Below, in pieces: positions 1-64,000 of a DNA stretch of 64,000 bases (position 1 is the stretch's first letter; every line of letters starts with the position of its first letter). The notes under the pieces were generated by a model. It made no database searches. It had not been told where the DNA came from and worked only from the letters and a program-made list of their open reading frames with translations. Position numbers and translations under genes: made by a program. Origin of the DNA: Streptococcus cristatus ATCC 51100 (GTDB lineage Bacteria; Bacillota; Bacilli; Lactobacillales; Streptococcaceae); assembly GCF_011612585.1 (NCBI RefSeq), contig NZ_CP050133.1:310001-374000 (forward strand), written 5' to 3'.

Positions 1-309
1 TACATGAAAATCGTTGGGCCAACTTTATTGTCAGCTTATGAGGGCCGAATCATCAATATTCATCCAGCCTACCTGCCAGAATTTCCAGGAGCTCATGGGA
101 TTGAGGATGCTTGGAATGCTGGCGTTGCTGAGAGTGGCGTGACCATTCACTGGGTGGACTCGGGTGTGGATACAGGCAAGGTTATCAAACAGGTGCGCGT
201 GCCACGTTTGGCTGATGATACCATCGAAAACTTTGAAGCCCGCATTCATGAAGCAGAGTACAAGCTGTATCCAGAGGTTCTGGATAGCTTGGGAGTTGCA
301 CGAAAATAA
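1..309 (+). CDS. purN: Phosphoribosylglycinamide formyltransferase, C-terminal part
   Basis: The reading frame is already open at base 1, so the N-terminus lies outside the window. PurN transfers a formyl group from 10-formyl-THF to GAR in step 3 of purine synthesis, in the cytosol. The visible part carries the family core INIHPAYLPEFPG with the catalytic His of the N-H-P motif, then GVTIHWVDSGVDTGKVI, typical of GAR transformylases including the conserved Asp. The purH gene lies downstream on the same strand, which fits a pur operon. I am sure of the family; only the length is unknown. Confidence 0.95.
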   Translation, partial: YMKIVGPTLLSAYEGRIINIHPAYLPEFPGAHGIEDAWNAGVAESGVTIHWVDSGVDTGKVIKQVRVPRLADDTIENFEARIHEAEYKLYPEVLDSLGVARK

Positions 310-369
310 GAAGGAAATCATAGCTGATTTTGTGGCAAGGATTAAAAGTCATCTGCTAAGGAGAAATTT

Positions 370-1077
370 ATGGGGTTGTTTGATTTTTTTAAGAAGAAAT
401 CTTCTGATGAAGAGAAGTCAACTAAAGATGAAGACAAGATTGTTATTAAAGTTGAAAATACAGATGATAGCGCTCCAGGATGGGAAGCGATTGAGGCAGA
501 ATTTAATCGTTTATACCCTGATCAGCCCAGTCCTCTTCATTATGTAACAGTTATCAAGTATATGCTAGGCGGTCCAGATCCACTTGATGGCATCAGTGTT
601 TACGATGCAGGAGATTTTTGGCATTTTGTGAGTTATGGTTTGTCAGAATTATATACCAAAGAAAGCGAAGATCCTGAATACAGTGGTTATGGGATTGAAT
701 TAACGTTTAAGTTAAAGAAATCAAATAATGACGAAGAAGAAATTAAAAATGGCTGTGGTTTGCTACAGTATGTGGCAAGATATATTTTTCAAACAGGTAA
801 AGTGGTTTTGCCAGAAGAATACATTTATACCAAGCAAACGGTAGGAATTGATGCTCAACAGAAATCTAATTTGACAGGGTTCTTGACTGCTGCTGATGAT
901 TTAGCCAAGCCTCTAGATACTCCGCATGGAAAAGTGGAATTTGTAACCTTAATTGGTGCGACAGACGCCGAACTGCGAAGTATTTATGAAAGTGAAACAA
1001 GTAAGCTGGAGGTCAGGAAATTGTTGCAAGGACTTGGAGATCAGCTTACAGATTATAGTCGCCAGTCTTTGGTTTAA
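370..1077 (+). CDS. SUFU-domain (suppressor of fused-like) protein
   Basis: This is a 235-residue soluble protein. After a charged N-terminus ([10 protein letters not shown], then many Lys/Glu) it shows [21 protein letters not shown], then [21 protein letters not shown] and [12 protein letters not shown], the layout of the bacterial suppressor-of-fused domain. Bacterial SUFU proteins are often immunity proteins for polymorphic toxins; no toxin gene is visible here, so the role is inference. The start has a good ribosome site (AAGGAGAAATTTATG). The gene sits 60 bp after purN and just before purH, so it is probably co-transcribed with purine genes, an odd place for an immunity protein. Confidence 0.75.
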
Positions 1078-1118
1078 ATGATGTGAAAGCACCTCTTGAT
1101 ACAATGAAAGGAAAAAAC

Positions 1119-2666
1119 ATGACAAAACGCGCCTTAATCAGCGTCTCAGACAAAGCGGGCATTGTTGAATTTGCCCAAGAACTTAAAAAACTTGGTTGGG
1201 AGATTATCTCGACAGGTGGGACTAAGGTTGCCCTTGATAATGCTGGGGTGGAGACCATTGCGATCGATGATGTGACTGGTTTCCCAGAAATGATGGACGG
1301 CCGTGTCAAGACCCTTCACCCAAATATCCACGGTGGCCTCTTGGCTCGTCGTGATCTCGATAGCCATTTAGAGGCGGCTAAAGATAATAATATTGAGCTT
1401 ATTGACCTTGTAGTGGTCAACCTTTATCCATTCAAGGAAACGATTCTCAAATCAGATGTGACATACGCTGATGCGGTGGAGAATATCGATATCGGCGGGC
1501 CATCTATGCTTCGTTCAGCAGCTAAAAACCATGCCAGTGTAACGGTTGTGGTGGATCCTACTGACTACGCTGTGGTTTTGGACGAGTTGTCAGCCAATGG
1601 TGAAACGACTTACGAAACTCGCCAACGTTTGGCAGCCAAGGTTTTCCGTCACACAGCGGCCTATGATGCCTTGATTGCGGAATACTTCACAGCTCAAGTG
1701 GGCGAAAGTAAACCAGAAAAGCTCACTTTGACCTATGACCTCAAACAAGCTATGCGTTATGGGGAAAATCCTCAACAGGATGCGGACTTCTACCAAAAAG
1801 CTTTGCCGACTGACTATTCGATTGCTTCAGCGAAACAGCTCAACGGGAAAGAATTGTCCTTCAATAACATCCGCGACGCTGATGCGGCGATTCGTATTAT
1901 CCGTGATTTCAAAGATCGTCCAACCGTTGTGGCCCTCAAACACATGAATCCATGCGGTATTGGTCAAGCAGATGACATCGAGACTGCTTGGGATTATGCT
2001 TATGAGTCTGATCCAGTGTCTATCTTTGGTGGAATTGTCGTCCTCAACCGTGAGGTGGATGCTGCAACAGCTGAGAAGATGCACGGTGTCTTCCTTGAAA
2101 TCATCATCGCACCGAGCTATACGGATGAAGCGCTAGCCATTTTGACCAACAAAAAGAAAAACTTGCGGATTCTTGCCTTGCAATTTGATGCTCAAGATGC
2201 TAGTGAGGTAGAGGCAGAATACACAGGTGTAGTAGGTGGACTTCTGGTGCAAAATCAAGACGTGGTCAAAGAAAGGCCGGCTGACTGGCAAGTGGTGACC
2301 AAACGCCAACCAACGGAGACAGAGGCGACTGCTCTTGAGTTTGCTTGGAAAGCTATCAAGTACGTCAAATCAAACGGAATCATCGTGACCAATGACCACA
2401 TGACACTTGGGGTAGGTCCAGGTCAAACTAACCGTGTAGCTTCTGTTCGTATCGCCATTGACCAAGCTAAGGACCGCCTTGATGGCGCTGTTCTTGCTTC
2501 CGATGCCTTCTTCCCATTTGCAGATAACGTGGAAGAAATCGCTAAAGCGGGTATCAAGGCTATCATCCAGCCTGGTGGCTCGGTTCGTGACCAAGAGTCT
2601 ATCGAAGCTGCGGACAAATATGGCTTGACCATGGTCTTCACAGGCGTAAGACATTTTAGACATTGA
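1119..2666 (+). CDS. purH: Bifunctional AICAR transformylase / IMP cyclohydrolase
   Basis: This 515-residue enzyme performs the last two steps to IMP: formylation of AICAR and ring closure. The N-terminal MGS-like cyclohydrolase domain ([36 protein letters not shown]) is followed by the transformylase domain with [10 protein letters not shown] carrying the K-H pair and the C-terminal [15 protein letters not shown] and GVRHFRH. I chose ATG 1119 because AAAGGA precedes it; an upstream GTG in frame at 1083 would add 12 unmatched residues. The length is normal. The last 74 codons are repeated with synonymous changes at 5135-5359, so this 3' end was probably imported with the neighbouring island. 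Confidence 0.97.
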
Positions 2667-2670
2667 AATA

Positions 2671-2705
2671 TTTTAAAAACATCCTTAAAATGGATGTTTT
2701 TAAAA
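2671..2705 (+). terminator. Terminator after purH
   Basis: A perfect 14-bp inverted repeat (TTTTAAAAACATCC / GGATGTTTTTAAAA) with a 7-base loop begins 5 bases after the purH stop. The descending arm supplies the T run. It separates the purine operon from the defence cassette. The second purH end at 5359 has its own, different terminator. Confidence 0.85.
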
Positions 2706-2737
2706 TGAGTGAAAAAATCACGGATTATTTAGAAAAA

Positions 2738-2768
2738 ACTGTACGGTTACAGTAAAATACGGTATAAT
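2738..2768 (+). promoter_or_regulatory. Promoter of the defence cassette with a dyad near the -35 region
   Basis: TATAAT lies at 2763-2768, 42 bases before the ATPase start. The position expected for a -35 box is covered by the inverted repeat ACTGTA-CGGT-TACAGT (2738-2753). A repressor site is a plausible reading, since the cassette encodes no regulator of its own. The -35 hexamer itself is poor. Confidence 0.5.
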
Positions 2769-2809
2769 AGAGAATAGGAAGTGAATTAATCACGTAAGGA
2801 GTTATAATT

Positions 2810-4177
2810 ATGTTGGTAAATTTTAGATTTGATAATTTTCTTTCAATTAATGAATTAGTTGAATTTTCTATGGTCCCAGGTAGAACAAAAGGACTTCAAG
2901 ATAGCCTTATTAATTTAAGTAATCATAAAAAGCTATTAAAAATATCTGCTATATATGGGGCAAATGCTTCTGGGAAATCAAGTTTTATAAAAGCACTTTT
3001 GTATGCTAGATTTTTAATCGTGAATGGATTTCAGGACAAACTGGTATTTACAAGTAGTTTTAATAAAAACAAACCTGATAATAAGAGGAAAGAAAGTCGG
3101 TTTGAATTTGAGATTGTAGTGGGAAACAGAACTTATAGTTATGGTTTTTCGGTAATTTTATCAGAAAGAAAGTTTGTAAAAGAATGGCTTTATGATGTTA
3201 CTGATGAAGAAACACTTATCTATACTGTAAATAGAGAATTACAAGAATTTAGCATTAATGATGACTTTATTGATATTAGTCAAGAAGATAAACAAAGATT
3301 ATATATTTATATTGAGGATAATATACAGGATGAGAATCAGTTGTTTCTGAATGCTTTACAAGACGGGAAAAAAGCTATAACTATAAATGAAGATTTTCGA
3401 ATATTTGATAGTATTTTTGAATGGTTTAGCGAGACATTAGAGGTTCTTCAGATTGATGATGAAGCAAGGGGGTCAATTCCTAGTGTCACTTTACAAGATG
3501 AAGTGTACAAAATGGATTTAGGAACTTATCTGGATATGAATGACACTGGAGTAGTTGATCTTGTACCAATACCTGTCGAAAACTTAGAAGGAATTCCAGC
3601 AAAAATACAAAGTCGTATACAAGAACAAATAATTAGTTCGGTCGCACAACGAAAAAATAAACAAGGAGAAATATCAACTATTCTTAAAACGCCTACTCAT
3701 ATTTTTATTATAACAGTCGATAGAGATAATAGTATGTCCTTTTCAGAGTTGAAGTTTAAACATAAGAATGGAACATTATATAGTTTGTTTGAAGAATCAG
3801 ATGGTACGGTAAGACTTGTAGAATTGTTTTCTGTATTGTTTAATAATAAAGATAAAGTATTTGTTATTGATGAGATAGATAGAAGTTTGCATCCACTTTT
3901 AACATATAATTTTATTAAATCATTTAGAACTAAAAAAGGAAATAATCAACTTATTGTTACGACACATGAGGATATGTTGCTAGATTTCAGTGTTCTTCGA
4001 AGAGATGAGATTTGGTTTGTTGAGAAAAATGAAGAAGGTAATACATCTTTGTATAGTTTAGAAGAATTTAAAGAGAGATTTGATAAAAATATTGCAAATG
4101 CATATTTAGATGGTAGATATGGGGCGGTACCTAGATTACAGAATTTATTCACTTCCTTGGTCGAAGAGGGGAGATAA
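2810..4177 (+). CDS. AAA family ATPase, RloA/AbiLi-like defence protein
   Basis: This is a 455-residue ABC/SMC-type ATPase. Walker A is GANASGKSS (residues 50-58), Walker B is VFVIDEID (D354, E355), and the switch His is in TTHED (about 386). The N-terminus MLVNFRFDNFLSINELVEFS is typical of the AAA_15/RloA family. Family members pair with TOPRIM-like nucleases in phage-defence systems such as AbiL (AbiLi + AbiLii), OLD/Gabija and PARIS. The RloB-like partner starts 4 bases downstream. The DNA is much richer in A+T than purH, a sign of recent transfer. The ribosome site is TAAGGAG. The family is clear; assignment to AbiL rather than a relative needs a profile search. Confidence 0.85.
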   Translation: MLVNFRFDNFLSINELVEFSMVPGRTKGLQDSLINLSNHKKLLKISAIYGANASGKSSFIKALLYARFLIVNGFQDKLVFTSSFNKNKPDNKRKESRFEFEIVVGNRTYSYGFSVILSERKFVKEWLYDVTDEETLIYTVNRELQEFSINDDFIDISQEDKQRLYIYIEDNIQDENQLFLNALQDGKKAITINEDFRIFDSIFEWFSETLEVLQIDDEARGSIPSVTLQDEVYKMDLGTYLDMNDTGVVDLVPIPVENLEGIPAKIQSRIQEQIISSVAQRKNKQGEISTILKTPTHIFIITVDRDNSMSFSELKFKHKNGTLYSLFEESDGTVRLVELFSVLFNNKDKVFVIDEIDRSLHPLLTYNFIKSFRTKKGNNQLIVTTHEDMLLDFSVLRRDEIWFVEKNEEGNTSLYSLEEFKERFDKNIANAYLDGRYGAVPRLQNLFTSLVEEGR

Positions 4178-4181
4178 AGAT

Positions 4182-5075
4182 ATGACAGGGTATAAAAGTA
4201 CAGGAAGTATGAGGTTGGCTGGGAAACAACCGTTTCAAGTAAGGGGAAATTCTGGAATTCGTGAACCAAGAAGGATATTTATTATATTTACCGAAGGTGT
4301 CGAGACTGAACAAAGGTATTTTGAGGAATTATCAAAATCTGAAAAAGTAAAGAAAAACATTCAAATCAAAGTATTAAATAGATGGAAAGAGCATTCAGGA
4401 AGATCGAATCAATTCCAAGTAGTAGATGATATAAGAGAATTTATTTTTCAAGCGACTAAGATTAATGAAAAAGATAAATCTAACTTTGAAAGTTATTTCA
4501 AGCAAATTGTTGATGGCTGTAATAGCCAGACTTTACTAAATATTGCGAATAAAATTCCCAAACTAATCAAAAAATATCCAGATTTAATATCTGAAAAAGA
4601 AAATATTCAAAATCAGTTATATGCGTTGGCAACAATTACAACTTATGATTCAACTTATGATAAAATCTGTATTATAATCGATAGGGATGTGAATAGTTTT
4701 AGTGAAGAGCAATATCAAAATGCAATAAATTTATCTGAAGAAAACAACTTTATTTTGGGAATCTCTAATCCTTGCTTTGAGTTCTTCTTATTACTGCATA
4801 TCTATGATGTTTCAGATATTTCAAAGGATGATATATTGGAAAATAAAAAGGAGCAGGGGAAAACTTTGATGGAGCGTATTTTGAATCAATGTTTGAAGCA
4901 AGAAATAGGCACCTCTTTTAAGAAGCGAAGTTATGATGTTAAATATTTCATAGAGAATATAGACAAAGGAATTGGAAACTTAAAGTTATATCAATTTGAA
5001 AACCATAAACTCATTAATGAAGTTGGAACATCAGTATTTACAATATTGAATGAAATATTAGAATCCTCAAGCTAA
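4182..5075 (+). CDS. RloB/AbiLii-like TOPRIM-family protein
   Basis: This 297-residue protein has the RloB landmarks: IIFTEGVETEQRYFEEL (TEG at 37-39 and E41), IIIDRDVNSF (D167 and D169, the D-x-D of a TOPRIM fold) and SNPCFEFFLLLHI (about 195-207). These acidic residues would bind metal for nuclease or nucleotidyl activity, by analogy with OLD and AriB. I chose ATG 4182, preceded by GGGGAGATAAAG; the frame is open further upstream but overlaps the ATPase gene. The tight spacing to the ATPase gene implies one operon and one complex. Target and mechanism cannot be read from the sequence. Confidence 0.83.
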   Translation: MTGYKSTGSMRLAGKQPFQVRGNSGIREPRRIFIIFTEGVETEQRYFEELSKSEKVKKNIQIKVLNRWKEHSGRSNQFQVVDDIREFIFQATKINEKDKSNFESYFKQIVDGCNSQTLLNIANKIPKLIKKYPDLISEKENIQNQLYALATITTYDSTYDKICIIIDRDVNSFSEEQYQNAINLSEENNFILGISNPCFEFFLLLHIYDVSDISKDDILENKKEQGKTLMERILNQCLKQEIGTSFKKRSYDVKYFIENIDKGIGNLKLYQFENHKLINEVGTSVFTILNEILESSS

Positions 5076-5134
5076 AAAATCTCTATTAGTTTACAAATGA
5101 TAAACTCCTAATGAGCCGTCCAATAGTTGTGGTC

Positions 5135-5359
5135 TCAGTCCGCATCGCGATTGATCAAGCCAAAGACCGCCTTGATGGCGCTGTACTTGCTTCTGATGCC
5201 TTCTTCCCATTTGCAGACAACGTGGAAGAAATTGCCAAAGCAGGAATTAAGGCCATCATTCAGCCGGGTGGCTCTGTCCGTGACCAAGAATCCATCGAAG
5301 CCGCTGACAAATATGGCTTGACCATGGTCTTCACAGGAGTGAGACATTTTAGACATTAA
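5135..5359 (+). pseudogene. Duplicate 3' end of purH (74 codons)
   Basis: This stretch encodes the same 74 C-terminal residues as purH 2442-2666. By eye I count 27 base differences in 225, all at third codon positions apart from TAA versus TGA at the stop. There is no upstream part and no ribosome site. It is most simply the original purH end, displaced when DNA carrying a new purH end plus the ATPase/RloB cassette recombined in. Confidence 0.9.
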
Positions 5360-5370
5360 GAAGATTTATA

Positions 5371-5405
5371 TTGGAGAAAATGCAGAGATCTTTTCTCCAA
5401 TTTTT
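5371..5405 (+). terminator. Terminator behind the duplicated purH end
   Basis: TTGGAGAAAA and TTTTCTCCAA form a 10-bp stem with a 10-base loop, followed by TTTTT. It is probably the original purH terminator. Confidence 0.85.
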
Positions 5406-5414
5406 GCGCAAAAA

Positions 5415-5452
5415 AACTCCCAAAAGAATGAATATATCATCTTTTGGGAGTT
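5415..5452 (-). terminator. Terminator of ybaB
   Basis: AACTCCCAAAAG / CTTTTGGGAGTT form a 12-bp stem with a 14-base loop. An A tract on the left gives a U tract for minus-strand transcripts; T bases on the right may let it work both ways. Confidence 0.8.
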
Positions 5453-5476
5453 GATTTTTATAGGGGCTTAACAGAA

Positions 5477-5776
5477 TTAGAAAGAAAGTCCACTTTGGAA
5501 AGCGCTGAGTTTTTGCTTAGCTACTTCGTTGATTTGATCGATAGCAGCATTGATAGCTTGGCTAGTCAGATCAGACAGAGTTTCTGTATCTTCTGGATCT
5601 ACGATAGCAGGCTGAAAGTCAATTTTGACAACCTTTTTATCACCAGTAAGAGTTGCTACAACTAAATCTTGGCTAGATTTTCCAACAAATTCAGTTGCGG
5701 CTAATTCTGCTTGAGCAATGTCCATTTCTTTTTTAAGTTTTTGGGCTTGCTTCATCATGTTTTGCATATTCATCAT
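5477..5776 (-). CDS. ybaB: YbaB/EbfC family nucleoid-associated protein
   Basis: This 99-residue protein begins [18 protein letters not shown], the standard YbaB start, followed by [10 protein letters not shown] and the strands [20 protein letters not shown]. It ends with a helix rich in Asn and Ala. Family members form tweezer-like dimers that bind DNA without strong sequence preference. The minus-strand ribosome site AAAGGAAAG precedes the start. It is a single gene, convergent with the purH fragment. Confidence 0.9.
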
Positions 5777-5945
5777 AAGATTTTCTTTCCTTTCTCTCGC
5801 AAGGGCTGAGCCCCTTGGTAATCTTCACTCTTTAATTATATCATTTTTTAGAAAAGTGGCAAGAAGAACATTTCTAGAAGGTTTGACAAAGATTTAGTCT
5901 TTATAGTAGAATGGTCATGAATCTATATCCCAAGGAGAAGACAAC

Positions 5946-6359
5946 TTGAAAAATAAGAAGATAAAAGCTTTGCTGTTGGTAGTGCTCTCATCCCTCTTCA
6001 TCCTAATCGGCTGTAGTGGTAGCCCTAAAATTCAGGGGAAATGGAATGTTCAGGATGTTAGAGGAGAACAAATGACCATTGAAATAAAGGAGAAAACCAT
6101 CATTATCAACGAAGAAGAGTATAAGTATACTCAAAATGCTGTTGGTTTTAAAAATGGGGTGAGTTATTATGGCCTGACTCGGAAAGATAATGGCAAAATA
6201 TTTTCTATCGTCTTTCCTGAGAAAGATAAAAATGTTGCTATTATGCTAATTCCTGATTCAGACGAGGATTATCTCACAGGCAGTATGCTCTTTGCTATGA
6301 ACCGCAAGGAAAAGCCAGATTATAAAAAATATGCAGAAAAATATTTCAATCTACAATAA
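5946..6359 (+). CDS. Small lipoprotein of unknown function
   Basis: This 137-residue protein has a lipoprotein signal peptide: a Lys-rich start, a hydrophobic stretch LLLVVLSSLFILI, and lipobox LIGC with the Cys near residue 23. The mature part contains KIQGKWNVQDVRGEQMTIEI and alternating strands, like small beta-rich lipocalin-type lipoproteins of streptococci. The start is TTG, fixed by AAGGAGAAG at 5932-5940; no in-frame ATG fits better. It would be anchored on the outer face of the membrane. No function can be assigned. Confidence 0.8.
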   Translation: MKNKKIKALLLVVLSSLFILIGCSGSPKIQGKWNVQDVRGEQMTIEIKEKTIIINEEEYKYTQNAVGFKNGVSYYGLTRKDNGKIFSIVFPEKDKNVAIMLIPDSDEDYLTGSMLFAMNRKEKPDYKKYAEKYFNLQ

Positions 6360-6363
6360 AAGA

Positions 6364-6390
6364 AAAAGGCGCTGAATTTCAGCGTCTTTT
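6364..6390. terminator. Bidirectional terminator between the lipoprotein gene and pepX
   Basis: A 12-bp stem (AAAAGGCGCTGA / TCAGCGTCTTTT, one G-T pair) with a 3-base loop has A on the left and T on the right, so it can stop transcripts from both convergent genes. Confidence 0.8.
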
Positions 6391-6395
6391 AGGTT

Positions 6396-8687
6396 TTATG
6401 AAAGTGATGCCATGGTTGGCAAGTCTAGACTAGACTGCTCTAGATCTACCGTCAGCTGATAATCGGTCTTATCACGGACGGTGTGTTCGAAGTCAGTGGT
6501 GTAGAGGACGAGGCGGAGTTGGTCGCCTTTTTTCATCTTGTAGATGGTTGGTTGCAGCTCAAAGCTACATTCCATCCATTGGTCAGGAGTAACTTCTTCG
6601 ACCGTCAGCAAATCTGTCCGATTTTGCAGGTTGAGGAAACCTTTGGTAATGACACGGTGTGGCGTTTCAGCAAAAGGTAGTTCAAGTAGATTGTCCAGCA
6701 TATAGTAGCGGCCATTGTCCATGACTCGAGGCTCAAGTGGTGTCGGAATCGGAGTGAGGCGTTTAGCTGGTCCAAAGTCCAGTAGTTGGGCAGAAATCAG
6801 CCCCTTGTCCGTGCTGGATTTAAGGCGCAGTTTGAGCTGGGTGGCCCCGTTGAGGAAGAGGTCGTCTTCCAAAGTCCAATCCAGATTAATCTGGTTGACC
6901 TTGCCGTCAAAGAGCTCGTTTTTAAAGCTTTGGTAGTTTTTGGCAAAGCGGTTATAATCTTCTTCTGAATACTGGTTTTGAATCTCTTGAGCGCCTTCAC
7001 CTAGTTGGAAATGAGCGTAGTTCTTCTGTCCACCAAAGTCTTCCAGAGTTAGCCAGCTTTGAGCTTGGCTGTTGTCCTGCCAGATGACTGGTGGCAGTTC
7101 GAAGTCTGAAGCATGGCCTAGCAGTTTCTTGCTGAGGAGGGCATTCATGGCTTCGCGGAAGTCGATGGACTGCCAGTTGTTCATGTAAACATGGGCACCG
7201 TTATGGAAAAAGAGGTGCTTTTTGATGTGAGCTGGCAGAGCTCGGAACATATTATAAACATGGAGGGGCTTGACATTCCAGTCTTGAGAGCCATGGGTGA
7301 AGACGACTTCGGCCTTGACCTTATCTGCATGGAGCAGGTAGTTGCGGTCATGCCAAAATTGATTGTAATCTCCGGTTTGCCGGTCTAGGTCTTTGCGCTG
7401 TTGCTCTAGGCTTTGCTGATAAGCGTCGTTGTTGTGCAGGTAGTCACCAGCCCTCATGTTGCGGGAGTAGGTCAGTTCGGTCAGGGATTCAAAGTCCTCT
7501 CCTGGGTAGCCACCAGGACTAGTGACGAGACCGTTTTCGCGGTAGTAGTTGTACCAAGAAGAAATCCCTGCTTCGGCGATGATGACTTCCAGTCCATCTA
7601 CTCCAGTCGTTGCCAGCCCGTTGGACATGGTGCCCAGATAGGAGATACCGGTCGTAGCCACTTTTCCGTTGGACCAAGTGGCCTTGATTTCCCGTTGGCG
7701 AGTGTGGTCGGTGAAGGCTCGACAGTGGCCATTGAGCCAATCAATAACGTTCTTATAAGCCTCGATCTGCTGATAGTCGCCGCTGGTCATCAGTCCTTCA
7801 GAGTCTTTAGTTCCCACGCCAGACACATAGAGATTGGCAAAGCCGCGGGGTAGCAAGTAGTCGTTGAGTGTGTAGGTGCCGATATGGCCTAATTTTTCCT
7901 CGGCTTCAGAGACTTCTTGGACAGGAGCTAGCGAATCCAGTTGGAGCAATTTAAGCTCGGGATCTTGTACTGTGATTTGATGTGGCTCTTTTTTTACTAA
8001 GTCCACATTCATATTATGGAGAGCCTTGTCGCTGGCCGGATCATTGGTTCCCTGATGATAAGGAGAAGCGGTCATGACAGCGGGGATTTTCCCTTGGTAA
8101 CGAGGACGGATAATGCTAACCTTGACTAGATCTGGCTGGCCGTCTCCATCAGTATCAACTCGGCTTTCTACATAAACTACCTCACGAATGGCATCATGGC
8201 TGGAAAAGGTTGCCAGGCTCTTACCGTTGAAGTAGTGGTGGGTATTGTCCTCGGGAATCAATCCCTCGCTGACCAGCTTATCAACCAGCAAATTGCCATT
8301 TTTTGTTCGAGTGTTGAGCAACTGGTAGAGGTTTTCTAGCAGATCGCCATAAACGATAGGGAAGTTGCTTTCTGTTCGGAATTTCTCAAGATCGGTGAAA
8401 TCAACAAAAGGCACAAAATCCAATAGCTGAAAGGCAGTCATGTAGAAGACCTCAGCTGTCAGTTCACGGTCTGACTCGAAGAAGGTCAATAGGTCAGTTT
8501 CGCTATCAGCTGCCCAAGCTCGAAGCAAGTAGTCAGTATCCTGATAGAGAAAGAAACAGCGTCGTAGGAAGCTTTGGATATTGTCTTTGTCAGAAAGGTG
8601 CGGCTCATAGATGAAGCCCAACTCGGCTAATTCTTGGCGCATAGTGTCTGGATTTGTCTTGCGATAACTATACTGATTAAAGCGCAT
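6396..8687 (-). CDS. pepX: Xaa-Pro dipeptidyl-peptidase
   Basis: This 763-residue cytosolic serine peptidase (family S15) removes X-Pro dipeptides from proline-rich peptides. It starts [20 protein letters not shown], as in lactococcal and streptococcal PepX. The nucleophile is in GISYLG (about residue 350), the acid in GSQDWNV (about 470) and the His in NGAHVYM (about 500). A C-terminal jelly-roll domain follows. The length matches the family. It diverges from the aquaglyceroporin gene, the arrangement known from Lactococcus. Confidence 0.97.
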
Positions 8688-8789
8688 ATTTTTCCCTCTT
8701 TTTCTGGTTTTTATTTAAAATGACCTTTACATTATCCATTATACTTGATAAAATATAGATTGTCTAAAAAATTTAAAAGGAGAAATTAG

Positions 8790-9686
8790 ATGGATTTCAG
8801 TTGGGCTATTAAATATGCCACGGAATTTTTAGGAACAGCTATCCTTATCATTTTGGGGAATGGTGCTGTTGCCAATGTTGAATTAAAAGGAACTAAAGGT
8901 CATCAAAGTGGCTGGTTGGTCATTGCTGTTGGTTACGGTATGGGGGTTATGATTCCAGCTTTGATGTTTGGAAATACCTCAGGTAACCACATCAACCCTG
9001 CCTTCACTTTAGCACTTGCGATTAGTGGTTACTTCCCATGGGCGCATGTAGCACCTTACATTCTTGCTCAAGTTTTGGGTGCTATCTTCGGACAGGCTTT
9101 GGTCGTAGCGACACACCGCCCTTACTACTTGAAAACAGAAAATCCAAACAATATCTTGGGTACTTTCTCAACCATTTCAAGTCTAGATCACGGAACACCT
9201 GAATCTCGTAAAGCAGCAACAATCAATGGCTTTATCAATGAGTTTGTTGGTTCCTTTGTTCTTTTCTTTGCAGCGATGGGCTTGACTAAACTTCACTTCG
9301 GTGCGGAACTGAAGGTTCTTATCGAGAAGAATGTACAACAACAAGCTCTTCAAGCAGCTCAAGCAGGTCAAAAAGTAGCAGAATCAGATGTTCAAAGTCT
9401 GATTCACAATACATTTGCACAAGCAACAAATGGTTCATCTGCTGTCGCTCACTTGGCGCTTGGTTTCCTTGTCATGGCTTTGGTAACTTCACTTGGAGGT
9501 CCTACTGGACCAGGTCTTAACCCAGCCCGTGACCTCGGACCTCGTATCTTGCACTTTATCTTGCCAAAATCAATCCTTGGTGAACACAAGGGCGATTCAA
9601 AATGGTGGTATTCTTGGGTACCGGTTGTGGCACCAATTGCGGCTGGTATTGCAGCAGTAGCTTTGTTTAAAGCGATTTACGGATAA
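8790..9686 (+). CDS. glpF: Aquaglyceroporin (MIP family channel)
   Basis: This 298-residue membrane channel for glycerol and water has six membrane segments plus the two half-helices with NPA motifs: NPA at 69-71 (GNHINPAF) and at 244-246 (GLNPARDLGPR). Between them is a long hydrophilic loop rich in Gln and Ala (about 180-215), seen in the lactic-acid-bacterial Gla subgroup. It starts at ATG after AAAAGGAGAA. The gene next to pepX matches lactococcal gla. Whether it carries mainly water, glycerol or both cannot be read here. Confidence 0.93.
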   Translation: MDFSWAIKYATEFLGTAILIILGNGAVANVELKGTKGHQSGWLVIAVGYGMGVMIPALMFGNTSGNHINPAFTLALAISGYFPWAHVAPYILAQVLGAIFGQALVVATHRPYYLKTENPNNILGTFSTISSLDHGTPESRKAATINGFINEFVGSFVLFFAAMGLTKLHFGAELKVLIEKNVQQQALQAAQAGQKVAESDVQSLIHNTFAQATNGSSAVAHLALGFLVMALVTSLGGPTGPGLNPARDLGPRILHFILPKSILGEHKGDSKWWYSWVPVVAPIAAGIAAVALFKAIYG

Positions 9687-9695
9687 TATTTATCA

Positions 9696-9727
9696 AAAGA
9701 CTGAGAAAAATCTCGGTCTTTTTTTGT
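9696..9727 (+). terminator. Terminator after the aquaglyceroporin gene
   Basis: AAAGACTGAGA and TCTCGGTCTTT pair (one G-T) around a short A-rich loop, followed by a run of T. Confidence 0.85.
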
Positions 9728-9829
9728 TGGTTTCTGACTAATAGAAAAATGCGATTTGGTTTATATTTTTGGTCTGTTAGATTAGGATAGTGGAAATGTT
9801 CTGAAAATTGTTGGTTTGCGCATAATTTC

Positions 9830-9858
9830 TTGTCAAAAAAATGAAAATTTATTACAAT
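9830..9858 (+). promoter_or_regulatory. Promoter of cppA
   Basis: TTGTCA (9830-9835), a 17-bp spacer and TACAAT (9853-9858), 20 bases before the cppA ATG. A strong sigma-A type match. Confidence 0.75.
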
Positions 9859-9878
9859 AAAATAGTTTGGAGGAAGTT

Positions 9879-10616
9879 ATGAGTGTGAATCATGTTGCAA
9901 GAATTGTTCCAGTAATAAAAGTAAATAATCGGAACCTAAATCAAGATTTCTATAGTAAAACGCTAGGGATGAAATCCCTATTAGAAGAAGGAGCCCAGTT
10001 GTCTTTGGGCGATCAAACCAAAACAGAAAGATTGATCTTAGAAGAATCTCCAAGCATGCGCTCTCGTCGAGTTAAAGGGGCAAAAAAATTGGCTCGCTTA
10101 GTGATCAAGGTGGCACAAGCGTCAGAAATTGAGGCTTTGTTGGCTCGAGGGATTGAAGTTGATAGTTTATATCGTGGGGAGAAAGGTTATGCTTTTGAAG
10201 CGATTTCCCCAGAAGGCGATCACATCCTGCTCCATGCAGAAGAGGATCTGAGCAGCTTACAACCAGTCCAAGAAACTCCTGCATTTGAAGTGCAGGACGA
10301 CTTTATCGGCTTGAGTCAATTTGATGTGGAAAAGATTGAGCTTCGTGTCCCGGATTTACAGGCTGTCAAGGCTTTCTATCAACCAGTGAGCAATGTCTTG
10401 GATTTCCTAGATGTGCAGGAAGCCCAAGGAGACGATTTGCAGGCTGATAATACGAAAACTTGGGATTTAGCTATGCTCAAATGTTTGGTGGCAGACTTTG
10501 ATGTGGAAAAATTGTCATCGATTTTTGCAACACAGGAATTTTTTGTCCCTAAATCTAAAAAATTCTTGGTCAGCCAAGACCAAAGTAATATTGAACTATG
10601 GTTTGAGCAACTATGA
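9879..10616 (+). CDS. cppA: CppA family protein
   Basis: This 245-residue protein is related to streptococcal CppA, named as a C3-degrading proteinase. The N-terminal half (VNHVARIVPVIKVNNRN, DFYSKTLGMKSLLEEGAQLSLG) has the fold pattern of glyoxalase/VOC proteins, and the C-terminal half (IELRVPDLQAVKAFYQ) repeats that pattern, so it is a tandem VOC-like protein. There is no signal peptide, so an extracellular protease role is doubtful from sequence. I chose ATG 9879 because TTGGAGGAAG precedes it. It overlaps the next gene by 4 bases, implying coupled translation. Confidence 0.85.
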   Translation: MSVNHVARIVPVIKVNNRNLNQDFYSKTLGMKSLLEEGAQLSLGDQTKTERLILEESPSMRSRRVKGAKKLARLVIKVAQASEIEALLARGIEVDSLYRGEKGYAFEAISPEGDHILLHAEEDLSSLQPVQETPAFEVQDDFIGLSQFDVEKIELRVPDLQAVKAFYQPVSNVLDFLDVQEAQGDDLQADNTKTWDLAMLKCLVADFDVEKLSSIFATQEFFVPKSKKFLVSQDQSNIELWFEQL

Positions 10617-11545
10617 CCCAGCGGATTTTAGAAAAGATCGATCAGCAGCTTGCTGCAGGGCTTTATCCTGGGGCTAGTTTGTCTCTTTATCGTGATGGAC
10701 ACTGGCAGAGTTTTTATCTGGGCTTAGCAGACCCGGCCAATCAATCAGTAACGCGAGCTGGTCTGGTTTATGATCTGGCCAGCGTCAGCAAGGTGGTTGG
10801 TGTAGGGACCTTGGTGGCATTTTTGCTTCAGACTGGTGACTTGGATATCGATGCGCCTTTGCGACAATACTATCCAGCCTTTCATGATGATCGGGTGACT
10901 CTGCGCCAGTTGTTGACCCATACCTCTGGGCTAGATCCCTTTATTCTTAATCGGGATAGGCTCAATGCTCAAGAATTAAAGGCGGCCCTCAATAGCTTGA
11001 CAGTGCTGGATGACAAAGCCTTCCATTATACAGATGTTAATTTTCTCCTGCTGGGCTTTATGCTGGAGGAGCTGTACGGGGAAGCTTTGGACCGCTTATT
11101 TGAATACAAGATTTTTAAGCCGTGGGCGATGAAGAACACTAGCTTTGGGCCAGTAGCTTCTGCGGTGCCGACTGTTCGTGGCGTGAAAGCGGGAGTGGTT
11201 CATGATCCCAAAGCGCGTGTCCTAGGCCATCATGCCGGTAGTGCTGGACTTTTTTCAAGACTTGAGGATTTGCAGATCTTTTTAGAGCATTATTTGCGGG
11301 ATGAATTTGCAGAGAAATTGAGCCAAAACTATGCTCTAGAGCCTGGCAAGACACGCAGTCTAGCTTGGAATTTGGAAGGGGAATGGCTGGATCATACTGG
11401 CTATACGGGTACTTTTATCATGTACAATCGGGCGGAACAGAAAGCCGCAATCTTTCTGTCCAATCGCACCTATGAAAAGGATGAACGTGCCCAGTGGATT
11501 TTAGACCGCAATGAACTGATGGATTTAATCAGAAAAGAGTGGTAG
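10613..11545 (+). CDS. Serine hydrolase of the beta-lactamase/PBP4-like class
   Basis: This 310-residue protein belongs to the class C beta-lactamase fold. The S-x-x-K nucleophile motif is ASVSK (about residues 55-59), preceded by VYDLA. LRQLLTHTSGL is the usual following motif, YTDVN the Y-x-N element, and HTGYTG the late H-x-G motif. No signal peptide is visible, so it is probably cytosolic or leaderless. The family includes esterases and peptidases; real beta-lactamase activity is unlikely. It overlaps cppA by 4 bases, as in other streptococci. Confidence 0.88.
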   Translation: MTQRILEKIDQQLAAGLYPGASLSLYRDGHWQSFYLGLADPANQSVTRAGLVYDLASVSKVVGVGTLVAFLLQTGDLDIDAPLRQYYPAFHDDRVTLRQLLTHTSGLDPFILNRDRLNAQELKAALNSLTVLDDKAFHYTDVNFLLLGFMLEELYGEALDRLFEYKIFKPWAMKNTSFGPVASAVPTVRGVKAGVVHDPKARVLGHHAGSAGLFSRLEDLQIFLEHYLRDEFAEKLSQNYALEPGKTRSLAWNLEGEWLDHTGYTGTFIMYNRAEQKAAIFLSNRTYEKDERAQWILDRNELMDLIRKEW

Positions 11546-11724
11546 CATCCTCCCTACCGAGGCTAAAGGCCCGTCACTGATGATGAAATAGGATAGAACT
11601 CCGGCTTTTGCTTGGAGTTTTTGACTGCTTAACGTGACTTTGTCAGTCAAGATAGGAAAAGATCGCTTTTTTTCCAAAAGTATATTAAAATATAGAAGAT
11701 AGAAGGAAGAAATAGAGAGAAAGT

Positions 11725-12603
11725 ATGACAAAAGAGAAGGGTGTCGGCAAGGCACATAGCAAGATTATTCTGATGGGGGAGCATTCGGTGGTCTATGGCT
11801 ATCCAGCCTTGGCTTTGCCTCTCAATAATATCGAAGTGACTTGTCAGGTATTTCCTTCTGAGAAGCCTTGGACTCTCTATGAGGAAGATACCTTGTCCAT
11901 GGCTGTTTTTGCCTGTCTGGAGCACTTGGGGAAGCAAGGTGCTCAGATTCGTTGTCAGGTGAATTCCATGGTGCCAGAAAAACGAGGCATGGGTTCGTCT
12001 GCAGCTGTCAGCATTGCAGCTATTCGTGCGGTTTTTGACTACTTCGAAGAGGCCTTGGATCATGAGAGTCTGGAAATTCTGGCCAATCGAGCAGAGATGA
12101 TTGCTCATATGAATCCTAGCGGTCTAGATGCCAAGACCTGCCTTAGTGATGTAGCCATCAAGTTTATTCGTAATGTCGGATTTTCAGAGATTGAGTTAGA
12201 TTTGAGCGCTTATCTGCTGATTGCGGATACGGGCATTCACGGACACACGCGGGAAGCCATCAAAAAGGTGGAACGCTTGGGTCAGGAGGCTCTGTCCCTC
12301 TTACAGGAGCTGGGAAATCTGACAAAAATCGTTGAGAAGGCGATCCAGCTCAAGGATTTGCTAACTATGGGACAGGCCATGACTAGGGCTCACGGGAAAC
12401 TAGCTCAGTTGGGAGTTTCCTGCCAGCTATCTGATGACTTGGTCGAGCTGGCACTTGAAAATGGAGCTCTCGGAGCCAAAATGAGTGGTGGTGGCCTAGG
12501 TGGCTGCGTGATTGTGCTAATAAAAGAAAAGAAAGAGGCGGAAGACCTAGCCCGTCTTTTGAGAGAGAAAGGAGCCAGCAATATATGGATAGAAAGCCTG
12601 TAA
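11725..12603 (+). CDS. mvaK1: Mevalonate kinase
   Basis: This 292-residue GHMP kinase phosphorylates mevalonate to 5-phosphomevalonate. KIILMGEHSVVYGYPALALP is the N-terminal motif with the substrate-binding His/Glu, PEKRGMGSSAAVSIA the ATP-binding loop, and KMSGGGLGGCVI the third GHMP motif. D in LDAKTC is the expected catalytic Asp. It is the first of four overlapping genes encoding the lower mevalonate pathway, by which streptococci make isopentenyl diphosphate. It overlaps mvaD by 19 bases. A weak TAAAAT at 11686 may be its -10 box. Confidence 0.96.
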   Translation: MTKEKGVGKAHSKIILMGEHSVVYGYPALALPLNNIEVTCQVFPSEKPWTLYEEDTLSMAVFACLEHLGKQGAQIRCQVNSMVPEKRGMGSSAAVSIAAIRAVFDYFEEALDHESLEILANRAEMIAHMNPSGLDAKTCLSDVAIKFIRNVGFSEIELDLSAYLLIADTGIHGHTREAIKKVERLGQEALSLLQELGNLTKIVEKAIQLKDLLTMGQAMTRAHGKLAQLGVSCQLSDDLVELALENGALGAKMSGGGLGGCVIVLIKEKKEAEDLARLLREKGASNIWIESL

Positions 12604-13521
12604 GAGTCAAGTCTTACGCCAATATTGCTATTGTCAAGTATTGGGGAAAGGCAGATGCTGAGCGGATGATTCCTTCCACTAGCAGTATTTCCTTGACTTT
12701 AGAGAATATGTACACCCAAACCCAGTTAAGTCCGCTTTCGGCTGAGGCTGCTGGCGATGAATTTTATATTGATGGGCAATTGCAAAGCCCAGAAGAGCAT
12801 GCTAAAGTCAGTCGGATTATTGATCGCTTTCGGACGGAGCCAAGTGATTGGGTTCGGATTGATACCAGTAACAATATGCCGACAGCTGCAGGTTTATCCT
12901 CTAGTTCCAGCGGCTTATCTGCCTTGGTCAAGGCTTGTGATGCTTATTTTAAAACTCATTACAGTACCGAGGAGCTGGCCCAGTTGGCCAAGTTTGCTTC
13001 AGGTTCTTCGGCTCGCTCCTTTTTTGGTCCTTTGGCAGCATGGGACAAGGATAGCGGAGCAATTTATCCTGTGCAAACCGACCTTAAGCTAGCCATGATT
13101 ATGTTGGTGCTTCATGATGAGAAAAAGCCGATTTCTAGTCGACTTGGCATGCAGCTCTGTGCCGAAACGTCCAAAAATTTTCAAGCTTGGATTGACCAGT
13201 CGGCTCAGGATTATCAGGATATGCTGGCCTACTTAAAGGATAATGATTTTGAGAAAGTTGGGCAGTTGACCGAGGAGAATGCCCTGCGGATGCATGCAAC
13301 GACAGAGACAGCCACGCCTCCATTTACTTATCTGACGGAGGAAAGCTATGCTGCAATGGATTTTGTTCGCCAGCTCCGGGACCAGGGGTATCGTTGCTAT
13401 TTCACCATGGACGCTGGTCCTAATGTCAAGGTTCTCTGTCTTGAAGAGGACTTGGAAGACTTGGTGCCCCTCTTTGCGGATCAGTACCGTCTGATTGTCT
13501 CCAAAACGAAGGAATTGCCTG

Positions 13522-13532
<11 letters not shown>
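12585..13532 (+). CDS. mvaD: Diphosphomevalonate decarboxylase
   Basis: This 315-residue enzyme converts mevalonate diphosphate to isopentenyl diphosphate with ATP use and CO2 loss. It shows VKSYANIAIVKYWGKAD at the N-terminus, TAAGLSSSSSGLSALVKA as the phosphate loop, and SGSSARSFFGPLAAW, which includes the Arg and Ser that position substrate. MDAGPNVKVLC holds the conserved catalytic Asp. The ribosome site AAAGGAGCC lies within the end of mvaK1. It overlaps mvaK2 by 11 bases. Confidence 0.96.
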
Positions 13533-15529
<1,997 letters not shown>

Positions 15530-15603
15530 ATCACCAGCTTATGTGCTTTGTCTAGTTAATAAAATGCTTTAGCAAATCATTCAAGGAAAAGCGAAATTTA
15601 TTC

Positions 15604-15632
15604 TTGCTATTTGCTGGAAAATCTAGTATAAT
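15604..15632 (+). promoter_or_regulatory. Promoter of rpsF-ssb-rpsR
   Basis: TTGCTA (15604-15609), a 17-bp spacer and TATAAT (15627-15632). It gives a leader of about 70 bases before rpsF. Confidence 0.75.
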
Positions 15633-15639
15633 TATTATT

Positions 15640-15690
15640 TGTGAGTGAACCTCACTTACCCCTTGCAGCGTCTTGGGGTCATTAGACCAA
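15640..15690 (+). promoter_or_regulatory. Candidate ribosomal-protein leader RNA of rpsF
   Basis: Two hairpins follow the start of transcription: GTGAG-tgaac-CTCAC and ACCCC-(12 bases)-GGGGT. In other Firmicutes an S6:S18 complex binds a leader RNA in front of rpsF to repress the operon. I did not confirm the consensus CCG-containing binding loop, so this is a candidate only. Confidence 0.35.
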
Positions 15691-15706
15691 AAGGAGGAAC
15701 ATATCA

Positions 15707-15997
15707 ATGGCTAAATACGAAATTCTTTATATTATTCGTCCAAACATTGAAGAAGAAGCTAAAAACGCTTTGGTAGCACGCTTTGACTCTATCTTGACTG
15801 ACAACGGTGCAACTGTTGTTGAATCAAAAGACTGGGAAAAACGTCGTCTTGCATACGAAATCCAAGATTTCCGTGAAGGGCTTTACCACATCGTTAACGT
15901 TGAAGCAAACGACGATGCAGCTCTTAAAGAGTTTGACCGTCTTTCAAAAATCAACGCTGACATTCTTCGTCACATGATCGTCAAACTTGACGCTTAA
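15707..15997 (+). CDS. rpsF: 30S ribosomal protein S6
   Basis: This 96-residue protein is the standard S6: [20 protein letters not shown], then [20 protein letters not shown] (the conserved K-R-L-A-Y-I/E core) and [11 protein letters not shown] at the end. It pairs with S18 on the small-subunit platform. The ribosome site AAAGGAGGAAC is strong. It starts a three-gene operon with ssb and rpsR, conserved in Firmicutes. Confidence 0.98.
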
Positions 15998-16008
15998 GAA
16001 GGTAAATT

Positions 16009-16503
16009 ATGATTAATAACGTTGTACTTGTGGGACGTATGACCCGTGATGCTGAACTTCGCTATACACCGCAAAACCAAGCGGTCGCAACCTTTACTCT
16101 GGCTGTTAATCGCAACTTTAAAAATCAAAGTGGTGAGCGTGAAGCGGACTTTATCAATGTTGTTATCTGGCGTCAGCAGGCAGAAAATCTTGCTAATTGG
16201 GCCAAAAAAGGAGCTCTAATCGGAATTACTGGTCGCATCCAGACTCGTAACTACGACAATCAGCAAGGCCAGCGTGTCTATGTCACAGAAGTCGTTGCAG
16301 ACAACTTCCAGCTTCTGGAAAGTCGTGCCAGCCGTGAAGGGCAGCCTTCAGCTGGCTTTGGTGGCGGTGGCTTCGGTGGAAATTCTGCACCAAGCTATGG
16401 TAATGCTGACTCATTCAACCAAGTACCGAATTTTTCTCGTGATGAAAGCCCATTCGGCAATTCAAATCCGATGGACATCTCAGACGATGATTTACCATTC
16501 TAA
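16009..16503 (+). CDS. ssb: Single-stranded DNA-binding protein
   Basis: This 164-residue SSB has an N-terminal OB fold ([48 protein letters not shown]), a flexible Gly/Asn/Ser linker from about residue 113 ([15 protein letters not shown]) and the acidic tail DISDDDLPF that recruits repair and replication partners. It coats single-stranded DNA as a tetramer. It is 11 bases behind rpsF in the usual operon. Confidence 0.98.
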
Positions 16504-16543
16504 TAATGGACAAAACTAGAACTATAATATAAAGGAGAATAAC

Positions 16544-16783
16544 ATGGCTCAACAACGTCGTGGCGGATTCAAACGCCGTAAAAAAGTTGATTACATCGCA
16601 GCAAACAAGATTGAATATGTTGATTACAAAGATACTGAGCTTCTTAGCCGTTTCGTTTCAGAACGTGGGAAAATCCTTCCTCGTCGTGTAACAGGAACTT
16701 CAGCTAAAAACCAACGTAAAGTAACAACAGCTATCAAACGCGCTCGCGTAATGGCTTTGATGCCTTTCGTAAATGAAGACTAA
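16544..16783 (+). CDS. rpsR: 30S ribosomal protein S18
   Basis: This 79-residue basic protein contains [37 protein letters not shown] and [20 protein letters not shown], all hallmarks of S18. It binds S6 on the small subunit. The ribosome site AAAGGAGAA precedes it. Its own terminator hairpin is followed directly by an insertion sequence. Confidence 0.98.
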
Positions 16784-16789
16784 TATGAG

Positions 16790-16808
16790 TCCCTGCTTCT
16801 AGCAGGGA
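16790..16808 (+). terminator. rpsR hairpin cut off from its T run
   Basis: TCCCTGC / GCAGGGA form a 7-bp stem with a 5-base loop, 6 bases after the rpsR stop. Only TT follows before the insertion sequence begins at 16811, so the hairpin seems to have lost its T run to the insertion. Confidence 0.6.
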
Positions 16809-16810
16809 TT

Positions 16811-18349
16811 CAGATTGAAGACAAAGTCCTTAGAAGACACTTTTCTAAGGGCTTTTCTTTTTGTAAAGTCGTATAATAGAGGTGAGAAGAATTGTGAGGT
16901 ATTCTCTATGTTTCACAAAGAAAAACCTGATTATCATCGCTGCCAATATGGCTTCTATACGATCGACGAATTGGTCCCAGAGGATCACTTTCTTCGCCAA
17001 GTGGATTCAAAGCTTGATTTTGATTTTATCTATGACTTGGTAGAAGACACCTATAGTCCAGATAATGGTCGTCCTAGTCTCGATCCTGTCATGTTAGTCA
17101 AAATCCCTTTGATTCAATGTTTTTATGGCATTCGCTCCATGCGCCAAACCATTAAAGATATTGAAGTAAATGTAGCTTATCGTTGGTTTCTTGGACTAAG
17201 CTTGGATGACAAGGTCCCTCATTTTACCACCTATGGAAAGAATTACAGTCGTCGTTTTCAAGATAAAGAATTAATTTCAGAGATATTTTCGCGAGTGCTC
17301 CATCAAGCTTTATGTGCTGGCTTAATTGATCCTTCGGAACTATTTGTGGATGGTACTCACATCAAAGCGGCAGCTAACAGTCACAAATATCGTAAGAAAA
17401 TGGTTGCCCAACAAGCTAAATTTATGAGTGAGCAATTGGAAGTTGAGATTGATTTAGATAGGAGGAAACATGAAAAAAAGTCCTTAAAGCCCGCAAAAGA
17501 AAGCGAGGCTAAAGAAAAGAAAATCTCAAGGACAGACCCAGAGAGTGGCTGGTTCCACAAGGGTCAACACAAGGAAGTATTTGCCTATTCTGCCCAGGTA
17601 GCTTGTGACAAGCATGGTTGGGCACTAGCTTATAGTGTTGAAGCAGGAAATGTACACGATAGTCAGGCTTTCCCTGCCCTTTTTTCAAAGATAGAAGCTT
17701 TCTCCCCACGCTACATTATTGCGGACTCAGGCTATAAGACCCCAGCTATTGCTCATTATTTATTAGAGCGAAACATCATCCCTGTCTTTCCCTATACCCG
17801 CCCCAAGGGTGTAAAAGGGAACTTAAGGCCCGGTGATTTTGTTTATGATGCCTTCTATGACTGTTACCTCTGCCCAGAGAACCAAGTGTTAACCTATCGC
17901 ACGACGACCCGAGCAGGCTACCGTGAGTATAAGAGTGATCCAAAAGTATGTGTCGCCTGTCCCCTATCATCAGTTTGTACCCAGAGCCAGAATCAGCAGA
18001 AAGTCATCACAAGACATGTATGGAAAGATGACCTTGAATTTTGTGAAGAGATTCGCCACAAAAGAGGGATGAAGGAGCTTTATAAGAAGCGCAAGGAAAC
18101 AATTGAGCGACTCTTTGGGACTGCTAAGGAATATCATAACTTGAGATACACCAGAGAGAAAGGAAAGTCCAAAATGGAAGATAAGGTTGGGCTTACTTTG
18201 GCGTGTTTGAATCTTAAAAAACTAGTAAAAATGAGGGTGGACAAGCCTTTTTATTTTGTTCAAATGACCATTATTCTATCAAAAGATGAAATATTAGCCT
18301 GACAAACAGAAAAAGACAAACACCATTTGGAATGTTTGTCTTCAATCTG
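16811..18349 (+). mobile_element. IS1182-family insertion sequence
   Basis: The element is bounded by perfect 15-bp inverted ends, CAGATTGAAGACAAA at 16811-16825 and its complement at 18335-18349, and holds one intact transposase gene. Just inside the left end, CCTTAGAA / TTCTAAGG plus a T-rich run (16828-16863) makes a terminator that would block transcription from rpsR into the transposase. A second hairpin (AGACAAACA / TGTTTGTCT) sits inside the right end. No clear target duplication is seen. The intact gene and perfect ends suggest a recent insertion. Confidence 0.88.
16908..18302 (+). CDS. IS1182-family transposase
   Basis: This 464-residue DDE transposase starts MFHKEKPDYHRCQYGFYTID. 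The N-terminal DUF772-like domain contains NGRPSLDPVMLVKIPLIQ. Catalytic candidates are D in LFVDGTHIKAAAN, D in YIIADSGYKTPAI and E in KETIERLFGTAKE. A cysteine cluster (CYLCPE, CVACPLSSVC) lies before the last domain, as in this family. I chose ATG 16908, preceded by GTGAGG and by TATAAT at 16872; the open frame upstream reaches back across the terminator. It appears intact. Confidence 0.93.
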   Translation: MFHKEKPDYHRCQYGFYTIDELVPEDHFLRQVDSKLDFDFIYDLVEDTYSPDNGRPSLDPVMLVKIPLIQCFYGIRSMRQTIKDIEVNVAYRWFLGLSLDDKVPHFTTYGKNYSRRFQDKELISEIFSRVLHQALCAGLIDPSELFVDGTHIKAAANSHKYRKKMVAQQAKFMSEQLEVEIDLDRRKHEKKSLKPAKESEAKEKKISRTDPESGWFHKGQHKEVFAYSAQVACDKHGWALAYSVEAGNVHDSQAFPALFSKIEAFSPRYIIADSGYKTPAIAHYLLERNIIPVFPYTRPKGVKGNLRPGDFVYDAFYDCYLCPENQVLTYRTTTRAGYREYKSDPKVCVACPLSSVCTQSQNQQKVITRHVWKDDLEFCEEIRHKRGMKELYKKRKETIERLFGTAKEYHNLRYTREKGKSKMEDKVGLTLACLNLKKLVKMRVDKPFYFVQMTIILSKDEILA

Positions 18350-18373
18350 AAAGAGGTTGCAAAACCTCTTTTT
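18350..18373. terminator. Terminator between the insertion sequence and the DUF1129 gene
   Basis: AAAGAGGTT-GCAA-AACCTCTTT followed by TTT starts immediately after the right end of the insertion sequence. The A and T flanks allow use from both sides; it probably ends the minus-strand corA/DUF1129 transcript. Confidence 0.8.
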
Positions 18374-18381
18374 TATGCTGC

Positions 18382-19056
18382 TTAATATTTCGCTGGTCCC
18401 ATAGTCGCACTCTTGATATTGAAGCGTTTCTTGAGATAGAAACGGAGTGCTAGAGTGATCCCTCCGATGATGGCAACGACAATGTTTGACAAATGTGGGT
18501 TGAGAGAGTCGGGCAGTAAGCTAGAACCAATGATTGAAAGGGTCCAAAGACCAATGGCTACTAGCATGATAAGGATAGATTTGAGTAGATGTGGACGCTG
18601 GCTACGGTCAGTGTCTGGTCCGTAAAAACGGTAAACGAAATGATAGAGGGCGTAGAAAGCGAGACCACCGACAATACTACCAAAGACAAGTGTCGTCATG
18701 CCGTAAACTGACGGTTTAGAAGATGCCAAATTGACGATGGAAGTCAGAACGGTAAAGAAACCGAAAATGAAAAGGACAGAATCCAGCATCATCCATTTTG
18801 GATCGTCGTTTTGTTTTGGATGTTCAGCGTCATAGCGCTCCTTAGCAGTGAGAGAAGAGGCCCAGTAAGTTGGTGCCCCATAGAGAGCACGGGCAGGGAT
18901 GCCCTTGGCCTGATTTTCTAAAATGTTTGGAATGATTTCCTCTAAGATTGCTTTCACTTCTTCGTCGGATTTGCCATCTTTGAGGAGTTGATGAGTAGCG
19001 ATGTGGAGAAATCCCTTATTTTTCTTAGTTAGTTTGTCTGATACTACTTGTGACAT
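18382..19056 (-). CDS. DUF1129 family membrane protein
   Basis: This 224-residue protein has a hydrophilic N-terminal half (LTKKNKGFLHIATHQLLKDGKSDEEV, a small helical domain) and four membrane segments: LDSVLFIFGFFTVLTSIVNLA, TTLVFGSIVGGLAFYALYHF, ILIMLVAIGLWTLSIIGSSLL and NIVVAIIGGITLALRFYL. This is the DUF1129 layout, common in streptococci and of unknown function. It lies 18 bases behind corA on the same strand, so it is probably co-transcribed. Confidence 0.85.
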   Translation of the reverse strand: MSQVVSDKLTKKNKGFLHIATHQLLKDGKSDEEVKAILEEIIPNILENQAKGIPARALYGAPTYWASSLTAKERYDAEHPKQNDDPKWMMLDSVLFIFGFFTVLTSIVNLASSKPSVYGMTTLVFGSIVGGLAFYALYHFVYRFYGPDTDRSQRPHLLKSILIMLVAIGLWTLSIIGSSLLPDSLNPHLSNIVVAIIGGITLALRFYLKKRFNIKSATMGPAKY

Positions 19057-19074
19057 AAGCGTCCTTTCTGGTGA

Positions 19075-20019
19075 TTAGAATAATTTTTTATGGAAGAGGT
19101 AGAGGGTCAGAGAGCCACTCAGAGCAAAGGCGATAAACATGATAATCCAGAAGGCATGTGGCTCGCCATTTAGAGGCAGTTCATTATCTTTGAAGTTCAT
19201 CCCATAGGCTGAGAAAAGCATGGTCGGGATGGACATAACAACGGTTACTAAGGCCAGTGTCTTCATGACATTATTCTGATTGTTGGAAATAATGGAAGCA
19301 AAAGTATCTGTCATGCTGTGGAGGATATTTCCATAAATATCAGCCATCTCGATGGCCTGCTGGGTCTCAATCAGGGTGTCTTCCAGCAAATCTTCATCTT
19401 CCAAGTATTTCTTGATATTGCTGGTAGAGCTGGTTAGTTTTTTAATTACGCGTTCATTGGTTTTGAGGGAGGCTTTGAAATAGACGATGGTCTTTTCCAG
19501 CTCCATGAGCTCAATCAGTTCTTCATTTCGAGTTGATTGGTGCAGCTGGCTTTCAATCTGCTCGCTCTTGCGGTCAATGGAACGCAGGGCTGTCAGATAT
19601 AGCTCGGCATTGCGATAGAGAATCTGAAAGATAAAACGTGACCGCATGAAAGTATAAAAGTTACGCAAGCGACGGTGGATAAAGATATCCAGCAGGGGCA
19701 GCTTTTCCAAGCAAGTCGTGATGATAGCTTCTTCTGTGATGATAATACCAAGCGGGATAGTAACATAGTAGGTCTGGTTATTCCGCTCCTCAGTGATAGG
19801 TACGTCTACGATGATCAGTGTGTACTCATCCTCGATGGTGACCCGAGACATTTCCTCGGCATCGAGGGGTGCCCGTAGGTCAGCTATGTCAATGCCAAAG
19901 GCGTTTGCGATTTCTAAAGATTCATTTTGGGAAGGATTTACCATATTTATCCAAGTTCCCGATTCAAGTGTATCAATCTCCTTGAACTCGGTTGTTGTTG
20001 ATAAAAATACTTGCTTCAT
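19075..20019 (-). CDS. corA: CorA-family magnesium transporter
   Basis: This 314-residue protein has a large cytosolic N-terminal domain with a long charged helix (about 140-240) and two C-terminal membrane segments. The first ends in AYGMNF, the G-M-N motif that forms the ion selectivity filter. It ends KKLF, as usual. CorA pentamers import Mg2+ (or Co2+/Ni2+). The gene diverges from uvrA. No metal-sensing leader is apparent. Confidence 0.93.
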   Translation of the reverse strand: MKQVFLSTTTEFKEIDTLESGTWINMVNPSQNESLEIANAFGIDIADLRAPLDAEEMSRVTIEDEYTLIIVDVPITEERNNQTYYVTIPLGIIITEEAIITTCLEKLPLLDIFIHRRLRNFYTFMRSRFIFQILYRNAELYLTALRSIDRKSEQIESQLHQSTRNEELIELMELEKTIVYFKASLKTNERVIKKLTSSTSNIKKYLEDEDLLEDTLIETQQAIEMADIYGNILHSMTDTFASIISNNQNNVMKTLALVTVVMSIPTMLFSAYGMNFKDNELPLNGEPHAFWIIMFIAFALSGSLTLYLFHKKLF

Positions 20020-20141
20020 ATCTCCTCCTAGAATCGTTTATAAGCACCGTCTTATTATACTACAAATTCTAGTCTTTTGGGAAAAAGTTTGCAGAAAAAT
20101 TTGCTATAATAGAAGAAGTTTAAAGGTAAAGTGTGGAAGAG

Positions 20142-22967
20142 ATGCAAGATAAAATTGTGATTCATGGAGCGCGAGCTCATAATTTAAAAAATATTGATGT
20201 AGAAATCCCCCGAGACAAGCTGGTCGTGGTGACTGGTCTGTCTGGTTCGGGTAAGTCTAGTTTGGCTTTTGATACCCTTTATGCTGAGGGGCAGCGCCGC
20301 TATGTGGAAAGTCTATCAGCCTATGCTCGGCAGTTTTTGGGCAATATGGAAAAGCCGGATGTGGACTCGATTGATGGTCTCAGCCCAGCTATTTCCATCG
20401 ACCAGAAGACGACTAGTAAAAATCCGCGCTCAACAGTGGGAACTGCCACTGAAATCAATGACTACCTGCGCCTGCTCTATGCTCGTGTTGGAACGCCCTA
20501 CTGTGTCAATGGACATGGAGCGATTAAGGCCTCGTCTGTTGAGCAGATTGTCGACAAGGTTTTAGAATTGCCAGAGCGTCAGCGGCTGCAGATTTTAGCG
20601 CCGGTCATCCGCAAGAAAAAGGGCCAGCATAAGACCGTTTTTGACAAGATTCAGAAAGACGGTTATGTCCGGGTGCGCGTAGATGGCGATGTCTACGATG
20701 TAACAGAAGTGCCAGAGCTTTCTAAGAGCAAGCAGCATGATATTGAAGTCGTGGTGGACAGAATTGTCATCAAGGAAGGAGTGCGCAGCCGCCTCTTTGA
20801 CTCGGTTGAAGCAGCTCTGCGGATTGCTGAGGGCTATGTGGTGATTGATACCATGAACGGTCAAGAACTACTCTTTTCTGAGCACTATGCCTGTCCAGTA
20901 TGTGGCTTTACAGTGCCTGAGCTAGAGCCACGTCTCTTCTCTTTCAATGCGCCTTTTGGTTCTTGTCCAGACTGCGATGGTCTGGGAGTTAAACTGGAAG
21001 TGGATCTAGATGTGGTCGTGCCAGAAGCTGGCAAGACTTTGCGCGAAGGAGTGTTAGCGCCTTGGAACCCCATCTCCTCTAACTACTATCCACAGATGCT
21101 GGAGCAGGCTATGGCAGCCTTTGGCATTGATATGGACAAGCCTTTTGAGGAGCTGACTGAGGAAGAAAAGCAGTTGATTTTCTTTGGCTCAGATGGACGG
21201 GAGTTCCATTTCCATTATGAAAATGAATTTGGCGGCGTACGCGATATTGACATTCCCTTTGAGGGGGTTGTCACCAATATCAACCGTCGCTACCATGAAA
21301 CCAATAGTGATTTTACTCGGACGCAGATGCGGACCTATATGAATGAGCTGACTTGTGCGGCTTGCCATGGTTATCGACTCAGCCCTCAGGCTCTGTCTGT
21401 CAAGGTTGGCGGTGAAGATGGCTTGCATATCGGTGAGATTTCAGACTTGTCTATTGCAGATCATTTGGTCCAGTTGGACAAGCTTAGCTTGACTGACAAC
21501 GAAGCTACGATTGCGCGTCCTATTCTTAAAGAAATTCATGACCGCCTGACCTTCCTCAATAACGTTGGTCTTAATTACCTAACCTTGTCTCGCTCGGCTG
21601 GGACTCTATCAGGAGGTGAGAGTCAGCGGATTCGCTTGGCAACTCAGATTGGCTCGAACTTGAGTGGCGTCCTCTATATCTTGGACGAGCCCTCTATTGG
21701 CTTGCACCAGCGTGACAATGACCGTCTGATTGCCAGCCTCAAGAAGATGCGTGACCTGGGTAATACCCTCATCGTGGTTGAGCATGATGAGGACACCATG
21801 CGAGAGGCTGACTGGCTAATTGATGTGGGACCAGGAGCTGGTGTTTTCGGTGGTGAAATCGTTGCAGCCGGCACTCCTGCGCAAGTGGCTAAGAGCAAGA
21901 AATCCATCACAGGCCAATACTTGTCGGGTAAGCGCGAGATCCCAGTACCATTGGACCGCCGTGTAGGCAATGGTCGCTTTATTGAAGTTATAGGGGCTCA
22001 GGAAAATAACTTGCAGAATATCACGGCTAAATTCCCCTTGGGCAAATTTATCGCTGTGACAGGAGTTTCTGGATCCGGCAAGTCAACGCTGGTCAATTCT
22101 ATCCTTAAAAAAGCCATCGCCCAAAAACTCAACCGTAATTCTGCCAAGCCAGGTAAGTTTAAGAAAATCAGCGGCATTGAGCATGTGGATCGACTGATTG
22201 ATATTGACCAAAGCCCGATTGGTCGGACACCGCGCTCTAACCCGGCTACCTATACTGGAGTCTTTGACGATATTCGCGATCTGTTTGCCAAGACCAATGA
22301 AGCCAAGATTCGCGGCTACAAGAAGGGCCGTTTCAGCTTTAACGTCAAGGGCGGTCGCTGTGAGGCCTGCTCGGGTGATGGGATTATCAAGATTGAGATG
22401 CACTTCCTGCCTGACGTCTATGTGGCCTGCGAGGTCTGTCACGGCACTCGCTATAATAGCGAAACTCTGGAAGTCCACTACAAGGAGAAGAATATCGCTC
22501 AGGTTCTGGACATGACGGTCAATGATGCGGTAGAGTTCTTCCAGCACATTCCCAAGATTGCCCGCAAACTCCAGACTATCAAGGATGTGGGACTAGGCTA
22601 TGTGACTCTGGGGCAGCCAGCTACAACCTTGTCAGGTGGTGAAGCCCAGCGGATGAAGTTGGCCAGCGAGCTTCACAAGCGCTCGACTGGTAAGTCCTTC
22701 TATATCTTGGATGAGCCGACCACAGGGCTTCATACAGAGGATATTGCTCGTTTGCTCAAGGTTCTAGCCCGCTTCGTGGACGATGGCAATACGGTCCTTG
22801 TCATTGAGCACAATCTGGACGTTATCAAGACAGCTGATCATATCATCGACCTAGGACCGGAAGGCGGTGTCGGTGGTGGAACCATCATTGCGACGGGTAC
22901 ACCAGAGGAAGTCGCAGCCAATCCAGCCAGCTATACTGGCCAGTATTTAAAAGGCAAGCTAAAATAA
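20142..22967 (+). CDS. uvrA: Excinuclease ABC subunit A
   Basis: This 941-residue DNA-damage sensor starts nucleotide excision repair with UvrB. It has two ABC ATPase modules: Walker [10 protein letters not shown] (about 31-39) and GVSGSGKST (about 640). Two LSGGE signatures precede [11 protein letters not shown] and [11 protein letters not shown]. Zinc-finger cysteines are CPVCGF...CPDC and CEACSGDG...CEVCHG. I use ATG 20142, where homologues begin ([15 protein letters not shown]); GTG 20133, better spaced from AAAGG, would add three residues. An extended -10 box TGCTATAAT lies at 20102-20110. Confidence 0.97.
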
Positions 22968-22989
22968 TATTGCTATCGTTTTAAAACAC

Positions 22990-23024
22990 AAATCCCTCAC
23001 TAGGCTAACCTAATGAGGGATTTT
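22990..23024. terminator. Terminator between uvrA and usp
   Basis: AAATCCCTCA / TGAGGGATTT form a 10-bp stem followed by T. It serves uvrA and possibly the convergent usp gene. Confidence 0.85.
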
Positions 23025-23080
23025 AACTTATAGTTATGAGGGAAGTAGGGCATAGCTATCGCAGCAACCTACTAGATATT

Positions 23081-23536
23081 TTAGAATGTTTTTTCTTTGT
23101 CACGAACGACCAGTAAGTCCACTTTAGCGTGGCGGAGGATATATTCGGATGATGAGCCGACTAGGAGGCGTTCAAAGGCATTGAGACCAGTAGCTCCGAC
23201 CATAATCAAATCAACCTTGTGTTCGTCAGGAATATCAGTTGACAGGAGGGTTTTGGGATTGCCCAATTCAATGACGACATCAACGTATTTGACCCCTGCT
23301 TTTTGCGCCTTTTCCTTGTATTCTGTCATCAACTTTTGTGCTTCTTCTTGGAGGTCTTCGTAGACCTCGGCGTCAAAGGTTGAGACGCTTTGGAGAGCCC
23401 GTGTATCAATCACATGAGCAATTGTCAAACGAGAAGCATTTCTCAGTGCTACATTAACACCTTTTTCAAAAGCGAGTTCTGCTTCGCGAGAGCCGTCAAC
23501 AGCGACCATGATATTTTCATATTTTTGTTGAGTCAT
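23081..23536 (-). CDS. Universal stress protein (UspA family)
   Basis: This 151-residue protein starts MTQQKYENIMVAVDGSREAELAFEKGV. Its C-terminal motif VGATGLNAFERLLVGSSSEY fits G-x2-G-x9-G-S, the ATP-binding pattern of Usp proteins, so it probably binds ATP. It is cytosolic, usually dimeric, with stress or metabolic roles that are not well defined. It stands alone on the minus strand with ribosome site GGAGGTAG. Confidence 0.9.
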   Translation of the reverse strand: MTQQKYENIMVAVDGSREAELAFEKGVNVALRNASRLTIAHVIDTRALQSVSTFDAEVYEDLQEEAQKLMTEYKEKAQKAGVKYVDVVIELGNPKTLLSTDIPDEHKVDLIMVGATGLNAFERLLVGSSSEYILRHAKVDLLVVRDKEKTF

Positions 23537-23733
23537 AAAGCTACCTCCATCTTTTGTCGAATCCTAGATTCGAGTTTCTTATATCTTCACTTATATTGTA
23601 AACCTTTTCAGAAAAAAAGTAAAGCTGCAAATGAAATTCAGAAATCAAGTGAAATTATTGTGATGGATAAGTGTATTTTCCTAAATTAGAAGCTTTATTT
23701 TAGTTGAATGGAGCTTTCTTAGATTCTTCCTAA

Positions 23734-23762
23734 TTGTCAATCTTTTTTTCTGGTGGTATAAT
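23734..23762 (+). promoter_or_regulatory. Promoter of the aminotransferase gene
   Basis: TTGTCA (23734-23739), 17 bp, TATAAT (23757-23762). Near-consensus. Confidence 0.8.
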
Positions 23763-23793
23763 AAAATCATTCAGATGAATTGAGGAAAATAGG

Positions 23794-25008
23794 ATGAAAG
23801 AATTTAATAAGTCCAGCAAGCTGGAGCATGTAGCCTATGATATTCGTGGGCCAGTTTTGGATGAAGCGATGCGGATGCGGGCCAATGGAGAGAAAATTCT
23901 CCGCTTGAACACAGGAAATCCAGCTGAATTTGGCTTTACCGCTCCAGACGAGGTCATTCATGATTTGATTATGAATGCGCGTGATAGTGAGGGGTACTCT
24001 GATTCTAAAGGAATTTTCTCAGCCCGTAAGGCCATTATGCAGTATTGCCAGCTCAGAAATTTCCCTAATGTTGATATCGATGATATTTACCTTGGAAATG
24101 GAGTCAGTGAGCTGATTGTTATGTCTATGCAGGGACTCTTGGATGATGGAGATGAGGTCTTAGTACCGATGCCGGATTATCCGCTCTGGACGGCTGCAGT
24201 TAGTCTGGCTGGTGGGAATGCGGTTCATTATGTCTGTGATGAGCAGGCGGAATGGTATCCAGATATTGATGACATCAAGTCAAAAATCACTTCTAATACT
24301 AAGGCTATCATTATCATCAATCCTAACAATCCAACGGGAGCACTTTATCCTAAGGAACTTTTGCTAGAGATCGTGGAAATTGCTCGCCAGAACAATCTTA
24401 TTATCTTTGCGGATGAGATTTATGACCGCATGGTGATGGATGGGCATGTACACACGCCTGTGGCAAGCTTGGCACCTGATGTTTTCTGTGTCAGCATGAA
24501 TGGTCTATCAAAATCCCACCGTATCGCTGGCTTCCGAGTTGGCTGGATGGTGCTATCTGGACCTAAGCGGCACGTTAAAGGCTATATCGAAGGCCTCAAT
24601 ATGCTGTCTAATATGCGCTTGTGCTCTAACGTCTTGGCCCAGCAGGTTGTGCAAACATCGCTTGGAGGTCACCAGTCGGTGGACGAATTGCTTTTGCCAG
24701 GTGGCCGTATCTATGAACAAAGAAACTTCATTTACAATGCCATTCAAGATATTCCAGGTTTGTCTGCAGTCAAACCTAAGGCGGGTCTTTACATCTTCCC
24801 GAAAATTGATCGAGAAATGTACCGTATCGATGATGATGAGCAGTTTGTCTTTGATTTCCTCAAGCAGGAAAAAGTCCTTCTTGTCCATGGACGAGGCTTT
24901 AACTGGAAGGATCCAGATCATTTCCGAATCGTTTATCTGCCTCGAGTAGATGAGCTAGCCCAGATCCAAGAAAAAATGACACGCTTCCTACGCCAATACC
25001 GCAGATAA
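23794..25008 (+). CDS. PLP-dependent class I/II aminotransferase (alanine transaminase-like)
   Basis: This 404-residue fold-type I aminotransferase has the substrate motif LNTGNPAEFGFTAP, the PLP-phosphate region LGNGVSELI, NPNNPTGALYPK, FADEIYDRM (Asp contacting the pyridine N) and the Schiff-base Lys in MNGLSKSHRIAGFRVGWM. It most resembles the AlaA/AlaT group that makes alanine from pyruvate and glutamate; the exact substrate is inferred. It precedes codY, a common streptococcal order, and has its own promoter and terminator. Confidence 0.87.
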   Translation: MKEFNKSSKLEHVAYDIRGPVLDEAMRMRANGEKILRLNTGNPAEFGFTAPDEVIHDLIMNARDSEGYSDSKGIFSARKAIMQYCQLRNFPNVDIDDIYLGNGVSELIVMSMQGLLDDGDEVLVPMPDYPLWTAAVSLAGGNAVHYVCDEQAEWYPDIDDIKSKITSNTKAIIIINPNNPTGALYPKELLLEIVEIARQNNLIIFADEIYDRMVMDGHVHTPVASLAPDVFCVSMNGLSKSHRIAGFRVGWMVLSGPKRHVKGYIEGLNMLSNMRLCSNVLAQQVVQTSLGGHQSVDELLLPGGRIYEQRNFIYNAIQDIPGLSAVKPKAGLYIFPKIDREMYRIDDDEQFVFDFLKQEKVLLVHGRGFNWKDPDHFRIVYLPRVDELAQIQEKMTRFLRQYRR

Positions 25009-25027
25009 GCATAAAATACAAGTCATA

Positions 25028-25075
25028 AACCGTTTAAAACAAATTCGTCTTAGAATTGTTTTAAATGGTTTTTTT
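25028..25075 (+). terminator. Terminator before codY
   Basis: A long stem formed by AACCGTTTAAAACA / TGTTTTAAATGGTT plus ATTC/GAAT (small bulge), followed by TTTTT. Confidence 0.85.
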
Positions 25076-25147
25076 GATGGAGTGATTTTTTCGCAATCGC
25101 CAAATTCTGAATCTTTCAGAATTGTAGCGAATTTTTTTTCAATACAC

Positions 25148-25192
25148 AATTTTCAGATAATTATTGAAAATTTCAGTCGATTATGGTACAAT
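25148..25192 (+). promoter_or_regulatory. codY promoter with a CodY box
   Basis: TTGAAA (25164-25169), 17 bp, TACAAT (25187-25192), with TG in the extended -10 position. Just upstream, AATTTTCAGATAATT (25148-25162) matches the CodY consensus AATTTTCWGAAAATT at 14 of 15 bases. Its edge touches the -35 box, so CodY probably represses its own gene. Confidence 0.8.
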
Positions 25193-25219
25193 CAAGAAGA
25201 CTAAATACGAGGTAAATGT

Positions 25220-26008
25220 ATGGCAAAACTATTAGAAAAAACAAGGAAGATTACTTCTATCTTGAAACGTTCAGAGGAGCAACTTCAGGAGGAACTTCCT
25301 TACAATGCGATCACTCGCCAGCTTGCTGACATTATTCATTGCAATGCCTGTATCATCAACAGCAAGGGCCGTCTCTTGGGCTATTTCATGCGCTACAAGA
25401 CAAATAATGATCGTGTAGAAGCCTTTTTCCAAGACAAGACTTTCCCCAAAGAATATGTCCAAGAAGCAAACATGGTGTATGAGACGGAGGCTAATCTGCC
25501 TGTAACTCACGATTTGACCATTTTCCCAGTGGAAACCAAGGATGAATTTCCAGATGGTTTGACTACTATCGCACCGATTCATGTTTCAGGAATTCGCTTG
25601 GGTTCGCTGATTATCTGGCGCAATGACAAGGAATTTTTGGATGACGACCTGATTCTGGTCGAGATTGCTAGCACGGTGGTCGGTATCCAGCTGCTTAATT
25701 TCCAGCGGGAAGAGGATGAGAAAAATATCCGTCGTCGGACAGCTGTGACCATGGCAGTCAATACCCTGTCTTACTCAGAGCTAAGAGCTGTTTCAGCTAT
25801 TCTGGGCGAGCTCAATGGCAATGAAGGCCAACTGACGGCTTCGGTCATTGCTGACCGCATCGGGATTACTCGTTCAGTCATTGTCAATGCCTTGCGTAAG
25901 CTGGAAAGTGCGGGGATTATTGAAAGCCGCTCGCTGGGGATGAAGGGAACTTATCTGAAAGTACTGATTCCAGATGTTTTTGAGGAAATTAAAAAGAGGG
26001 ACTATTAA
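25220..26008 (+). CDS. codY: GTP/branched-chain amino acid-sensing repressor CodY
   Basis: This 262-residue global regulator represses amino acid uptake and synthesis genes when isoleucine, leucine and valine (and in some species GTP) are plentiful. It starts [20 protein letters not shown]. The N-terminal GAF-like ligand domain runs to about residue 155, and the winged-helix DNA reader is [20 protein letters not shown] (about 204-223). It carries a CodY box on its own promoter and ends by sharing one base with the pncA start. Confidence 0.97.
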
Positions 26009-26565
26009 TGGCTAAAGCACTGATTTCCATTGATTATACAGTTGATTTTGTTGCAGATGAGGGCAAGTTGACCGCAGGAGCGCCTGCTCAGGCGATTTCT
26101 GAAGCCATTGCTCAGGTGACCGAGGCGGTATTTGATCGAGGCGACTATATCTTCTTTACTATTGATGCCCACGATGAAAATGATGCCTTTCATCCTGAGA
26201 GTAAGCTGTTTCCACCTCATAATATCAAAGGAACTAGCGGTCGCAATCTTTACGGTCCTTTGGCCGATTTTTATGACAAGCATCAAGCAGACTCACGGGT
26301 CTTTTGGATGGATAAGCGTCATTATTCTGCTTTTTCCGGCACAGATTTAGATATCCGCCTGCGGGAAAGAAAGGTAGATACGGTCATTTTGACTGGAGTC
26401 TTGACAGATATTTGCGTCCTGCATACGGCGATCGATGCCTATAATCTTGGTTACCAGATTCAGGTGGTAGAGCCGGCAGTGGCTTCTCTGTCAGAGGAAA
26501 ATCACAAATTTGCCTTAAACCACTTGCAAAATGTCCTGGGTTCGACTATAATAGATACAATTTAA
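26008..26565 (+). CDS. pncA: Nicotinamidase / isochorismatase-family cysteine hydrolase
   Basis: This 185-residue protein has the expected triad: D9 in ALISIDYTVDF, K103 in WMDKRHYSAF and C136 in TDICVLHTA. The metal-binding set D52/H54 appears in TIDAHDEND. Nicotinamidase turns nicotinamide into nicotinate for NAD salvage. The start overlaps the codY stop, so it is expressed with codY. The 3' end of the gene contains the promoter of the following T-box operon. Confidence 0.9.
   Translation: MAKALISIDYTVDFVADEGKLTAGAPAQAISEAIAQVTEAVFDRGDYIFFTIDAHDENDAFHPESKLFPPHNIKGTSGRNLYGPLADFYDKHQADSRVFWMDKRHYSAFSGTDLDIRLRERKVDTVILTGVLTDICVLHTAIDAYNLGYQIQVVEPAVASLSEENHKFALNHLQNVLGSTIIDTI
26524..26552 (+). 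promoter_or_regulatory. Promoter of the T-box/aspS operon inside pncA
   Basis: TTGCAA (26524-26529), 17 bp, TATAAT (26547-26552), inside the last codons of pncA. Transcription would begin near 26559, just before the T-box leader. Confidence 0.75.
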
Positions 26566-26575
26566 GAGTAAAAGA

Positions 26576-26782
26576 GAAGCAGAGTAGGCTTGCTGACTTG
26601 CACAGAGAGTACTGATAGCTGAGAGCAGTACCAAGAAAGCAAAACCGAAGAACATGTTTCATAATCTTTTGTGTGACCAAGCACAAACGTCGCTCACGTT
26701 ACGAGCTCAGAGGCTGCCTTTTAGGGTAGCGAATAACAGTGGTACCACGGCTTTCGTCTGTTTCAGAGACGAAAGCTTTTTA
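26576..26782 (+). promoter_or_regulatory. T-box riboswitch (tRNA-sensing leader) before aspS
   Basis: Stem I: GAAGC (26576) pairs with GTTTC (26656). The specifier loop has AGAGTA on one side and GAAGAACA on the other. GGCTTGC (26587) pairs with GCAAAACC (26639), CTTG with CAAG, and GTACTG with CAGTAC, capped by a GCTGAGAG-type loop. Placed against the known glyQS specifier (GAA-A-GGC-A), the triplet here is AAC (26651-26653, Asn); one base upstream reads GAA (Glu). The T-box core AGTGGTACCACGG is at 26739-26751. A terminator GCTTTCGTCT / AGACGAAAGC + T5 follows at 26750-26781. Uncharged tRNA would allow read-through into aspS. Confidence 0.93.
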
Positions 26783-26874
26783 TTTTGCAAAAGGAAAAGT
26801 GGAGATGCTGGAAGAAAGTTGCTAATATGCCTAAGGACAGGGCGGCTTGCAAATGGATTTGAGAGGGAAAGAAC

Positions 26875-28611
26875 ATGAAAGAAATTTTTATCGGAAACTA
26901 TGGTTTAGAGCAGGTCGGACAGACCATGACCGCAACTGGCTGGGTGGCCAATATCCGTAATCACGGCAAGTTAGCCTTTATTGAATTGCGGGACCGCGAG
27001 GGCTTGCTGCAGGTCTTCGTTGGCGGTGAGATTGAAGATTTTGCTAAGCTAGAAGACATTGGCAAAGAGGATGTTATTTCAGTGACAGGGCAAGTAGTTC
27101 AGCGGGAAGAGCGTTTTGTCAACAAGGCCATCAAGTCTGGTCAGGTTGAGCTAAGGGCAGAGAAGATTGAGGTCATTGCTAGCAGCAAGGCATTGCCTTT
27201 TGAACTGGACCAGCATGCCCATACTGGGGAAGATCTGCGTCAGAAATACCGCTATCTGGACTTGCGTCGTGAGAAGATGACACATAACCTCAAACTTCGT
27301 CATCAGGTCACCTCAACCATTCGAGATTATTTGAACGGTTTGGACTTTTTGGAAGTGGAGACGCCTTATCTGACCAAGTCAACTCCTGAAGGTGCTAGAG
27401 ATTTCTTGGTTCCTAGTCGGATCTTTAAAAATCAATTCTATGCGCTGCCTCAGAGCCCACAGATGCTCAAGCAGTTACTGATGGGAGCTGGCCTCGAGCG
27501 CTATTATCAGATTGTTCGTTGTTTCCGTGACGAAGATTTGCGGGGCGATCGTCAGCCAGAGTTTACTCAGGTGGACTTAGAGCTGAGTTTTGCCAGCGAA
27601 GAAGAAATCCGAGCTCTGGTTGAAGCCATGCTCAAGGCTGTTGTTAAGAAAACTCATGGTTTAGAGTTGACAGAAGCTTTTCCGACTATCAGCTATGAAG
27701 AAGCTATGAGCCGCTTTGGTTCTGATAAGCCAGATACACGCTTTGGTTTAGAGTTGAAGAGTTTGACGGATTTGTGCCAGTCCAATGATTCGCTTCTCAT
27801 CAAGAAAGCTTTGGACAACCAAGAGGAAGTGATGGGAATCTGTTTGCCAGATGCAGCTAGTGCTTTTAGTAAGAAACAGCTGAGCCACTACTATCAGGAA
27901 ATGAAGGAATTTGGCTGCAGTCGTTTCGCCAGTCTAAAGGTTGAAAATGGCCAATTGGTTGGTGATTTGGCTAGCACCTTTGAGGCTGAGAGTCAGGATT
28001 TACTAGCACGTTTTGAAGCCACGGATGGAGACTTGATTCTGCTAGTCATGGCTAAGAAGCGTCGGGCTCAGGAAGCTTTGGGACATCTGCGTCTAGAAGT
28101 CGCAAAAGCTTTGGATTTGATTGACCTGAGTCTGCTTCATTTCCTCTGGGTTGTGGATTGGCCGCTGCTGGAGTGGAATGAAGACCAAAACCGCTATCAA
28201 GCCATGCACCATCCTTTCACCCAGGGCATTTTTGAAGAAGGTCAGGAGCCAGATCAATATCGCAGCCATGCCTATGACATCGTCTTGAACGGCTATGAAA
28301 TTGGTGGAGGGAGTCTGCGGATTCATGATCGGAAGGCTCAGGAAGCGATGTTTGAGCTATTGGGCATGAGCCGAGAAGACTATGAGCGAGACTTTGGTTT
28401 CTTCCTAGAAGCCTTGGAGTACGGCTTCCCACCACACGGTGGCTTGGCTCTGGGCTTGGATCGCTTGGTTATGATTTTGACTGGGGAAGAAAATATCCGA
28501 CAAGTCATTGCTTTTCCGAAAAATGGTACTGGCTTTGATCCTATGCTTGAAAGTCCGAGTTTGGTTGACCAAAGACAGCTCAAAGAACTGTATTTGGAAT
28601 TGAAGAATTAG
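26875..28611 (+). CDS. aspS: Aspartyl-tRNA synthetase, probably non-discriminating type
   Basis: This 578-residue bacterial-type class II synthetase has an anticodon OB fold (1-105), TPEGARDFLVPSR, the motif 2 region RCFRDEDLRGDRQPEFTQVD, a GAD insert, and motif 3 GLALGLDRLVMIL. In the anticodon domain, GWVANIRNHGKLAF has His30 where discriminating enzymes usually have Leu; His here is linked to enzymes that also charge tRNA-Asn. With an Asn-type T-box upstream and gatCAB downstream, it probably makes Asp-tRNA-Asn for amidation. Streptococci usually also carry an aspS near hisS, so this may be the second copy. Confidence 0.9.
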   Translation: MKEIFIGNYGLEQVGQTMTATGWVANIRNHGKLAFIELRDREGLLQVFVGGEIEDFAKLEDIGKEDVISVTGQVVQREERFVNKAIKSGQVELRAEKIEVIASSKALPFELDQHAHTGEDLRQKYRYLDLRREKMTHNLKLRHQVTSTIRDYLNGLDFLEVETPYLTKSTPEGARDFLVPSRIFKNQFYALPQSPQMLKQLLMGAGLERYYQIVRCFRDEDLRGDRQPEFTQVDLELSFASEEEIRALVEAMLKAVVKKTHGLELTEAFPTISYEEAMSRFGSDKPDTRFGLELKSLTDLCQSNDSLLIKKALDNQEEVMGICLPDAASAFSKKQLSHYYQEMKEFGCSRFASLKVENGQLVGDLASTFEAESQDLLARFEATDGDLILLVMAKKRRAQEALGHLRLEVAKALDLIDLSLLHFLWVVDWPLLEWNEDQNRYQAMHHPFTQGIFEEGQEPDQYRSHAYDIVLNGYEIGGGSLRIHDRKAQEAMFELLGMSREDYERDFGFFLEALEYGFPPHGGLALGLDRLVMILTGEENIRQVIAFPKNGTGFDPMLESPSLVDQRQLKELYLELKN

Positions 28612-28629
28612 CCGGAAATATGGTAAAAT
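28600..28629 (+). promoter_or_regulatory. Promoter between aspS and gatC
   Basis: TTGAAG (28600-28605), 18 bp, TAAAAT (28624-28629) with TG in the extended position. The start of transcription would be near 28636. gatCAB may thus be transcribed without the T-box too. Confidence 0.55.
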
Positions 28630-28635
28630 GAAATG

Positions 28636-28758
28636 ATGCGAATTCCTGAAAAAATCAGGAAGAAGTCAAAGAAAGAGGTCACAGCTACGAGAGCTTGGTG
28701 CCCCTATCTTAGCAAAACAATGCGAGTTAAATACCTCGAAAACAAAGATCTTTCTTAG
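28636..28758 (+). CDS. Possible leaderless 40-residue basic protein upstream of gatC
   Basis: The ATG at 28636 lies 6 bases after the -10 box TAAAAT, the distance expected for transcription starting at the ATG itself; another ATG is one codon earlier. The frame codes for 40 residues, beginning MRIPEKIRKKSKKEVTATRA and ending LENKDLS, very basic at the N-terminus. There is no ribosome site. The stretch also holds the hairpin TTCCTGA / TCAGGAA (28643-28661), so it could instead be a structured RNA leader. I do not recognise the protein. Confidence 0.35.
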   Translation: MRIPEKIRKKSKKEVTATRAWCPYLSKTMRVKYLENKDLS

Positions 28759-28813
28759 ATTTATCGTTTTCGGTCGGTATTCAGGCTCGCCTATCTTATG
28801 AAAGGAATCAGAG

Positions 28814-29116
28814 ATGAAGATTACTCAAGAAGAAGTAAGTCACGTTGCAAAACTGTCAAAACTGGCTTTTTCACCAGAAGAGACAGCTGAGTTTGCGACA
28901 ACCTTGTCTAAAATTGTCGACATGGTCGAATTGCTCAATGAAGTGGACACAGAGGGTGTGCCTTTCACTTCTAATGTGGCAGCTAATATCAACTATATGC
29001 GAGAAGATGTGGCTCAGCCAGGCTGGAACCGAGAAGAGCTTTTCCAAAATGTACCTGAAAAAGAGCGGGGCTACATCAAAGTGCCTGCCATCCTAGATGA
29101 CGGAGGAGATGCCTAA
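28814..29116 (+). CDS. gatC: Asp/Glu-tRNA amidotransferase subunit C
   Basis: This 100-residue protein starts [20 protein letters not shown] and contains [38 protein letters not shown] and [10 protein letters not shown], the GatC pattern. It wraps around GatA and holds it to GatB in the complex that amidates Glu-tRNA-Gln and Asp-tRNA-Asn. The ribosome site AAAGGAATC precedes it. It shares one base with gatA. Confidence 0.96.
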
Positions 29117-30582
29117 TGACTTTTAATCACAAGACCATTGAAGAGTTGCATGATCTGCTGGTCAAGAAAGAAATTTCTGCAGTAGAGTTAACTCAGGCGA
29201 CTTTGGCAGACATCAAAGAACGTGAAGGAGCTGTGGATAGTTTTATTACTGTCAGCGAAGAAGAAGCATTGGCTCAGGCAGCAGCTCTGGATGCTAAGGG
29301 CATTGATGCTGACAATCTCATGAGCGGAATTCCGCTGGCGGTTAAGGACAATATCTCAACCAAGGGGATTTTGACAACAGCTGCATCTAAAATGCTCTAC
29401 AACTATAAACCAATTTTCGATGCGACCAGTGTAGAGAAGCTCTATGGTAAGGATATGATTATCGTTGGGAAAACCAACATGGACGAGTTTGCCATGGGGG
29501 GATCCAGCGAAAACTCTTACTTTAAGACGACTAAGAATGCTTGGGACAGTAGCAAGGTTCCTGGTGGCTCATCTGGTGGTTCAGCGACAGCTGTTGCCTC
29601 TGGTCAGGTTCGTCTGTCACTGGGTTCAGATACGGGTGGTTCTATTCGCCAGCCTGCTTCCTTTAACGGTGTAGTCGGCCTCAAGCCAACTTACGGACGG
29701 GTTTCTCGTTTTGGTCTCATTGCTTTTGGTTCTTCTTTAGATCAGATTGGGCCTTTCTCTCAGACGGTTAAGGAAAATGCCCAGCTTTTGAATGTTATTT
29801 CTGGTAATGATCCTAAGGATTCGACATCATCACAAGAAGCAGTGCCAGACTTTACTAGCAAAATTGGCCAAGACATCAAGGGTATGAAGATTGCCTTGCC
29901 TAAGGAATACATGGGTGAGGGAATTGACAGCAAGGTCAAGGAAACGATTCTGGCAGCAGCTAAGCACTTGGAAAGCCTAGGTGCGATTGTTGAAGAAGTT
30001 AGCCTGCCCCACAGCAAGTATGGAGTGGCTGTTTACTATATCATTGCTTCTTCTGAGGCTAGCTCTAACCTGCAGCGTTTTGATGGCATTCGCTATGGCT
30101 ATCGTGCAGAAGGCATTGAAAATCTAGAAGATGTCTATGTCAAATCTCGCAGCGAAGGCTTTGGTGAAGAGGTGAAACGCCGCATCATGCTGGGGACATT
30201 CAGCTTGTCGTCTGGTTACTACGATGCTTACTTCAAGAAAGCTGGTCAGGTTCGGACCTTGATTATGCAAGATTTTGCTAAAGTATTTGAAAAATATGAT
30301 TTGATCTTAGGCCCAACTGCACCAACTGTAGCTTATGACTTGGGCAGTCAAAACCAAGATCCAGTGGCCATGTATCTGGCTGACCTTTTGACCATTCCAG
30401 TCAATCTGGCTGGTCTGCCTGGCATTTCAATCCCAGCTGGCTTTGCAGATGGTCTTCCAGTTGGCTTGCAGCTGATTGGGAACCACTTTGATGAAGCGAC
30501 CATCTATCAGGCAGCCGCAGCATTTGAATCGACGACTGACTATCACAAACAGCAGCCAGTTATCTTTGGAGGTGAAAAATAA
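29116..30582 (+). CDS. gatA: Asp/Glu-tRNA amidotransferase subunit A
   Basis: This 488-residue amidase releases ammonia from glutamine for the complex. It has the Ser-cisSer-Lys amidase triad: Lys in [12 protein letters not shown], the Gly/Ser-rich signature [16 protein letters not shown] and the nucleophile in [14 protein letters not shown]. Length and order are as expected. Start and stop share bases with gatC and gatB, so the three subunits are translated together. Confidence 0.97.
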
Positions 30583-32015
30583 TGAACTTTGAAACAGTTA
30601 TCGGACTGGAAGTCCATGTTGAATTGAAGACTAATTCAAAAATTTTCTCACCGGCTCCAGCTCACTTCGGTGAAGATCCAAATGCCAATACCAATATCAT
30701 TGACTGGTCCTTCCCGGGTGTCCTGCCTGTTATGAACAAGGGTGTCATTGACTATGGTATCAAGGCTGCTTTGGCTTTGAACATGGATATTCACCAGAAG
30801 ATGCACTTTGATCGTAAGAATTATTTCTATCCGGACAATCCAAAAGCCTATCAAATTTCTCAGTTTGATGAGCCGATTGGTTACAATGGCTGGATTGAGA
30901 TTGAGCTAGAAGATGGCACGACCAAGAAAATCCGTATCGAGCGGGCCCACTTGGAAGAAGATGCTGGAAAGAATACCCACGGCAGCGATGGCTACTCTTA
31001 TGTGGACCTCAACCGCCAAGGGGTGCCTCTGATTGAGATTGTATCGGAAGCGGATATGCGCAGTCCAGAAGAAGCTTATGCTTACCTGACTGCTCTCAAG
31101 GAAATCATCCAGTACACGGGTATTTCTGATGTTAAGATGGAAGAGGGCTCTATGCGTGTCGACGCCAATATTTCCATCCGTCCTTACGGCCAGGAAGAGT
31201 TTGGTACTAAGACTGAGCTGAAAAACCTCAACTCCTTCAACTTTGTCCGCAAGGGTCTAGCATTTGAGGAAAAACGCCAAGCGGAAATCCTACGCAGCGG
31301 TGGTCAAATCCGTCAGGAAACCCGTCGTTATGATGAAGCAACTGGCGAAACATTGCTCATGCGGGTTAAGGAAGGTTCAGCGGACTACCGTTACTTCCCA
31401 GAGCCTGATCTGCCGATCTTTGAGATTGAGGATGCTTGGATTGAGCAAGTGCGCGACAGTCTGCCAGCCTTTCCAAAAGAGCGCCGTGCTAAGTATGTGG
31501 GCGACTACGGTCTGTCTGACTACGATGCCAAGCAGCTGACAGCTACGAAGGCTGTGTCAGACTTCTTTGAAGCAGCTGTTGCTGCAGGTGGAGACGCTAA
31601 GGCTGTCTCTAACTGGCTCCAAGGAGAAGTGGCTCAATACCTCAATGCAGAAGGCAAGACTATCTCTGAGATTGAGTTGACGCCTGAGAACCTGACTGAG
31701 ATGATTGCCCTGATTGCAGACGGAACGATTTCTTCTAAGATTGCCAAGAAGGTCTTTGTCCATCTGGCTAAAAATGGCGGTTCTGCTAAGGAATATGTAC
31801 AAAAAGCAGGCTTGATTCAAATCTCAGATCCTGCCCAGCTATTGCCAATCATTCAACAAGTCTTTGCGGATAATGAAAAAGCCATCAATGACTATAAGGG
31901 CGGCAACAAGAATGCAGCCAAGTCCTTGATTGGTCAGCTCATGAAGGCTACCAAGGGCCAAGCCAACCCGCAAGTAGCACAAAAACTGCTCAATGAAGAG
32001 TTGGAGAAATTATAG
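30582..32015 (+). CDS. gatB: Asp/Glu-tRNA amidotransferase subunit B
   Basis: This 477-residue subunit binds the mischarged tRNA and activates its side chain with ATP. It starts [20 protein letters not shown] and has the GatB cradle motifs [29 protein letters not shown] and [15 protein letters not shown], followed by a helical domain and the C-terminal YqeY-like tail ([17 protein letters not shown]). It completes the gatCAB set. Confidence 0.97.
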
Positions 32016-32024
32016 AAATAAGTA

Positions 32025-32058
32025 GAAAACCAGTCGTGAGGCTGGTTTTCGCCTTTTA
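32025..32058 (+). terminator. Terminator after gatB
   Basis: GAAAACCAG / CTGGTTTTC form a 9-bp stem, followed by GCCTTTTATTT. Confidence 0.75.
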
Positions 32059-32105
32059 TTTGAAGGGAACTTATGGTAAAATAGGTAAAAAATAAAGGAG
32101 TCCTT

Positions 32106-32462
32106 ATGTCAGAAATTAAAGTAAAACGCGGAACAGGCTTTGTAGGGATCATTGGGAATTTCCCAATTTTAATCAATGGTCAAAAGGTTGGTACAATCCA
32201 GAATGGCGACGAGGCGGCCTTTCCTATTGAGGGAGAAGAAGTTGTTGTTCGTGTAGGAGCTGCTCCTATGAGAACCAAGCCAGTGACAGTTAAAGCAGGG
32301 CAAACCTTGTTGGTTGAAACGAATTTTACGAATTTTTCTATCTGTCTAGGAGTTTTGTTGCTGGGCCTGTTCTTTGGTGGTCTAGTGCGTGCAATTCTCT
32401 TAATTCTTTATATTGTTTTAATGTTTCTTCTGCCTTTTTACTCAGCTAGGATTGAAGAATAA
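32106..32462 (+). CDS. Small membrane protein with beta-rich N-terminal domain (paralogue 1)
   Basis: This 118-residue protein of unknown function has a beta-rich N-terminal part (MSEIKVKRGTGFVGIIGNFP, INGQKVGTIQNGDEAAFPIE, VVVRVGAAPMRTKPV) followed by hydrophobic segments that make one or two membrane spans (FSICLGVLLLGLFFGGLVRA, ILLILYIVLMFLLPFY). The N-terminal part resembles the next gene (RGTGFVGI / RSTGIVGV, INGQKV / LNGALV, KAGQTLLV / KDGQKVLV). The ribosome site AAAGGAGTCC is good. Confidence 0.75.
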   Translation: MSEIKVKRGTGFVGIIGNFPILINGQKVGTIQNGDEAAFPIEGEEVVVRVGAAPMRTKPVTVKAGQTLLVETNFTNFSICLGVLLLGLFFGGLVRAILLILYIVLMFLLPFYSARIEE

Positions 32463-32510
32463 ACTGAAGAGTTTTTGTTGATAGGCTGGATTGAAATAAG
32501 GGAGTTCTTG

Positions 32511-32804
32511 ATGTCAAAATTTACCATTACGCGTTCTACGGGTATAGTTGGAGTAGCTCAAAATGTTGCAGTATATCTAAATGGTGCACTTGTGGATAAA
32601 CTTGCGAATGATGAAAGTAAAACGCTGACTTTTGAGGAATACAGTGTTGAACTACAGGTTGGACAAAGCTTTATGAAATCGCATAAGATTCAAGTGAAAG
32701 ATGGCCAGAAAGTACTTGTTACAGCTTCTGGAATGCGAGCTATGCTAGGAATTATTGGCTTTATATTAGGTTTGCCTTATTTACTTCTTGAGATAGAGGA
32801 TTAG
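32511..32804 (+). CDS. Small membrane protein with beta-rich N-terminal domain (paralogue 2)
   Basis: This 97-residue protein of unknown function is a shorter relative of its upstream neighbour: MSKFTITRSTGIVGVAQNVA, then VYLNGALVDKLANDESKTL, a strand-rich middle and one C-terminal membrane segment (MLGIIGFILGLPYLLLEI). I chose ATG 32511, after AAGGGAG; the frame is open from 32475. The pair looks like a tandem duplication with loss of the second span. Confidence 0.72.
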   Translation: MSKFTITRSTGIVGVAQNVAVYLNGALVDKLANDESKTLTFEEYSVELQVGQSFMKSHKIQVKDGQKVLVTASGMRAMLGIIGFILGLPYLLLEIED

Positions 32805-32830
32805 CCATTTTTGGGCTCTGCTAAATCATA

Positions 32831-32860
32831 AAAAATCAGTCAAAACAGACTGATTTTTCT
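32831..32860 (+). terminator. Terminator after the small paralogues
   Basis: AAAAATCAGTC-aaaaca-GACTGATTTTT, then CTTTA: an 11-bp perfect stem with a T-rich arm. Confidence 0.85.
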
Positions 32861-32907
32861 TTATGGTTTATGTTATAATGATCAAAGCTAACAGAAAGAG
32901 GTTTGAG

Positions 32908-33819
32908 ATGTCAAAAGTTTTAAGGGGAACTCTTTATACCTTGGCTGCGGGGATTGCTTGGGGCTTATCGGGAACAAGTGGTCAATATCTGATGGAGCAT
33001 GGTTTTTCGGCGCTGAGCTTGACCAATGTGCGCTTGTTGCTAGCGGGGTTGGTTTTGATGATGTTGGCTTATGCCACAAATAAAGAATCCTTTAAAAAGA
33101 TTTGGAAAGACAAGAGCTCTCTGTTACACATTTTAATTTTTGCAGTTCTAGGCTTATTTATCAATCAATATGCTTATCTAGCGGCCATTCATGAGACGAA
33201 TGCAGGAACAGCAACGGTCTTACAATATCTCTGTCCAGTGGGAGTCTTGGCATACACTTGTATCAAAGACAGAGTAACACCGACTGTGGCTCAGGTTTGC
33301 TCTATGATTTTAGCTATCGGTGGAACCTTTCTGATTGCGACCCACGGTCAGGTCAATCAGCTCTCGATGACGCCGAAGGGCCTATTTTTAGGTGTTTTTT
33401 CAGCCTTTACATACGCGTTATATATTCTGTTGCCGATTGGACTCATTAAAAAGTGGGGAAGCATGCTGGTAATCGGGATTGGCATGACCATTGCAGGTAT
33501 CTTGCTCCTTCCTTTTAGCGGTATTTTCCAGCATCAGTGGCAAGTCCGTTCGGATATCCTTCTGGCCTTGGTCGGCATCATTGTCATTGGAACAATCTTT
33601 GCTTACACCGTCTTTTTGAAGGGAACAAGCTTGGTCGGTCCTGTCAAATCTAGCCTCCTAGCCTCGATTGAGCCTATTTCAGCGGTCTTCTTTGCCTTTG
33701 TCATTATGAATGAACGCTTTTATCTGCTTGATTTTGTAGGTATGGGCATGATTTTGCTGGCTGTCCTGTTGATATCTGTCAAGGACCTAATCTTGGAAAA
33801 GAAAAAAGGTTTATTATAA
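32908..33819 (+). CDS. EamA/DMT-family transporter
   Basis: This 303-residue integral membrane protein has ten predicted spans in two EamA repeats: LRGTLYTLAAGIAWGLSGTS starts the first, and GLFLGVFSAFTYALYILLPI the second. SSLLASIEPISAVFFAFVIM is the conserved late motif (E-P). EamA proteins export amino acids or metabolites; the substrate is unknown. I chose ATG 32908 behind AAGAGGT. An extended -10 box TGTTATAAT is at 32871-32879. Confidence 0.87.
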   Translation: MSKVLRGTLYTLAAGIAWGLSGTSGQYLMEHGFSALSLTNVRLLLAGLVLMMLAYATNKESFKKIWKDKSSLLHILIFAVLGLFINQYAYLAAIHETNAGTATVLQYLCPVGVLAYTCIKDRVTPTVAQVCSMILAIGGTFLIATHGQVNQLSMTPKGLFLGVFSAFTYALYILLPIGLIKKWGSMLVIGIGMTIAGILLLPFSGIFQHQWQVRSDILLALVGIIVIGTIFAYTVFLKGTSLVGPVKSSLLASIEPISAVFFAFVIMNERFYLLDFVGMGMILLAVLLISVKDLILEKKKGLL

Positions 33820-33835
33820 GCAAGAAAGAATAAGG

Positions 33836-33870
33836 AAAGACCTGGCTCCATATAGAGCTAGGTCTTTGTT
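33836..33870. terminator. Terminator between the EamA gene and aspartate kinase
   Basis: AAAGACCTGGCTC / GAGCTAGGTCTTT pair with one G-T around CATATA. The gene order is convergent, so it may serve both strands. Confidence 0.8.
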
Positions 33871-33885
33871 GTTTACTTATTCGGT

Positions 33886-35253
33886 TTATTCATCGCTTTC
33901 TGAGCTGCCAAAGAATGCTTTGTACAGAGCACGGATGGCCTCTTTTTCTTGGTTCTTATTGACAACAAACATGATAGAAACTTCACTTGAACCTTGTGAC
34001 ATCATTTGGATATTGATTTTGTTGTCAGAAAGAGCTCTAGTCGCAGTAGCCGTCACCCCGATATGACTTTTCATTTTTTCGCCGACAATCATGATGATAG
34101 AGAGGTCATGCTCAATCTCAGCGTAGTCTACTTCTGCCTTTTGTACAAGTTGGCGCAGAATTTCTTCTTCTTTGATTGGAGTTAATTCACGTTCACGAAG
34201 AATGATGGAAAGATCATCGATTCCTGTTGGCATATGCTCCCAACCGATATTTAAATCTTCCAAAATCTGAAGTGCCTTTCGACCAAATCCAACTTCTCGG
34301 TTCATGAGATACTTGGACATATTAATGCTTACGAAGCCAGAGTCACCAGCGATTCCTACAACAGGAGGATGATCTTCGCTATGTTTATGGACAATGCGCG
34401 TACCGGGGTGCTCTGGATTGTTGGTATTTTTGATAACGAGTGGAATTTTTCCGCGATAGGCTGGAAGTAGGGCTTCATCGTGAAGGACAGTAAAACCTGC
34501 ATAGGCTAATTCTCGCATTTCACGGTAAGTAAGCTCAGCGATGGAGCGTGGCTTATGAATAATCCCAGGATGGGCAGCAAAGATGCCGTCTACATCAGTG
34601 AAGTTTTCATAGACATCAGCCTTGACACCAGCTGCAATAATTGATCCTGTAATATCTGAGCCACCACGAGAAAAAGTACAGATCTGTCCATCTTGAGTGA
34701 CACCAAAGAAGCCAGGGATGACAAGGACTTCATCGGAATGAATTAGTTCTTCCAATTTATCATAGCTTGAAGGGAGGATTCGAGCATTTCCTGGTTCGCT
34801 TGAAACCACTAGTCCAGCTTCTCTAGGATGGACGTAGCGAGCCGGAATACCATTGTGGTTAAAGTAAGCTGCGATGAGCTTAGCATTGTTGTTTTCACCA
34901 GCTGCTAGGAAAGTATCGTAAAGAAATTCATTATTTTCAATTGGCAGAGTTGCTAGGGAGATGATGCTCTTAGAGATTTTTTCAATAATTGCAGATTTTA
35001 GACCTAGCTCAGAGACCATATCGGAGTAGCGTTTAATAATCCAATTTTGCTCCTTTGAGACATCATTTCCTGCAATGTACTGGCGATAATACTTAATCAG
35101 GGCATCGGTGACTTTTGTATCTTGGTCATCTCTTTTTCCTGGTGCGGAAACGACGACGAAACGACGCTCAGCATCAGACTTTACAATATGTAAGACTTTT
35201 TCTAATTGTGAAGCAGAAGCAAGTGAACTTCCGCCAAATTTTACAACTTTCAT
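33886..35253 (-). CDS. Aspartate kinase
   Basis: This 455-residue enzyme phosphorylates aspartate, the first step to lysine, threonine and methionine. It starts MKVVKFGGSSLASASQLEKV (the K-F-G-G-S motif), with FSRGGSDITGSIIAAGV and FTDVDGIFAAHP in the catalytic domain. Two C-terminal ACT domains (about 310-455) give feedback control. I chose the start at 35253, which has AGGAGTTTCT in front; the open frame reaches further upstream without support. It stands alone on the minus strand next to the fab cluster, as in S. pneumoniae. Confidence 0.95.
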   Translation of the reverse strand: MKVVKFGGSSLASASQLEKVLHIVKSDAERRFVVVSAPGKRDDQDTKVTDALIKYYRQYIAGNDVSKEQNWIIKRYSDMVSELGLKSAIIEKISKSIISLATLPIENNEFLYDTFLAAGENNNAKLIAAYFNHNGIPARYVHPREAGLVVSSEPGNARILPSSYDKLEELIHSDEVLVIPGFFGVTQDGQICTFSRGGSDITGSIIAAGVKADVYENFTDVDGIFAAHPGIIHKPRSIAELTYREMRELAYAGFTVLHDEALLPAYRGKIPLVIKNTNNPEHPGTRIVHKHSEDHPPVVGIAGDSGFVSINMSKYLMNREVGFGRKALQILEDLNIGWEHMPTGIDDLSIILRERELTPIKEEEILRQLVQKAEVDYAEIEHDLSIIMIVGEKMKSHIGVTATATRALSDNKINIQMMSQGSSEVSIMFVVNKNQEKEAIRALYKAFFGSSESDE

Positions 35254-35413
35254 AGAAACTCCTAAACATGATTTAGGAAAAATTATAACAAAATTCTGAA
35301 AATTTTGCAAATCTATCAGAAGCACCGCTTTATATAAATTTATTGCAAAAATAAGCAAAAAACGAATATAAAATCAAATTTTCCAGTTTTTGTTTTCTTT
35401 CTTACATCTTTTA

Positions 35414-35443
35414 TGCTAGAATAAATGTAATTTGACCATCAAA
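35414..35443 (+). promoter_or_regulatory. fabM promoter and FabT operator
   Basis: An extended -10 box TGCTAGAAT (35414-35422) is followed 8 bases later by TTTGA-CCA-TCAAA (35431-35443), the palindromic core bound by FabT, placed over the start of transcription. Confidence 0.7.
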
Positions 35444-35498
35444 TTATTTAATTATGAAATAAAATGACTGTAATTACCCAGTCTGGAATGGAGTTAGA

Positions 35499-36290
35499 AT
35501 GACTTTTAATGGTATTCTTTATAAGGTAGTTGATGAAGTGGCGACTATCACCTTCAATCGTCCTGAAGTTTCAAATGGTTTCAATATCCCTATGTGCGAG
35601 GAGATTTTAGAAGCGATTGAGCTAGCCGCAAATGATGAGGCAGTGAATTTTTTAGTGATCAATGCTAATGGGAAAGTATTTTCTGTCGGTGGCGACCTAG
35701 CAGAGATGCAAAGAGCTGTCAGTGCTGACGATATTCAATCCTTGGTAAAAATTGCAGAGCTGGTCAATGACATTTCCTTTGCCATAAAACGGCTACCCAA
35801 GCCAGTTATTATGAGTGTGGATGGCCCTGTTGCGGGTGCAGCTGCCAATATGGTCGTGGCTGCAGATTTCTGTATTGCGACGGAAAAATCTCGCTTCATT
35901 CAAGCTTTTGTGGGAGTGGGCTTAGCGCCAGATGCCGGTGGACTTTATCTTCTGACTCGGGCAATTGGTGTGACTCGGGCGACTCATTTGGTCATGACGG
36001 GAGAGGCCTTGACTGCTGAGAAGGCTCTGGATTATGGTTTGCTTTATAAGGTCTGTGAAGCAGAAAAACTGGAAAAAACAACGGAACAGTTGCTGAAGAA
36101 GCTAAAACGCGGCTCGCTGAATTCTTACAGAGCTATGAAAGAAATGGTCTGGAAGAGTTTATTTAGCGGTTGGAAAGAGTATGCAGAGCTGGAGTTGGCT
36201 TTGCAGAAATCCCTTGCTTTCACAGAGGACTTCAAAGAAGGCGTCCAGGCTTACACTGAGAAGCGTCGTCCTCAATTTACAGGTAAGTAA
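35499..36290 (+). CDS. fabM: trans-2,cis-3-decenoyl-ACP isomerase
   Basis: This 263-residue crotonase-fold enzyme isomerises trans-2-decenoyl-ACP to the cis-3 form and so makes unsaturated fatty acids in streptococci. It has [16 protein letters not shown], the oxyanion-hole regions [14 protein letters not shown] and [17 protein letters not shown], and [12 protein letters not shown]. The ribosome site is weak (GGAATGGAG). It heads the fatty acid cluster as in S. pneumoniae, with its own FabT operator. Confidence 0.93.
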
Positions 36291-36314
36291 GGATTTTGCA
36301 GGCTAAGAAAATTG

Positions 36315-36327
36315 TTTGAAAATCAAA
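36315..36327 (+). promoter_or_regulatory. Upstream FabT operator of fabT
   Basis: TTTGA-AAA-TCAAA, a perfect dyad 17 bases upstream of the -35 box of fabT. A second site lies at its start of transcription. Confidence 0.65.
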
Positions 36328-36344
36328 TAAATTTTCAAAAGGAC

Positions 36345-36385
36345 TTGCAAATTATTTTGAGATCTGATAAAATTTGAATGTCAAA
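36345..36385 (+). promoter_or_regulatory. fabT promoter with overlapping FabT operator
   Basis: TTGCAA (36345-36350), 17 bp, TAAAAT (36368-36373). The dyad TTTGA-ATG-TCAAA (36373-36385) begins at the last base of the -10 box, so a bound repressor would block initiation. Confidence 0.8.
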
Positions 36386-36408
36386 GTATTTATGAAGGAG
36401 GTGTTGGT

Positions 36409-36843
36409 TTGAATTATCAATTAGTCAATGATTATTTAACATCCATTTTTAATAATGTTTTGGTTATTGAAGAGTCCAGCCTCCGAGGTAGTCAATTTAA
36501 AGACGTCTCTATTAAAGAAATGCACACTATTGATGTTATTGGTACCATGCCTAATGCGACTCCAAGCGATATTTCAAAGGAATTGTTAGTCACTTTGGGG
36601 ACTGTCACAACCAGCTTGAATAACTTGGAGCGTAAAGGGTATATCGAGCGTCGCCGTTCATCCATTGACCGTCGTGTAGTTCATCTGAGTTTGACCAAGA
36701 AGGGGAGGCTCTTGTATCGCCTTCATAAACGATTCCACAATCGCATGGTCATGCAAGTAGTGGAAGGAATGTCCTCAGAAGAAAAAAATGCAATGCAAAA
36801 AGGTTTGCAGAACTTGTATAATTTTTTAGAGGAGTTGAAATAA
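36409..36843 (+). CDS. fabT: MarR-family fatty acid repressor FabT
   Basis: This 144-residue winged-helix repressor controls the fab genes, with long-chain acyl-ACP as co-repressor. Its DNA reader is [20 protein letters not shown] (about 44-63) and the wing is [17 protein letters not shown]. The start codon is TTG at 36409, fixed by AAGGAGGTG; no ATG fits. It overlaps fabH by one base. Two FabT dyads in front imply self-repression. Confidence 0.95.
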
Positions 36844-37817
36844 TGAACTATGCAAGAATTACTCAAGTAGCTCATTATGCTCCAGAGCAGATTGTCACAA
36901 ATGATGATCTAGCCAAGATGATGGATACAAGTGATGAATGGATCTCAAGTCGTACGGGTATCAAACAGCGACATTTATCTCGGACTGAGTCAACAAGTGA
37001 TTTAGCTACAAAGGTCGCTGAGCAATTGCTAGAAAAGGCCCAACTGTCTGCTGATCAGCTTGATTTTATCATTGTTGCGACGATCACTCCGGATTCTATG
37101 ATGCCGTCAACCGCAGCTAGAGTGCAGGCCAATATTGGAGCTACCAAGGCTTTTGCTTTTGACTTGACGGCAGCTTGCAGTGGCTTTATCTTTGCCTTAT
37201 CAACTGGAGAAAAGTTCATTTCCTCTGGTCGCTATCAAAGAGGTTTGGTCATCGGTAGCGAAACGCTATCAAAGGTCGTTGATTGGTCGGATCGTGCGAC
37301 GTCAGTCTTATTTGGTGATGGGGCTGGAGGAGTCTTGCTTGAAGTGGCAGAAAAGCAGCATTTTTGGGCTGAAAGTCAGTTTACTGATGGCTTGAGAGGT
37401 CAGAGTTTGACTTGTGGTGGACTTGGTTTGTCCTCTCCGTTTTCGGAAAAGCAAGTTGATGATCGCTATTTGAAAATGGAAGGCCGAGCAATCTTTGATT
37501 TCGCTATTCGTGATGTGGCACAGTCTATCAAAAATACCATTGAAGAGAGTCCATTTTCAGTGGAGGAGCTTGATTATCTGCTCTTGCATCAGGCTAATAT
37601 CCGAATTTTAGATAAAATGGCTAAGAAACTCGGAGTTTCTCGGGAAAAACTACCTGCTAATATGATGGAATATGGCAATACTAGTGCAGCTAGCATCCCG
37701 ATTTTATTATCTGAGTGTGTCCAACAGGACCTGATTAAGCTGAACGGAGATCAGACTATTTTATTGTCAGGTTTCGGTGGAGGTTTGACATGGGGCACGC
37801 TTATTGTTACAATTTAG
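36843..37817 (+). CDS. fabH: 3-oxoacyl-ACP synthase III
   Basis: This 324-residue enzyme joins acetyl-CoA and malonyl-ACP to start chain growth. Catalytic residues: C112 in [13 protein letters not shown], His in [10 protein letters not shown] (about 249) and Asn in [11 protein letters not shown] (about 279). The family length is normal. It starts on the fabT stop. Confidence 0.97.
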
Positions 37818-37871
37818 TTAATCATGTGGAAACACATAGATAAAAAATATATTTTTTAAAGGAGTCTATCC

Positions 37872-38096
37872 ATGGCAGTATTTGAAAAAGTACAAGAAAT
37901 TATCGTTGAGGAACTTGGTAAAGAGCCATCAGAAGTTACACTTGAGTCAACTTTCGATGATCTTGAAGCAGATTCATTGGATTTGTTCCAAGTAATTTCA
38001 GAAATCGAAGATGCATTTGACATCCAAATCGAAACTGAAGAAGGCTTGAAAACAGTTGGTGACTTGGTTGCCTACGTAGAAGAAAAAACAAAATAA
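37872..38096 (+). CDS. acpP: Acyl carrier protein
   Basis: This 74-residue acidic protein carries the growing acyl chain on a 4'-phosphopantetheine attached to Ser35 in [14 protein letters not shown]. The surrounding helices and acidic surface are typical. It lies 54 bases after fabH with a strong ribosome site (AAAGGAG). A hairpin just behind it may cut some transcripts before fabK, raising ACP levels. Confidence 0.95.
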
Positions 38097-38105
38097 TAAA
38101 GATTT

Positions 38106-38130
38106 GAGAGTATCGCAAGATATTCTCTCT
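38106..38130 (+). terminator. Possible partial terminator after acpP
   Basis: GAGAGTATC-GCAA-GATATTCTC is a 9-bp stem (one G-T) with a GNRA loop, followed by TCTTGTTT. The weak T run suggests partial termination. Confidence 0.5.
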
Positions 38131-38144
38131 TGTTTAGGTAATAG

Positions 38145-38157
38145 TTTGAATTTCAAA
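38145..38157 (+). promoter_or_regulatory. FabT operator upstream of fabK
   Basis: TTTGA-ATT-TCAAA, a perfect dyad 69 bases before fabK. It matches the operators before fabM and fabT and marks a second FabT-controlled promoter for the fabK-accA genes. Confidence 0.7.
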
Positions 38158-38225
38158 GTAAAAAGGCTGCTATCTAGCGGTTTGGGCTCAAGCTATTACT
38201 TAAGCAATGATTAGAGGAAGGTATT

Positions 38226-39200
38226 ATGCAAACACGAATTACAGAATTATTAGATATTAAATATCCTATTTTCCAAGGTGGTATGGCTTGGGTCGCAGAT
38301 GGTGACTTGGCTGGTGCTGTTTCAAAGGCTGGTGGTCTTGGGATCATCGGTGGTGGTAATGCGCCTAAGGAAGTGGTGAAAGCCAATATTGATAAGATTA
38401 AGTCTTTGACGGATCGTCCTTTCGGTGTCAATATCATGCTTCTGTCGCCTTTTGTAGATGACATCGTGGATTTGGTGATCGAAGAGGGTGTAAAAGTGGT
38501 GACGACTGGTGCGGGCAATCCAAGCAAGTACATGGCTCGTTTCCACGAGGCAGGTATTACGGTGATTCCTGTTGTACCAAGTGTGGCTTTGGCTAAACGG
38601 ATGGAAAAAATCGGAGCAGATGCCGTTATTGCTGAAGGAATGGAAGCTGGTGGTCATATCGGTAAGTTAACGACCATGACCTTGGTTCGTCAGGTTGTAG
38701 AAGCAGTTAACATTCCAGTTATTGCGGCTGGTGGTATTGCGGATGGATCTGGTGCTGCGGCTGGTTTTATGTTGGGAGCAGAAGCGGTTCAGGTCGGCAC
38801 ACGCTTCGTTGTAGCTAAGGAATCAAATGCCCATCAAAATTATAAAGATATGATTTTGAAAGCTCGTGATATCGATACGACAATTTCTGCTCAGCACTTC
38901 GGTCATGCGGTTCGTGCGCTCAAGAATAAGCTGACTCGCGATTTTGAAAAGGCTGAAAAAGAAGCCTTCAAGCAAGAAAATCCAGACTTGACTGTTTTTG
39001 AAAATCTGGGTGCTGGTGCCTTGGCCAATGCGGTTGTCCGTGGCGATGTGGAAAATGGTTCCGTCATGTCCGGTCAGATTGCCGGCTTGGTCAGCAAGGA
39101 AGAAACAGTCGAAGAAATCCTCAAGGATATCTATTATGGCGCTGCTGAAAAGATTCAGCAGGAAGCAAAACGTTGGGCAGGAGTAACTAGAAATGACTAA
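38226..39200 (+). CDS. fabK: Enoyl-ACP reductase II (FMN-dependent)
   Basis: This 324-residue TIM-barrel flavoprotein reduces enoyl-ACP in streptococci in place of FabI, which makes them insensitive to triclosan. It shows ITELLDIKYPIFQGGMAWVA, GLGIIGGGNAPKE, EGMEAGGHIGK and AAGGIADGSGAAAGFMLGA, the nitronate-monooxygenase-like FMN site. It ends inside fabD (8-base overlap). Confidence 0.96.
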   Translation: MQTRITELLDIKYPIFQGGMAWVADGDLAGAVSKAGGLGIIGGGNAPKEVVKANIDKIKSLTDRPFGVNIMLLSPFVDDIVDLVIEEGVKVVTTGAGNPSKYMARFHEAGITVIPVVPSVALAKRMEKIGADAVIAEGMEAGGHIGKLTTMTLVRQVVEAVNIPVIAAGGIADGSGAAAGFMLGAEAVQVGTRFVVAKESNAHQNYKDMILKARDIDTTISAQHFGHAVRALKNKLTRDFEKAEKEAFKQENPDLTVFENLGAGALANAVVRGDVENGSVMSGQIAGLVSKEETVEEILKDIYYGAAEKIQQEAKRWAGVTRND

Positions 39201-40113
39201 GACAGCCTTTCTATTTGCTGGTCAGGGAGCCCAATATCTGGGAATGGCTCGTGACCTCTATGAACAGTATGATGTGGTTAAGGCAACTTTTGAGGAAGCG
39301 AGTCAAGTTCTGGGCTATGATGTTCGGGCGTTGATTGACCAAGATGAAGAAAAACTCAACCAAACTCGCTATACTCAACCAGCAATTTTGACAACTTCTC
39401 TTTCTATTTATCGCCTGCTGGCTGAAAAAGGAATCCAGCCTGATATGGTGGCTGGCCTCTCTCTAGGTGAATACTCTGCCTTGGTAGCTGCTGGTGCGCT
39501 GGACTTCAAAACAGCGGTAGCTCTAGTCGCTAAACGCGGAGCTTTCATGGAGGAAGCGGCTCCTGCTGGTTCTGGAAAGATGGTTGCGGTCCTAAATGCG
39601 GACGTGGCTCTTATCGAGGAAGCCTGCCAGACGGCTAGTCAGCTAGGAGTCGTCTCTCCTGCCAATTACAACACTCCAGGTCAAATCGTCATTGGAGGAG
39701 ATGTGGCAGCGGTGGATAAAGCGGTGGAACTCCTCAAGGAAGCAGGTGTGAAACGCTTGATTCCGCTGAATGTTTCAGGTCCTTTCCATACAGCACTCTT
39801 GAAACCAGCCAGTGAGCAATTAGCTCGGGTTTTGGCTGAAACAGAATTTGCTGATTTTCAGCTTCCGCTAGTGGGCAATACAGAGGCGGATATCATGGAA
39901 ACCGATAGAATTAAGGAATTATTAACTCGTCAGGTCATGGAGCCGGTTCGTTTCTACGATAGTATCGCTAAAATGCAGGAAGCTGGTGTGACAGAGTTTA
40001 TCGAGATTGGTCCAGGGAAAGTATTGTCTGGCTTTCTGAAAAAAATTGATAAATCAGCAGTTGTTTATCATGTTGAAAGTGTGGAGACTTTGACAACCCT
40101 GCTGGAAAAATAA
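39193..40113 (+). CDS. fabD: Malonyl-CoA:ACP transacylase
   Basis: This 306-residue enzyme moves malonyl from CoA to ACP. It has FLFAGQGAQYLGM at the start, the nucleophile S90 in GLSLGEYSALVAAG and the catalytic His in VSGPFHTALL (about 198). It overlaps fabK by 8 bases and lies 12 bases before fabG. Confidence 0.97.
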   Translation: MTKTAFLFAGQGAQYLGMARDLYEQYDVVKATFEEASQVLGYDVRALIDQDEEKLNQTRYTQPAILTTSLSIYRLLAEKGIQPDMVAGLSLGEYSALVAAGALDFKTAVALVAKRGAFMEEAAPAGSGKMVAVLNADVALIEEACQTASQLGVVSPANYNTPGQIVIGGDVAAVDKAVELLKEAGVKRLIPLNVSGPFHTALLKPASEQLARVLAETEFADFQLPLVGNTEADIMETDRIKELLTRQVMEPVRFYDSIAKMQEAGVTEFIEIGPGKVLSGFLKKIDKSAVVYHVESVETLTTLLEK

Positions 40114-40125
40114 TGGGGAATACCT

Positions 40126-40860
40126 ATGGAATTAAAGAATAAAAATGTTTTTATTACAGGCTCTAGCCGTGGGATTGGTCTGGCTATTGCCCATAAGTTT
40201 GCAAGTGCAGGTGCCAATATTGTCTTGAACGGTCGTGGTCAAATTTCAGATGACGTTTTGGCGGAGTTTGCTGGCTATCCGGTCAAAGTCGTGGCTATTT
40301 CAGGCGATGTGTCTGATGGCGCTGATGCTAAGCGAATGATTGATGAGGCGATTGTGGCTTTGGGTTCTGTAGATGTCTTGGTCAATAATGCTGGAATTAC
40401 CCGCGATAAGATTATGCTCAAGATGACAGAGGAAGACTTTGAGCAAGTGCTGAAGGTCAATTTGACTGGAGCCTTCAATATGACGCAAGCTGTCTTGAAA
40501 CCAATGACCAAGGCTCGTCAGGGAGCAATTATCAACCTATCAAGTGTTGTCGGTTTGACTGGTAATGTCGGTCAGGCCAACTATGCAGCCTCTAAAGCTG
40601 GCTTGATTGGATTTTCTAAGTCAGTTGCTCGTGAGGTAGCTGGGCGCAGTATCCGTGTCAATGTGATTGCCCCAGGCTTTATCGAATCGGATATGACAGA
40701 CGGGCTTTCTGAAAAAATCAAAGAAGCTTCTCTGGCTCAAATTCCAATGAAACGGTTCGGCAATACCGAAGAAGTAGCGGATGTTGCCCTATTCTTAGCA
40801 GGCCAGGAATACCTTACTGGTCAGGTCATCGCGATTGATGGCGGACTGACAATGCAGTAA
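40126..40860 (+). CDS. fabG: 3-oxoacyl-ACP reductase
   Basis: This 244-residue short-chain dehydrogenase reduces 3-oxoacyl-ACP with NADPH. TGSSRGIG (11-18) binds the cofactor, NNAG follows, and the catalytic set is Ser in IINLSSVVG (about 140), Y153 and K157 in NYAASKAG. The length is normal. Confidence 0.97.
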   Translation: MELKNKNVFITGSSRGIGLAIAHKFASAGANIVLNGRGQISDDVLAEFAGYPVKVVAISGDVSDGADAKRMIDEAIVALGSVDVLVNNAGITRDKIMLKMTEEDFEQVLKVNLTGAFNMTQAVLKPMTKARQGAIINLSSVVGLTGNVGQANYAASKAGLIGFSKSVAREVAGRSIRVNVIAPGFIESDMTDGLSEKIKEASLAQIPMKRFGNTEEVADVALFLAGQEYLTGQVIAIDGGLTMQ

Positions 40861-40911
40861 TTGCATGTATTTGGATTTGACAGTTTACCAATTATCATAA
40901 AGGAGTTCACT

Positions 40912-42144
40912 ATGAAACTAAATCGAGTTGTTGTAACAGGTTATGGCTTAACCTCTCCCATCGGAAATACACCAGAAGAATTTTGGAATAGTTTAAAAGA
41001 AGGTAAGATTGGGATTGGTCCCATCACCAAGTTTGATCATAGCGATTTTGCTGTTCATAATGCGGCTGAAGTCCAAGACTTTCCTTTTGATAAATACTTT
41101 ATCAAGAAAGATACCAATCGTTTTGACAACTATTCTTTATATGCCTTGTATGCAGCTCAAGAAGCGGTAACAAATGCCAATCTTGATGTAGAAGCAATTG
41201 ACAAAGATCGCTTTGGTGTCATCGTGGCTTCTGGTATCGGTGGTATCAAGGAAATCGAAGATCAAGTTATCCGTTTGCATGAAAAAGGTCCAAAACGCGT
41301 TAAGCCAATGACTCTTCCAAAAGCTTTGCCAAATATGGCTTCAGGAAATGTTGCGATGCGCTTCGGAGCAAACGGTATCTGTAAATCAATCAATACTGCC
41401 TGTGCCTCATCAAATGATGCCATTGGGGATGCCTTTCGTTCTATCAAGTTTGGTTTCCAAGATGTCATGTTGGTGGGTGGATCAGAAGCTTCTATCACTC
41501 CATTTGCCATTGCTGGTTTCCAAGCTTTGACTGCCCTATCAACTACGGAAGATCCAACTCGTGCTTCTATTCCATTTGATAAAGACCGTAACGGCTTTGT
41601 CATGGGAGAAGGATCTGGTATGTTGGTGCTTGAAAGTCTGGAACACGCCGAAAAACGTGGAGCGACTATCTTGGCTGAAGTAGTTGGTTATGGAAATACT
41701 TGTGATGCTTATCATATGACTTCACCTCATCCAGAAGGTCAAGGTGCTATTAAGGCAATTAAATTGGCTTTGGAAGAGGCAGAGATTTCTCCAGAGCAAG
41801 TGGCTTATGTCAATGCCCACGGTACTTCAACTCCTGCTAATGAAAAAGGAGAAAGCGGAGCTATCGTAGCTGTTCTTGGTAAAGAAGTACCTGTATCTTC
41901 AACCAAGTCATTCACAGGACACTTGCTTGGAGCTGCAGGAGCGGTAGAAGCAATCGCTACAATCGAAGCCATGCGCCATAACTTTGTACCAAAAACAGCT
42001 GGAACAAGTGAATTGTCAGACTATATTGAAGCAAATGTCGTTTATGGACAAGGCTTGGAGCAAGAAATTCCTTATGCGATTTCTAATACATTTGGTTTTG
42101 GCGGCCACAATGCTGTTCTGGCATTCAAGCGTTGGGAGGGCTAG
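40912..42144 (+). CDS. fabF: 3-oxoacyl-ACP synthase II
   Basis: This 410-residue condensing enzyme extends acyl-ACP chains. Catalytic C164 is in INTACASSNDAIG, the two His in NAHGTSTPAN and TGHLLGAAGA. FGFGGHNA is the late gating motif. I chose ATG 40912 after AAAGGAG; the open frame from 40861 lacks a ribosome site. It is immediately followed by accB. Confidence 0.97.
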   Translation: MKLNRVVVTGYGLTSPIGNTPEEFWNSLKEGKIGIGPITKFDHSDFAVHNAAEVQDFPFDKYFIKKDTNRFDNYSLYALYAAQEAVTNANLDVEAIDKDRFGVIVASGIGGIKEIEDQVIRLHEKGPKRVKPMTLPKALPNMASGNVAMRFGANGICKSINTACASSNDAIGDAFRSIKFGFQDVMLVGGSEASITPFAIAGFQALTALSTTEDPTRASIPFDKDRNGFVMGEGSGMLVLESLEHAEKRGATILAEVVGYGNTCDAYHMTSPHPEGQGAIKAIKLALEEAEISPEQVAYVNAHGTSTPANEKGESGAIVAVLGKEVPVSSTKSFTGHLLGAAGAVEAIATIEAMRHNFVPKTAGTSELSDYIEANVVYGQGLEQEIPYAISNTFGFGGHNAVLAFKRWEG

Positions 42145-42639
42145 ATGAATATCAATGAAATTAAAGACTTGATGGCTCAGTTTGACCAATCAAGCCTGCG
42201 TGAATTTTCTTATAAAAATCAAAATGATGAATTGACTTTCAGCAAGAATGAAAGTTCTGCCGCAGTCGCAACAACTCCAGCAGCCAGTGCAGCCCCTGTT
42301 GTAGCTCCAGTGCAGCCAGCAAGTGCACCTGTAGCTGAGACGGTTTCCCCAGCAGCCAGTGCAGCCCCTGAGGTGGCTCCAGAGGCTCCGGCACCAGCTG
42401 CTGAGGGTGATGTCGTGGAAAGTCCCTTGGTTGGCGTGGCTTACTTGGCCGCAGGTCCAGATAAACCAGCTTTTGTCAGTGTAGGAGACCAAGTTAAAAA
42501 AGGTCAAACCCTGATGATTATTGAAGCCATGAAGGTCATGAATGAAGTGCCAGCACCGAAAGATGGTCTGATTACAGAAATTCTGGTTCAGAATGAAGAA
42601 ATGGTTGAGTTTGGGAAAGGGCTGGTACGCATCAAATGA
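42145..42639 (+). CDS. accB: Biotin carboxyl carrier protein of acetyl-CoA carboxylase
   Basis: This 164-residue protein has a short N-terminal helix domain, an Ala/Pro-rich linker (about 38-95) and the C-terminal biotinyl domain with Lys130 in [10 protein letters not shown]. It carries CO2 between AccC and AccAD. The linker contains a duplicated unit ([11 protein letters not shown] / [11 protein letters not shown]), near-identical at DNA level. It shares four bases with fabZ. Confidence 0.96.
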
Positions 42640-43058
42640 TTGATATCAATGCAATAAAAGAGGCGCTTCCGCACCGCTATCCTATGTTGTTGGTGGACCG
42701 TGTATTGGAAGTCAGCGAAGATGAGATTGTCGCTTTGAAAAATGTGACGATCAACGAGCCATTCTTTAACGGACATTTCCCTCAGTATCCAGTTATGCCA
42801 GGTGTCTTAATCATGGAAGCACTGGCTCAAACGGCTGGTGTGCTGGAATTGTCTAAAGAAGAAAACAAGGGCAAGCTGGTCTTCTATGCTGGCATGGATA
42901 AGGTCAAGTTCAAAAAGCAAGTTGTACCTGGCGATCAATTGATTATGACGGCCAAGTTTGTTAAGCGTCGTGGCACTATTGCAGTGGTAGAGGCCAAGGC
43001 CGAAGTTGATGGTAAGCTTGCAGCAAGCGGAACCTTGACCTTTGCGATTGGTCAATAA
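42636..43058 (+). CDS. fabZ: 3-hydroxyacyl-ACP dehydratase
   Basis: This 140-residue hot-dog-fold enzyme dehydrates 3-hydroxyacyl-ACP. H47 ([11 protein letters not shown]) and E61 ([11 protein letters not shown]) are the catalytic pair. [13 protein letters not shown] is the usual start region. ATGA overlap with accB couples translation. Confidence 0.97.
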
Positions 43059-43076
43059 GAAAGAGGAGATTTCACC

Positions 43077-44444
43077 ATGTTTCGTAAAATTTTAATTGCT
43101 AACCGTGGGGAAATTGCGGTCAGAATTATTCGTGCAGCTCGCGAGCTGGGAATTGATACAGTCGCTGTTTATTCAACGGCTGATAAGGAAGCGCTCCACA
43201 CCCTACTGGCTGATGAGGCAGTCTGCATCGGGCCAGCCAAGTCTACGGATTCTTATCTGAACATGAACGCGGTCCTGTCTGCTGCTGTTCTGACAGGTGC
43301 AGAAGCCATTCACCCTGGTTTTGGTTTTTTGAGTGAAAACTCTAAATTTGCGACCATGTGCGAAGAAGTCGGCATTAAGTTTATTGGACCTTCAGGTGCT
43401 GTTATGGACTTGATGGGGGACAAGATTAATGCTCGGGCTCAGATGATTAAGGCAAAAGTGCCGGTTATCCCAGGTTCTGACGGGGAAGTCCATACCTCTG
43501 AAGAAGCCTTGGAAGTGGCCGAAAAGATTGGCTATCCAGTCATGCTCAAAGCTTCTGCTGGCGGTGGTGGAAAGGGTATTCGTAAGGTTGAAAAGCCTGA
43601 GGATTTAGTAGCGGCCTTTGAGTCTGCTTCTAGTGAAGCCAAAGCGGCTTTTGGGAATGGCGCTATGTATATGGAGCGAGTTATCTATCCAGCGCGCCAT
43701 ATTGAGGTGCAGATTTTGGCAGATCAGCAGGGGCATGTAGTCCACTTGGGCGAGCGAGATTGCTCTTTGCAGCGGAATAATCAGAAGGTGCTGGAAGAAA
43801 GTCCATCTGTGGCAATTGGTAAAACCCTACGTCAGCAGATTGGTGAAGCAGCTGTTCGGGCTGCTGAGTCTGTCGGCTATGAAAATGCCGGAACGATTGA
43901 ATTTCTGCTGGATGAAGCCAAGGGTGAATTCTACTTTATGGAGATGAATACTCGGGTGCAGGTAGAGCATCCAGTGACTGAGTTTGTTACCGGTGTGGAT
44001 ATTGTTAAAGAGCAGATTAAGATTGCAGATGGTCAAGAGCTGTCCTTCAGTCAAGAAGATGTTGAGATTCGAGGACATGCGATTGAATGTCGGATTAACG
44101 CTGAAAATCCAGCCTTTAACTTTGCACCGAGCCCAGGCAAGATTTCCAATCTTTATCTGCCAAGTGGCGGAGTGGGATTACGCGTGGATTCGGCGGTCTA
44201 TCCTGGCTACACCATTCCTCCTTACTATGACAGTATGATTGCCAAAATCATCGTTCACGGGGAAAATCGCTTTGATGCCCTGATGAAGATGCAACGGGCT
44301 CTCTATGAGCTAGAAATCGACGGTGTCGTGACCAATAGCAGTTTCCAACTGGATCTGATTTCAGATCCTAATGTGATTGCTGGTGATTATGATACAGCCT
44401 TTCTCATGGAGAAGTTCCTTCCGGCTTATCAAGAGAAAAAATAG
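43077..44444 (+). CDS. accC: Biotin carboxylase subunit of acetyl-CoA carboxylase
   Basis: This 455-residue ATP-grasp enzyme carboxylates the biotin on AccB. It has FRKILIANRGEIAVRIIRAA, the glycine-rich ATP lid KASAGGGGKGIRKV, ERDCSLQRNNQKVLEE and EMNTRVQVEHPVTE (metal and bicarbonate site). The length is normal. The ribosome site is AGAGGAG. Confidence 0.97.
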   Translation: MFRKILIANRGEIAVRIIRAARELGIDTVAVYSTADKEALHTLLADEAVCIGPAKSTDSYLNMNAVLSAAVLTGAEAIHPGFGFLSENSKFATMCEEVGIKFIGPSGAVMDLMGDKINARAQMIKAKVPVIPGSDGEVHTSEEALEVAEKIGYPVMLKASAGGGGKGIRKVEKPEDLVAAFESASSEAKAAFGNGAMYMERVIYPARHIEVQILADQQGHVVHLGERDCSLQRNNQKVLEESPSVAIGKTLRQQIGEAAVRAAESVGYENAGTIEFLLDEAKGEFYFMEMNTRVQVEHPVTEFVTGVDIVKEQIKIADGQELSFSQEDVEIRGHAIECRINAENPAFNFAPSPGKISNLYLPSGGVGLRVDSAVYPGYTIPPYYDSMIAKIIVHGENRFDALMKMQRALYELEIDGVVTNSSFQLDLISDPNVIAGDYDTAFLMEKFLPAYQEKK

Positions 44445-44509
44445 ATGACAAGGAGTGATTTTGTTTGAAAGAAGCAGAATCACTCTAAAATTTAATGAAG
44501 GAGTAAGCA

Positions 44510-45373
44510 ATGCCTTTGTTTTCAAAAAAGGATAAATATATTCGGATCAATCCTAATCGTTCCTCTCGTGCCTTGCCTCAGCCAAAACCAGAAGTTCCAG
44601 ATGAGCTTTTTTCCAAGTGCCCTGGTTGTAAGCATACCATTTATCAAAAAGATTTGGGGGCAGAGCGTGTCTGTCCAAGCTGTGGCTATACTTTTCGGAT
44701 TTCAGCTTTTGAGCGTCTGAGTTTGACGGTGGATGAAGGAAGCTTTGAGGAATTGTTCACCGGTATTGAGACGACAGATCCCTTACATTTTCCAAATTAT
44801 CAAGAAAAACTGGCAAAGATGCGGGAAAAGACTGGCCTAGATGAGGCCGTTTTGACTGGAATCGCTCTGATAAAAGGCCAAAAATTAGCCCTTGGGATCA
44901 TGGATTCCAACTTTATCATGGCTTCCATGGGAACGATTGTCGGAGAGAAGATTACCCGTCTCTTTGAGTATGCGACAGAGCATCAGTTGCCAGTCGTCCT
45001 CTTTACGGCTTCTGGCGGTGCCCGCATGCAGGAAGGTATCATGAGCTTGATGCAAATGGCTAAAACTTCTGCTGCTGTACAACGTCATTCAAAGGCTGGT
45101 CTTTTTTACCTGACCGTTTTGACAGATCCTACTACAGGTGGTGTCACAGCCTCTTTTGCTATGGAGGGCGATATTATCTTGGCGGAAGCGCAGGCTTTGG
45201 TAGGCTTTGCCGGTCGTCGGGTTATTGAGTCTACTGTACGGGAAAAATTGCCAGATGACTTCCAAAAGGCAGAGTTTTTGCTGGAACATGGCTTTGTTGA
45301 TGCGATTGTCAAACGTGGTGAATTGCGGGATCGGATTGCTACTCTCTTGAGATTTCATGGAGGTGACCAATGA
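44510..45373 (+). CDS. accD: Acetyl-CoA carboxyltransferase subunit beta
   Basis: This 287-residue protein has a four-Cys zinc ribbon near the N-terminus (CPGC at 37-40 and CPSC at about 55-58), as in AccD, then the crotonase-like carboxyltransferase domain with SGGARMQEG and [17 protein letters not shown]. It pairs with AccA to move CO2 to acetyl-CoA. It overlaps accA by 4 bases. Confidence 0.97.
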
Positions 45374-46140
45374 CAAAAATCAGTCAGATTATCAAAGCAG
45401 CGCGTGATCAGTCCCGTTTGACGGCTCTGGATTTTGCCCAAGGCATTTTTGATGATTTTGTGGAACTGCACGGAGATCGTGGTTTTCGTGATGATGGTGC
45501 TGTCATTGGCGGTATCGGAACATTAAATGGTCAGCCAGTCACAGTGGTCGGCATTCAAAAAGGTCGCAATTTGCAAGATAATTTACGGCGGAACTTTGGT
45601 CAACCTCATCCGGAAGGCTATCGCAAGGCTCTACGTCTCATGAAGCAGGCTGAGAAATTCGGCCGTCCAGTCGTGACCTTTATCAATACGGCTGGTGCCT
45701 ATCCTGGCGTCGGTGCTGAGGAGCGCGGACAAGGCGAAGCCATTGCCCGTAATCTCATGGAAATGAGTGATCTGAAAGTGCCCATTATTGCCATTATCAT
45801 CGGCGAGGGTGGCTCTGGCGGGGCACTGGCCTTAGCAGTTGCTGATAAGGTCTGGATGCTGGAAAACTCTATGTATGCCATTCTCAGTCCAGAAGGCTTT
45901 GCCTCGATTTTATGGAAGGATGGCAGCCGAGCAATGGAGGCGGCGGAGATGATGAAAATCACCTCGCACGAGCTTTTGCAGATGGGTGTCGTTGATAAGG
46001 TCATCCCCGAACGTGGCTTTAATAAAAATGAGCTCTTAGCTGCAGTCAAGCAAGAGATCAGTACTGAACTAGCGGAACTTTCCAAACTTTCTCTCGAGCA
46101 ACTTTTGGAAGATCGCTATCAGCGTTTTAGAAAATATTAG
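45370..46140 (+). CDS. accA: Acetyl-CoA carboxyltransferase subunit alpha
   Basis: This 256-residue partner of AccD contains [61 protein letters not shown] and [17 protein letters not shown], the carboxyltransferase alpha signature. It is the last gene of the fatty acid cluster and is followed by a terminator. Confidence 0.97.
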
Positions 46141-46142
46141 TC

Positions 46143-46165
46143 AGAAGCCTTAGGGCTTCTTTTTC
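46143..46165 (+). terminator. Terminator of the fab/acc cluster
   Basis: AGAAGCC-TTAG-GGCTTCT, then TTTTCTT, starting two bases after accA. Confidence 0.85.
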
Positions 46166-46322
46166 TTGTTTGAGAGAGGTAAGGAGACAGTTAAAGCAGT
46201 AATATATTTTGGTTTGACATGTAGCAATATATTCTCTTTATAGAGGCCATATAAAATATATATTATACAAGCTGTCAGACCTATGTTAAGATAGTTGCTA
46301 ATCAAAAGAAATGAGGTTTCAT

Positions 46323-46871
46323 ATGTCAGAATTTACTATCCATACGATTGAGTCTGCACCAGCTGAGGTGAAAGAGGTTTTAGAAACGGTTCAAAAAGAT
46401 AACGGTGGCTACATTCCTAATCTTATCGGTCTTTTGGCCAATGCGCCAACAGCTTTGGAAACTTATCGGACGGTTGGGGCTATCAATCGTCGAAACAGCC
46501 TGACACCGACTGAACGTGAAGTGGTGCAGATTACGGCCGCGGTCACTAATGGCTGTGCTTTCTGTGTAGCGGGTCATACAGCTTTTTCAATCAAGCAGAT
46601 TCAAATGAATGATGATCTTTTGGAGGCTCTGCGCAATCGTACTCCGATTGATACAGATCCGAAGCTAGATACGCTTGCTAAATTTACCATTGCTGTCATT
46701 AATACTAAGGGACGGGTCGGAGATGAGGCTTTGGCAGACTTCCTAGAAGCGGGCTATACGCATGAGAATGCTCTGGATGTGGTTCTGGGTGTCAGCCTTG
46801 CGACCCTCTGCAATTATGCCAATAATCTGGCCAATACGCCAATAAATCCAGAATTGCAGCCTTATGCCTAG
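46323..46871 (+). CDS. Carboxymuconolactone decarboxylase / AhpD-like protein
   Basis: This 182-residue protein has the AhpD-like redox motif in NGCAFCVAGHTAF (C-x2-C-x3-H) within a helical domain. Such proteins act as alkylhydroperoxidase-type thiol reductants; the true substrate is unknown. I chose ATG 46323 after ATGAGG; an ATG four codons earlier is possible. A promoter TTATAC-18-TAAGAT with extended TG lies at 46263-46292. Confidence 0.87.
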   Translation: MSEFTIHTIESAPAEVKEVLETVQKDNGGYIPNLIGLLANAPTALETYRTVGAINRRNSLTPTEREVVQITAAVTNGCAFCVAGHTAFSIKQIQMNDDLLEALRNRTPIDTDPKLDTLAKFTIAVINTKGRVGDEALADFLEAGYTHENALDVVLGVSLATLCNYANNLANTPINPELQPYA

Positions 46872-46885
46872 TCTTTGAGGAGATG

Positions 46886-46910
46886 AGAAGGGCTTTTAGC
46901 TCCTTCTTTA
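46886..46910 (+). terminator. Terminator after the AhpD-like gene
   Basis: AGAAGG-GCT / AGC-TCCTTCT forms a short stem with a T-rich tail. A second hairpin follows at 47016. Confidence 0.6.
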
Positions 46911-47015
46911 TCATTAGCTATAGCCAAGCAAAAAACTAGTTCCAAACTGGAGAGACTTTCTCTGGTTTAACTTCCAGAAGAGTTTTATCAATACTTTAGA
47001 AAATATAAAAGAATC

Positions 47016-47036
47016 GAAGCCGAAAGGCTTCTTTTT
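47016..47036 (+). terminator. GAAGCC-GAAA-GGCTTC terminator
   Basis: A 6-bp stem with a GNRA tetraloop and five T. It insulates the TetR operon from upstream transcription. Confidence 0.75.
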
Positions 47037-47040
47037 ATAC

Positions 47041-47096
47041 TTGTTTTTTAATGTTCTGTGTGATATTATATTTTAAGAAACATATGTTGCGCAACA
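47041..47096 (+). promoter_or_regulatory. Promoter and operator of the TetR/ABC operon
   Basis: TTGTTT (47041-47046), 17 bp, TATTAT (47064-47069). The perfect 12-bp palindrome TGTTGCGCAACA (47085-47096) lies downstream of the expected start point and 23 bases before the regulator gene, the likely site of self-repression. Confidence 0.7.
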
Positions 47097-47118
47097 ATTG
47101 TATCTAAAAGGAGTTTTG

Positions 47119-47697
47119 ATGCCACCTAAAAATAAATTTACTCGTGATGAAATTATCCAAGCAGCTCTAGGGATTGTCAGAGAAGACGGTTTGGCTGGTT
47201 TGACCGCTCGTTCTCTAGCGGAACGATTACAGTCTAGTCCCAAGGTTATTTTCGGTCAGTTTGAAAATATGGAGGATCTAAGTCATTCGGTTGTTCGGGC
47301 GGCTGAATTCGTTCTGGTCCAATATATTCGTTCGGCTTTGGAGCGAGCCAAGCCTTTCAGAGCAGTTGGCATGGCCTATATCCTTTTTGCCAGTCAGGAG
47401 CCTCAGCTCTTTAAAATTCTCTATCTAAATCCTCACAAGCACCCCATTGAGTCTTTCAAGGACTTTTTACCTCAGAAAGACCATAGTTATCAGCAGATAT
47501 TAGAGTCGATTGTGGAGGATTATCCCATGCCCATAGAAAGTGCAGAGTTCGTTTATCAGCATTTATTTATCTATTCTCATGGTTTGGCTAGCATGATAGC
47601 ATCGGGTATTTATTCTTTTAGTCAGGAGGAAGTGACAGAGCGCTTAACGCAAGTATTTACTGCCCTCCTAAAGGAAATGAAAGGAAAGCAAGAATGA
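47119..47697 (+). CDS. TetR/AcrR-family regulator
   Basis: This 192-residue protein has an N-terminal TetR helix-turn-helix: TRDEIIQAALGIVREDGLAG, then LTARSLAERLQSSPKVIFGQF. The C-terminal ligand domain is helical and not recognisable. I chose ATG 47119 after AAAGGAG. It overlaps the ABC ATPase gene by 4 bases, so it most likely controls that exporter through the palindrome at 47085. Confidence 0.87.
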   Translation: MPPKNKFTRDEIIQAALGIVREDGLAGLTARSLAERLQSSPKVIFGQFENMEDLSHSVVRAAEFVLVQYIRSALERAKPFRAVGMAYILFASQEPQLFKILYLNPHKHPIESFKDFLPQKDHSYQQILESIVEDYPMPIESAEFVYQHLFIYSHGLASMIASGIYSFSQEEVTERLTQVFTALLKEMKGKQE

Positions 47698-48374
47698 TTA
47701 GATTAAAGGGAATTCGTAAGTCCTACAATGGAAGAGAAGTTTTAAAAGGGATCGACTTGGAGATTGCTGCCCAAGATTACTTGGTCATTTTGGGAGCTTC
47801 TGGATCTGGAAAGTCAACCTTGCTCAACGTTTTATCAGGCCTAGAAAAACCAGACAGTGGTCATGTTTATTACGATGAGGAAGATCTATCCCAGCTGACA
47901 GAAGGTCAATTGACGGCTTTTCGTCGAGCGAAGATTGCCTTTATTTTTCAGTAGTATTTCTTACTTCCAAATCTTACAGTGGAGCAAAATGTCAAAATGG
48001 GTGCTAATCTAGCAGGCAATCAAGATTATGTCCGTATTTTGGAGGCTTTAGGTTTAGGTGATAAACTTCAGCATTATCCAAGTCAACTGTCAGGCGGTGA
48101 GCAGCAGCGGGTGGCTATTGCACGAGCCCTAGCTAAAAGACCGAATGTCCTCTTTTTGGACGAGCCGACTGGAGCCTTGGACGAAGCAACAGGTCGTCAG
48201 ATTCTAGCCTATATTTCAAGTCTTCAAGAGGAGCTAGGATTTACGCTGGTCATGGTGACCCACAATGCAAATATTGCTCAGATGGCTAAGACCATTGTCC
48301 ATATCAATAGCGGTCAGATTCAAAGCTTAGAGACAAATAGTCAGCCCAAGACGGCCTATGAGATTGGATGGTAA
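47694..48374 (+). pseudogene. ABC transporter ATPase interrupted by an amber stop
   Basis: One frame of 227 codons is broken by a single TAG at 47952-47954. The first part (86 codons) holds Walker A (GASGSGKST) and reaches the Q-loop IAFIFQ. After the stop the same frame continues YFLLPNLTVEQNV, the signature [14 protein letters not shown], Walker [14 protein letters not shown] and the H-loop VTHN. This is a LolD/MacB-type ATPase that would serve the next gene. A change from CAG is the simplest cause. There is no other damage, so the mutation is recent, a sequencing error, or read through. Confidence 0.88.
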
Positions 48375-48377
48375 GCT

Positions 48378-49529
48378 ATGTTTTCAATAAAAGATTTGTA
48401 TAGATTAGTCGTTGTATCAATTATCAGCTTTTGTGCGGTCTTTGTGACCAATCTCTTCTTAAATTTTTATCTGGATATCCGTTTACTAGATCAAACAAAT
48501 TGGTTGCCTGAGATTCGAGCTGCTTACGATGCTCAAGTTGCGATTTCTTGGTTGATTGCATCCATTAGCGGAGCTGTTTTATCCCTAACATCGATACTCC
48601 TTCTCTTCTTTTACATTCGGCAATTTATTGACCAGCATAAGCCAGAATTAGGAGTTTTAAAAGCTCTGGGCTATAAAAACTGGGAAATTGCTCGAAAGTT
48701 TTGGCTTTTTAGTCTTCCAATTGGTTTGGGAACAGGCACTGGCTATTTCTCTTCTTTTGCCATGATGCCGCATTTTTATCAGTTGCGTAATCAAAGCGGA
48801 GTTTTGCCTGAAATTACCATTCGACAACATTGGTCCCTTTTCCTGTTTCTCGTTGTCTTGCCAACTTTATCCTTTGCTGCTTTAGCTGTTCTCTACGCTA
48901 GTTATTGTCTACGTTTGCCTGCTCTAGACTTGCTCAAGCGGGTCAGCCCTAGTCGAAAGCCACCAAAAAGGAAAACAGTAAAGCAAATAAGGAAGGACCG
49001 CCCCTTTTTAAAAGACCTTTCTGCCAGTCTGCTCTGGTCTAGAAAATTATTAATATTCTTTGTCATTTTCGGTTCGATGTGCTTTTCAGCTATGATTCAG
49101 CTATCATTTGGTATGAAAGAATTGACAGACGAAACCATTCAGATCATGATGATGTCAATCGGTACTGTCCTATCAGTAGCAATCCTCTATCTGTCGCTGG
49201 GAGTACTCCTGCAGGAAAATCAAGAAACCCTAGCTATTATGAAGGTTTTTGGTTATAGCAGAAATGAGTGCCATAAGAGTTTATTTGCTCCTTATCGTAT
49301 TCTTGCTTTTTTGGGCTTTGTCTTAGGAACGGGCTATCAATACGGGATTATGCAGCTTTTACTCAGATTGATGGAAAAATCCATAGCTCAGAAAGTTGAC
49401 TATGATTTTGATTTTGGAGTCTGCCTGATGACTTTGCTAGTCTTTGTCTTAGTCTATGAAAGTTTAATCTATTTATCCAATAGAAGGATAGATCAACTGA
49501 CTATTAAGCAGGTCATGTTGGGAGAATAA
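48378..49529 (+). CDS. ABC transporter permease (FtsX-like)
   Basis: This 383-residue membrane protein has about eight hydrophobic segments in two FtsX-type halves. PELGVLKALGYKNWEIARKF and ETLAIMKVFGYSRNECHKSL are the typical coupling-loop motifs of each half. It would pair with the upstream ATPase to export an unknown substrate under TetR control. The frame is intact although the ATPase is interrupted, so the system may be newly broken. Confidence 0.85.
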   Translation: MFSIKDLYRLVVVSIISFCAVFVTNLFLNFYLDIRLLDQTNWLPEIRAAYDAQVAISWLIASISGAVLSLTSILLLFFYIRQFIDQHKPELGVLKALGYKNWEIARKFWLFSLPIGLGTGTGYFSSFAMMPHFYQLRNQSGVLPEITIRQHWSLFLFLVVLPTLSFAALAVLYASYCLRLPALDLLKRVSPSRKPPKRKTVKQIRKDRPFLKDLSASLLWSRKLLIFFVIFGSMCFSAMIQLSFGMKELTDETIQIMMMSIGTVLSVAILYLSLGVLLQENQETLAIMKVFGYSRNECHKSLFAPYRILAFLGFVLGTGYQYGIMQLLLRLMEKSIAQKVDYDFDFGVCLMTLLVFVLVYESLIYLSNRRIDQLTIKQVMLGE

Positions 49530-49531
49530 AG

Positions 49532-49568
49532 AAAAAATGAAGTGATGCTGTTCACTTCATTCTTTTTT
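49532..49568. terminator. Bidirectional terminator between the permease and Nudix genes
   Basis: AATGAAGTGA / TTCACTTCATT pair around a short loop, with A6 on the left and T6 on the right. Confidence 0.85.
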
Positions 49569-50024
49569 GCTGATGATATGCTGGATACCTGTTTGAAGGT
49601 GCTTGAGGATGTGTGTGATTTCCTTTGGAAAAACTTTGTAGTTTTCCAAGTCTGTCAGGGGGATCCAGTAGACTTGTTCTTGCTTATGTTGGTAATCAAA
49701 TTGCTTGCCGTGAGGCTTCATTAGGTAATAGAAGCAAATCTCATGACAGTCTAGTCCCTTGAGGATGCCGGTTGAGTTGGAAAATAGATTTTCATGAACA
49801 AAAGCTAGCTTTTCAATCTCATACTTTTGTCCTGTTTCTTCGAAAACTTCTCGCTGGACAGCTTCTTTGGAGGTCTCTCCAAATCTGACTGCCCCTCCAA
49901 CTGAATAGAAATAGTCCTCGCTAGAAGATGACATGACACAGAGGGCTTCCTCCTCAATGATAATTGCAGCAGCCCGATAGCGAAAGCGCTCCTGCCCTTG
50001 GGTGTAAGAAATATCCTTTGCCAT
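49557..50024 (-). CDS. Nudix hydrolase
   Basis: This 155-residue protein has the Nudix box at about residues 44-66: GAVRFGETSKEAVQREVFEE then TG, matching G-x5-E-x7-R-E-V-x-E-E-x-G. It hydrolyses a nucleoside diphosphate-type compound; the substrate is unknown. The start has AGGAGGAC in front on the minus strand. Its last codons lie within the shared terminator. Confidence 0.9.
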   Translation of the reverse strand: MAKDISYTQGQERFRYRAAAIIIEEEALCVMSSSSEDYFYSVGGAVRFGETSKEAVQREVFEETGQKYEIEKLAFVHENLFSNSTGILKGLDCHEICFYYLMKPHGKQFDYQHKQEQVYWIPLTDLENYKVFPKEITHILKHLQTGIQHIISKKE

Positions 50025-50110
50025 AGTGTCCTCCTTGCGTTTTTTAGTTTACTTGATTTAGAGCTTCCTGTCAATGCTTTCTGTACCCAGACAGTTATAT
50101 TCTTTCTCTC

Positions 50111-50148
50111 TTGCGACAGGCTTTTTTTCCTGTTAAAATAAGGACATG
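50111..50148 (+). promoter_or_regulatory. truA promoter, apparently giving a leaderless message
   Basis: TTGCGA (50111-50116), 17 bp, TAAAAT (50134-50139) with TG in the extended position. The truA ATG begins 6 bases after the -10 box, where transcription is expected to start. Confidence 0.65.
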
Positions 50149-50895
50149 ACTCGTTATAAAGCCCTTATTTCCTACGACGGACATGACTTTGCTGGCTTTC
50201 AGCGCCAGCCTCATGCTCGGAGCGTTCAGGAAGAAATCGAAAAAACCTTAACTCGTATTAACAAAGGCCAGCCCATTGTCATCCACGGAGCTGGTCGGAC
50301 CGACAGCGGCGTTCATGCGCTTGGGCAGGTCATTCACTTTGACCTCCCGTCAGCTAGGGATGAAGAAAAGCTGCGTTTTGCCTTGGATACCCAGACGCCA
50401 GAAGATATTGATGTCATTTCTGTGGAGGAAGTGACGGAAGATTTTCATGCCCGTTACAAGCCGCACAGCAAGACCTATGAGTTTCTGGTGGATATTGGTC
50501 GTCCAAAAAATCCGATGATGCGCCACTATGCGACCCATTATCCCTATCCTTTGGAGATTCCTCTGATGGAGCAGGCCATCAAAGCCTTGGAGGGAACGCA
50601 CGATTTTACGGGCTTTACAGCCTCAGGTACCAGTGTGGAAAATAAGGTTCGCACGATTACAAAGGCTAGTCTGACTTTTGATGCGCAACGCAATTTTCTA
50701 GTCTTTACTTTTTCGGGCAATGGCTTTCTCTATAAGCAAATCCGCAACATGGTGGGAACCCTGCTCAAGATTGGAAATAAGCGGATGCCGGTCAACCAAA
50801 TCGAACGGATTTTAGAAGAAAAGGATCGGCAGCTAGCTGGGCCGACTGCAGCACCTAACGGTCTTTACCTAAAGGAGATTATCTATGAAGAATAA
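50146..50895 (+). CDS. truA: tRNA pseudouridine synthase A
   Basis: This 249-residue enzyme makes pseudouridine at positions 38-40 of tRNA anticodon arms. Catalytic D53 is in [27 protein letters not shown] residues ([13 protein letters not shown]) and [11 protein letters not shown] follow. The length is normal. It overlaps the kinase gene by 11 bases. The start lies directly after its promoter, so the message may lack a leader. Confidence 0.96.
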
Positions 50896-51646
50896 GCTGA
50901 TTTTAGCCCTTTCTGGCAATGATATTTTTAGTGGTGGTGGTCTTCATGCGGATTTGGCTACTTATACGGTCCATGGCCTGCATGGTTTTGTAGCGGTGAC
51001 TTGCTTGACCGCTATGACGGACAAGGGATTTGAAGTCCTTCCGACCGACGAGCAGGTCTTTGCGCAGCAACTCTCCTCGCTCAAAGATGTGCCGTTTTCG
51101 GCTATCAAGTTGGGCTTGTTACCAACGGTTGCCATTGCAGATCAGGCTCTGGACTTCATCAAAAAGCAAGCGGGGATACCAGCCGTGCTAGACCCTGTCC
51201 TAGTCTGCAAGGAAACCCACGATGTGGAAGTGTCGGCTCTTCGTGATGAATTGATCAAATTTTTCCCTTATACGACCATTATCACGCCCAATCTACCAGA
51301 AGCAGAAATCCTGACCCAGTCGGATATCAAGAGTCTGGATGATCTCAAGGCTGCGGCTGTGACTCTCCATGAACTGGGAGCTCAAAATGTCGTCATCAAG
51401 GGAGGAAATCGTTTCAACCAAGATCAGGCCCTTGATTTATTTTACGATGGCAAAGACTTTGTGTTGTTGGAAAGTCCTGTTTTACCAAATAATAATACAG
51501 GAGCCGGCTGTACCTTTGCTTCTAGCATAGCTAGTCAGCTTTTAGCAGGCCAATCACCTCTTGAAGCCGTCAACTATTCAAAAGATTTTGTTTACCGCGC
51601 TATCCAGCGCTCAGATCAGTATGGAGTTATTCAATATGAAAAATAA
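50885..51646 (+). CDS. pdxK: Pyridoxine/HMP kinase (ThiD/PdxK family)
   Basis: This 253-residue ribokinase-fold enzyme shows [48 protein letters not shown] and the catalytic [10 protein letters not shown] anion hole. The cysteine and motif order fit ThiD-like kinases that phosphorylate pyridoxal or hydroxymethylpyrimidine. The linked ECF S component supports a vitamin-salvage role; the substrate is inferred. The ribosome site is AAAGGAG inside truA. Confidence 0.87.
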
Positions 51647-52118
51647 TCAGACAAGAAAAATCGCTTTGCTGGCTGTCATTACAGCCCTATCCATTGTTTT
51701 AGGGAATTTTTTCAAAATCCCTACGCCCACTGGTTTTCTAACCTTGCTAGATGCAGGGATTTACTTTACCGCATTTTATTTTGGTCGTAAGGAAGGAGCC
51801 TTGGTTGGGGGTTTGTCAGGTCTCTTGATTGACTTGGTGGCCGGTTATCCTCAGTGGATGGTCTTTAGCCTCATCTGTCATGGCCTTCAAGGCTACTTTG
51901 CTGGCTTCACTGGCAAGCAGCGTTATATCGGTTTGCTTTTGGCTGGACTTGCCATGGTCGGTGGCTATGCTCTCTTTGGTAGCATTTTGAGTGGCCCTGG
52001 TGCAGCTATCGCAGCGATTTGGGGCAATGTCATGCAAAATATTTTTGGTTTGGTGGTTGGATATGCCCTTTACAGAGCTTTTCCCCTTGTCTTGAAAAGA
52101 GCCGTTCAGCCAGAGTAA
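51636..52118 (+). CDS. ECF transporter S component (vitamin uptake)
   Basis: This 160-residue membrane protein has about five to six spans: KIALLAVITALSIVLGNFF, LTLLDAGIYFTAFYFGRKEG, ALVGGLSGLLIDLVAGYP and later segments. The layout matches the ECF-type riboflavin/HMP/pyridoxine S components. It needs a shared EcfAAT module encoded elsewhere. I chose ATG 51636 with GGAGTT in front; it starts inside the kinase gene. The substrate is probably pyridoxine or a thiamin precursor. Confidence 0.82.
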   Translation: MKNNQTRKIALLAVITALSIVLGNFFKIPTPTGFLTLLDAGIYFTAFYFGRKEGALVGGLSGLLIDLVAGYPQWMVFSLICHGLQGYFAGFTGKQRYIGLLLAGLAMVGGYALFGSILSGPGAAIAAIWGNVMQNIFGLVVGYALYRAFPLVLKRAVQPE

Positions 52119-52130
52119 GTGAGGTCAAAG

Positions 52131-52694
52131 ATGGATTTAGAGAAGCTTGAAAAGGAGACCAGACAGATCGCTACAGATGTCTTGGACAAGGCGGGTTTGG
52201 TCAAGGGAAATATTTTTGTCCTAGGTCTATCTTCTAGTGAAGTCATGGGGGGACAGATTGGCCAGCATTCCAGTAGGGAAGTCGGCCAGGTCATTGTCAA
52301 GACCTTGTTAGATATTCTGCAAGCTCGGGGGATTTACTTGGCCGTTCAAGGCTGCGAACACCTCAACCGTGCCTTAGTTGTGGAACGAGAATTGGCAGAA
52401 AAGAAAGACCTAGAGATTGTCAATGTCCTGCCCAGCCTACATGCAGGCGGGAGTGGCCAGCTAGCGGCTTTTGACTATATGAAAGATCCTGTGGAGGTTG
52501 AGTTTATCACAGCCCATGCTGGCTTGGATGTGGGAGATACGTCAATCGGAATGCATGTCAAGCATGTTCAGGTTCCGATTCGCCCTCAACTGCGCAGTTT
52601 GGGCCAGGCTCACGTTACCGCCCTTGCCAGTCGTCCCAAGTTGATTGGCGGAGCTAGAGCGTCTTATATTGAAGATAGGGTTCGAAAATCTTAG
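52131..52694 (+). CDS. UPF0340 (TIGR01440) family protein
   Basis: This 187-residue protein has the family motifs [36 protein letters not shown] and [20 protein letters not shown]. It is widespread in Firmicutes and uncharacterised. I chose ATG 52131 after GTGAGG. It ends the truA-pdxK-ECF gene group, suggesting it is co-transcribed. Confidence 0.87.
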
Positions 52695-52702
52695 TAGAAG
52701 AG

Positions 52703-52880
52703 GAGAAGAGGCTGGGACAAAAGTCCTAGCCTCTCAATTGTCTTTGGATTGTCGAGCAAGACGCAGTGGTTGAGTGGGCTCTACTACGCTGATTTCATCA
52801 GCTTTTACAGCCCTACTCAACTGTGCGGAGGTGGGACGACGAAATCGAATTCTAACGAATTACCGATTTCTGTCCCACTC
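52703..52880. repeat. Triple-hairpin intergenic repeat
   Basis: Three hairpins lie in a row: AGAGGCTGGGAC / GTCCTAGCCTCT (52707-52734, also a possible terminator of the truA operon), a long imperfect one from 52763 to 52826 (GTTGAGTGGGCT / AGCCCTACTCAAC, inner GCTGAT / ATCAGC), and GTGGGAC / GTCCCAC with GAAATCG / CGATTTC (52831-52878). The layout resembles dispersed intergenic repeats of streptococci. An 82-codon frame across it is not believable as a gene. The rest of this gap up to tig holds only the tig promoter. Confidence 0.65.
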
Positions 52881-53055
52881 TCTTTTCCAAAATGGCAGAT
52901 TTTGCTAGTCGATTCTCGTGTTGGAGAGGGAAATAAATCCACAGTGATAGTAAAATATTGTCTGCTAAGAGCTGGGCAATGGTCAAAAAAGAGTAAAAAG
53001 TAGCTTGGATTTCAGCGTATGAAAGGGGAAAAAGGCGAAAAATAAAAGGTGTCGC

Positions 53056-53083
53056 TTGAAAAAACTGCTACTTATGTTATAAT
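53056..53083 (+). promoter_or_regulatory. Promoter of tig
   Basis: TTGAAA (53056-53061), 16 bp, TATAAT (53078-53083), with TG in the extended position. Confidence 0.8.
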
Positions 53084-53120
53084 GGATTGTATGCAAAAAA
53101 TTTGAAGGAGAACTGACAGA

Positions 53121-54404
53121 ATGTCTGTATCATTTGAAAACAAAGAAACAAATCGTGGTGTATTGACTTTTACTATCGGTCAAGACCAAATCAAACCTGC
53201 TTTGGATCGTGCTTTTAATGCAGTTAAGAAAAATATCGCTGTACCAGGTTTCCGTAAGGGTCATATTCCTCGTCCAGTCTTCAACCAACGTTTTGGTGAA
53301 GAATCACTTTACCAAGATGTCTTGAATGCATTGCTTCCAGCAGCTTATGAAGCAGCTGTAAAAGAAGCTGGTCTTGAAGTGGTTGCACAACCAAAAATTG
53401 ATGTGACTTCAATGGAAAAAGGTCAAGAATGGGTGATCACTGCTGAAGTTGTGACAAAACCTGAAGTGAAATTGGGTGCTTACAAAGACCTTGAAGTATC
53501 TGTAGACGTTTCTAAGGAAGTTACTGATGCTGAAGTTGATGAGCGCATTGAGCGTGAACGCAATAACTTGGCTGAATTGGTTCTGAAAGATGGAGCAGCA
53601 GCTGAAGGTGATACAGTTGTCATCGACTTTGTTGGTTCTGTTGACGGTGTTGAATTTGACGGCGGAAAAGGCGATAACTTCTCACTTGGACTTGGTTCAG
53701 GTCAATTCATCCCAGGCTTCGAAGACCAATTGGTTGGTCACTCAGCTGGTGAAACAGTAGACGTTGTTGTAACCTTCCCAGAAGACTACCAAGCAGCTGA
53801 CCTTGCTGGTAAAGAAGCAAAATTCGTTACAACAATCCATGAAGTAAAAGAAAAAGAAGTTCCGGCTCTTGATGATGAACTTGCAAAAGACATCGACGAA
53901 GAAGTTGAAACTCTTGCTGAATTGAAAGAAAAATACCGTAAAGAATTAGCAGCAGCGAAAGAAGCAGCTTACAACGATGCAGTTGAAGCAGCAGCGATTG
54001 ACCTTGCAGTAGAAAATGCAGAAATCGTTGACCTTCCAGAAGAAATGATTCACGAAGAAGTTCATCGCGCTGTGAACGAATTCCTCGGCAACATGCAACG
54101 TCAAGGGATCTCTCCTGATATGTACTTCCAAATCACTGGTACAACTCAAGAAGACCTTCACAAACAATATGAAGCAGATGCTGCAGCACGCACTAAGACG
54201 AACCTTGTTGTAGAAGCAGTTGCGAAAGCAGAAGGCTTTGAAGCTAGCGCTGAAGAAGTTGAAGCAGAAATCACTTCATTGGCAACAGACTACAACATGG
54301 AAGCAGACCGCGTTCGCCAATTGCTTTCAGAAGAAATGCTTAAACATGATATCGCTGTTAAAAAATCAGTTGAAGTTATCACAAGCACTGCTAAAGTAAA
54401 ATAA
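53121..54404 (+). CDS. tig: Trigger factor
   Basis: This 427-residue ribosome-bound chaperone has the ribosome-binding motif [14 protein letters not shown] (about 43-56), an FKBP-type prolyl isomerase domain (about 150-245, with [20 protein letters not shown]) and a helical C-terminal domain. It binds nascent chains near protein L23. The length is normal. The ribosome site is GAAGGAG. Confidence 0.97.
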
Positions 54405-54443
54405 TAGCTTCTAGTCAGCCCTAGTGGATGCCAATGCAAGCAC

Positions 54444-54472
54444 AAGAGAGAACGATTTGTTCTCTCTTTTTT
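54444..54472 (+). terminator. Terminator of tig
   Basis: AAGAGAGAAC-GATTT-GTTCTCTCTT then TTTT: a perfect 10-bp stem. Confidence 0.88.
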
Positions 54473-54524
54473 GATGTTGGAGGGATAGTTTAAAAATAGG
54501 AAAACTAATCTCTACATTAAAATA

Positions 54525-54573
54525 AGCTCTATAATTCTTACAGGGAGTGAACCACTGTAGAAATTATAGAGCT
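54525..54573 (-). terminator. Long inverted repeat after the Rgg-like gene
   Basis: AGCTCTATAATT plus TTACAG pair with CTGTAG plus AATTATAGAGCT, a stem of about 18 bp just beyond the stop of the minus-strand regulator. It lacks a strong U run, so termination is probable rather than sure. Confidence 0.55.
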
Positions 54574-54577
54574 CATA

Positions 54578-55468
54578 TCACAACATCCATGGAATGCCCA
54601 TTTCGTTTGATGCCTTAGTAGCATGAAATGCAGCTATTTCGTTTTCAATAATTTTTAATAATTCATCTTCCTCTAGTAAACGTAATATTTCAAGGTTCTT
54701 TTGTATTAGCTCTTCATTGCTATCACAAATTCCGATTCTGGCCGAATGAAACGCAATTGCATCATACCGTTTAAGTAATTTTGCTGTTTTAATAACAATC
54801 GAACAAATATGACTACACATCGGAAAGTGTTTGTAATAAAAATAAAAGGTAGACAAATTTGATAGAAGGGCTAGTTTTATGGGAAGGATATTTTGGAAAT
54901 CAGAGTATTTTTCTAGTCTGTGAAGAATTAATTGAGTGGTATCTAGAATAGTCTCCGTAGGAAGGACAAAAAGAATGGAGTTTAAAATGTTGAAATCTGA
55001 TGCGTACCAGGTGTCATGGTGTTTTAGATCGTTCCATAAAATGTCAACGATATCTTGTGTCACCTTATCTCTGTTTGAAATTCCATTCTTTCTGACTTGA
55101 AGTATGACTGTCAAGGATTGGTGCAATTTTTGGATAGAGATATCCCAATGAGTTTTTAGATAAGATTCACATTTTTTGTAAATTGTTTCGAGTTCTCCTG
55201 CTCCACTAATTGAATGAATATTGCTGATTTGATTTAATAGTTGAGTATGCTCACTAGGATGGTAAAGATTACAAATATAATCAAATTCATCAAAGCTCAT
55301 GTTAATTTGCTGAAGTAAAAAAGCCATGTTCTCATACTTTGGAACGACAAGTCCATTCTCTATCTTAGAGAGTGTTGTAGGAGATAGTACATTGCCACAC
55401 ACATTTGACTGAGTGAGGTTTTTAGACTTTCTAATTTCTTGATAAACTTTTCCAAAATCATATCTCAT
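54578..55468 (-). CDS. Rgg/MutR-family transcriptional regulator
   Basis: This 296-residue protein has an N-terminal XRE helix-turn-helix (MRYDFGKVYQEIRKSKNLTQ, then LSPTTLSKIENGLVVPKYEN) and a long helical, TPR-like C-terminal domain, the Rgg plan. Rgg proteins usually bind short secreted peptides. The ribosome site GGAGAT is present. It faces a small exported-protein gene across a 216-base gap, a likely target. Confidence 0.85.
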   Translation of the reverse strand: MRYDFGKVYQEIRKSKNLTQSNVCGNVLSPTTLSKIENGLVVPKYENMAFLLQQINMSFDEFDYICNLYHPSEHTQLLNQISNIHSISGAGELETIYKKCESYLKTHWDISIQKLHQSLTVILQVRKNGISNRDKVTQDIVDILWNDLKHHDTWYASDFNILNSILFVLPTETILDTTQLILHRLEKYSDFQNILPIKLALLSNLSTFYFYYKHFPMCSHICSIVIKTAKLLKRYDAIAFHSARIGICDSNEELIQKNLEILRLLEEDELLKIIENEIAAFHATKASNEMGIPWML

Positions 55469-55684
55469 ATCATAATCTCCAAAAAAACTTGAAAATAGTT
55501 AAAACAATACTACATGATTCTGACTACATTATATAATTTAGTAAGGAGGAATGCAAAGAAATATAAAAAATTTCAAGTCGTAAATTATGCTGTGTTATTT
55601 TCTTATATATTCTTAATAAACTCTATATTAGGCTAGAGAATTGTGTAGGATATGGAATTTCGAAATAAGAAAGTAGGTCAAAAA

Positions 55685-56053
55685 ATGGCTAAGAAAAAGA
55701 TGCTGTTAACTTTATCAGTCGTAGCATTAGGAATTGCTTCATATGCTTTGCTGAAACCAGTTATTGCAGAAACAACAATCGGCAAAACAAACGGAAATCA
55801 GACGATTTCAATTTATAAGAATTTACTAAAAGGTAAATCTGAAAAAGAAATTAATGACTACTTTTCAGGTTTATCAGACAGTAAACTGATCATTGCAGAC
55901 AAATCAGGTGGTTTTACAACTAGCTCTACAGATGACTACAGTAATCCAGTAGAGACAACTGATGAGAATGGCAATAAAGAATTAAAATCTTTCCAAGATA
56001 AAAGTGTTGCTGCAACAGTTGGTGAAATCAAAGAAGCACTTAAGAATAACTAA
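55685..56053 (+). CDS. Small exported protein of unknown function
   Basis: This 122-residue protein starts MAKKKMLLTLSVVALGIASY with a signal peptide (hydrophobic to about residue 21, then KPVIAE, cleavage likely after IA). The mature part is hydrophilic (TTIGKTNGNQTISIYKNLLK, later SGGFTTSSTDDYSN). There is no lipobox and no LPxTG motif. I chose ATG 55685 with AAGTAGGTC in front; an in-frame ATG at 55652 would add 11 residues but its AGGA is too close. It faces the Rgg-like gene and may be its target. Confidence 0.7.
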   Translation: MAKKKMLLTLSVVALGIASYALLKPVIAETTIGKTNGNQTISIYKNLLKGKSEKEINDYFSGLSDSKLIIADKSGGFTTSSTDDYSNPVETTDENGNKELKSFQDKSVAATVGEIKEALKNN

Positions 56054-56104
56054 ATCATACAACTTGCTGATGTTAATTGCTGGTTGTTGAATTAGAGAGA
56101 AAAG

Positions 56105-56130
56105 TTCCACTGAAAAGTGGAATTTTTTTT
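56105..56130 (+). terminator. Terminator after the exported-protein gene
   Basis: TTCCACT-GAAA-AGTGGAA followed by eight T. Confidence 0.88.
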
Positions 56131-56214
56131 GTCGCATGTTTAGTTATGTGCCTCTATGATAAGAACTTTAACCTCTTGGTGTGAATGCTTAGAGGAAGTA
56201 TGTCTAGCTTAAGC

Positions 56215-56403
56215 CTCGGCTGGCCACTTTTCCTATAGATTCGTGGCAATCTAGGTCTCGGCTGGCCACTTTTCCTATAGATTCGTGGCAATCTAGGCCT
56301 CGGCTGGCTACTTTTCCTATAGCTTCATGGCAATCTAGGCCTCGGCTGGTCACTTTTCCTATAGTTTCTTGGTAACCCAGACCTCAGCTGGTCACTTTCC
56401 TTT
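56215..56403. repeat. 42-bp tandem repeat array, about 4.5 copies
   Basis: Units start at 56215, 56257, 56299 and 56341, with a partial fifth at 56383. The shared core is CTCGGCTGGCCACTTTTCC, then TATAG and TCGTGGCAATCTAGG. The first two units differ by very few bases; units 3-5 drift. Each early unit contains TAGATT / AATCTA, which can form a hairpin. One plus-strand frame is open across four units but has no start codon. The rest of the 600-base gap before rlmB holds a small hairpin (AACTAGC / GCTAGTT near 56500) and no gene that I can see. Confidence 0.88.
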
Positions 56404-56651
56404 GGTTTTTAAGGTAAATGATACTTCTTGATAACTGTTGACCAAAAGTGAGTGCCTGATGAAAGGTGATGTCTCTTGTTTGGAAAATGGCTAGCGGAAC
56501 TAGCTAGTCTGGCTAGTTTCTAGGTTTCAAATGCGGAATTATTTCAAAAATAAATAGGATAACGAAAAGCAGTTTTTAGCTGATTACTGAGAAATGCTAG
56601 GCTGTCATAGAGAGATATTTAGCTTTTAGACAGATTTTTTGGGGGAGCTTG

Positions 56652-56669
56652 TGATATACTGTTAGTATG
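56652..56669 (+). promoter_or_regulatory. rlmB extended -10 promoter, apparently leaderless
   Basis: TG-A-TATACT (56652-56660) ends 6 bases before the rlmB ATG at 56667. No ribosome site is present in front of the ATG and no good -35 box is seen. Confidence 0.5.
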
Positions 56670-57398
56670 GAAAAAAATGATATTGTTTACGGCGTGCATG
56701 CTGTGACCGAGGCCTTGATGGCCAATACGGGAAATAAACTTTACATTCAGGATGATTTGCGTGGCAAAAACGTGAGCAAGCTGAAAGATTTGGCGGCAGA
56801 AAAGAAGGTTTCTATCTCTTGGACACCCAAGAAAACCTTACAGGAGATGACGGATGGAGCCGTTCACCAAGGTTTTGTCTTGCGGGTATCAGAGTTTGCC
56901 TATGCAGATTTGGCGGATGTTTTGAAAAAAGCGGAGCAGGAAGAGAATCCTCTGCTGTTGATTTTGGATGGCTTGACAGACCCGCATAATCTGGGCTCTA
57001 TCTTGCGCACGGCTGACGCTACCAATGTCACGGGAGTGATCATTCCCAAGCACCGAGCAGTCGGCGTGACACCAGTTGTGGCCAAGACCTCTACGGGGGC
57101 TATCGAGCACATTCCTATTGCCCGTGTGACCAATCTCAGCCAGGCTCTGGACAAGCTCAAGGAAGCTGGCTTCTGGATTTTTGGGACGGATATGCAGGGG
57201 ACGCCTGTTCATAAGTGGAATACGGCAGGCAAGCTAGCCCTCATCATCGGCAACGAAGGCAAGGGCATTTCCAGCAACATCAAAAAGCAGGTGGACGAGA
57301 TGCTGACCATTCCCATGAATGGCCATGTCCAAAGCCTCAATGCCAGCGTCGCAGCGGCCATTCTCATGTATGAAGTCTTTAGAAATCGGGTGGGCTAA
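56667..57398 (+). CDS. rlmB: 23S rRNA 2'-O-methyltransferase, TrmH/SpoU family
   Basis: This 243-residue SPOUT methyltransferase has an N-terminal L30e-like substrate domain (VYGVHAVTEAL) and the knotted catalytic domain with the SAM motifs LDGLTDPHNLGSILRTAD, IIGNEGKGIS and SLNASVAAAILMYE. RlmB methylates G2251 in E. coli 23S rRNA; family assignment is firm, target inferred. Its stop shares one base with the next start. Confidence 0.93.
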   Translation: MEKNDIVYGVHAVTEALMANTGNKLYIQDDLRGKNVSKLKDLAAEKKVSISWTPKKTLQEMTDGAVHQGFVLRVSEFAYADLADVLKKAEQEENPLLLILDGLTDPHNLGSILRTADATNVTGVIIPKHRAVGVTPVVAKTSTGAIEHIPIARVTNLSQALDKLKEAGFWIFGTDMQGTPVHKWNTAGKLALIIGNEGKGISSNIKKQVDEMLTIPMNGHVQSLNASVAAAILMYEVFRNRVG

Positions 57399-58042
57399 TG
57401 CAAGTACTAGGAAGCTATCTGTTAGAAAAATATCAAACAGAAACGTTTGAACCGATCATTTATGATATCTATCATAATAAAAGAGAAGATAATTATTGCT
57501 TTTGCTTTGAAATCACTGAGGAAGCAGATCAGTATCCCTTAGAGGATTTATTGACCCAATATTCCTTGAATTGCACGGATTTATACGGTCAAGGAAGTCA
57601 GGTAAATGGTGCTTTGAAATACCTAATTGAGGTCGAAACCTTATCCAGTGATAAGGCGGATCTCATCAGTATTCTCAATCTTTCTACAATTTTAAATAAA
57701 GAGATTGTGAATTACGTAAAAGGAAAATATGAGTGCCTTGCTGAAAAGAGGTGTATGAGTTCCTTTTATATGGGAAATCAAAAAGTGGAAGTTCCTGTGC
57801 TTGCCTACCGAAGCGATGACTCTGGGATGGTTTCTTTCCAAAATAAATATCCAGAAGTACAATTAACAAATTTATTTTTAGAGGATAAAAAATATGATGT
57901 TGAGTGTTTAGATGGGGAATGGATTTGTATCGAATTACTTGATGGTAAGGCAAACTTGATTTTAACAGATTCACAAGATGAATATTTCCAATATATGTTT
58001 GATTTGAAAGGTTTTCAAGGTGTTAGTCCTGTTCTAGACTAA
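57398..58042 (+). CDS. Protein of unknown function coupled to rlmB
   Basis: This is a 214-residue soluble protein with no recognisable motif. It is acidic, with scattered Cys (YCFCFEI, LNCTDLY, KYECLAEKRCMSSF, VECLDGEW). There are no membrane segments or signal peptide. It begins on the rlmB stop (TAATG), so it is translated from the same message. Base composition is richer in A+T than rlmB and degV, which suggests it is an insert in an otherwise conserved order. Confidence 0.65.
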   Translation: MQVLGSYLLEKYQTETFEPIIYDIYHNKREDNYCFCFEITEEADQYPLEDLLTQYSLNCTDLYGQGSQVNGALKYLIEVETLSSDKADLISILNLSTILNKEIVNYVKGKYECLAEKRCMSSFYMGNQKVEVPVLAYRSDDSGMVSFQNKYPEVQLTNLFLEDKKYDVECLDGEWICIELLDGKANLILTDSQDEYFQYMFDLKGFQGVSPVLD

Positions 58043-58185
58043 CCGAGCGAAACTAGGTTTCCTAAGAAGCAAGCAATTTCCAATAGCTAGTCCCGATATG
58101 GTGGCAGGCAAAGCATCACTATTAACCCTCTTATGTCCATGGAGCAGCCTTCTCTGTGGCAACTAAAAAATGATGGAGAAAAAAG

Positions 58186-59049
58186 ATGACCTTTAAAATT
58201 TTAACGGATTCGACGGCAGACCTGCCAGAAAGCTGGACCCAAGAACATGATGTGCAGGTTCTGGGCTTGACCATTCAGCTGGACGGCCAAACCTACGAGA
58301 CTGTCGGGCCAGATAAGCTGACCAGTGAGCAGCTTTTAGCCAAGATGGAGTCCGGCAGCAAGCCGACTACCAGCCAGATCAATGTCGGCCAATTCGAAGA
58401 TGTTTTTCGCCAGTATGCTCAGGAGGGCACAGCGGTTCTCTATGTGGCTTTTGCTTCAGCCTTGTCTGGAACCTACCAAAGTGCAGTCATGGCGCGGGAG
58501 ATGGTCTTAGAGGATTATCCTGAGGCGATCATCACCATCCTTGATACCAAGGCAGCTTCGATGGGTGAAGGGCTCTTGGTGATGAAGGCTGTAGAAGCGA
58601 GAGTGGCAGGTCAAAGTCTGGAGCAGACGGCAGACTTGCTCCAAAGTCTAGTGCCTAGAGTCCAGACCTATTTCTTAGTAGATGACCTCAACCACCTCAT
58701 GCGGGGTGGCCGTATTTCTAAGGCAGCGGCTCTCATGGGAAGCTTGGTCAATATCAAGCCCATCATCGCAGTCACAGCTGACGGAAGTCTGGATTCGGTC
58801 GCTAAGGTGCGAGGCAAGAAGAAGGCGCAGGCCGAGGTGGTTCGGATGACCTTAGAGACGATTTCTGATCCACGGGTGGTGGTCGCCTATGCAGGTGAAA
58901 AAGAAGTCGCTGAAAATGTCAAGGAGCAGCTTTTGGCTTCTGGACAAATCACAGAAGTTCTTATCCTGCCTCTTGGTCCGGTTATTTCGACGCATACTGG
59001 GCCAGGTACCCTAGGACTCTTTAGCATTGGCAGTGAACTTTCAGACTAA
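58186..59049 (+). CDS. DegV-family fatty acid-binding protein
   Basis: This 287-residue protein starts FKILTDSTADLPESWTQEHD and has TSQINVGQFEDVF, ASALSGTYQSA and the late motif GGRISKAAALMGSLVNIKPI. DegV proteins (FakB) hold a fatty acid for the kinase FakA, which phosphorylates it for membrane lipid synthesis. The ribosome site is TGGAGAAAA. Which fatty acid it prefers cannot be read. Confidence 0.92.
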   Translation: MTFKILTDSTADLPESWTQEHDVQVLGLTIQLDGQTYETVGPDKLTSEQLLAKMESGSKPTTSQINVGQFEDVFRQYAQEGTAVLYVAFASALSGTYQSAVMAREMVLEDYPEAIITILDTKAASMGEGLLVMKAVEARVAGQSLEQTADLLQSLVPRVQTYFLVDDLNHLMRGGRISKAAALMGSLVNIKPIIAVTADGSLDSVAKVRGKKKAQAEVVRMTLETISDPRVVVAYAGEKEVAENVKEQLLASGQITEVLILPLGPVISTHTGPGTLGLFSIGSELSD

Positions 59050-59093
59050 ATAGAAATGAAATCGTTATTTTATAAATAATTGCATCAAATATA

Positions 59094-59123
59094 TTGACTT
59101 TTGGTTAGAAAATTTGGTATGAT
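59094..59123 (+). promoter_or_regulatory. Promoter of rplM-rpsI
   Basis: TTGACT (59094-59099), 18 bp, TATGAT (59118-59123) with TG in the extended position. It gives a leader of about 100 bases. Confidence 0.8.
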
Positions 59124-59134
59124 AGTAGGCGGTA

Positions 59135-59207
59135 TTGTTTACCCCATTTGTAAGGCCCCGGAACCTTTCAAATAACCCGCGGACCGGAACATCCGCCCTG
59201 TAAACAA
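59135..59207 (+). promoter_or_regulatory. L13 leader (autoregulatory ribosomal-protein leader)
   Basis: The outer helix TTGTTTAC / GTAAACAA encloses inner helices ATTTG / CAAAT and GCGGA / TCCGC. Position, size and closing helix match the L13 leader motif of Firmicutes, in which free L13 represses its own operon. Confidence 0.85.
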
Positions 59208-59232
59208 AAACGATATTCATATAGGAGAAATC

Positions 59233-59679
59233 ATGAACAAAACAACATACATGGCTAAGCCAGGTGAAGTTGAACGCAAATGGTATGTAGTAGATGCTAC
59301 TGATGTACCTCTTGGACGCCTTTCTGCAGTTGTAGCAAGCGTACTTCGTGGAAAAAACAAACCAACATTCACACCACACACTGATACAGGTGACTTCGTA
59401 ATCGTTATCAACGCTGAAAAAGTTAAATTGACTGGTAAAAAAGCAACTGATAAAGTTTACTACACTCACTCAATGTACCCAGGTGGTTTGAAGTCTATCA
59501 CTGCTGGTGAACTTCGCTCTAAGAACGCTGTTCGTTTGATCGAAAAATCAGTTAAAGGTATGCTTCCACACAATACTCTTGGCCGTGCTCAAGGTATGAA
59601 GTTGAAAGTATTTGTAGGCGCTGAGCACACTCACGCTGCACAACAACCAGAAGTTCTTGATATTTCAGGACTTATCTAA
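59233..59679 (+). CDS. rplM: 50S ribosomal protein L13
   Basis: This 148-residue protein has [40 protein letters not shown] and [20 protein letters not shown], all diagnostic of L13, an early assembly protein of the large subunit. Start ATG 59233 follows TAGGAGAA; a second ATG six codons later is less likely. It is followed by rpsI after 18 bases. Confidence 0.98.
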
Positions 59680-59697
59680 GGAAAGGAACAATAAAGT

Positions 59698-60090
59698 ATG
59701 TCACAAGCACAATATGCAGGTACTGGACGTCGTAAAAACGCTGTTGCACGCGTTCGCCTTGTTCCAGGAACTGGTAAAATCACTGTAAACAAAAAAGATG
59801 TTGAAGAGTACATCCCACACGCTGACCTTCGTTTGGTTATCAACCAACCATTCGCAGTTACTTCAACTGTTGGTCAATATGACGTTTTCGTAAACGTTAA
59901 TGGTGGTGGCTACGCTGGTCAATCAGGCGCTATCCGTCACGGTATCGCTCGTGCCCTTCTTCAAGTAGACCCTGACTTCCGCGATTCATTGAAACGCGCA
60001 GGCCTTCTTACTCGTGATGCCCGTATGGTAGAACGTAAGAAGCCAGGTCTTAAGAAAGCACGTAAAGCTAGCCAGTTCTCAAAACGTTAA
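59698..60090 (+). CDS. rpsI: 30S ribosomal protein S9
   Basis: This 130-residue protein has [40 protein letters not shown] and the C-terminal [12 protein letters not shown], whose last Arg reaches the P-site tRNA. Normal length. The 3' end of rpsI is a known insertion point for integrative elements in streptococci. Confidence 0.98.
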
Positions 60091-60115
60091 GAACCAGCTA
60101 CACTACAGGCTTTAC

Positions 60116-60150
60116 AACACTTCATGGTTCACACCATGGGGTGTTTTTTT
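60116..60150 (+). terminator. Terminator of rplM-rpsI
   Basis: AACAC...CATGG-ttcaca-CCATG...GTGTT with seven T. The loop contains the first of three TTCACACCA repeats. Confidence 0.85.
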
Positions 60151-60188
60151 GACGTTTTTTAACAAAATTCACACCACTTTTCACACCA
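60128..60188 (+). repeat. Three direct TTCACACCA repeats behind rpsI
   Basis: Copies lie at 60128-60136, 60168-60176 and 60180-60188. Short direct repeats next to a gene 3' end can be recombinase arm sites or remains of an attachment region. Confidence 0.55.
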
Positions 60189-60200
60189 AATTCAGGCTCT

Positions 60201-60737
60201 TTGTCAACTGTAGTGGGTTACCAAAAAGTCATACTCTGGAGAGGACAAGATTTGTTCTCTCCTTATAAACAATCGCTTCATTTTGAAAATCAGGAAAGCG
60301 TTGTTTACGGATCTAGTAAAGCAAATAATAGCCAAGAAGGCAATGCAATGTTTGGTGGCTTCTTCTTTATCGGTATCTTCCTATCCATTATCTTTATGGT
60401 CGGTACAGTATTAGTCATCTACTACAAACAAATCTCTGAAGGATATGAAGACCGCGAACGCTTTGTAATTTTGCAAAAGGTTGGTTTGGATCAAAAGCAG
60501 ATCAAGCAAACTATTAACAAGTAAATCTTGACCGTTTTCTTTCTTCCTGTAATCTTTGCCTTCCTCCATCTGGCCTTTGCTTATCATATGTTGAGCTTGA
60601 TTCTAAAGGTCATTGGAGTAGTCGATGCGACCATGATGTTGATTATAACCTTATCAATCTGTGGAATCTTTGCACTCCTCTATGCTTTAATCTTTATGAT
60701 TACTTCAAGAAGTTATCGTAAGATTGTTCAAATGTAA
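60201..60737 (+). pseudogene. C-terminal remnant of an FtsX/BceB-like ABC permease
   Basis: The frame holds the last membrane part of a large ABC permease: MFGGFFFIGIFLSIIFMVGT, YYKQISEGYEDRERFVILQK, then a TAA at 60522-60524, and in the same frame LTVFFLPVIFAFLHLAFAYH and a final span. The N-terminal two-thirds is missing and one stop interrupts the rest. No partner ATPase is nearby. It is a decayed antimicrobial-peptide-type exporter. Confidence 0.8.
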
Positions 60738-60795
60738 AAAATAATAATGCAATAGAGTGTCTAGAATATAAACATATAAAAATAAAGGAGATAAT

Positions 60796-61101
60796 ATGAA
60801 ATCTGAAAGTTATTTTGACGGAGGAATCCTAGATTATATTGGATACTCTATCTTAGTAGCCATAATTTGCGGGCTTACCTTGGGGATCGCAACACCTTGG
60901 GCGGTTTGTATGATGCAAAATTGGTAAACCAAACATACGTTAGTGGATGGTCAACGTCTATACTTTGACGGGACTGGAGTACAACTGTTCGGTAACTAGA
61001 TTAAGTGGTTTCTTCTAACCATCATCACGTTTTGAATCTATGGCTTCTGGTTAACTATCAAAATGGAGCAATGGATTGTGAAACATACTCATCACGCCTA
61101 A
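60796..61101 (+). pseudogene. Small membrane protein gene with three in-frame stops
   Basis: One frame of 101 codons runs from ATG 60796 (after AAAGGAG) to TAA 61101 with internal TAA (60925), TAG (60997) and TGA (61033). Pieces: MKSESYFDGGILDYIGYSIL, TLGIATPWAVCMMQNW, then TKHTLVDGQRLYFDGTGVQL, IKWFLLTIITF, IYGFWLTIKMEQWIVKHTHH. The pattern (YFDGxxxxY, W-K, F-G-I-Y-G-F-W) resembles DUF898-type membrane proteins. There are no frameshifts. The gap to the next gene otherwise holds a terminator and a weak promoter. Confidence 0.75.
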
Positions 61102-61108
61102 TCATGAA

Positions 61109-61144
61109 ACTACATCTTCTTTTATAGGAGATGCAGTCTTTTGT
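61109..61144 (+). terminator. Terminator after the small membrane-protein pseudogene
   Basis: ACTACATCT / AGATGCAGT (one G-T pair or mismatch) followed by CTTTTG. Confidence 0.65.
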
Positions 61145-61429
61145 TCTTAGAATAAGGAAACTGAAATTTTGTCTGTTCTCTATCTTGGAAAGGATATAAA
61201 AATCTTTTAAACTGATGGATTTCTTCAGGGAAAGACCATGAAATTTTTGATATAATATGGAGGATAGACTGATAGATACTTTTTTATTTGTCTAGTAAAA
61301 AGGGATATTTTTCAAAAGACTTACAGGTGAGAACTAAGAAAATTTAAATACATATGTAATGTTTGACAGAAAATCACTCTGCCCTCATCAATGGATAAAC
61401 AGAAATAAATCAAATAAAAGGAGTAACCA

Positions 61430-62479
61430 ATGACCAGAAACTATTCAACACGGGAATACCGTGAAAAATTATACGATGATCTTCATGTTAGATCGAGAGA
61501 TATAGCGATTTTGATGTGTGCAATTTTTATTGCCTCTATCGGACTAAATATGAATTCAACAGCTGTTATTATAGGGGCCATGTTAATTTCACCTCTCATG
61601 ACACCGATTGTTGGACTAGGATTAGGTTTAGCTATTTTTGACACTCGTTTAGTTAAGCAAGCTCTAGGGGTTTTACTTACTCAAGTATTGGTCAGTTTAC
61701 TTGTATCGACTCTGTATTTCTGGATTACTCCCTTATCTTATGCAAGTAGCGAGTTGATTGCACGAACTTCTCCAACGATTTGGGATGTCCTCATTGCTAT
61801 TGCCGGTGGGATTGCTGGTGTGATCGGTTCAAGGAAAAAAGAAGCAAACAATATTGTGCCAGGAGTAGCCATTGCTACAGCTCTGATGCCACCTATCTGC
61901 ACTGCCGGCTATGGTTTAGCTAATGGAAATGTACGATTTTTATTTGGTGCTCTCTATCTTTTCTTGATTAACTGTGTCTTTATAATGCTAGCCAACATTA
62001 TAGGAGCAAAAATTTTAATGAGAAAATCTCCCTTAACTTCATTCAAAGAGCTAAGCATTAAAATGAAAATTGGTTTGATATCTTTGATTGTATTATTGGT
62101 TGTTCCAGCCGGTTATTCGGCGGTTACTCTGACTATAGAACAAGCGCGAAAAGAAGGTGTCAAACAGTTTGTAGGAAAAGAGTTTGCCAATTATACGGTC
62201 ATCAATCAAGTCTACAAGTCAAGGGACAATGAATTGGTCTTGACAATTGTTGGTGACCCGATTTCAGAAGAAGAATTAGAAATAATTCACCAAAAACAAG
62301 CCTCTTACGGTATTCAATCTGTTCAATTGAAAGTCAATCAAGTCCATAATTCGACAAAATTAGATAGTGAAGCGACCAAGGAATTTTATGAAACCATTGA
62401 CAAGTATATCGATCAAAAACTCTCTGAAAAGGATTCGCAAAAAGATCTCGTAAAAGAAAATGAAGCAGACAAGGATTGA
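61430..62479 (+). CDS. DUF389 family membrane protein
   Basis: This 349-residue protein has six or seven membrane segments: IAILMCAIFIASIGLNMNST, AVIIGAMLISPLMTPIVGLG, then LLTQVLVSLLVSTLYFWI and others, and a soluble C-terminal tail from about residue 235. GAMLISPLMTPI and ATALMPPICTAG are the family signatures. Function is unknown. The ribosome site is AAAGGAG. It ends just before the acetyltransferase gene. Confidence 0.87.
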   Translation: MTRNYSTREYREKLYDDLHVRSRDIAILMCAIFIASIGLNMNSTAVIIGAMLISPLMTPIVGLGLGLAIFDTRLVKQALGVLLTQVLVSLLVSTLYFWITPLSYASSELIARTSPTIWDVLIAIAGGIAGVIGSRKKEANNIVPGVAIATALMPPICTAGYGLANGNVRFLFGALYLFLINCVFIMLANIIGAKILMRKSPLTSFKELSIKMKIGLISLIVLLVVPAGYSAVTLTIEQARKEGVKQFVGKEFANYTVINQVYKSRDNELVLTIVGDPISEEELEIIHQKQASYGIQSVQLKVNQVHNSTKLDSEATKEFYETIDKYIDQKLSEKDSQKDLVKENEADKD

Positions 62480-62484
62480 GGGCG

Positions 62485-63003
62485 ATGAACAGAATAGGTT
62501 TAGAGTTGCTGTCTGAAGAAAATAGTCTAGATGTCTATTCTTTTGAAAAAGAAAATCGGGAGTATTTTGAGCGAAATTTACCTCCCAGACCAGCTAACTA
62601 TTTTGATTTAGAAGCTTTTTATAAAATTATAGCGCAATTGTTAACGGAACAAACGAATCGTGATGTCTATATGCATCTTATTAGAGATTCGCAAGGCATG
62701 ATGGTCGGAAGAATCAATTTAAGTGTTTTAGGGAGTGATAGAAAAACAGCAGAACTTGGATATAGGATTGGAGAAAATGTTACTAATTTAGGCTATGCAA
62801 GCGAAGCGGTTAAACTCGTTTTAGACAAAGCATTTCATACTTATGGTTTAAATAGAATCATTGCGGGAGCGGCAACGGATAATCTTGCCTCTAAGAGAGT
62901 GCTTTTAAAAAATGGTTTCACCTTTAGTAGGATCATAGAAAATGACCTACAAATGAATAATGAGTGGGTTCATACAGCGGTATTTGAGATAATGAATCTA
63001 TAA
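62485..63003 (+). CDS. GNAT-family N-acetyltransferase (RimJ/RimL-like)
   Basis: This 172-residue protein has the GNAT core: VGRINLSVLGSDRKTAELGY, RIGENVTNLGYASEAVKLVL (acetyl-CoA loop region) and GLNRIIAGAATDNLASKRVL ending in KNGF. It resembles ribosomal-protein or small-molecule acetyltransferases; the substrate is unknown. I chose ATG 62485 after TTGAGGGCG. It is probably co-transcribed with the DUF389 gene. Confidence 0.85.
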   Translation: MNRIGLELLSEENSLDVYSFEKENREYFERNLPPRPANYFDLEAFYKIIAQLLTEQTNRDVYMHLIRDSQGMMVGRINLSVLGSDRKTAELGYRIGENVTNLGYASEAVKLVLDKAFHTYGLNRIIAGAATDNLASKRVLLKNGFTFSRIIENDLQMNNEWVHTAVFEIMNL

Positions 63004-63008
63004 CATCA

Positions 63009-63360
63009 TCATTTCCAGTTTAGTGACAGGAATGATGGAGTCGTTAATCTTTGCGGACATTCAAGAATTTTCTCTGGATCTCTTTTTTCTAAAAAGTCAA
63101 GAGTTTCCCGGAAATTTCTCTGAGTCATTTTTTGAGATTTATAAAAGCAATTTTCACGAATTGTTTGATTAGCGATATCAGCTGTAATTACATATGCTTT
63201 TGTTACCTGTTTATCACTATGAGTTAAGGCTCCAGAAACAGGCTGTAGTGAAACTCCAGCTTGTTTGGCTAACATGGCTTCTGTGTATCTCAGTTTATAA
63301 AAGGATCGTAGAAAAAGTCTCAGTTTGACATTCAGGGGATGCTTCTGATCTCTCCTGAAA
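63009..63360 (-). pseudogene. C-terminal remnant of a tyrosine recombinase
   Basis: Reading the minus strand from about 63350 gives KHPLNVKLRLFLRSFYKLRY, TEAMLAKQAGVSLQPVSGAL, then THSDKQVTKAYVITADIANQ. This is the second half of an integrase catalytic domain: L-R-Y/H-T, a G/THSD box and the Tyr nucleophile in KAYV. The N-terminal domains are missing and a stop closes the frame upstream. It is a remnant of a mobile element. Confidence 0.7.
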
Positions 63361-63383
63361 AGTCAGTGCCTTTGCAATATAGA

Positions 63384-63434
63384 AAAACACCCTCATCCAT
63401 AGTTCTGCTAAAAGCATAGGATAAGAGTGTTTTT
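63384..63434 (-). terminator. Terminator of the csbD gene
   Basis: AAAACACCCTCATCC pairs with GGATAAGAGTGTTTT (two mismatches), flanked by A on the left, which gives U in the minus-strand transcript. Confidence 0.7.
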
Positions 63435-63457
63435 TTATTAAGAACGAAAGACGATGA

Positions 63458-63661
63458 TTATTCTTCGTCTTTTTTGATAATGTTTTTAACGCCTGCGATA
63501 GCACCTTCAACAGCGCCTTTTGCGTCTTCAGCAACTTCTTTCACTTTTGAAGCTACTTTTTCAGCAGTTCCTTCTGCTTGAGTTTTTGTATCGCCAGTAA
63601 GTTTACCGAAGCCTTCTTTGAGAGAGCCCTTAGCTTGGTTGAATTTTTCTTCGATTGACAT
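63458..63661 (-). CDS. CsbD family stress protein
   Basis: This 67-residue protein starts [20 protein letters not shown] and contains [20 protein letters not shown], the CsbD-like pattern. It is small, highly charged and probably disordered or helical. CsbD proteins are induced by general stress in Bacillus. The ribosome site GGAGGAA lies in front of the start on the minus strand. Confidence 0.9.
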
Positions 63662-63797
63662 GGAAATTTCCTCCGTTTATTTAGTGTATTATCTAAGTTG
63701 GATGCGGTTTGATACTCATTCAAGCGAGATAATAGATATAAGTATAACCTCTTTACGAAGAAAAAGCAAATAACTGCTACGAAATGACAACTAATTT

Positions 63798-64000
63798 TTA
63801 ATAGGTCACCACATTAATTTCACCTTTGTCATACTCTGCAATGAAGATATCGGAGATATTTTCAAATCCTTCTTTTTGTAGTTCGGTCATTAACCACTCT
63901 TCTGACTTGCCGATAGTTTCTAAGATTTCAAGTTGGACAACTCCATCGGTAATGATTGGATATTTTGGATTTTCATCGCCAATTCTTACGATAATCAATT
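63798..64000 (-). CDS. DUF421 (YetF-like) membrane protein, C-terminal part
   Basis: The frame runs off the right edge of the window. The visible 66 codons read YPIITDGVVQLEILETIGKS, EEWLMTELQKEGFENISDIF, IAEYDKGEINVVTY, the soluble C-terminal domain of DUF421/YetF membrane proteins. The membrane part lies outside. The function of the family is not established. Confidence 0.78.
   Translation of the reverse strand, partial: LIIVRIGDENPKYPIITDGVVQLEILETIGKSEEWLMTELQKEGFENISDIFIAEYDKGEINVVTY

Follow-up and report, generated by a model that had tools for sequence, protein, structure and literature searches.

A T-box leader with an asparagine specifier precedes a second aspartyl-tRNA synthetase gene in streptococci that lack asnA

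In the stretch of Streptococcus cristatus DNA analysed here (64,000 nucleotides, hereafter the window), an aspS gene and the gatCAB genes lie downstream of what a first-pass annotation took to be a T-box leader at 26576–26782. Its specifier region contains the tetranucleotide GAAC (26650–26653), in which an Asn codon, AAC, overlaps a Glu codon, GAA, one base earlier. The locus raises the questions of which tRNA is sensed by this leader and why a gene for an aspartyl-tRNA synthetase should carry an Asn signal. The first-pass annotation proposed that tRNA-Asn and tRNA-Glu are both sensed and that AspRS and GatCAB levels are tied to the two. The parts of the leader and the aspS and gatCAB genes described below were located by computation and are on the + strand.

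The leader is a T-box. With the covariance model RF00230, which had been suggested as a check, a match is found at 26560–26764 over model positions 1–219, the whole length of the family, at 72.7 bits (E 6.2e-16, 501 bases scanned). As this is below the gathering score of 93, the leader is not listed in a gathering-threshold scan. The S. cristatus genome has 11 T-box matches, of which three are above the gathering score and eight below it. With the terminator tail the leader RNA extends from 26560 to approximately 26788, and the coordinates given by the first-pass annotation fit this. The minimum free energy for 26566–26785 is -63.6 kcal/mol (z -2.44), with 3 of 200 shuffles equally good. In addition to the family model match, Stem I with its specifier loop, the UGGN bulge, the antiterminator and a competing terminator are all present. 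The antiterminator, AACAG-UGGUACC-ACG...CGU-CUGUU (26735–26762), has its pairing read from the sequence, and its paired columns are invariant among 21 leaders except for 26747 (A in 19, G in 2). The UGGU bulge at 26740–26743 is the predicted partner of the NCCA-3' end of the tRNA. A terminator-like pattern, a hairpin and then a T run, is at 26749–26777, and a possible leader promoter, TTGCAA-17-TATAAT, is at 26524–26552 within the 3' end of the upstream gene, where it matches the consensus pattern in 10 of 12 positions. The scanned region contains two terminator-like sites, against 2.3 expected in shuffles, and four promoter-like sites, against 2.3. The argument for both elements is therefore their position in the T-box and not their number.

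The frame of the specifier was determined from the covariation of Stem I in 26 distinct leaders, a sample from which L073 and two Floricoccus leaders were left out. Of the cells, 93.6% are paired, compared to 31–45% in slid structures. Cells changed on both sides number 60, against 20.2 in shuffles, and none of 500 shuffles is as high; likewise, none of the 500 reaches the covariation score. The pairs with changes on both sides (11 against 8.4) are equalled in 19 of the 500 shuffles, and 63 of the 500 have at least as many pair types (28 against 25.8). The lower helix of Stem I is formed by GAAGCA (26576–26581) and UGUUUC (26655–26660), with 98.7% of its cells paired and three of its six pairs changed on both sides. 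Two-sided changes support both helices bordering the specifier loop, at columns 3-89, 4-88 and 7-85 below the loop and 14-75 above it. This identifies the eight bases GAAGAACA (26647–26654) as the 3' strand of the loop, in which the AAC triplet (26651–26653) ends one base from the end of the strand. This is also the placement given by the +0 rule of TBDB, which counts the -1 frame as possible as well (PMC7778990). The original placement of AAC in the specifier position is thus confirmed in the standard frame, and GAA can indeed be read by a shift of one base (26650–26652). The same eight-base geometry, GAA-N-UGG-G, is seen in three Trp-type leaders of this genome, with the loop identified by eye; N is G, U or A, so these leaders tolerate different bases before the specifier. 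The Phe leader of this genome has UUC directly 3' of GAA, a register that therefore occurs too.

The name aspS would suggest a response to tRNA-Asp, whose G73 fits UGGU by wobble. However, the AAC is invariant, being present in the standard frame of the T-box in all 37 Streptococcus genomes that carry this gene, and the alignment places it at the same position in both Floricoccus leaders. Control by tRNA-Asp was rejected, there being no GAC or GAU in any frame of the eight-nucleotide specifier strand, and can be given practically no credence.

Based on its profile match, its place in the tree and its residue pattern, the gene behind the T-box (26875–28611, 578 aa) is a second, bacterial-type aspartyl-tRNA synthetase gene, here called aspS2, and not the housekeeping aspS. 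The other AspRS of the same genome, at G000:C1:104128, is 51% identical to AspRS2. The nearest named relatives of AspRS2 are in S. cristatus and S. sanguinis, at 96–98% identity. In the tree, the AspRS2 of Streptococcus and Floricoccus group as a single clade (100/100) that includes none of the 24 other AspRS; of the 48 AspRS loci collected, the last 19 (L101–L119), which are distant AspRS at 35–47% identity, are in no count. The possibility that the housekeeping aspS was duplicated recently within Streptococcus was considered and is not supported, since AspRS1 and AspRS2 fall into different clades (100/100). Among 284 genomes of the genus, aspS2 is present in 37, all with more than 900 bits, the next match having 623. 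In L087 and L145, of S. intermedius type, the aspS2 frame is broken early and the one-frame match begins at residue 94. The remainder is 95% identical to the window, whereas S. anginosus is only 84% identical, and gene exchange is therefore possible.

The distribution of aspS2 is related to that of asnA. At an E-value of 0.001, asnA is found in none of the 37 genomes with aspS2, versus 240 of the 247 without it, with 239 of the 240 over the cut-off. The presence and absence of asnA are clustered by descent. A set of 50 genomes, made up of 36 of the genus (6 with aspS2) and 14 reached via aspS2 loci, includes 20 with aspS2, two of which are the same strain. AsnRS is over the cut-off in all 50, and asnA is present in 0 of the 20 with aspS2 versus 29 of the 30 without. 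The search for asnB covered these 20 aspS2 genomes rather than the full set of 37; none has asnB over the cut-off, versus one of the 30 others, which has asnA also. Other matches to the asnB family are mostly to the first 170–190 positions only and are likely to be other glutamine amidotransferases. As the second copy of aspS is found only where asnA is absent, this distribution on its own explains an Asn signal, and in some streptococci aspS2 seems to have taken the place of asparagine synthetase. T-boxes in general and a two-codon T-box in Clostridium were already known, and the apparent replacement of asnA is the more useful result.

Seven genomes have neither asnA nor a full-length aspS2 (G004, G113, G146, G270, G281, G317 and G319), therefore asnA can be lost without the AspRS2 route. 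Six of these (G004, G113, G146, G270, G281 and G319) have no aspS2 and are candidate asparagine auxotrophs, or have some other route. In G317 (L155, 1–1125, and L184) aspS2 has been cut to the C-terminal 328 residues, with the first 250 missing. The leader of this shortened gene retains GAAGAACA and the T-box core, and gatCAB is present; loss of the asparagine route is likely in this genome.

A position in the anticodon-binding domain, compared here with a few solved enzymes, is presumably the one that sets recognition of tRNA-Asn. It is His in all 57 AspRS2 rows with a readable N-terminus, from 59 rows representing 37 distinct sequences; the two that cannot be read, L087 and L145, are broken upstream of this point. 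The other AspRS have Leu in 40 of 41 cases, and the exception, G046, has neither asnA nor asnB over the cut-off. Among the solved enzymes, which we take to be from P. aeruginosa, M. smegmatis, E. coli and T. thermophilus, His is present in 4wj3 and 4rmf, both named Asp/Asn, and in 4o2d. Leu is present in 1c0a, 1eqr, 1efw and 6hhv, of which 1c0a and 1efw are named AspRS, and Lys in the AspRS 6wom. The position is not a clean marker, because the Leu genomes G038, G040, G053 and G058 are also without asnA or asnB over the cut-off and because of the Lys in 6wom. The requirements of the two-step route to Asn-tRNA are set out in PMC4206432, and GatCAB is reported to need a U1-A72 pair in tRNA-Asn (PMC4206432, PMC9976931). 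This pair is present in all 19 tRNA-Asn copies read, and GatCAB is present too. AspRS2 is judged most likely to be a non-discriminating AspRS.

It might instead be a discriminating spare AspRS, its link with the loss of asnA being an accident of descent. As AspRS2 is one clade, the association is based on few independent events. The NCBIfam model that is over its cut-off for AspRS2 is that of the general bacterial AspRS and not an Asp/Asn one, with the models for the archaeal-type Asn-charging AspRS below theirs at 247 of 353 bits and 221 of 368 bits. However, an Asn signal makes little sense on an enzyme that serves tRNA-Asp only, asnA is absent from every one of the 37 genomes, and the His is common to the enzymes named Asp/Asn. 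A discriminating AspRS2 is therefore considered very improbable, and the non-discriminating enzyme is retained in what follows.

Whether the GAA is a second specifier depends in part on the genes behind aspS2. As first annotated, the gene order aspS–gatC–gatA–gatB is present in this Streptococcus, with gatC at 28814–29116 (TIGR00135 over cut-off), gatA at 29116–30582 (TIGR00132 over cut-off) and gatB at 30582–32015 (NF004011 over cut-off). Between aspS2 and gatC there is an extended -10 element, TGGTAAAAT (28621–28629), which has the motif TGnTAnAAT and is a possible gatCAB promoter. The motif is present in all 30 aspS2–gatC gaps of the window and the 29 named loci, against 1.2 expected from mononucleotide shuffles. 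Loci without aspS2 carry it too, in all 28 cases no more than 150 bases upstream of gatC, again against 1.2 expected. In 30 further aspS2 loci gatC was found in 29, with the motif within 215 bases of gatC in all 29. This suggests that gatCAB probably keeps its own promoter, the T-box and aspS2 forming a module upstream of it. The switch would therefore not need to watch tRNA-Glu for the supply of Gln-tRNA. With this conserved promoter-like motif of gatC behind aspS2, the proposal that the switch governs the whole of GatCAB is unsupported. The presence of this T-box in front of any gatCAB operon was also considered and rejected, as no T-box core was found in 28 of 29 gatA loci without full-length aspS2, G317 being the exception. 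This was a pattern search, not one with a covariance model, and covered about 1.5 kb at each locus (less at one).

A two-codon T-box, in which tRNA-Asn would read the AAC of GAAC and tRNA-Glu its GAA, has a precedent in Clostridium acetobutylicum (PMC4052509), and its -1 frame is one that TBDB accepts as possible. In vitro, AspRSs are reported to form Glu-tRNA-Glu (PMC6523644). The GAA is present in the window, in 34 of the 37 genus leaders and in the G317 leader, and the U of UGGU would make a Watson-Crick pair with A73, which is present in all 32 tRNA-Glu copies read. tRNA-Asn, by comparison, has G73, with which this U can only wobble. Against a role for the GAA is that it varies beside an invariant AAC. 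The base before AAC in the 37 genus leaders is G in 34, A in 2 and C in 1, so that GAA is missing from three of these, and it is missing from both Floricoccus leaders as well. In the named set of 29 loci, which overlaps the 37 and has 27 Streptococcus and 2 Floricoccus, there are 24 with G, 4 with A and 1 with C. The A is found in S. sanguinis SK1, S. massiliensis and both Floricoccus, and the C in S. ferus; in S. intermedius, which is counted with G, an A replaces the first G of GAAG. The bases other than G occur in four separate places on the AspRS2 tree, counted without a direction of change at its root.

The other Glu feature varies independently. The UGGN sequence is UGGU throughout, except in seven genus genomes (L148–L154) where it is UGGC; five of these correspond by contig to the named caviae, ratti, orisasini, macacae and devriesei loci (L091–L095). 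The UGGC genomes, of the ratti-macacae-devriesei clade, retain GAA, but their C is unable to pair with A73, whereas the leaders without GAA carry UGGU. The bulge thus fits both tRNAs in the clade of the window and not in these seven genomes, and the two Glu features are not linked. The equivalent base in the Trp-type leaders of the same genome is variable, and gatCAB has a promoter-like motif of its own, so Glu or Gln needs do not require the switch. A purine is usual directly after the specifier codon, but in the -1 frame this base is C. A working second specifier, as proposed in the first-pass annotation, is therefore not supported, and a T-box that reads both codons is considered unlikely. 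In a lineage-specific form of this reading, dual sensing would be gained or lost by single bases, so that the clade of the window, with GAA and UGGU, answers both tRNA-Asn and tRNA-Glu, while sister lineages that lack one half sense tRNA-Asn alone; this is doubtful to the same degree. An overlapping second codon in a single sequence is weak evidence for dual specificity, for which SK1, S. massiliensis, S. ferus and S. ratti are a natural set of variants. At L037 (1500–1651), in the genome of the window, a tRNA-Glu gene adjoins a tRNA-Asn gene, the pair that a dual switch as proposed would sense.

The remaining reading, which is held with high confidence, is that expression of a probably non-discriminating AspRS2 is driven through a tRNA-Asn T-box and that this enzyme, together with GatCAB, makes Asn on its tRNA in streptococci without asnA. 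When Asn-tRNA is low, uncharged tRNA-Asn would pair with the AAC and, through its GCCA end, with the UGGU. Binding of tRNA-Asn by the leader, predicted here from the sequence, would allow the antiterminator to form and aspS2 to be transcribed by transcription antitermination. AspRS2 would then put Asp on tRNA-Asn, and GatCAB, expressed from its putative promoter and possibly by read-through from aspS2 if these genes are an operon, would amidate this to Asn-tRNA-Asn. The AspRS2/GatCAB route would thereby replace AsnA as the source of asparagine. The weak point for tRNA-Asn is that in most clades UGGU and G73 can pair by wobble only; such UGGN wobble has been reported by TBDB for Trp T-boxes (PMC7778990). 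The AspRS2/GatCAB route would explain a possible source of asparagine for S. sanguinis, S. gordonii, S. cristatus, S. anginosus, S. ratti and other streptococci without AsnA, in which one RNA switch is predicted to control the asparagine route. A search of the literature, which included PMC2494555 and PMC7778990 but no other T-box catalogue and few subscription papers, found none that deals with this T-box or with the synthesis of asparagine on tRNA in streptococci.

The ten other T-boxes of the S. cristatus genome, which are of the Trp, Ile, Ser, Thr, Ala, Val, Phe and Gly types, have the same architecture and match RF00230, but differ in their specifier and in the downstream gene, as named from protein starts. 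One of the Trp-type T-boxes is located before an apparent ABC transporter substrate-binding protein gene (L003, G000:C1:690969). At L011 (1501–1658) the sRNA SpR19 (RF02447, 1529–1650) is inside a T-box match before an apparent glyQS, therefore the SpR19 sRNA family is probably T-box leader RNA. The window also has a ribosomal protein L13 leader (RF00555) at 59131–59210, with 58.6 bits, above the gathering score.

The T-box of the C. acetobutylicum transamidation operon, including the order of its genes, is reportedly described by Saad et al. in 2012 and 2013. The streptococcal system resembles it in the T-box control and in the tie to tRNA-dependent Asn synthesis. It is unlike it in that the GAA is not conserved in Streptococcus, the UGGN varies, gatCAB has a promoter-like motif of its own and genomes with aspS2 lack asnA. 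In the C. acetobutylicum system both tRNAs have been shown to bind (PMC4052509). In a 2008 survey, T-box control is listed for one of the three aspS genes of this species, and none is reported upstream of the amidotransferase genes examined there (PMC2494555). The AsnRS and GatCAB alongside an AspRS that charges tRNA-Asn, as predicted here, are like the route described for Deinococcus, Thermus, Bdellovibrio and Staphylococcus aureus (PMC4206432, PMC6523644). Bdellovibrio and S. aureus are described as having no asparagine synthetase (PMC4206432, PMC6523644), and in this Bdellovibrio resembles the streptococci with aspS2 (PMC4206432). The second AspRS of Deinococcus and Thermus is, however, archaeal-type and Bdellovibrio has a single AspRS (PMC4206432), whereas the second AspRS in Streptococcus is bacterial-type and under the control of a T-box.
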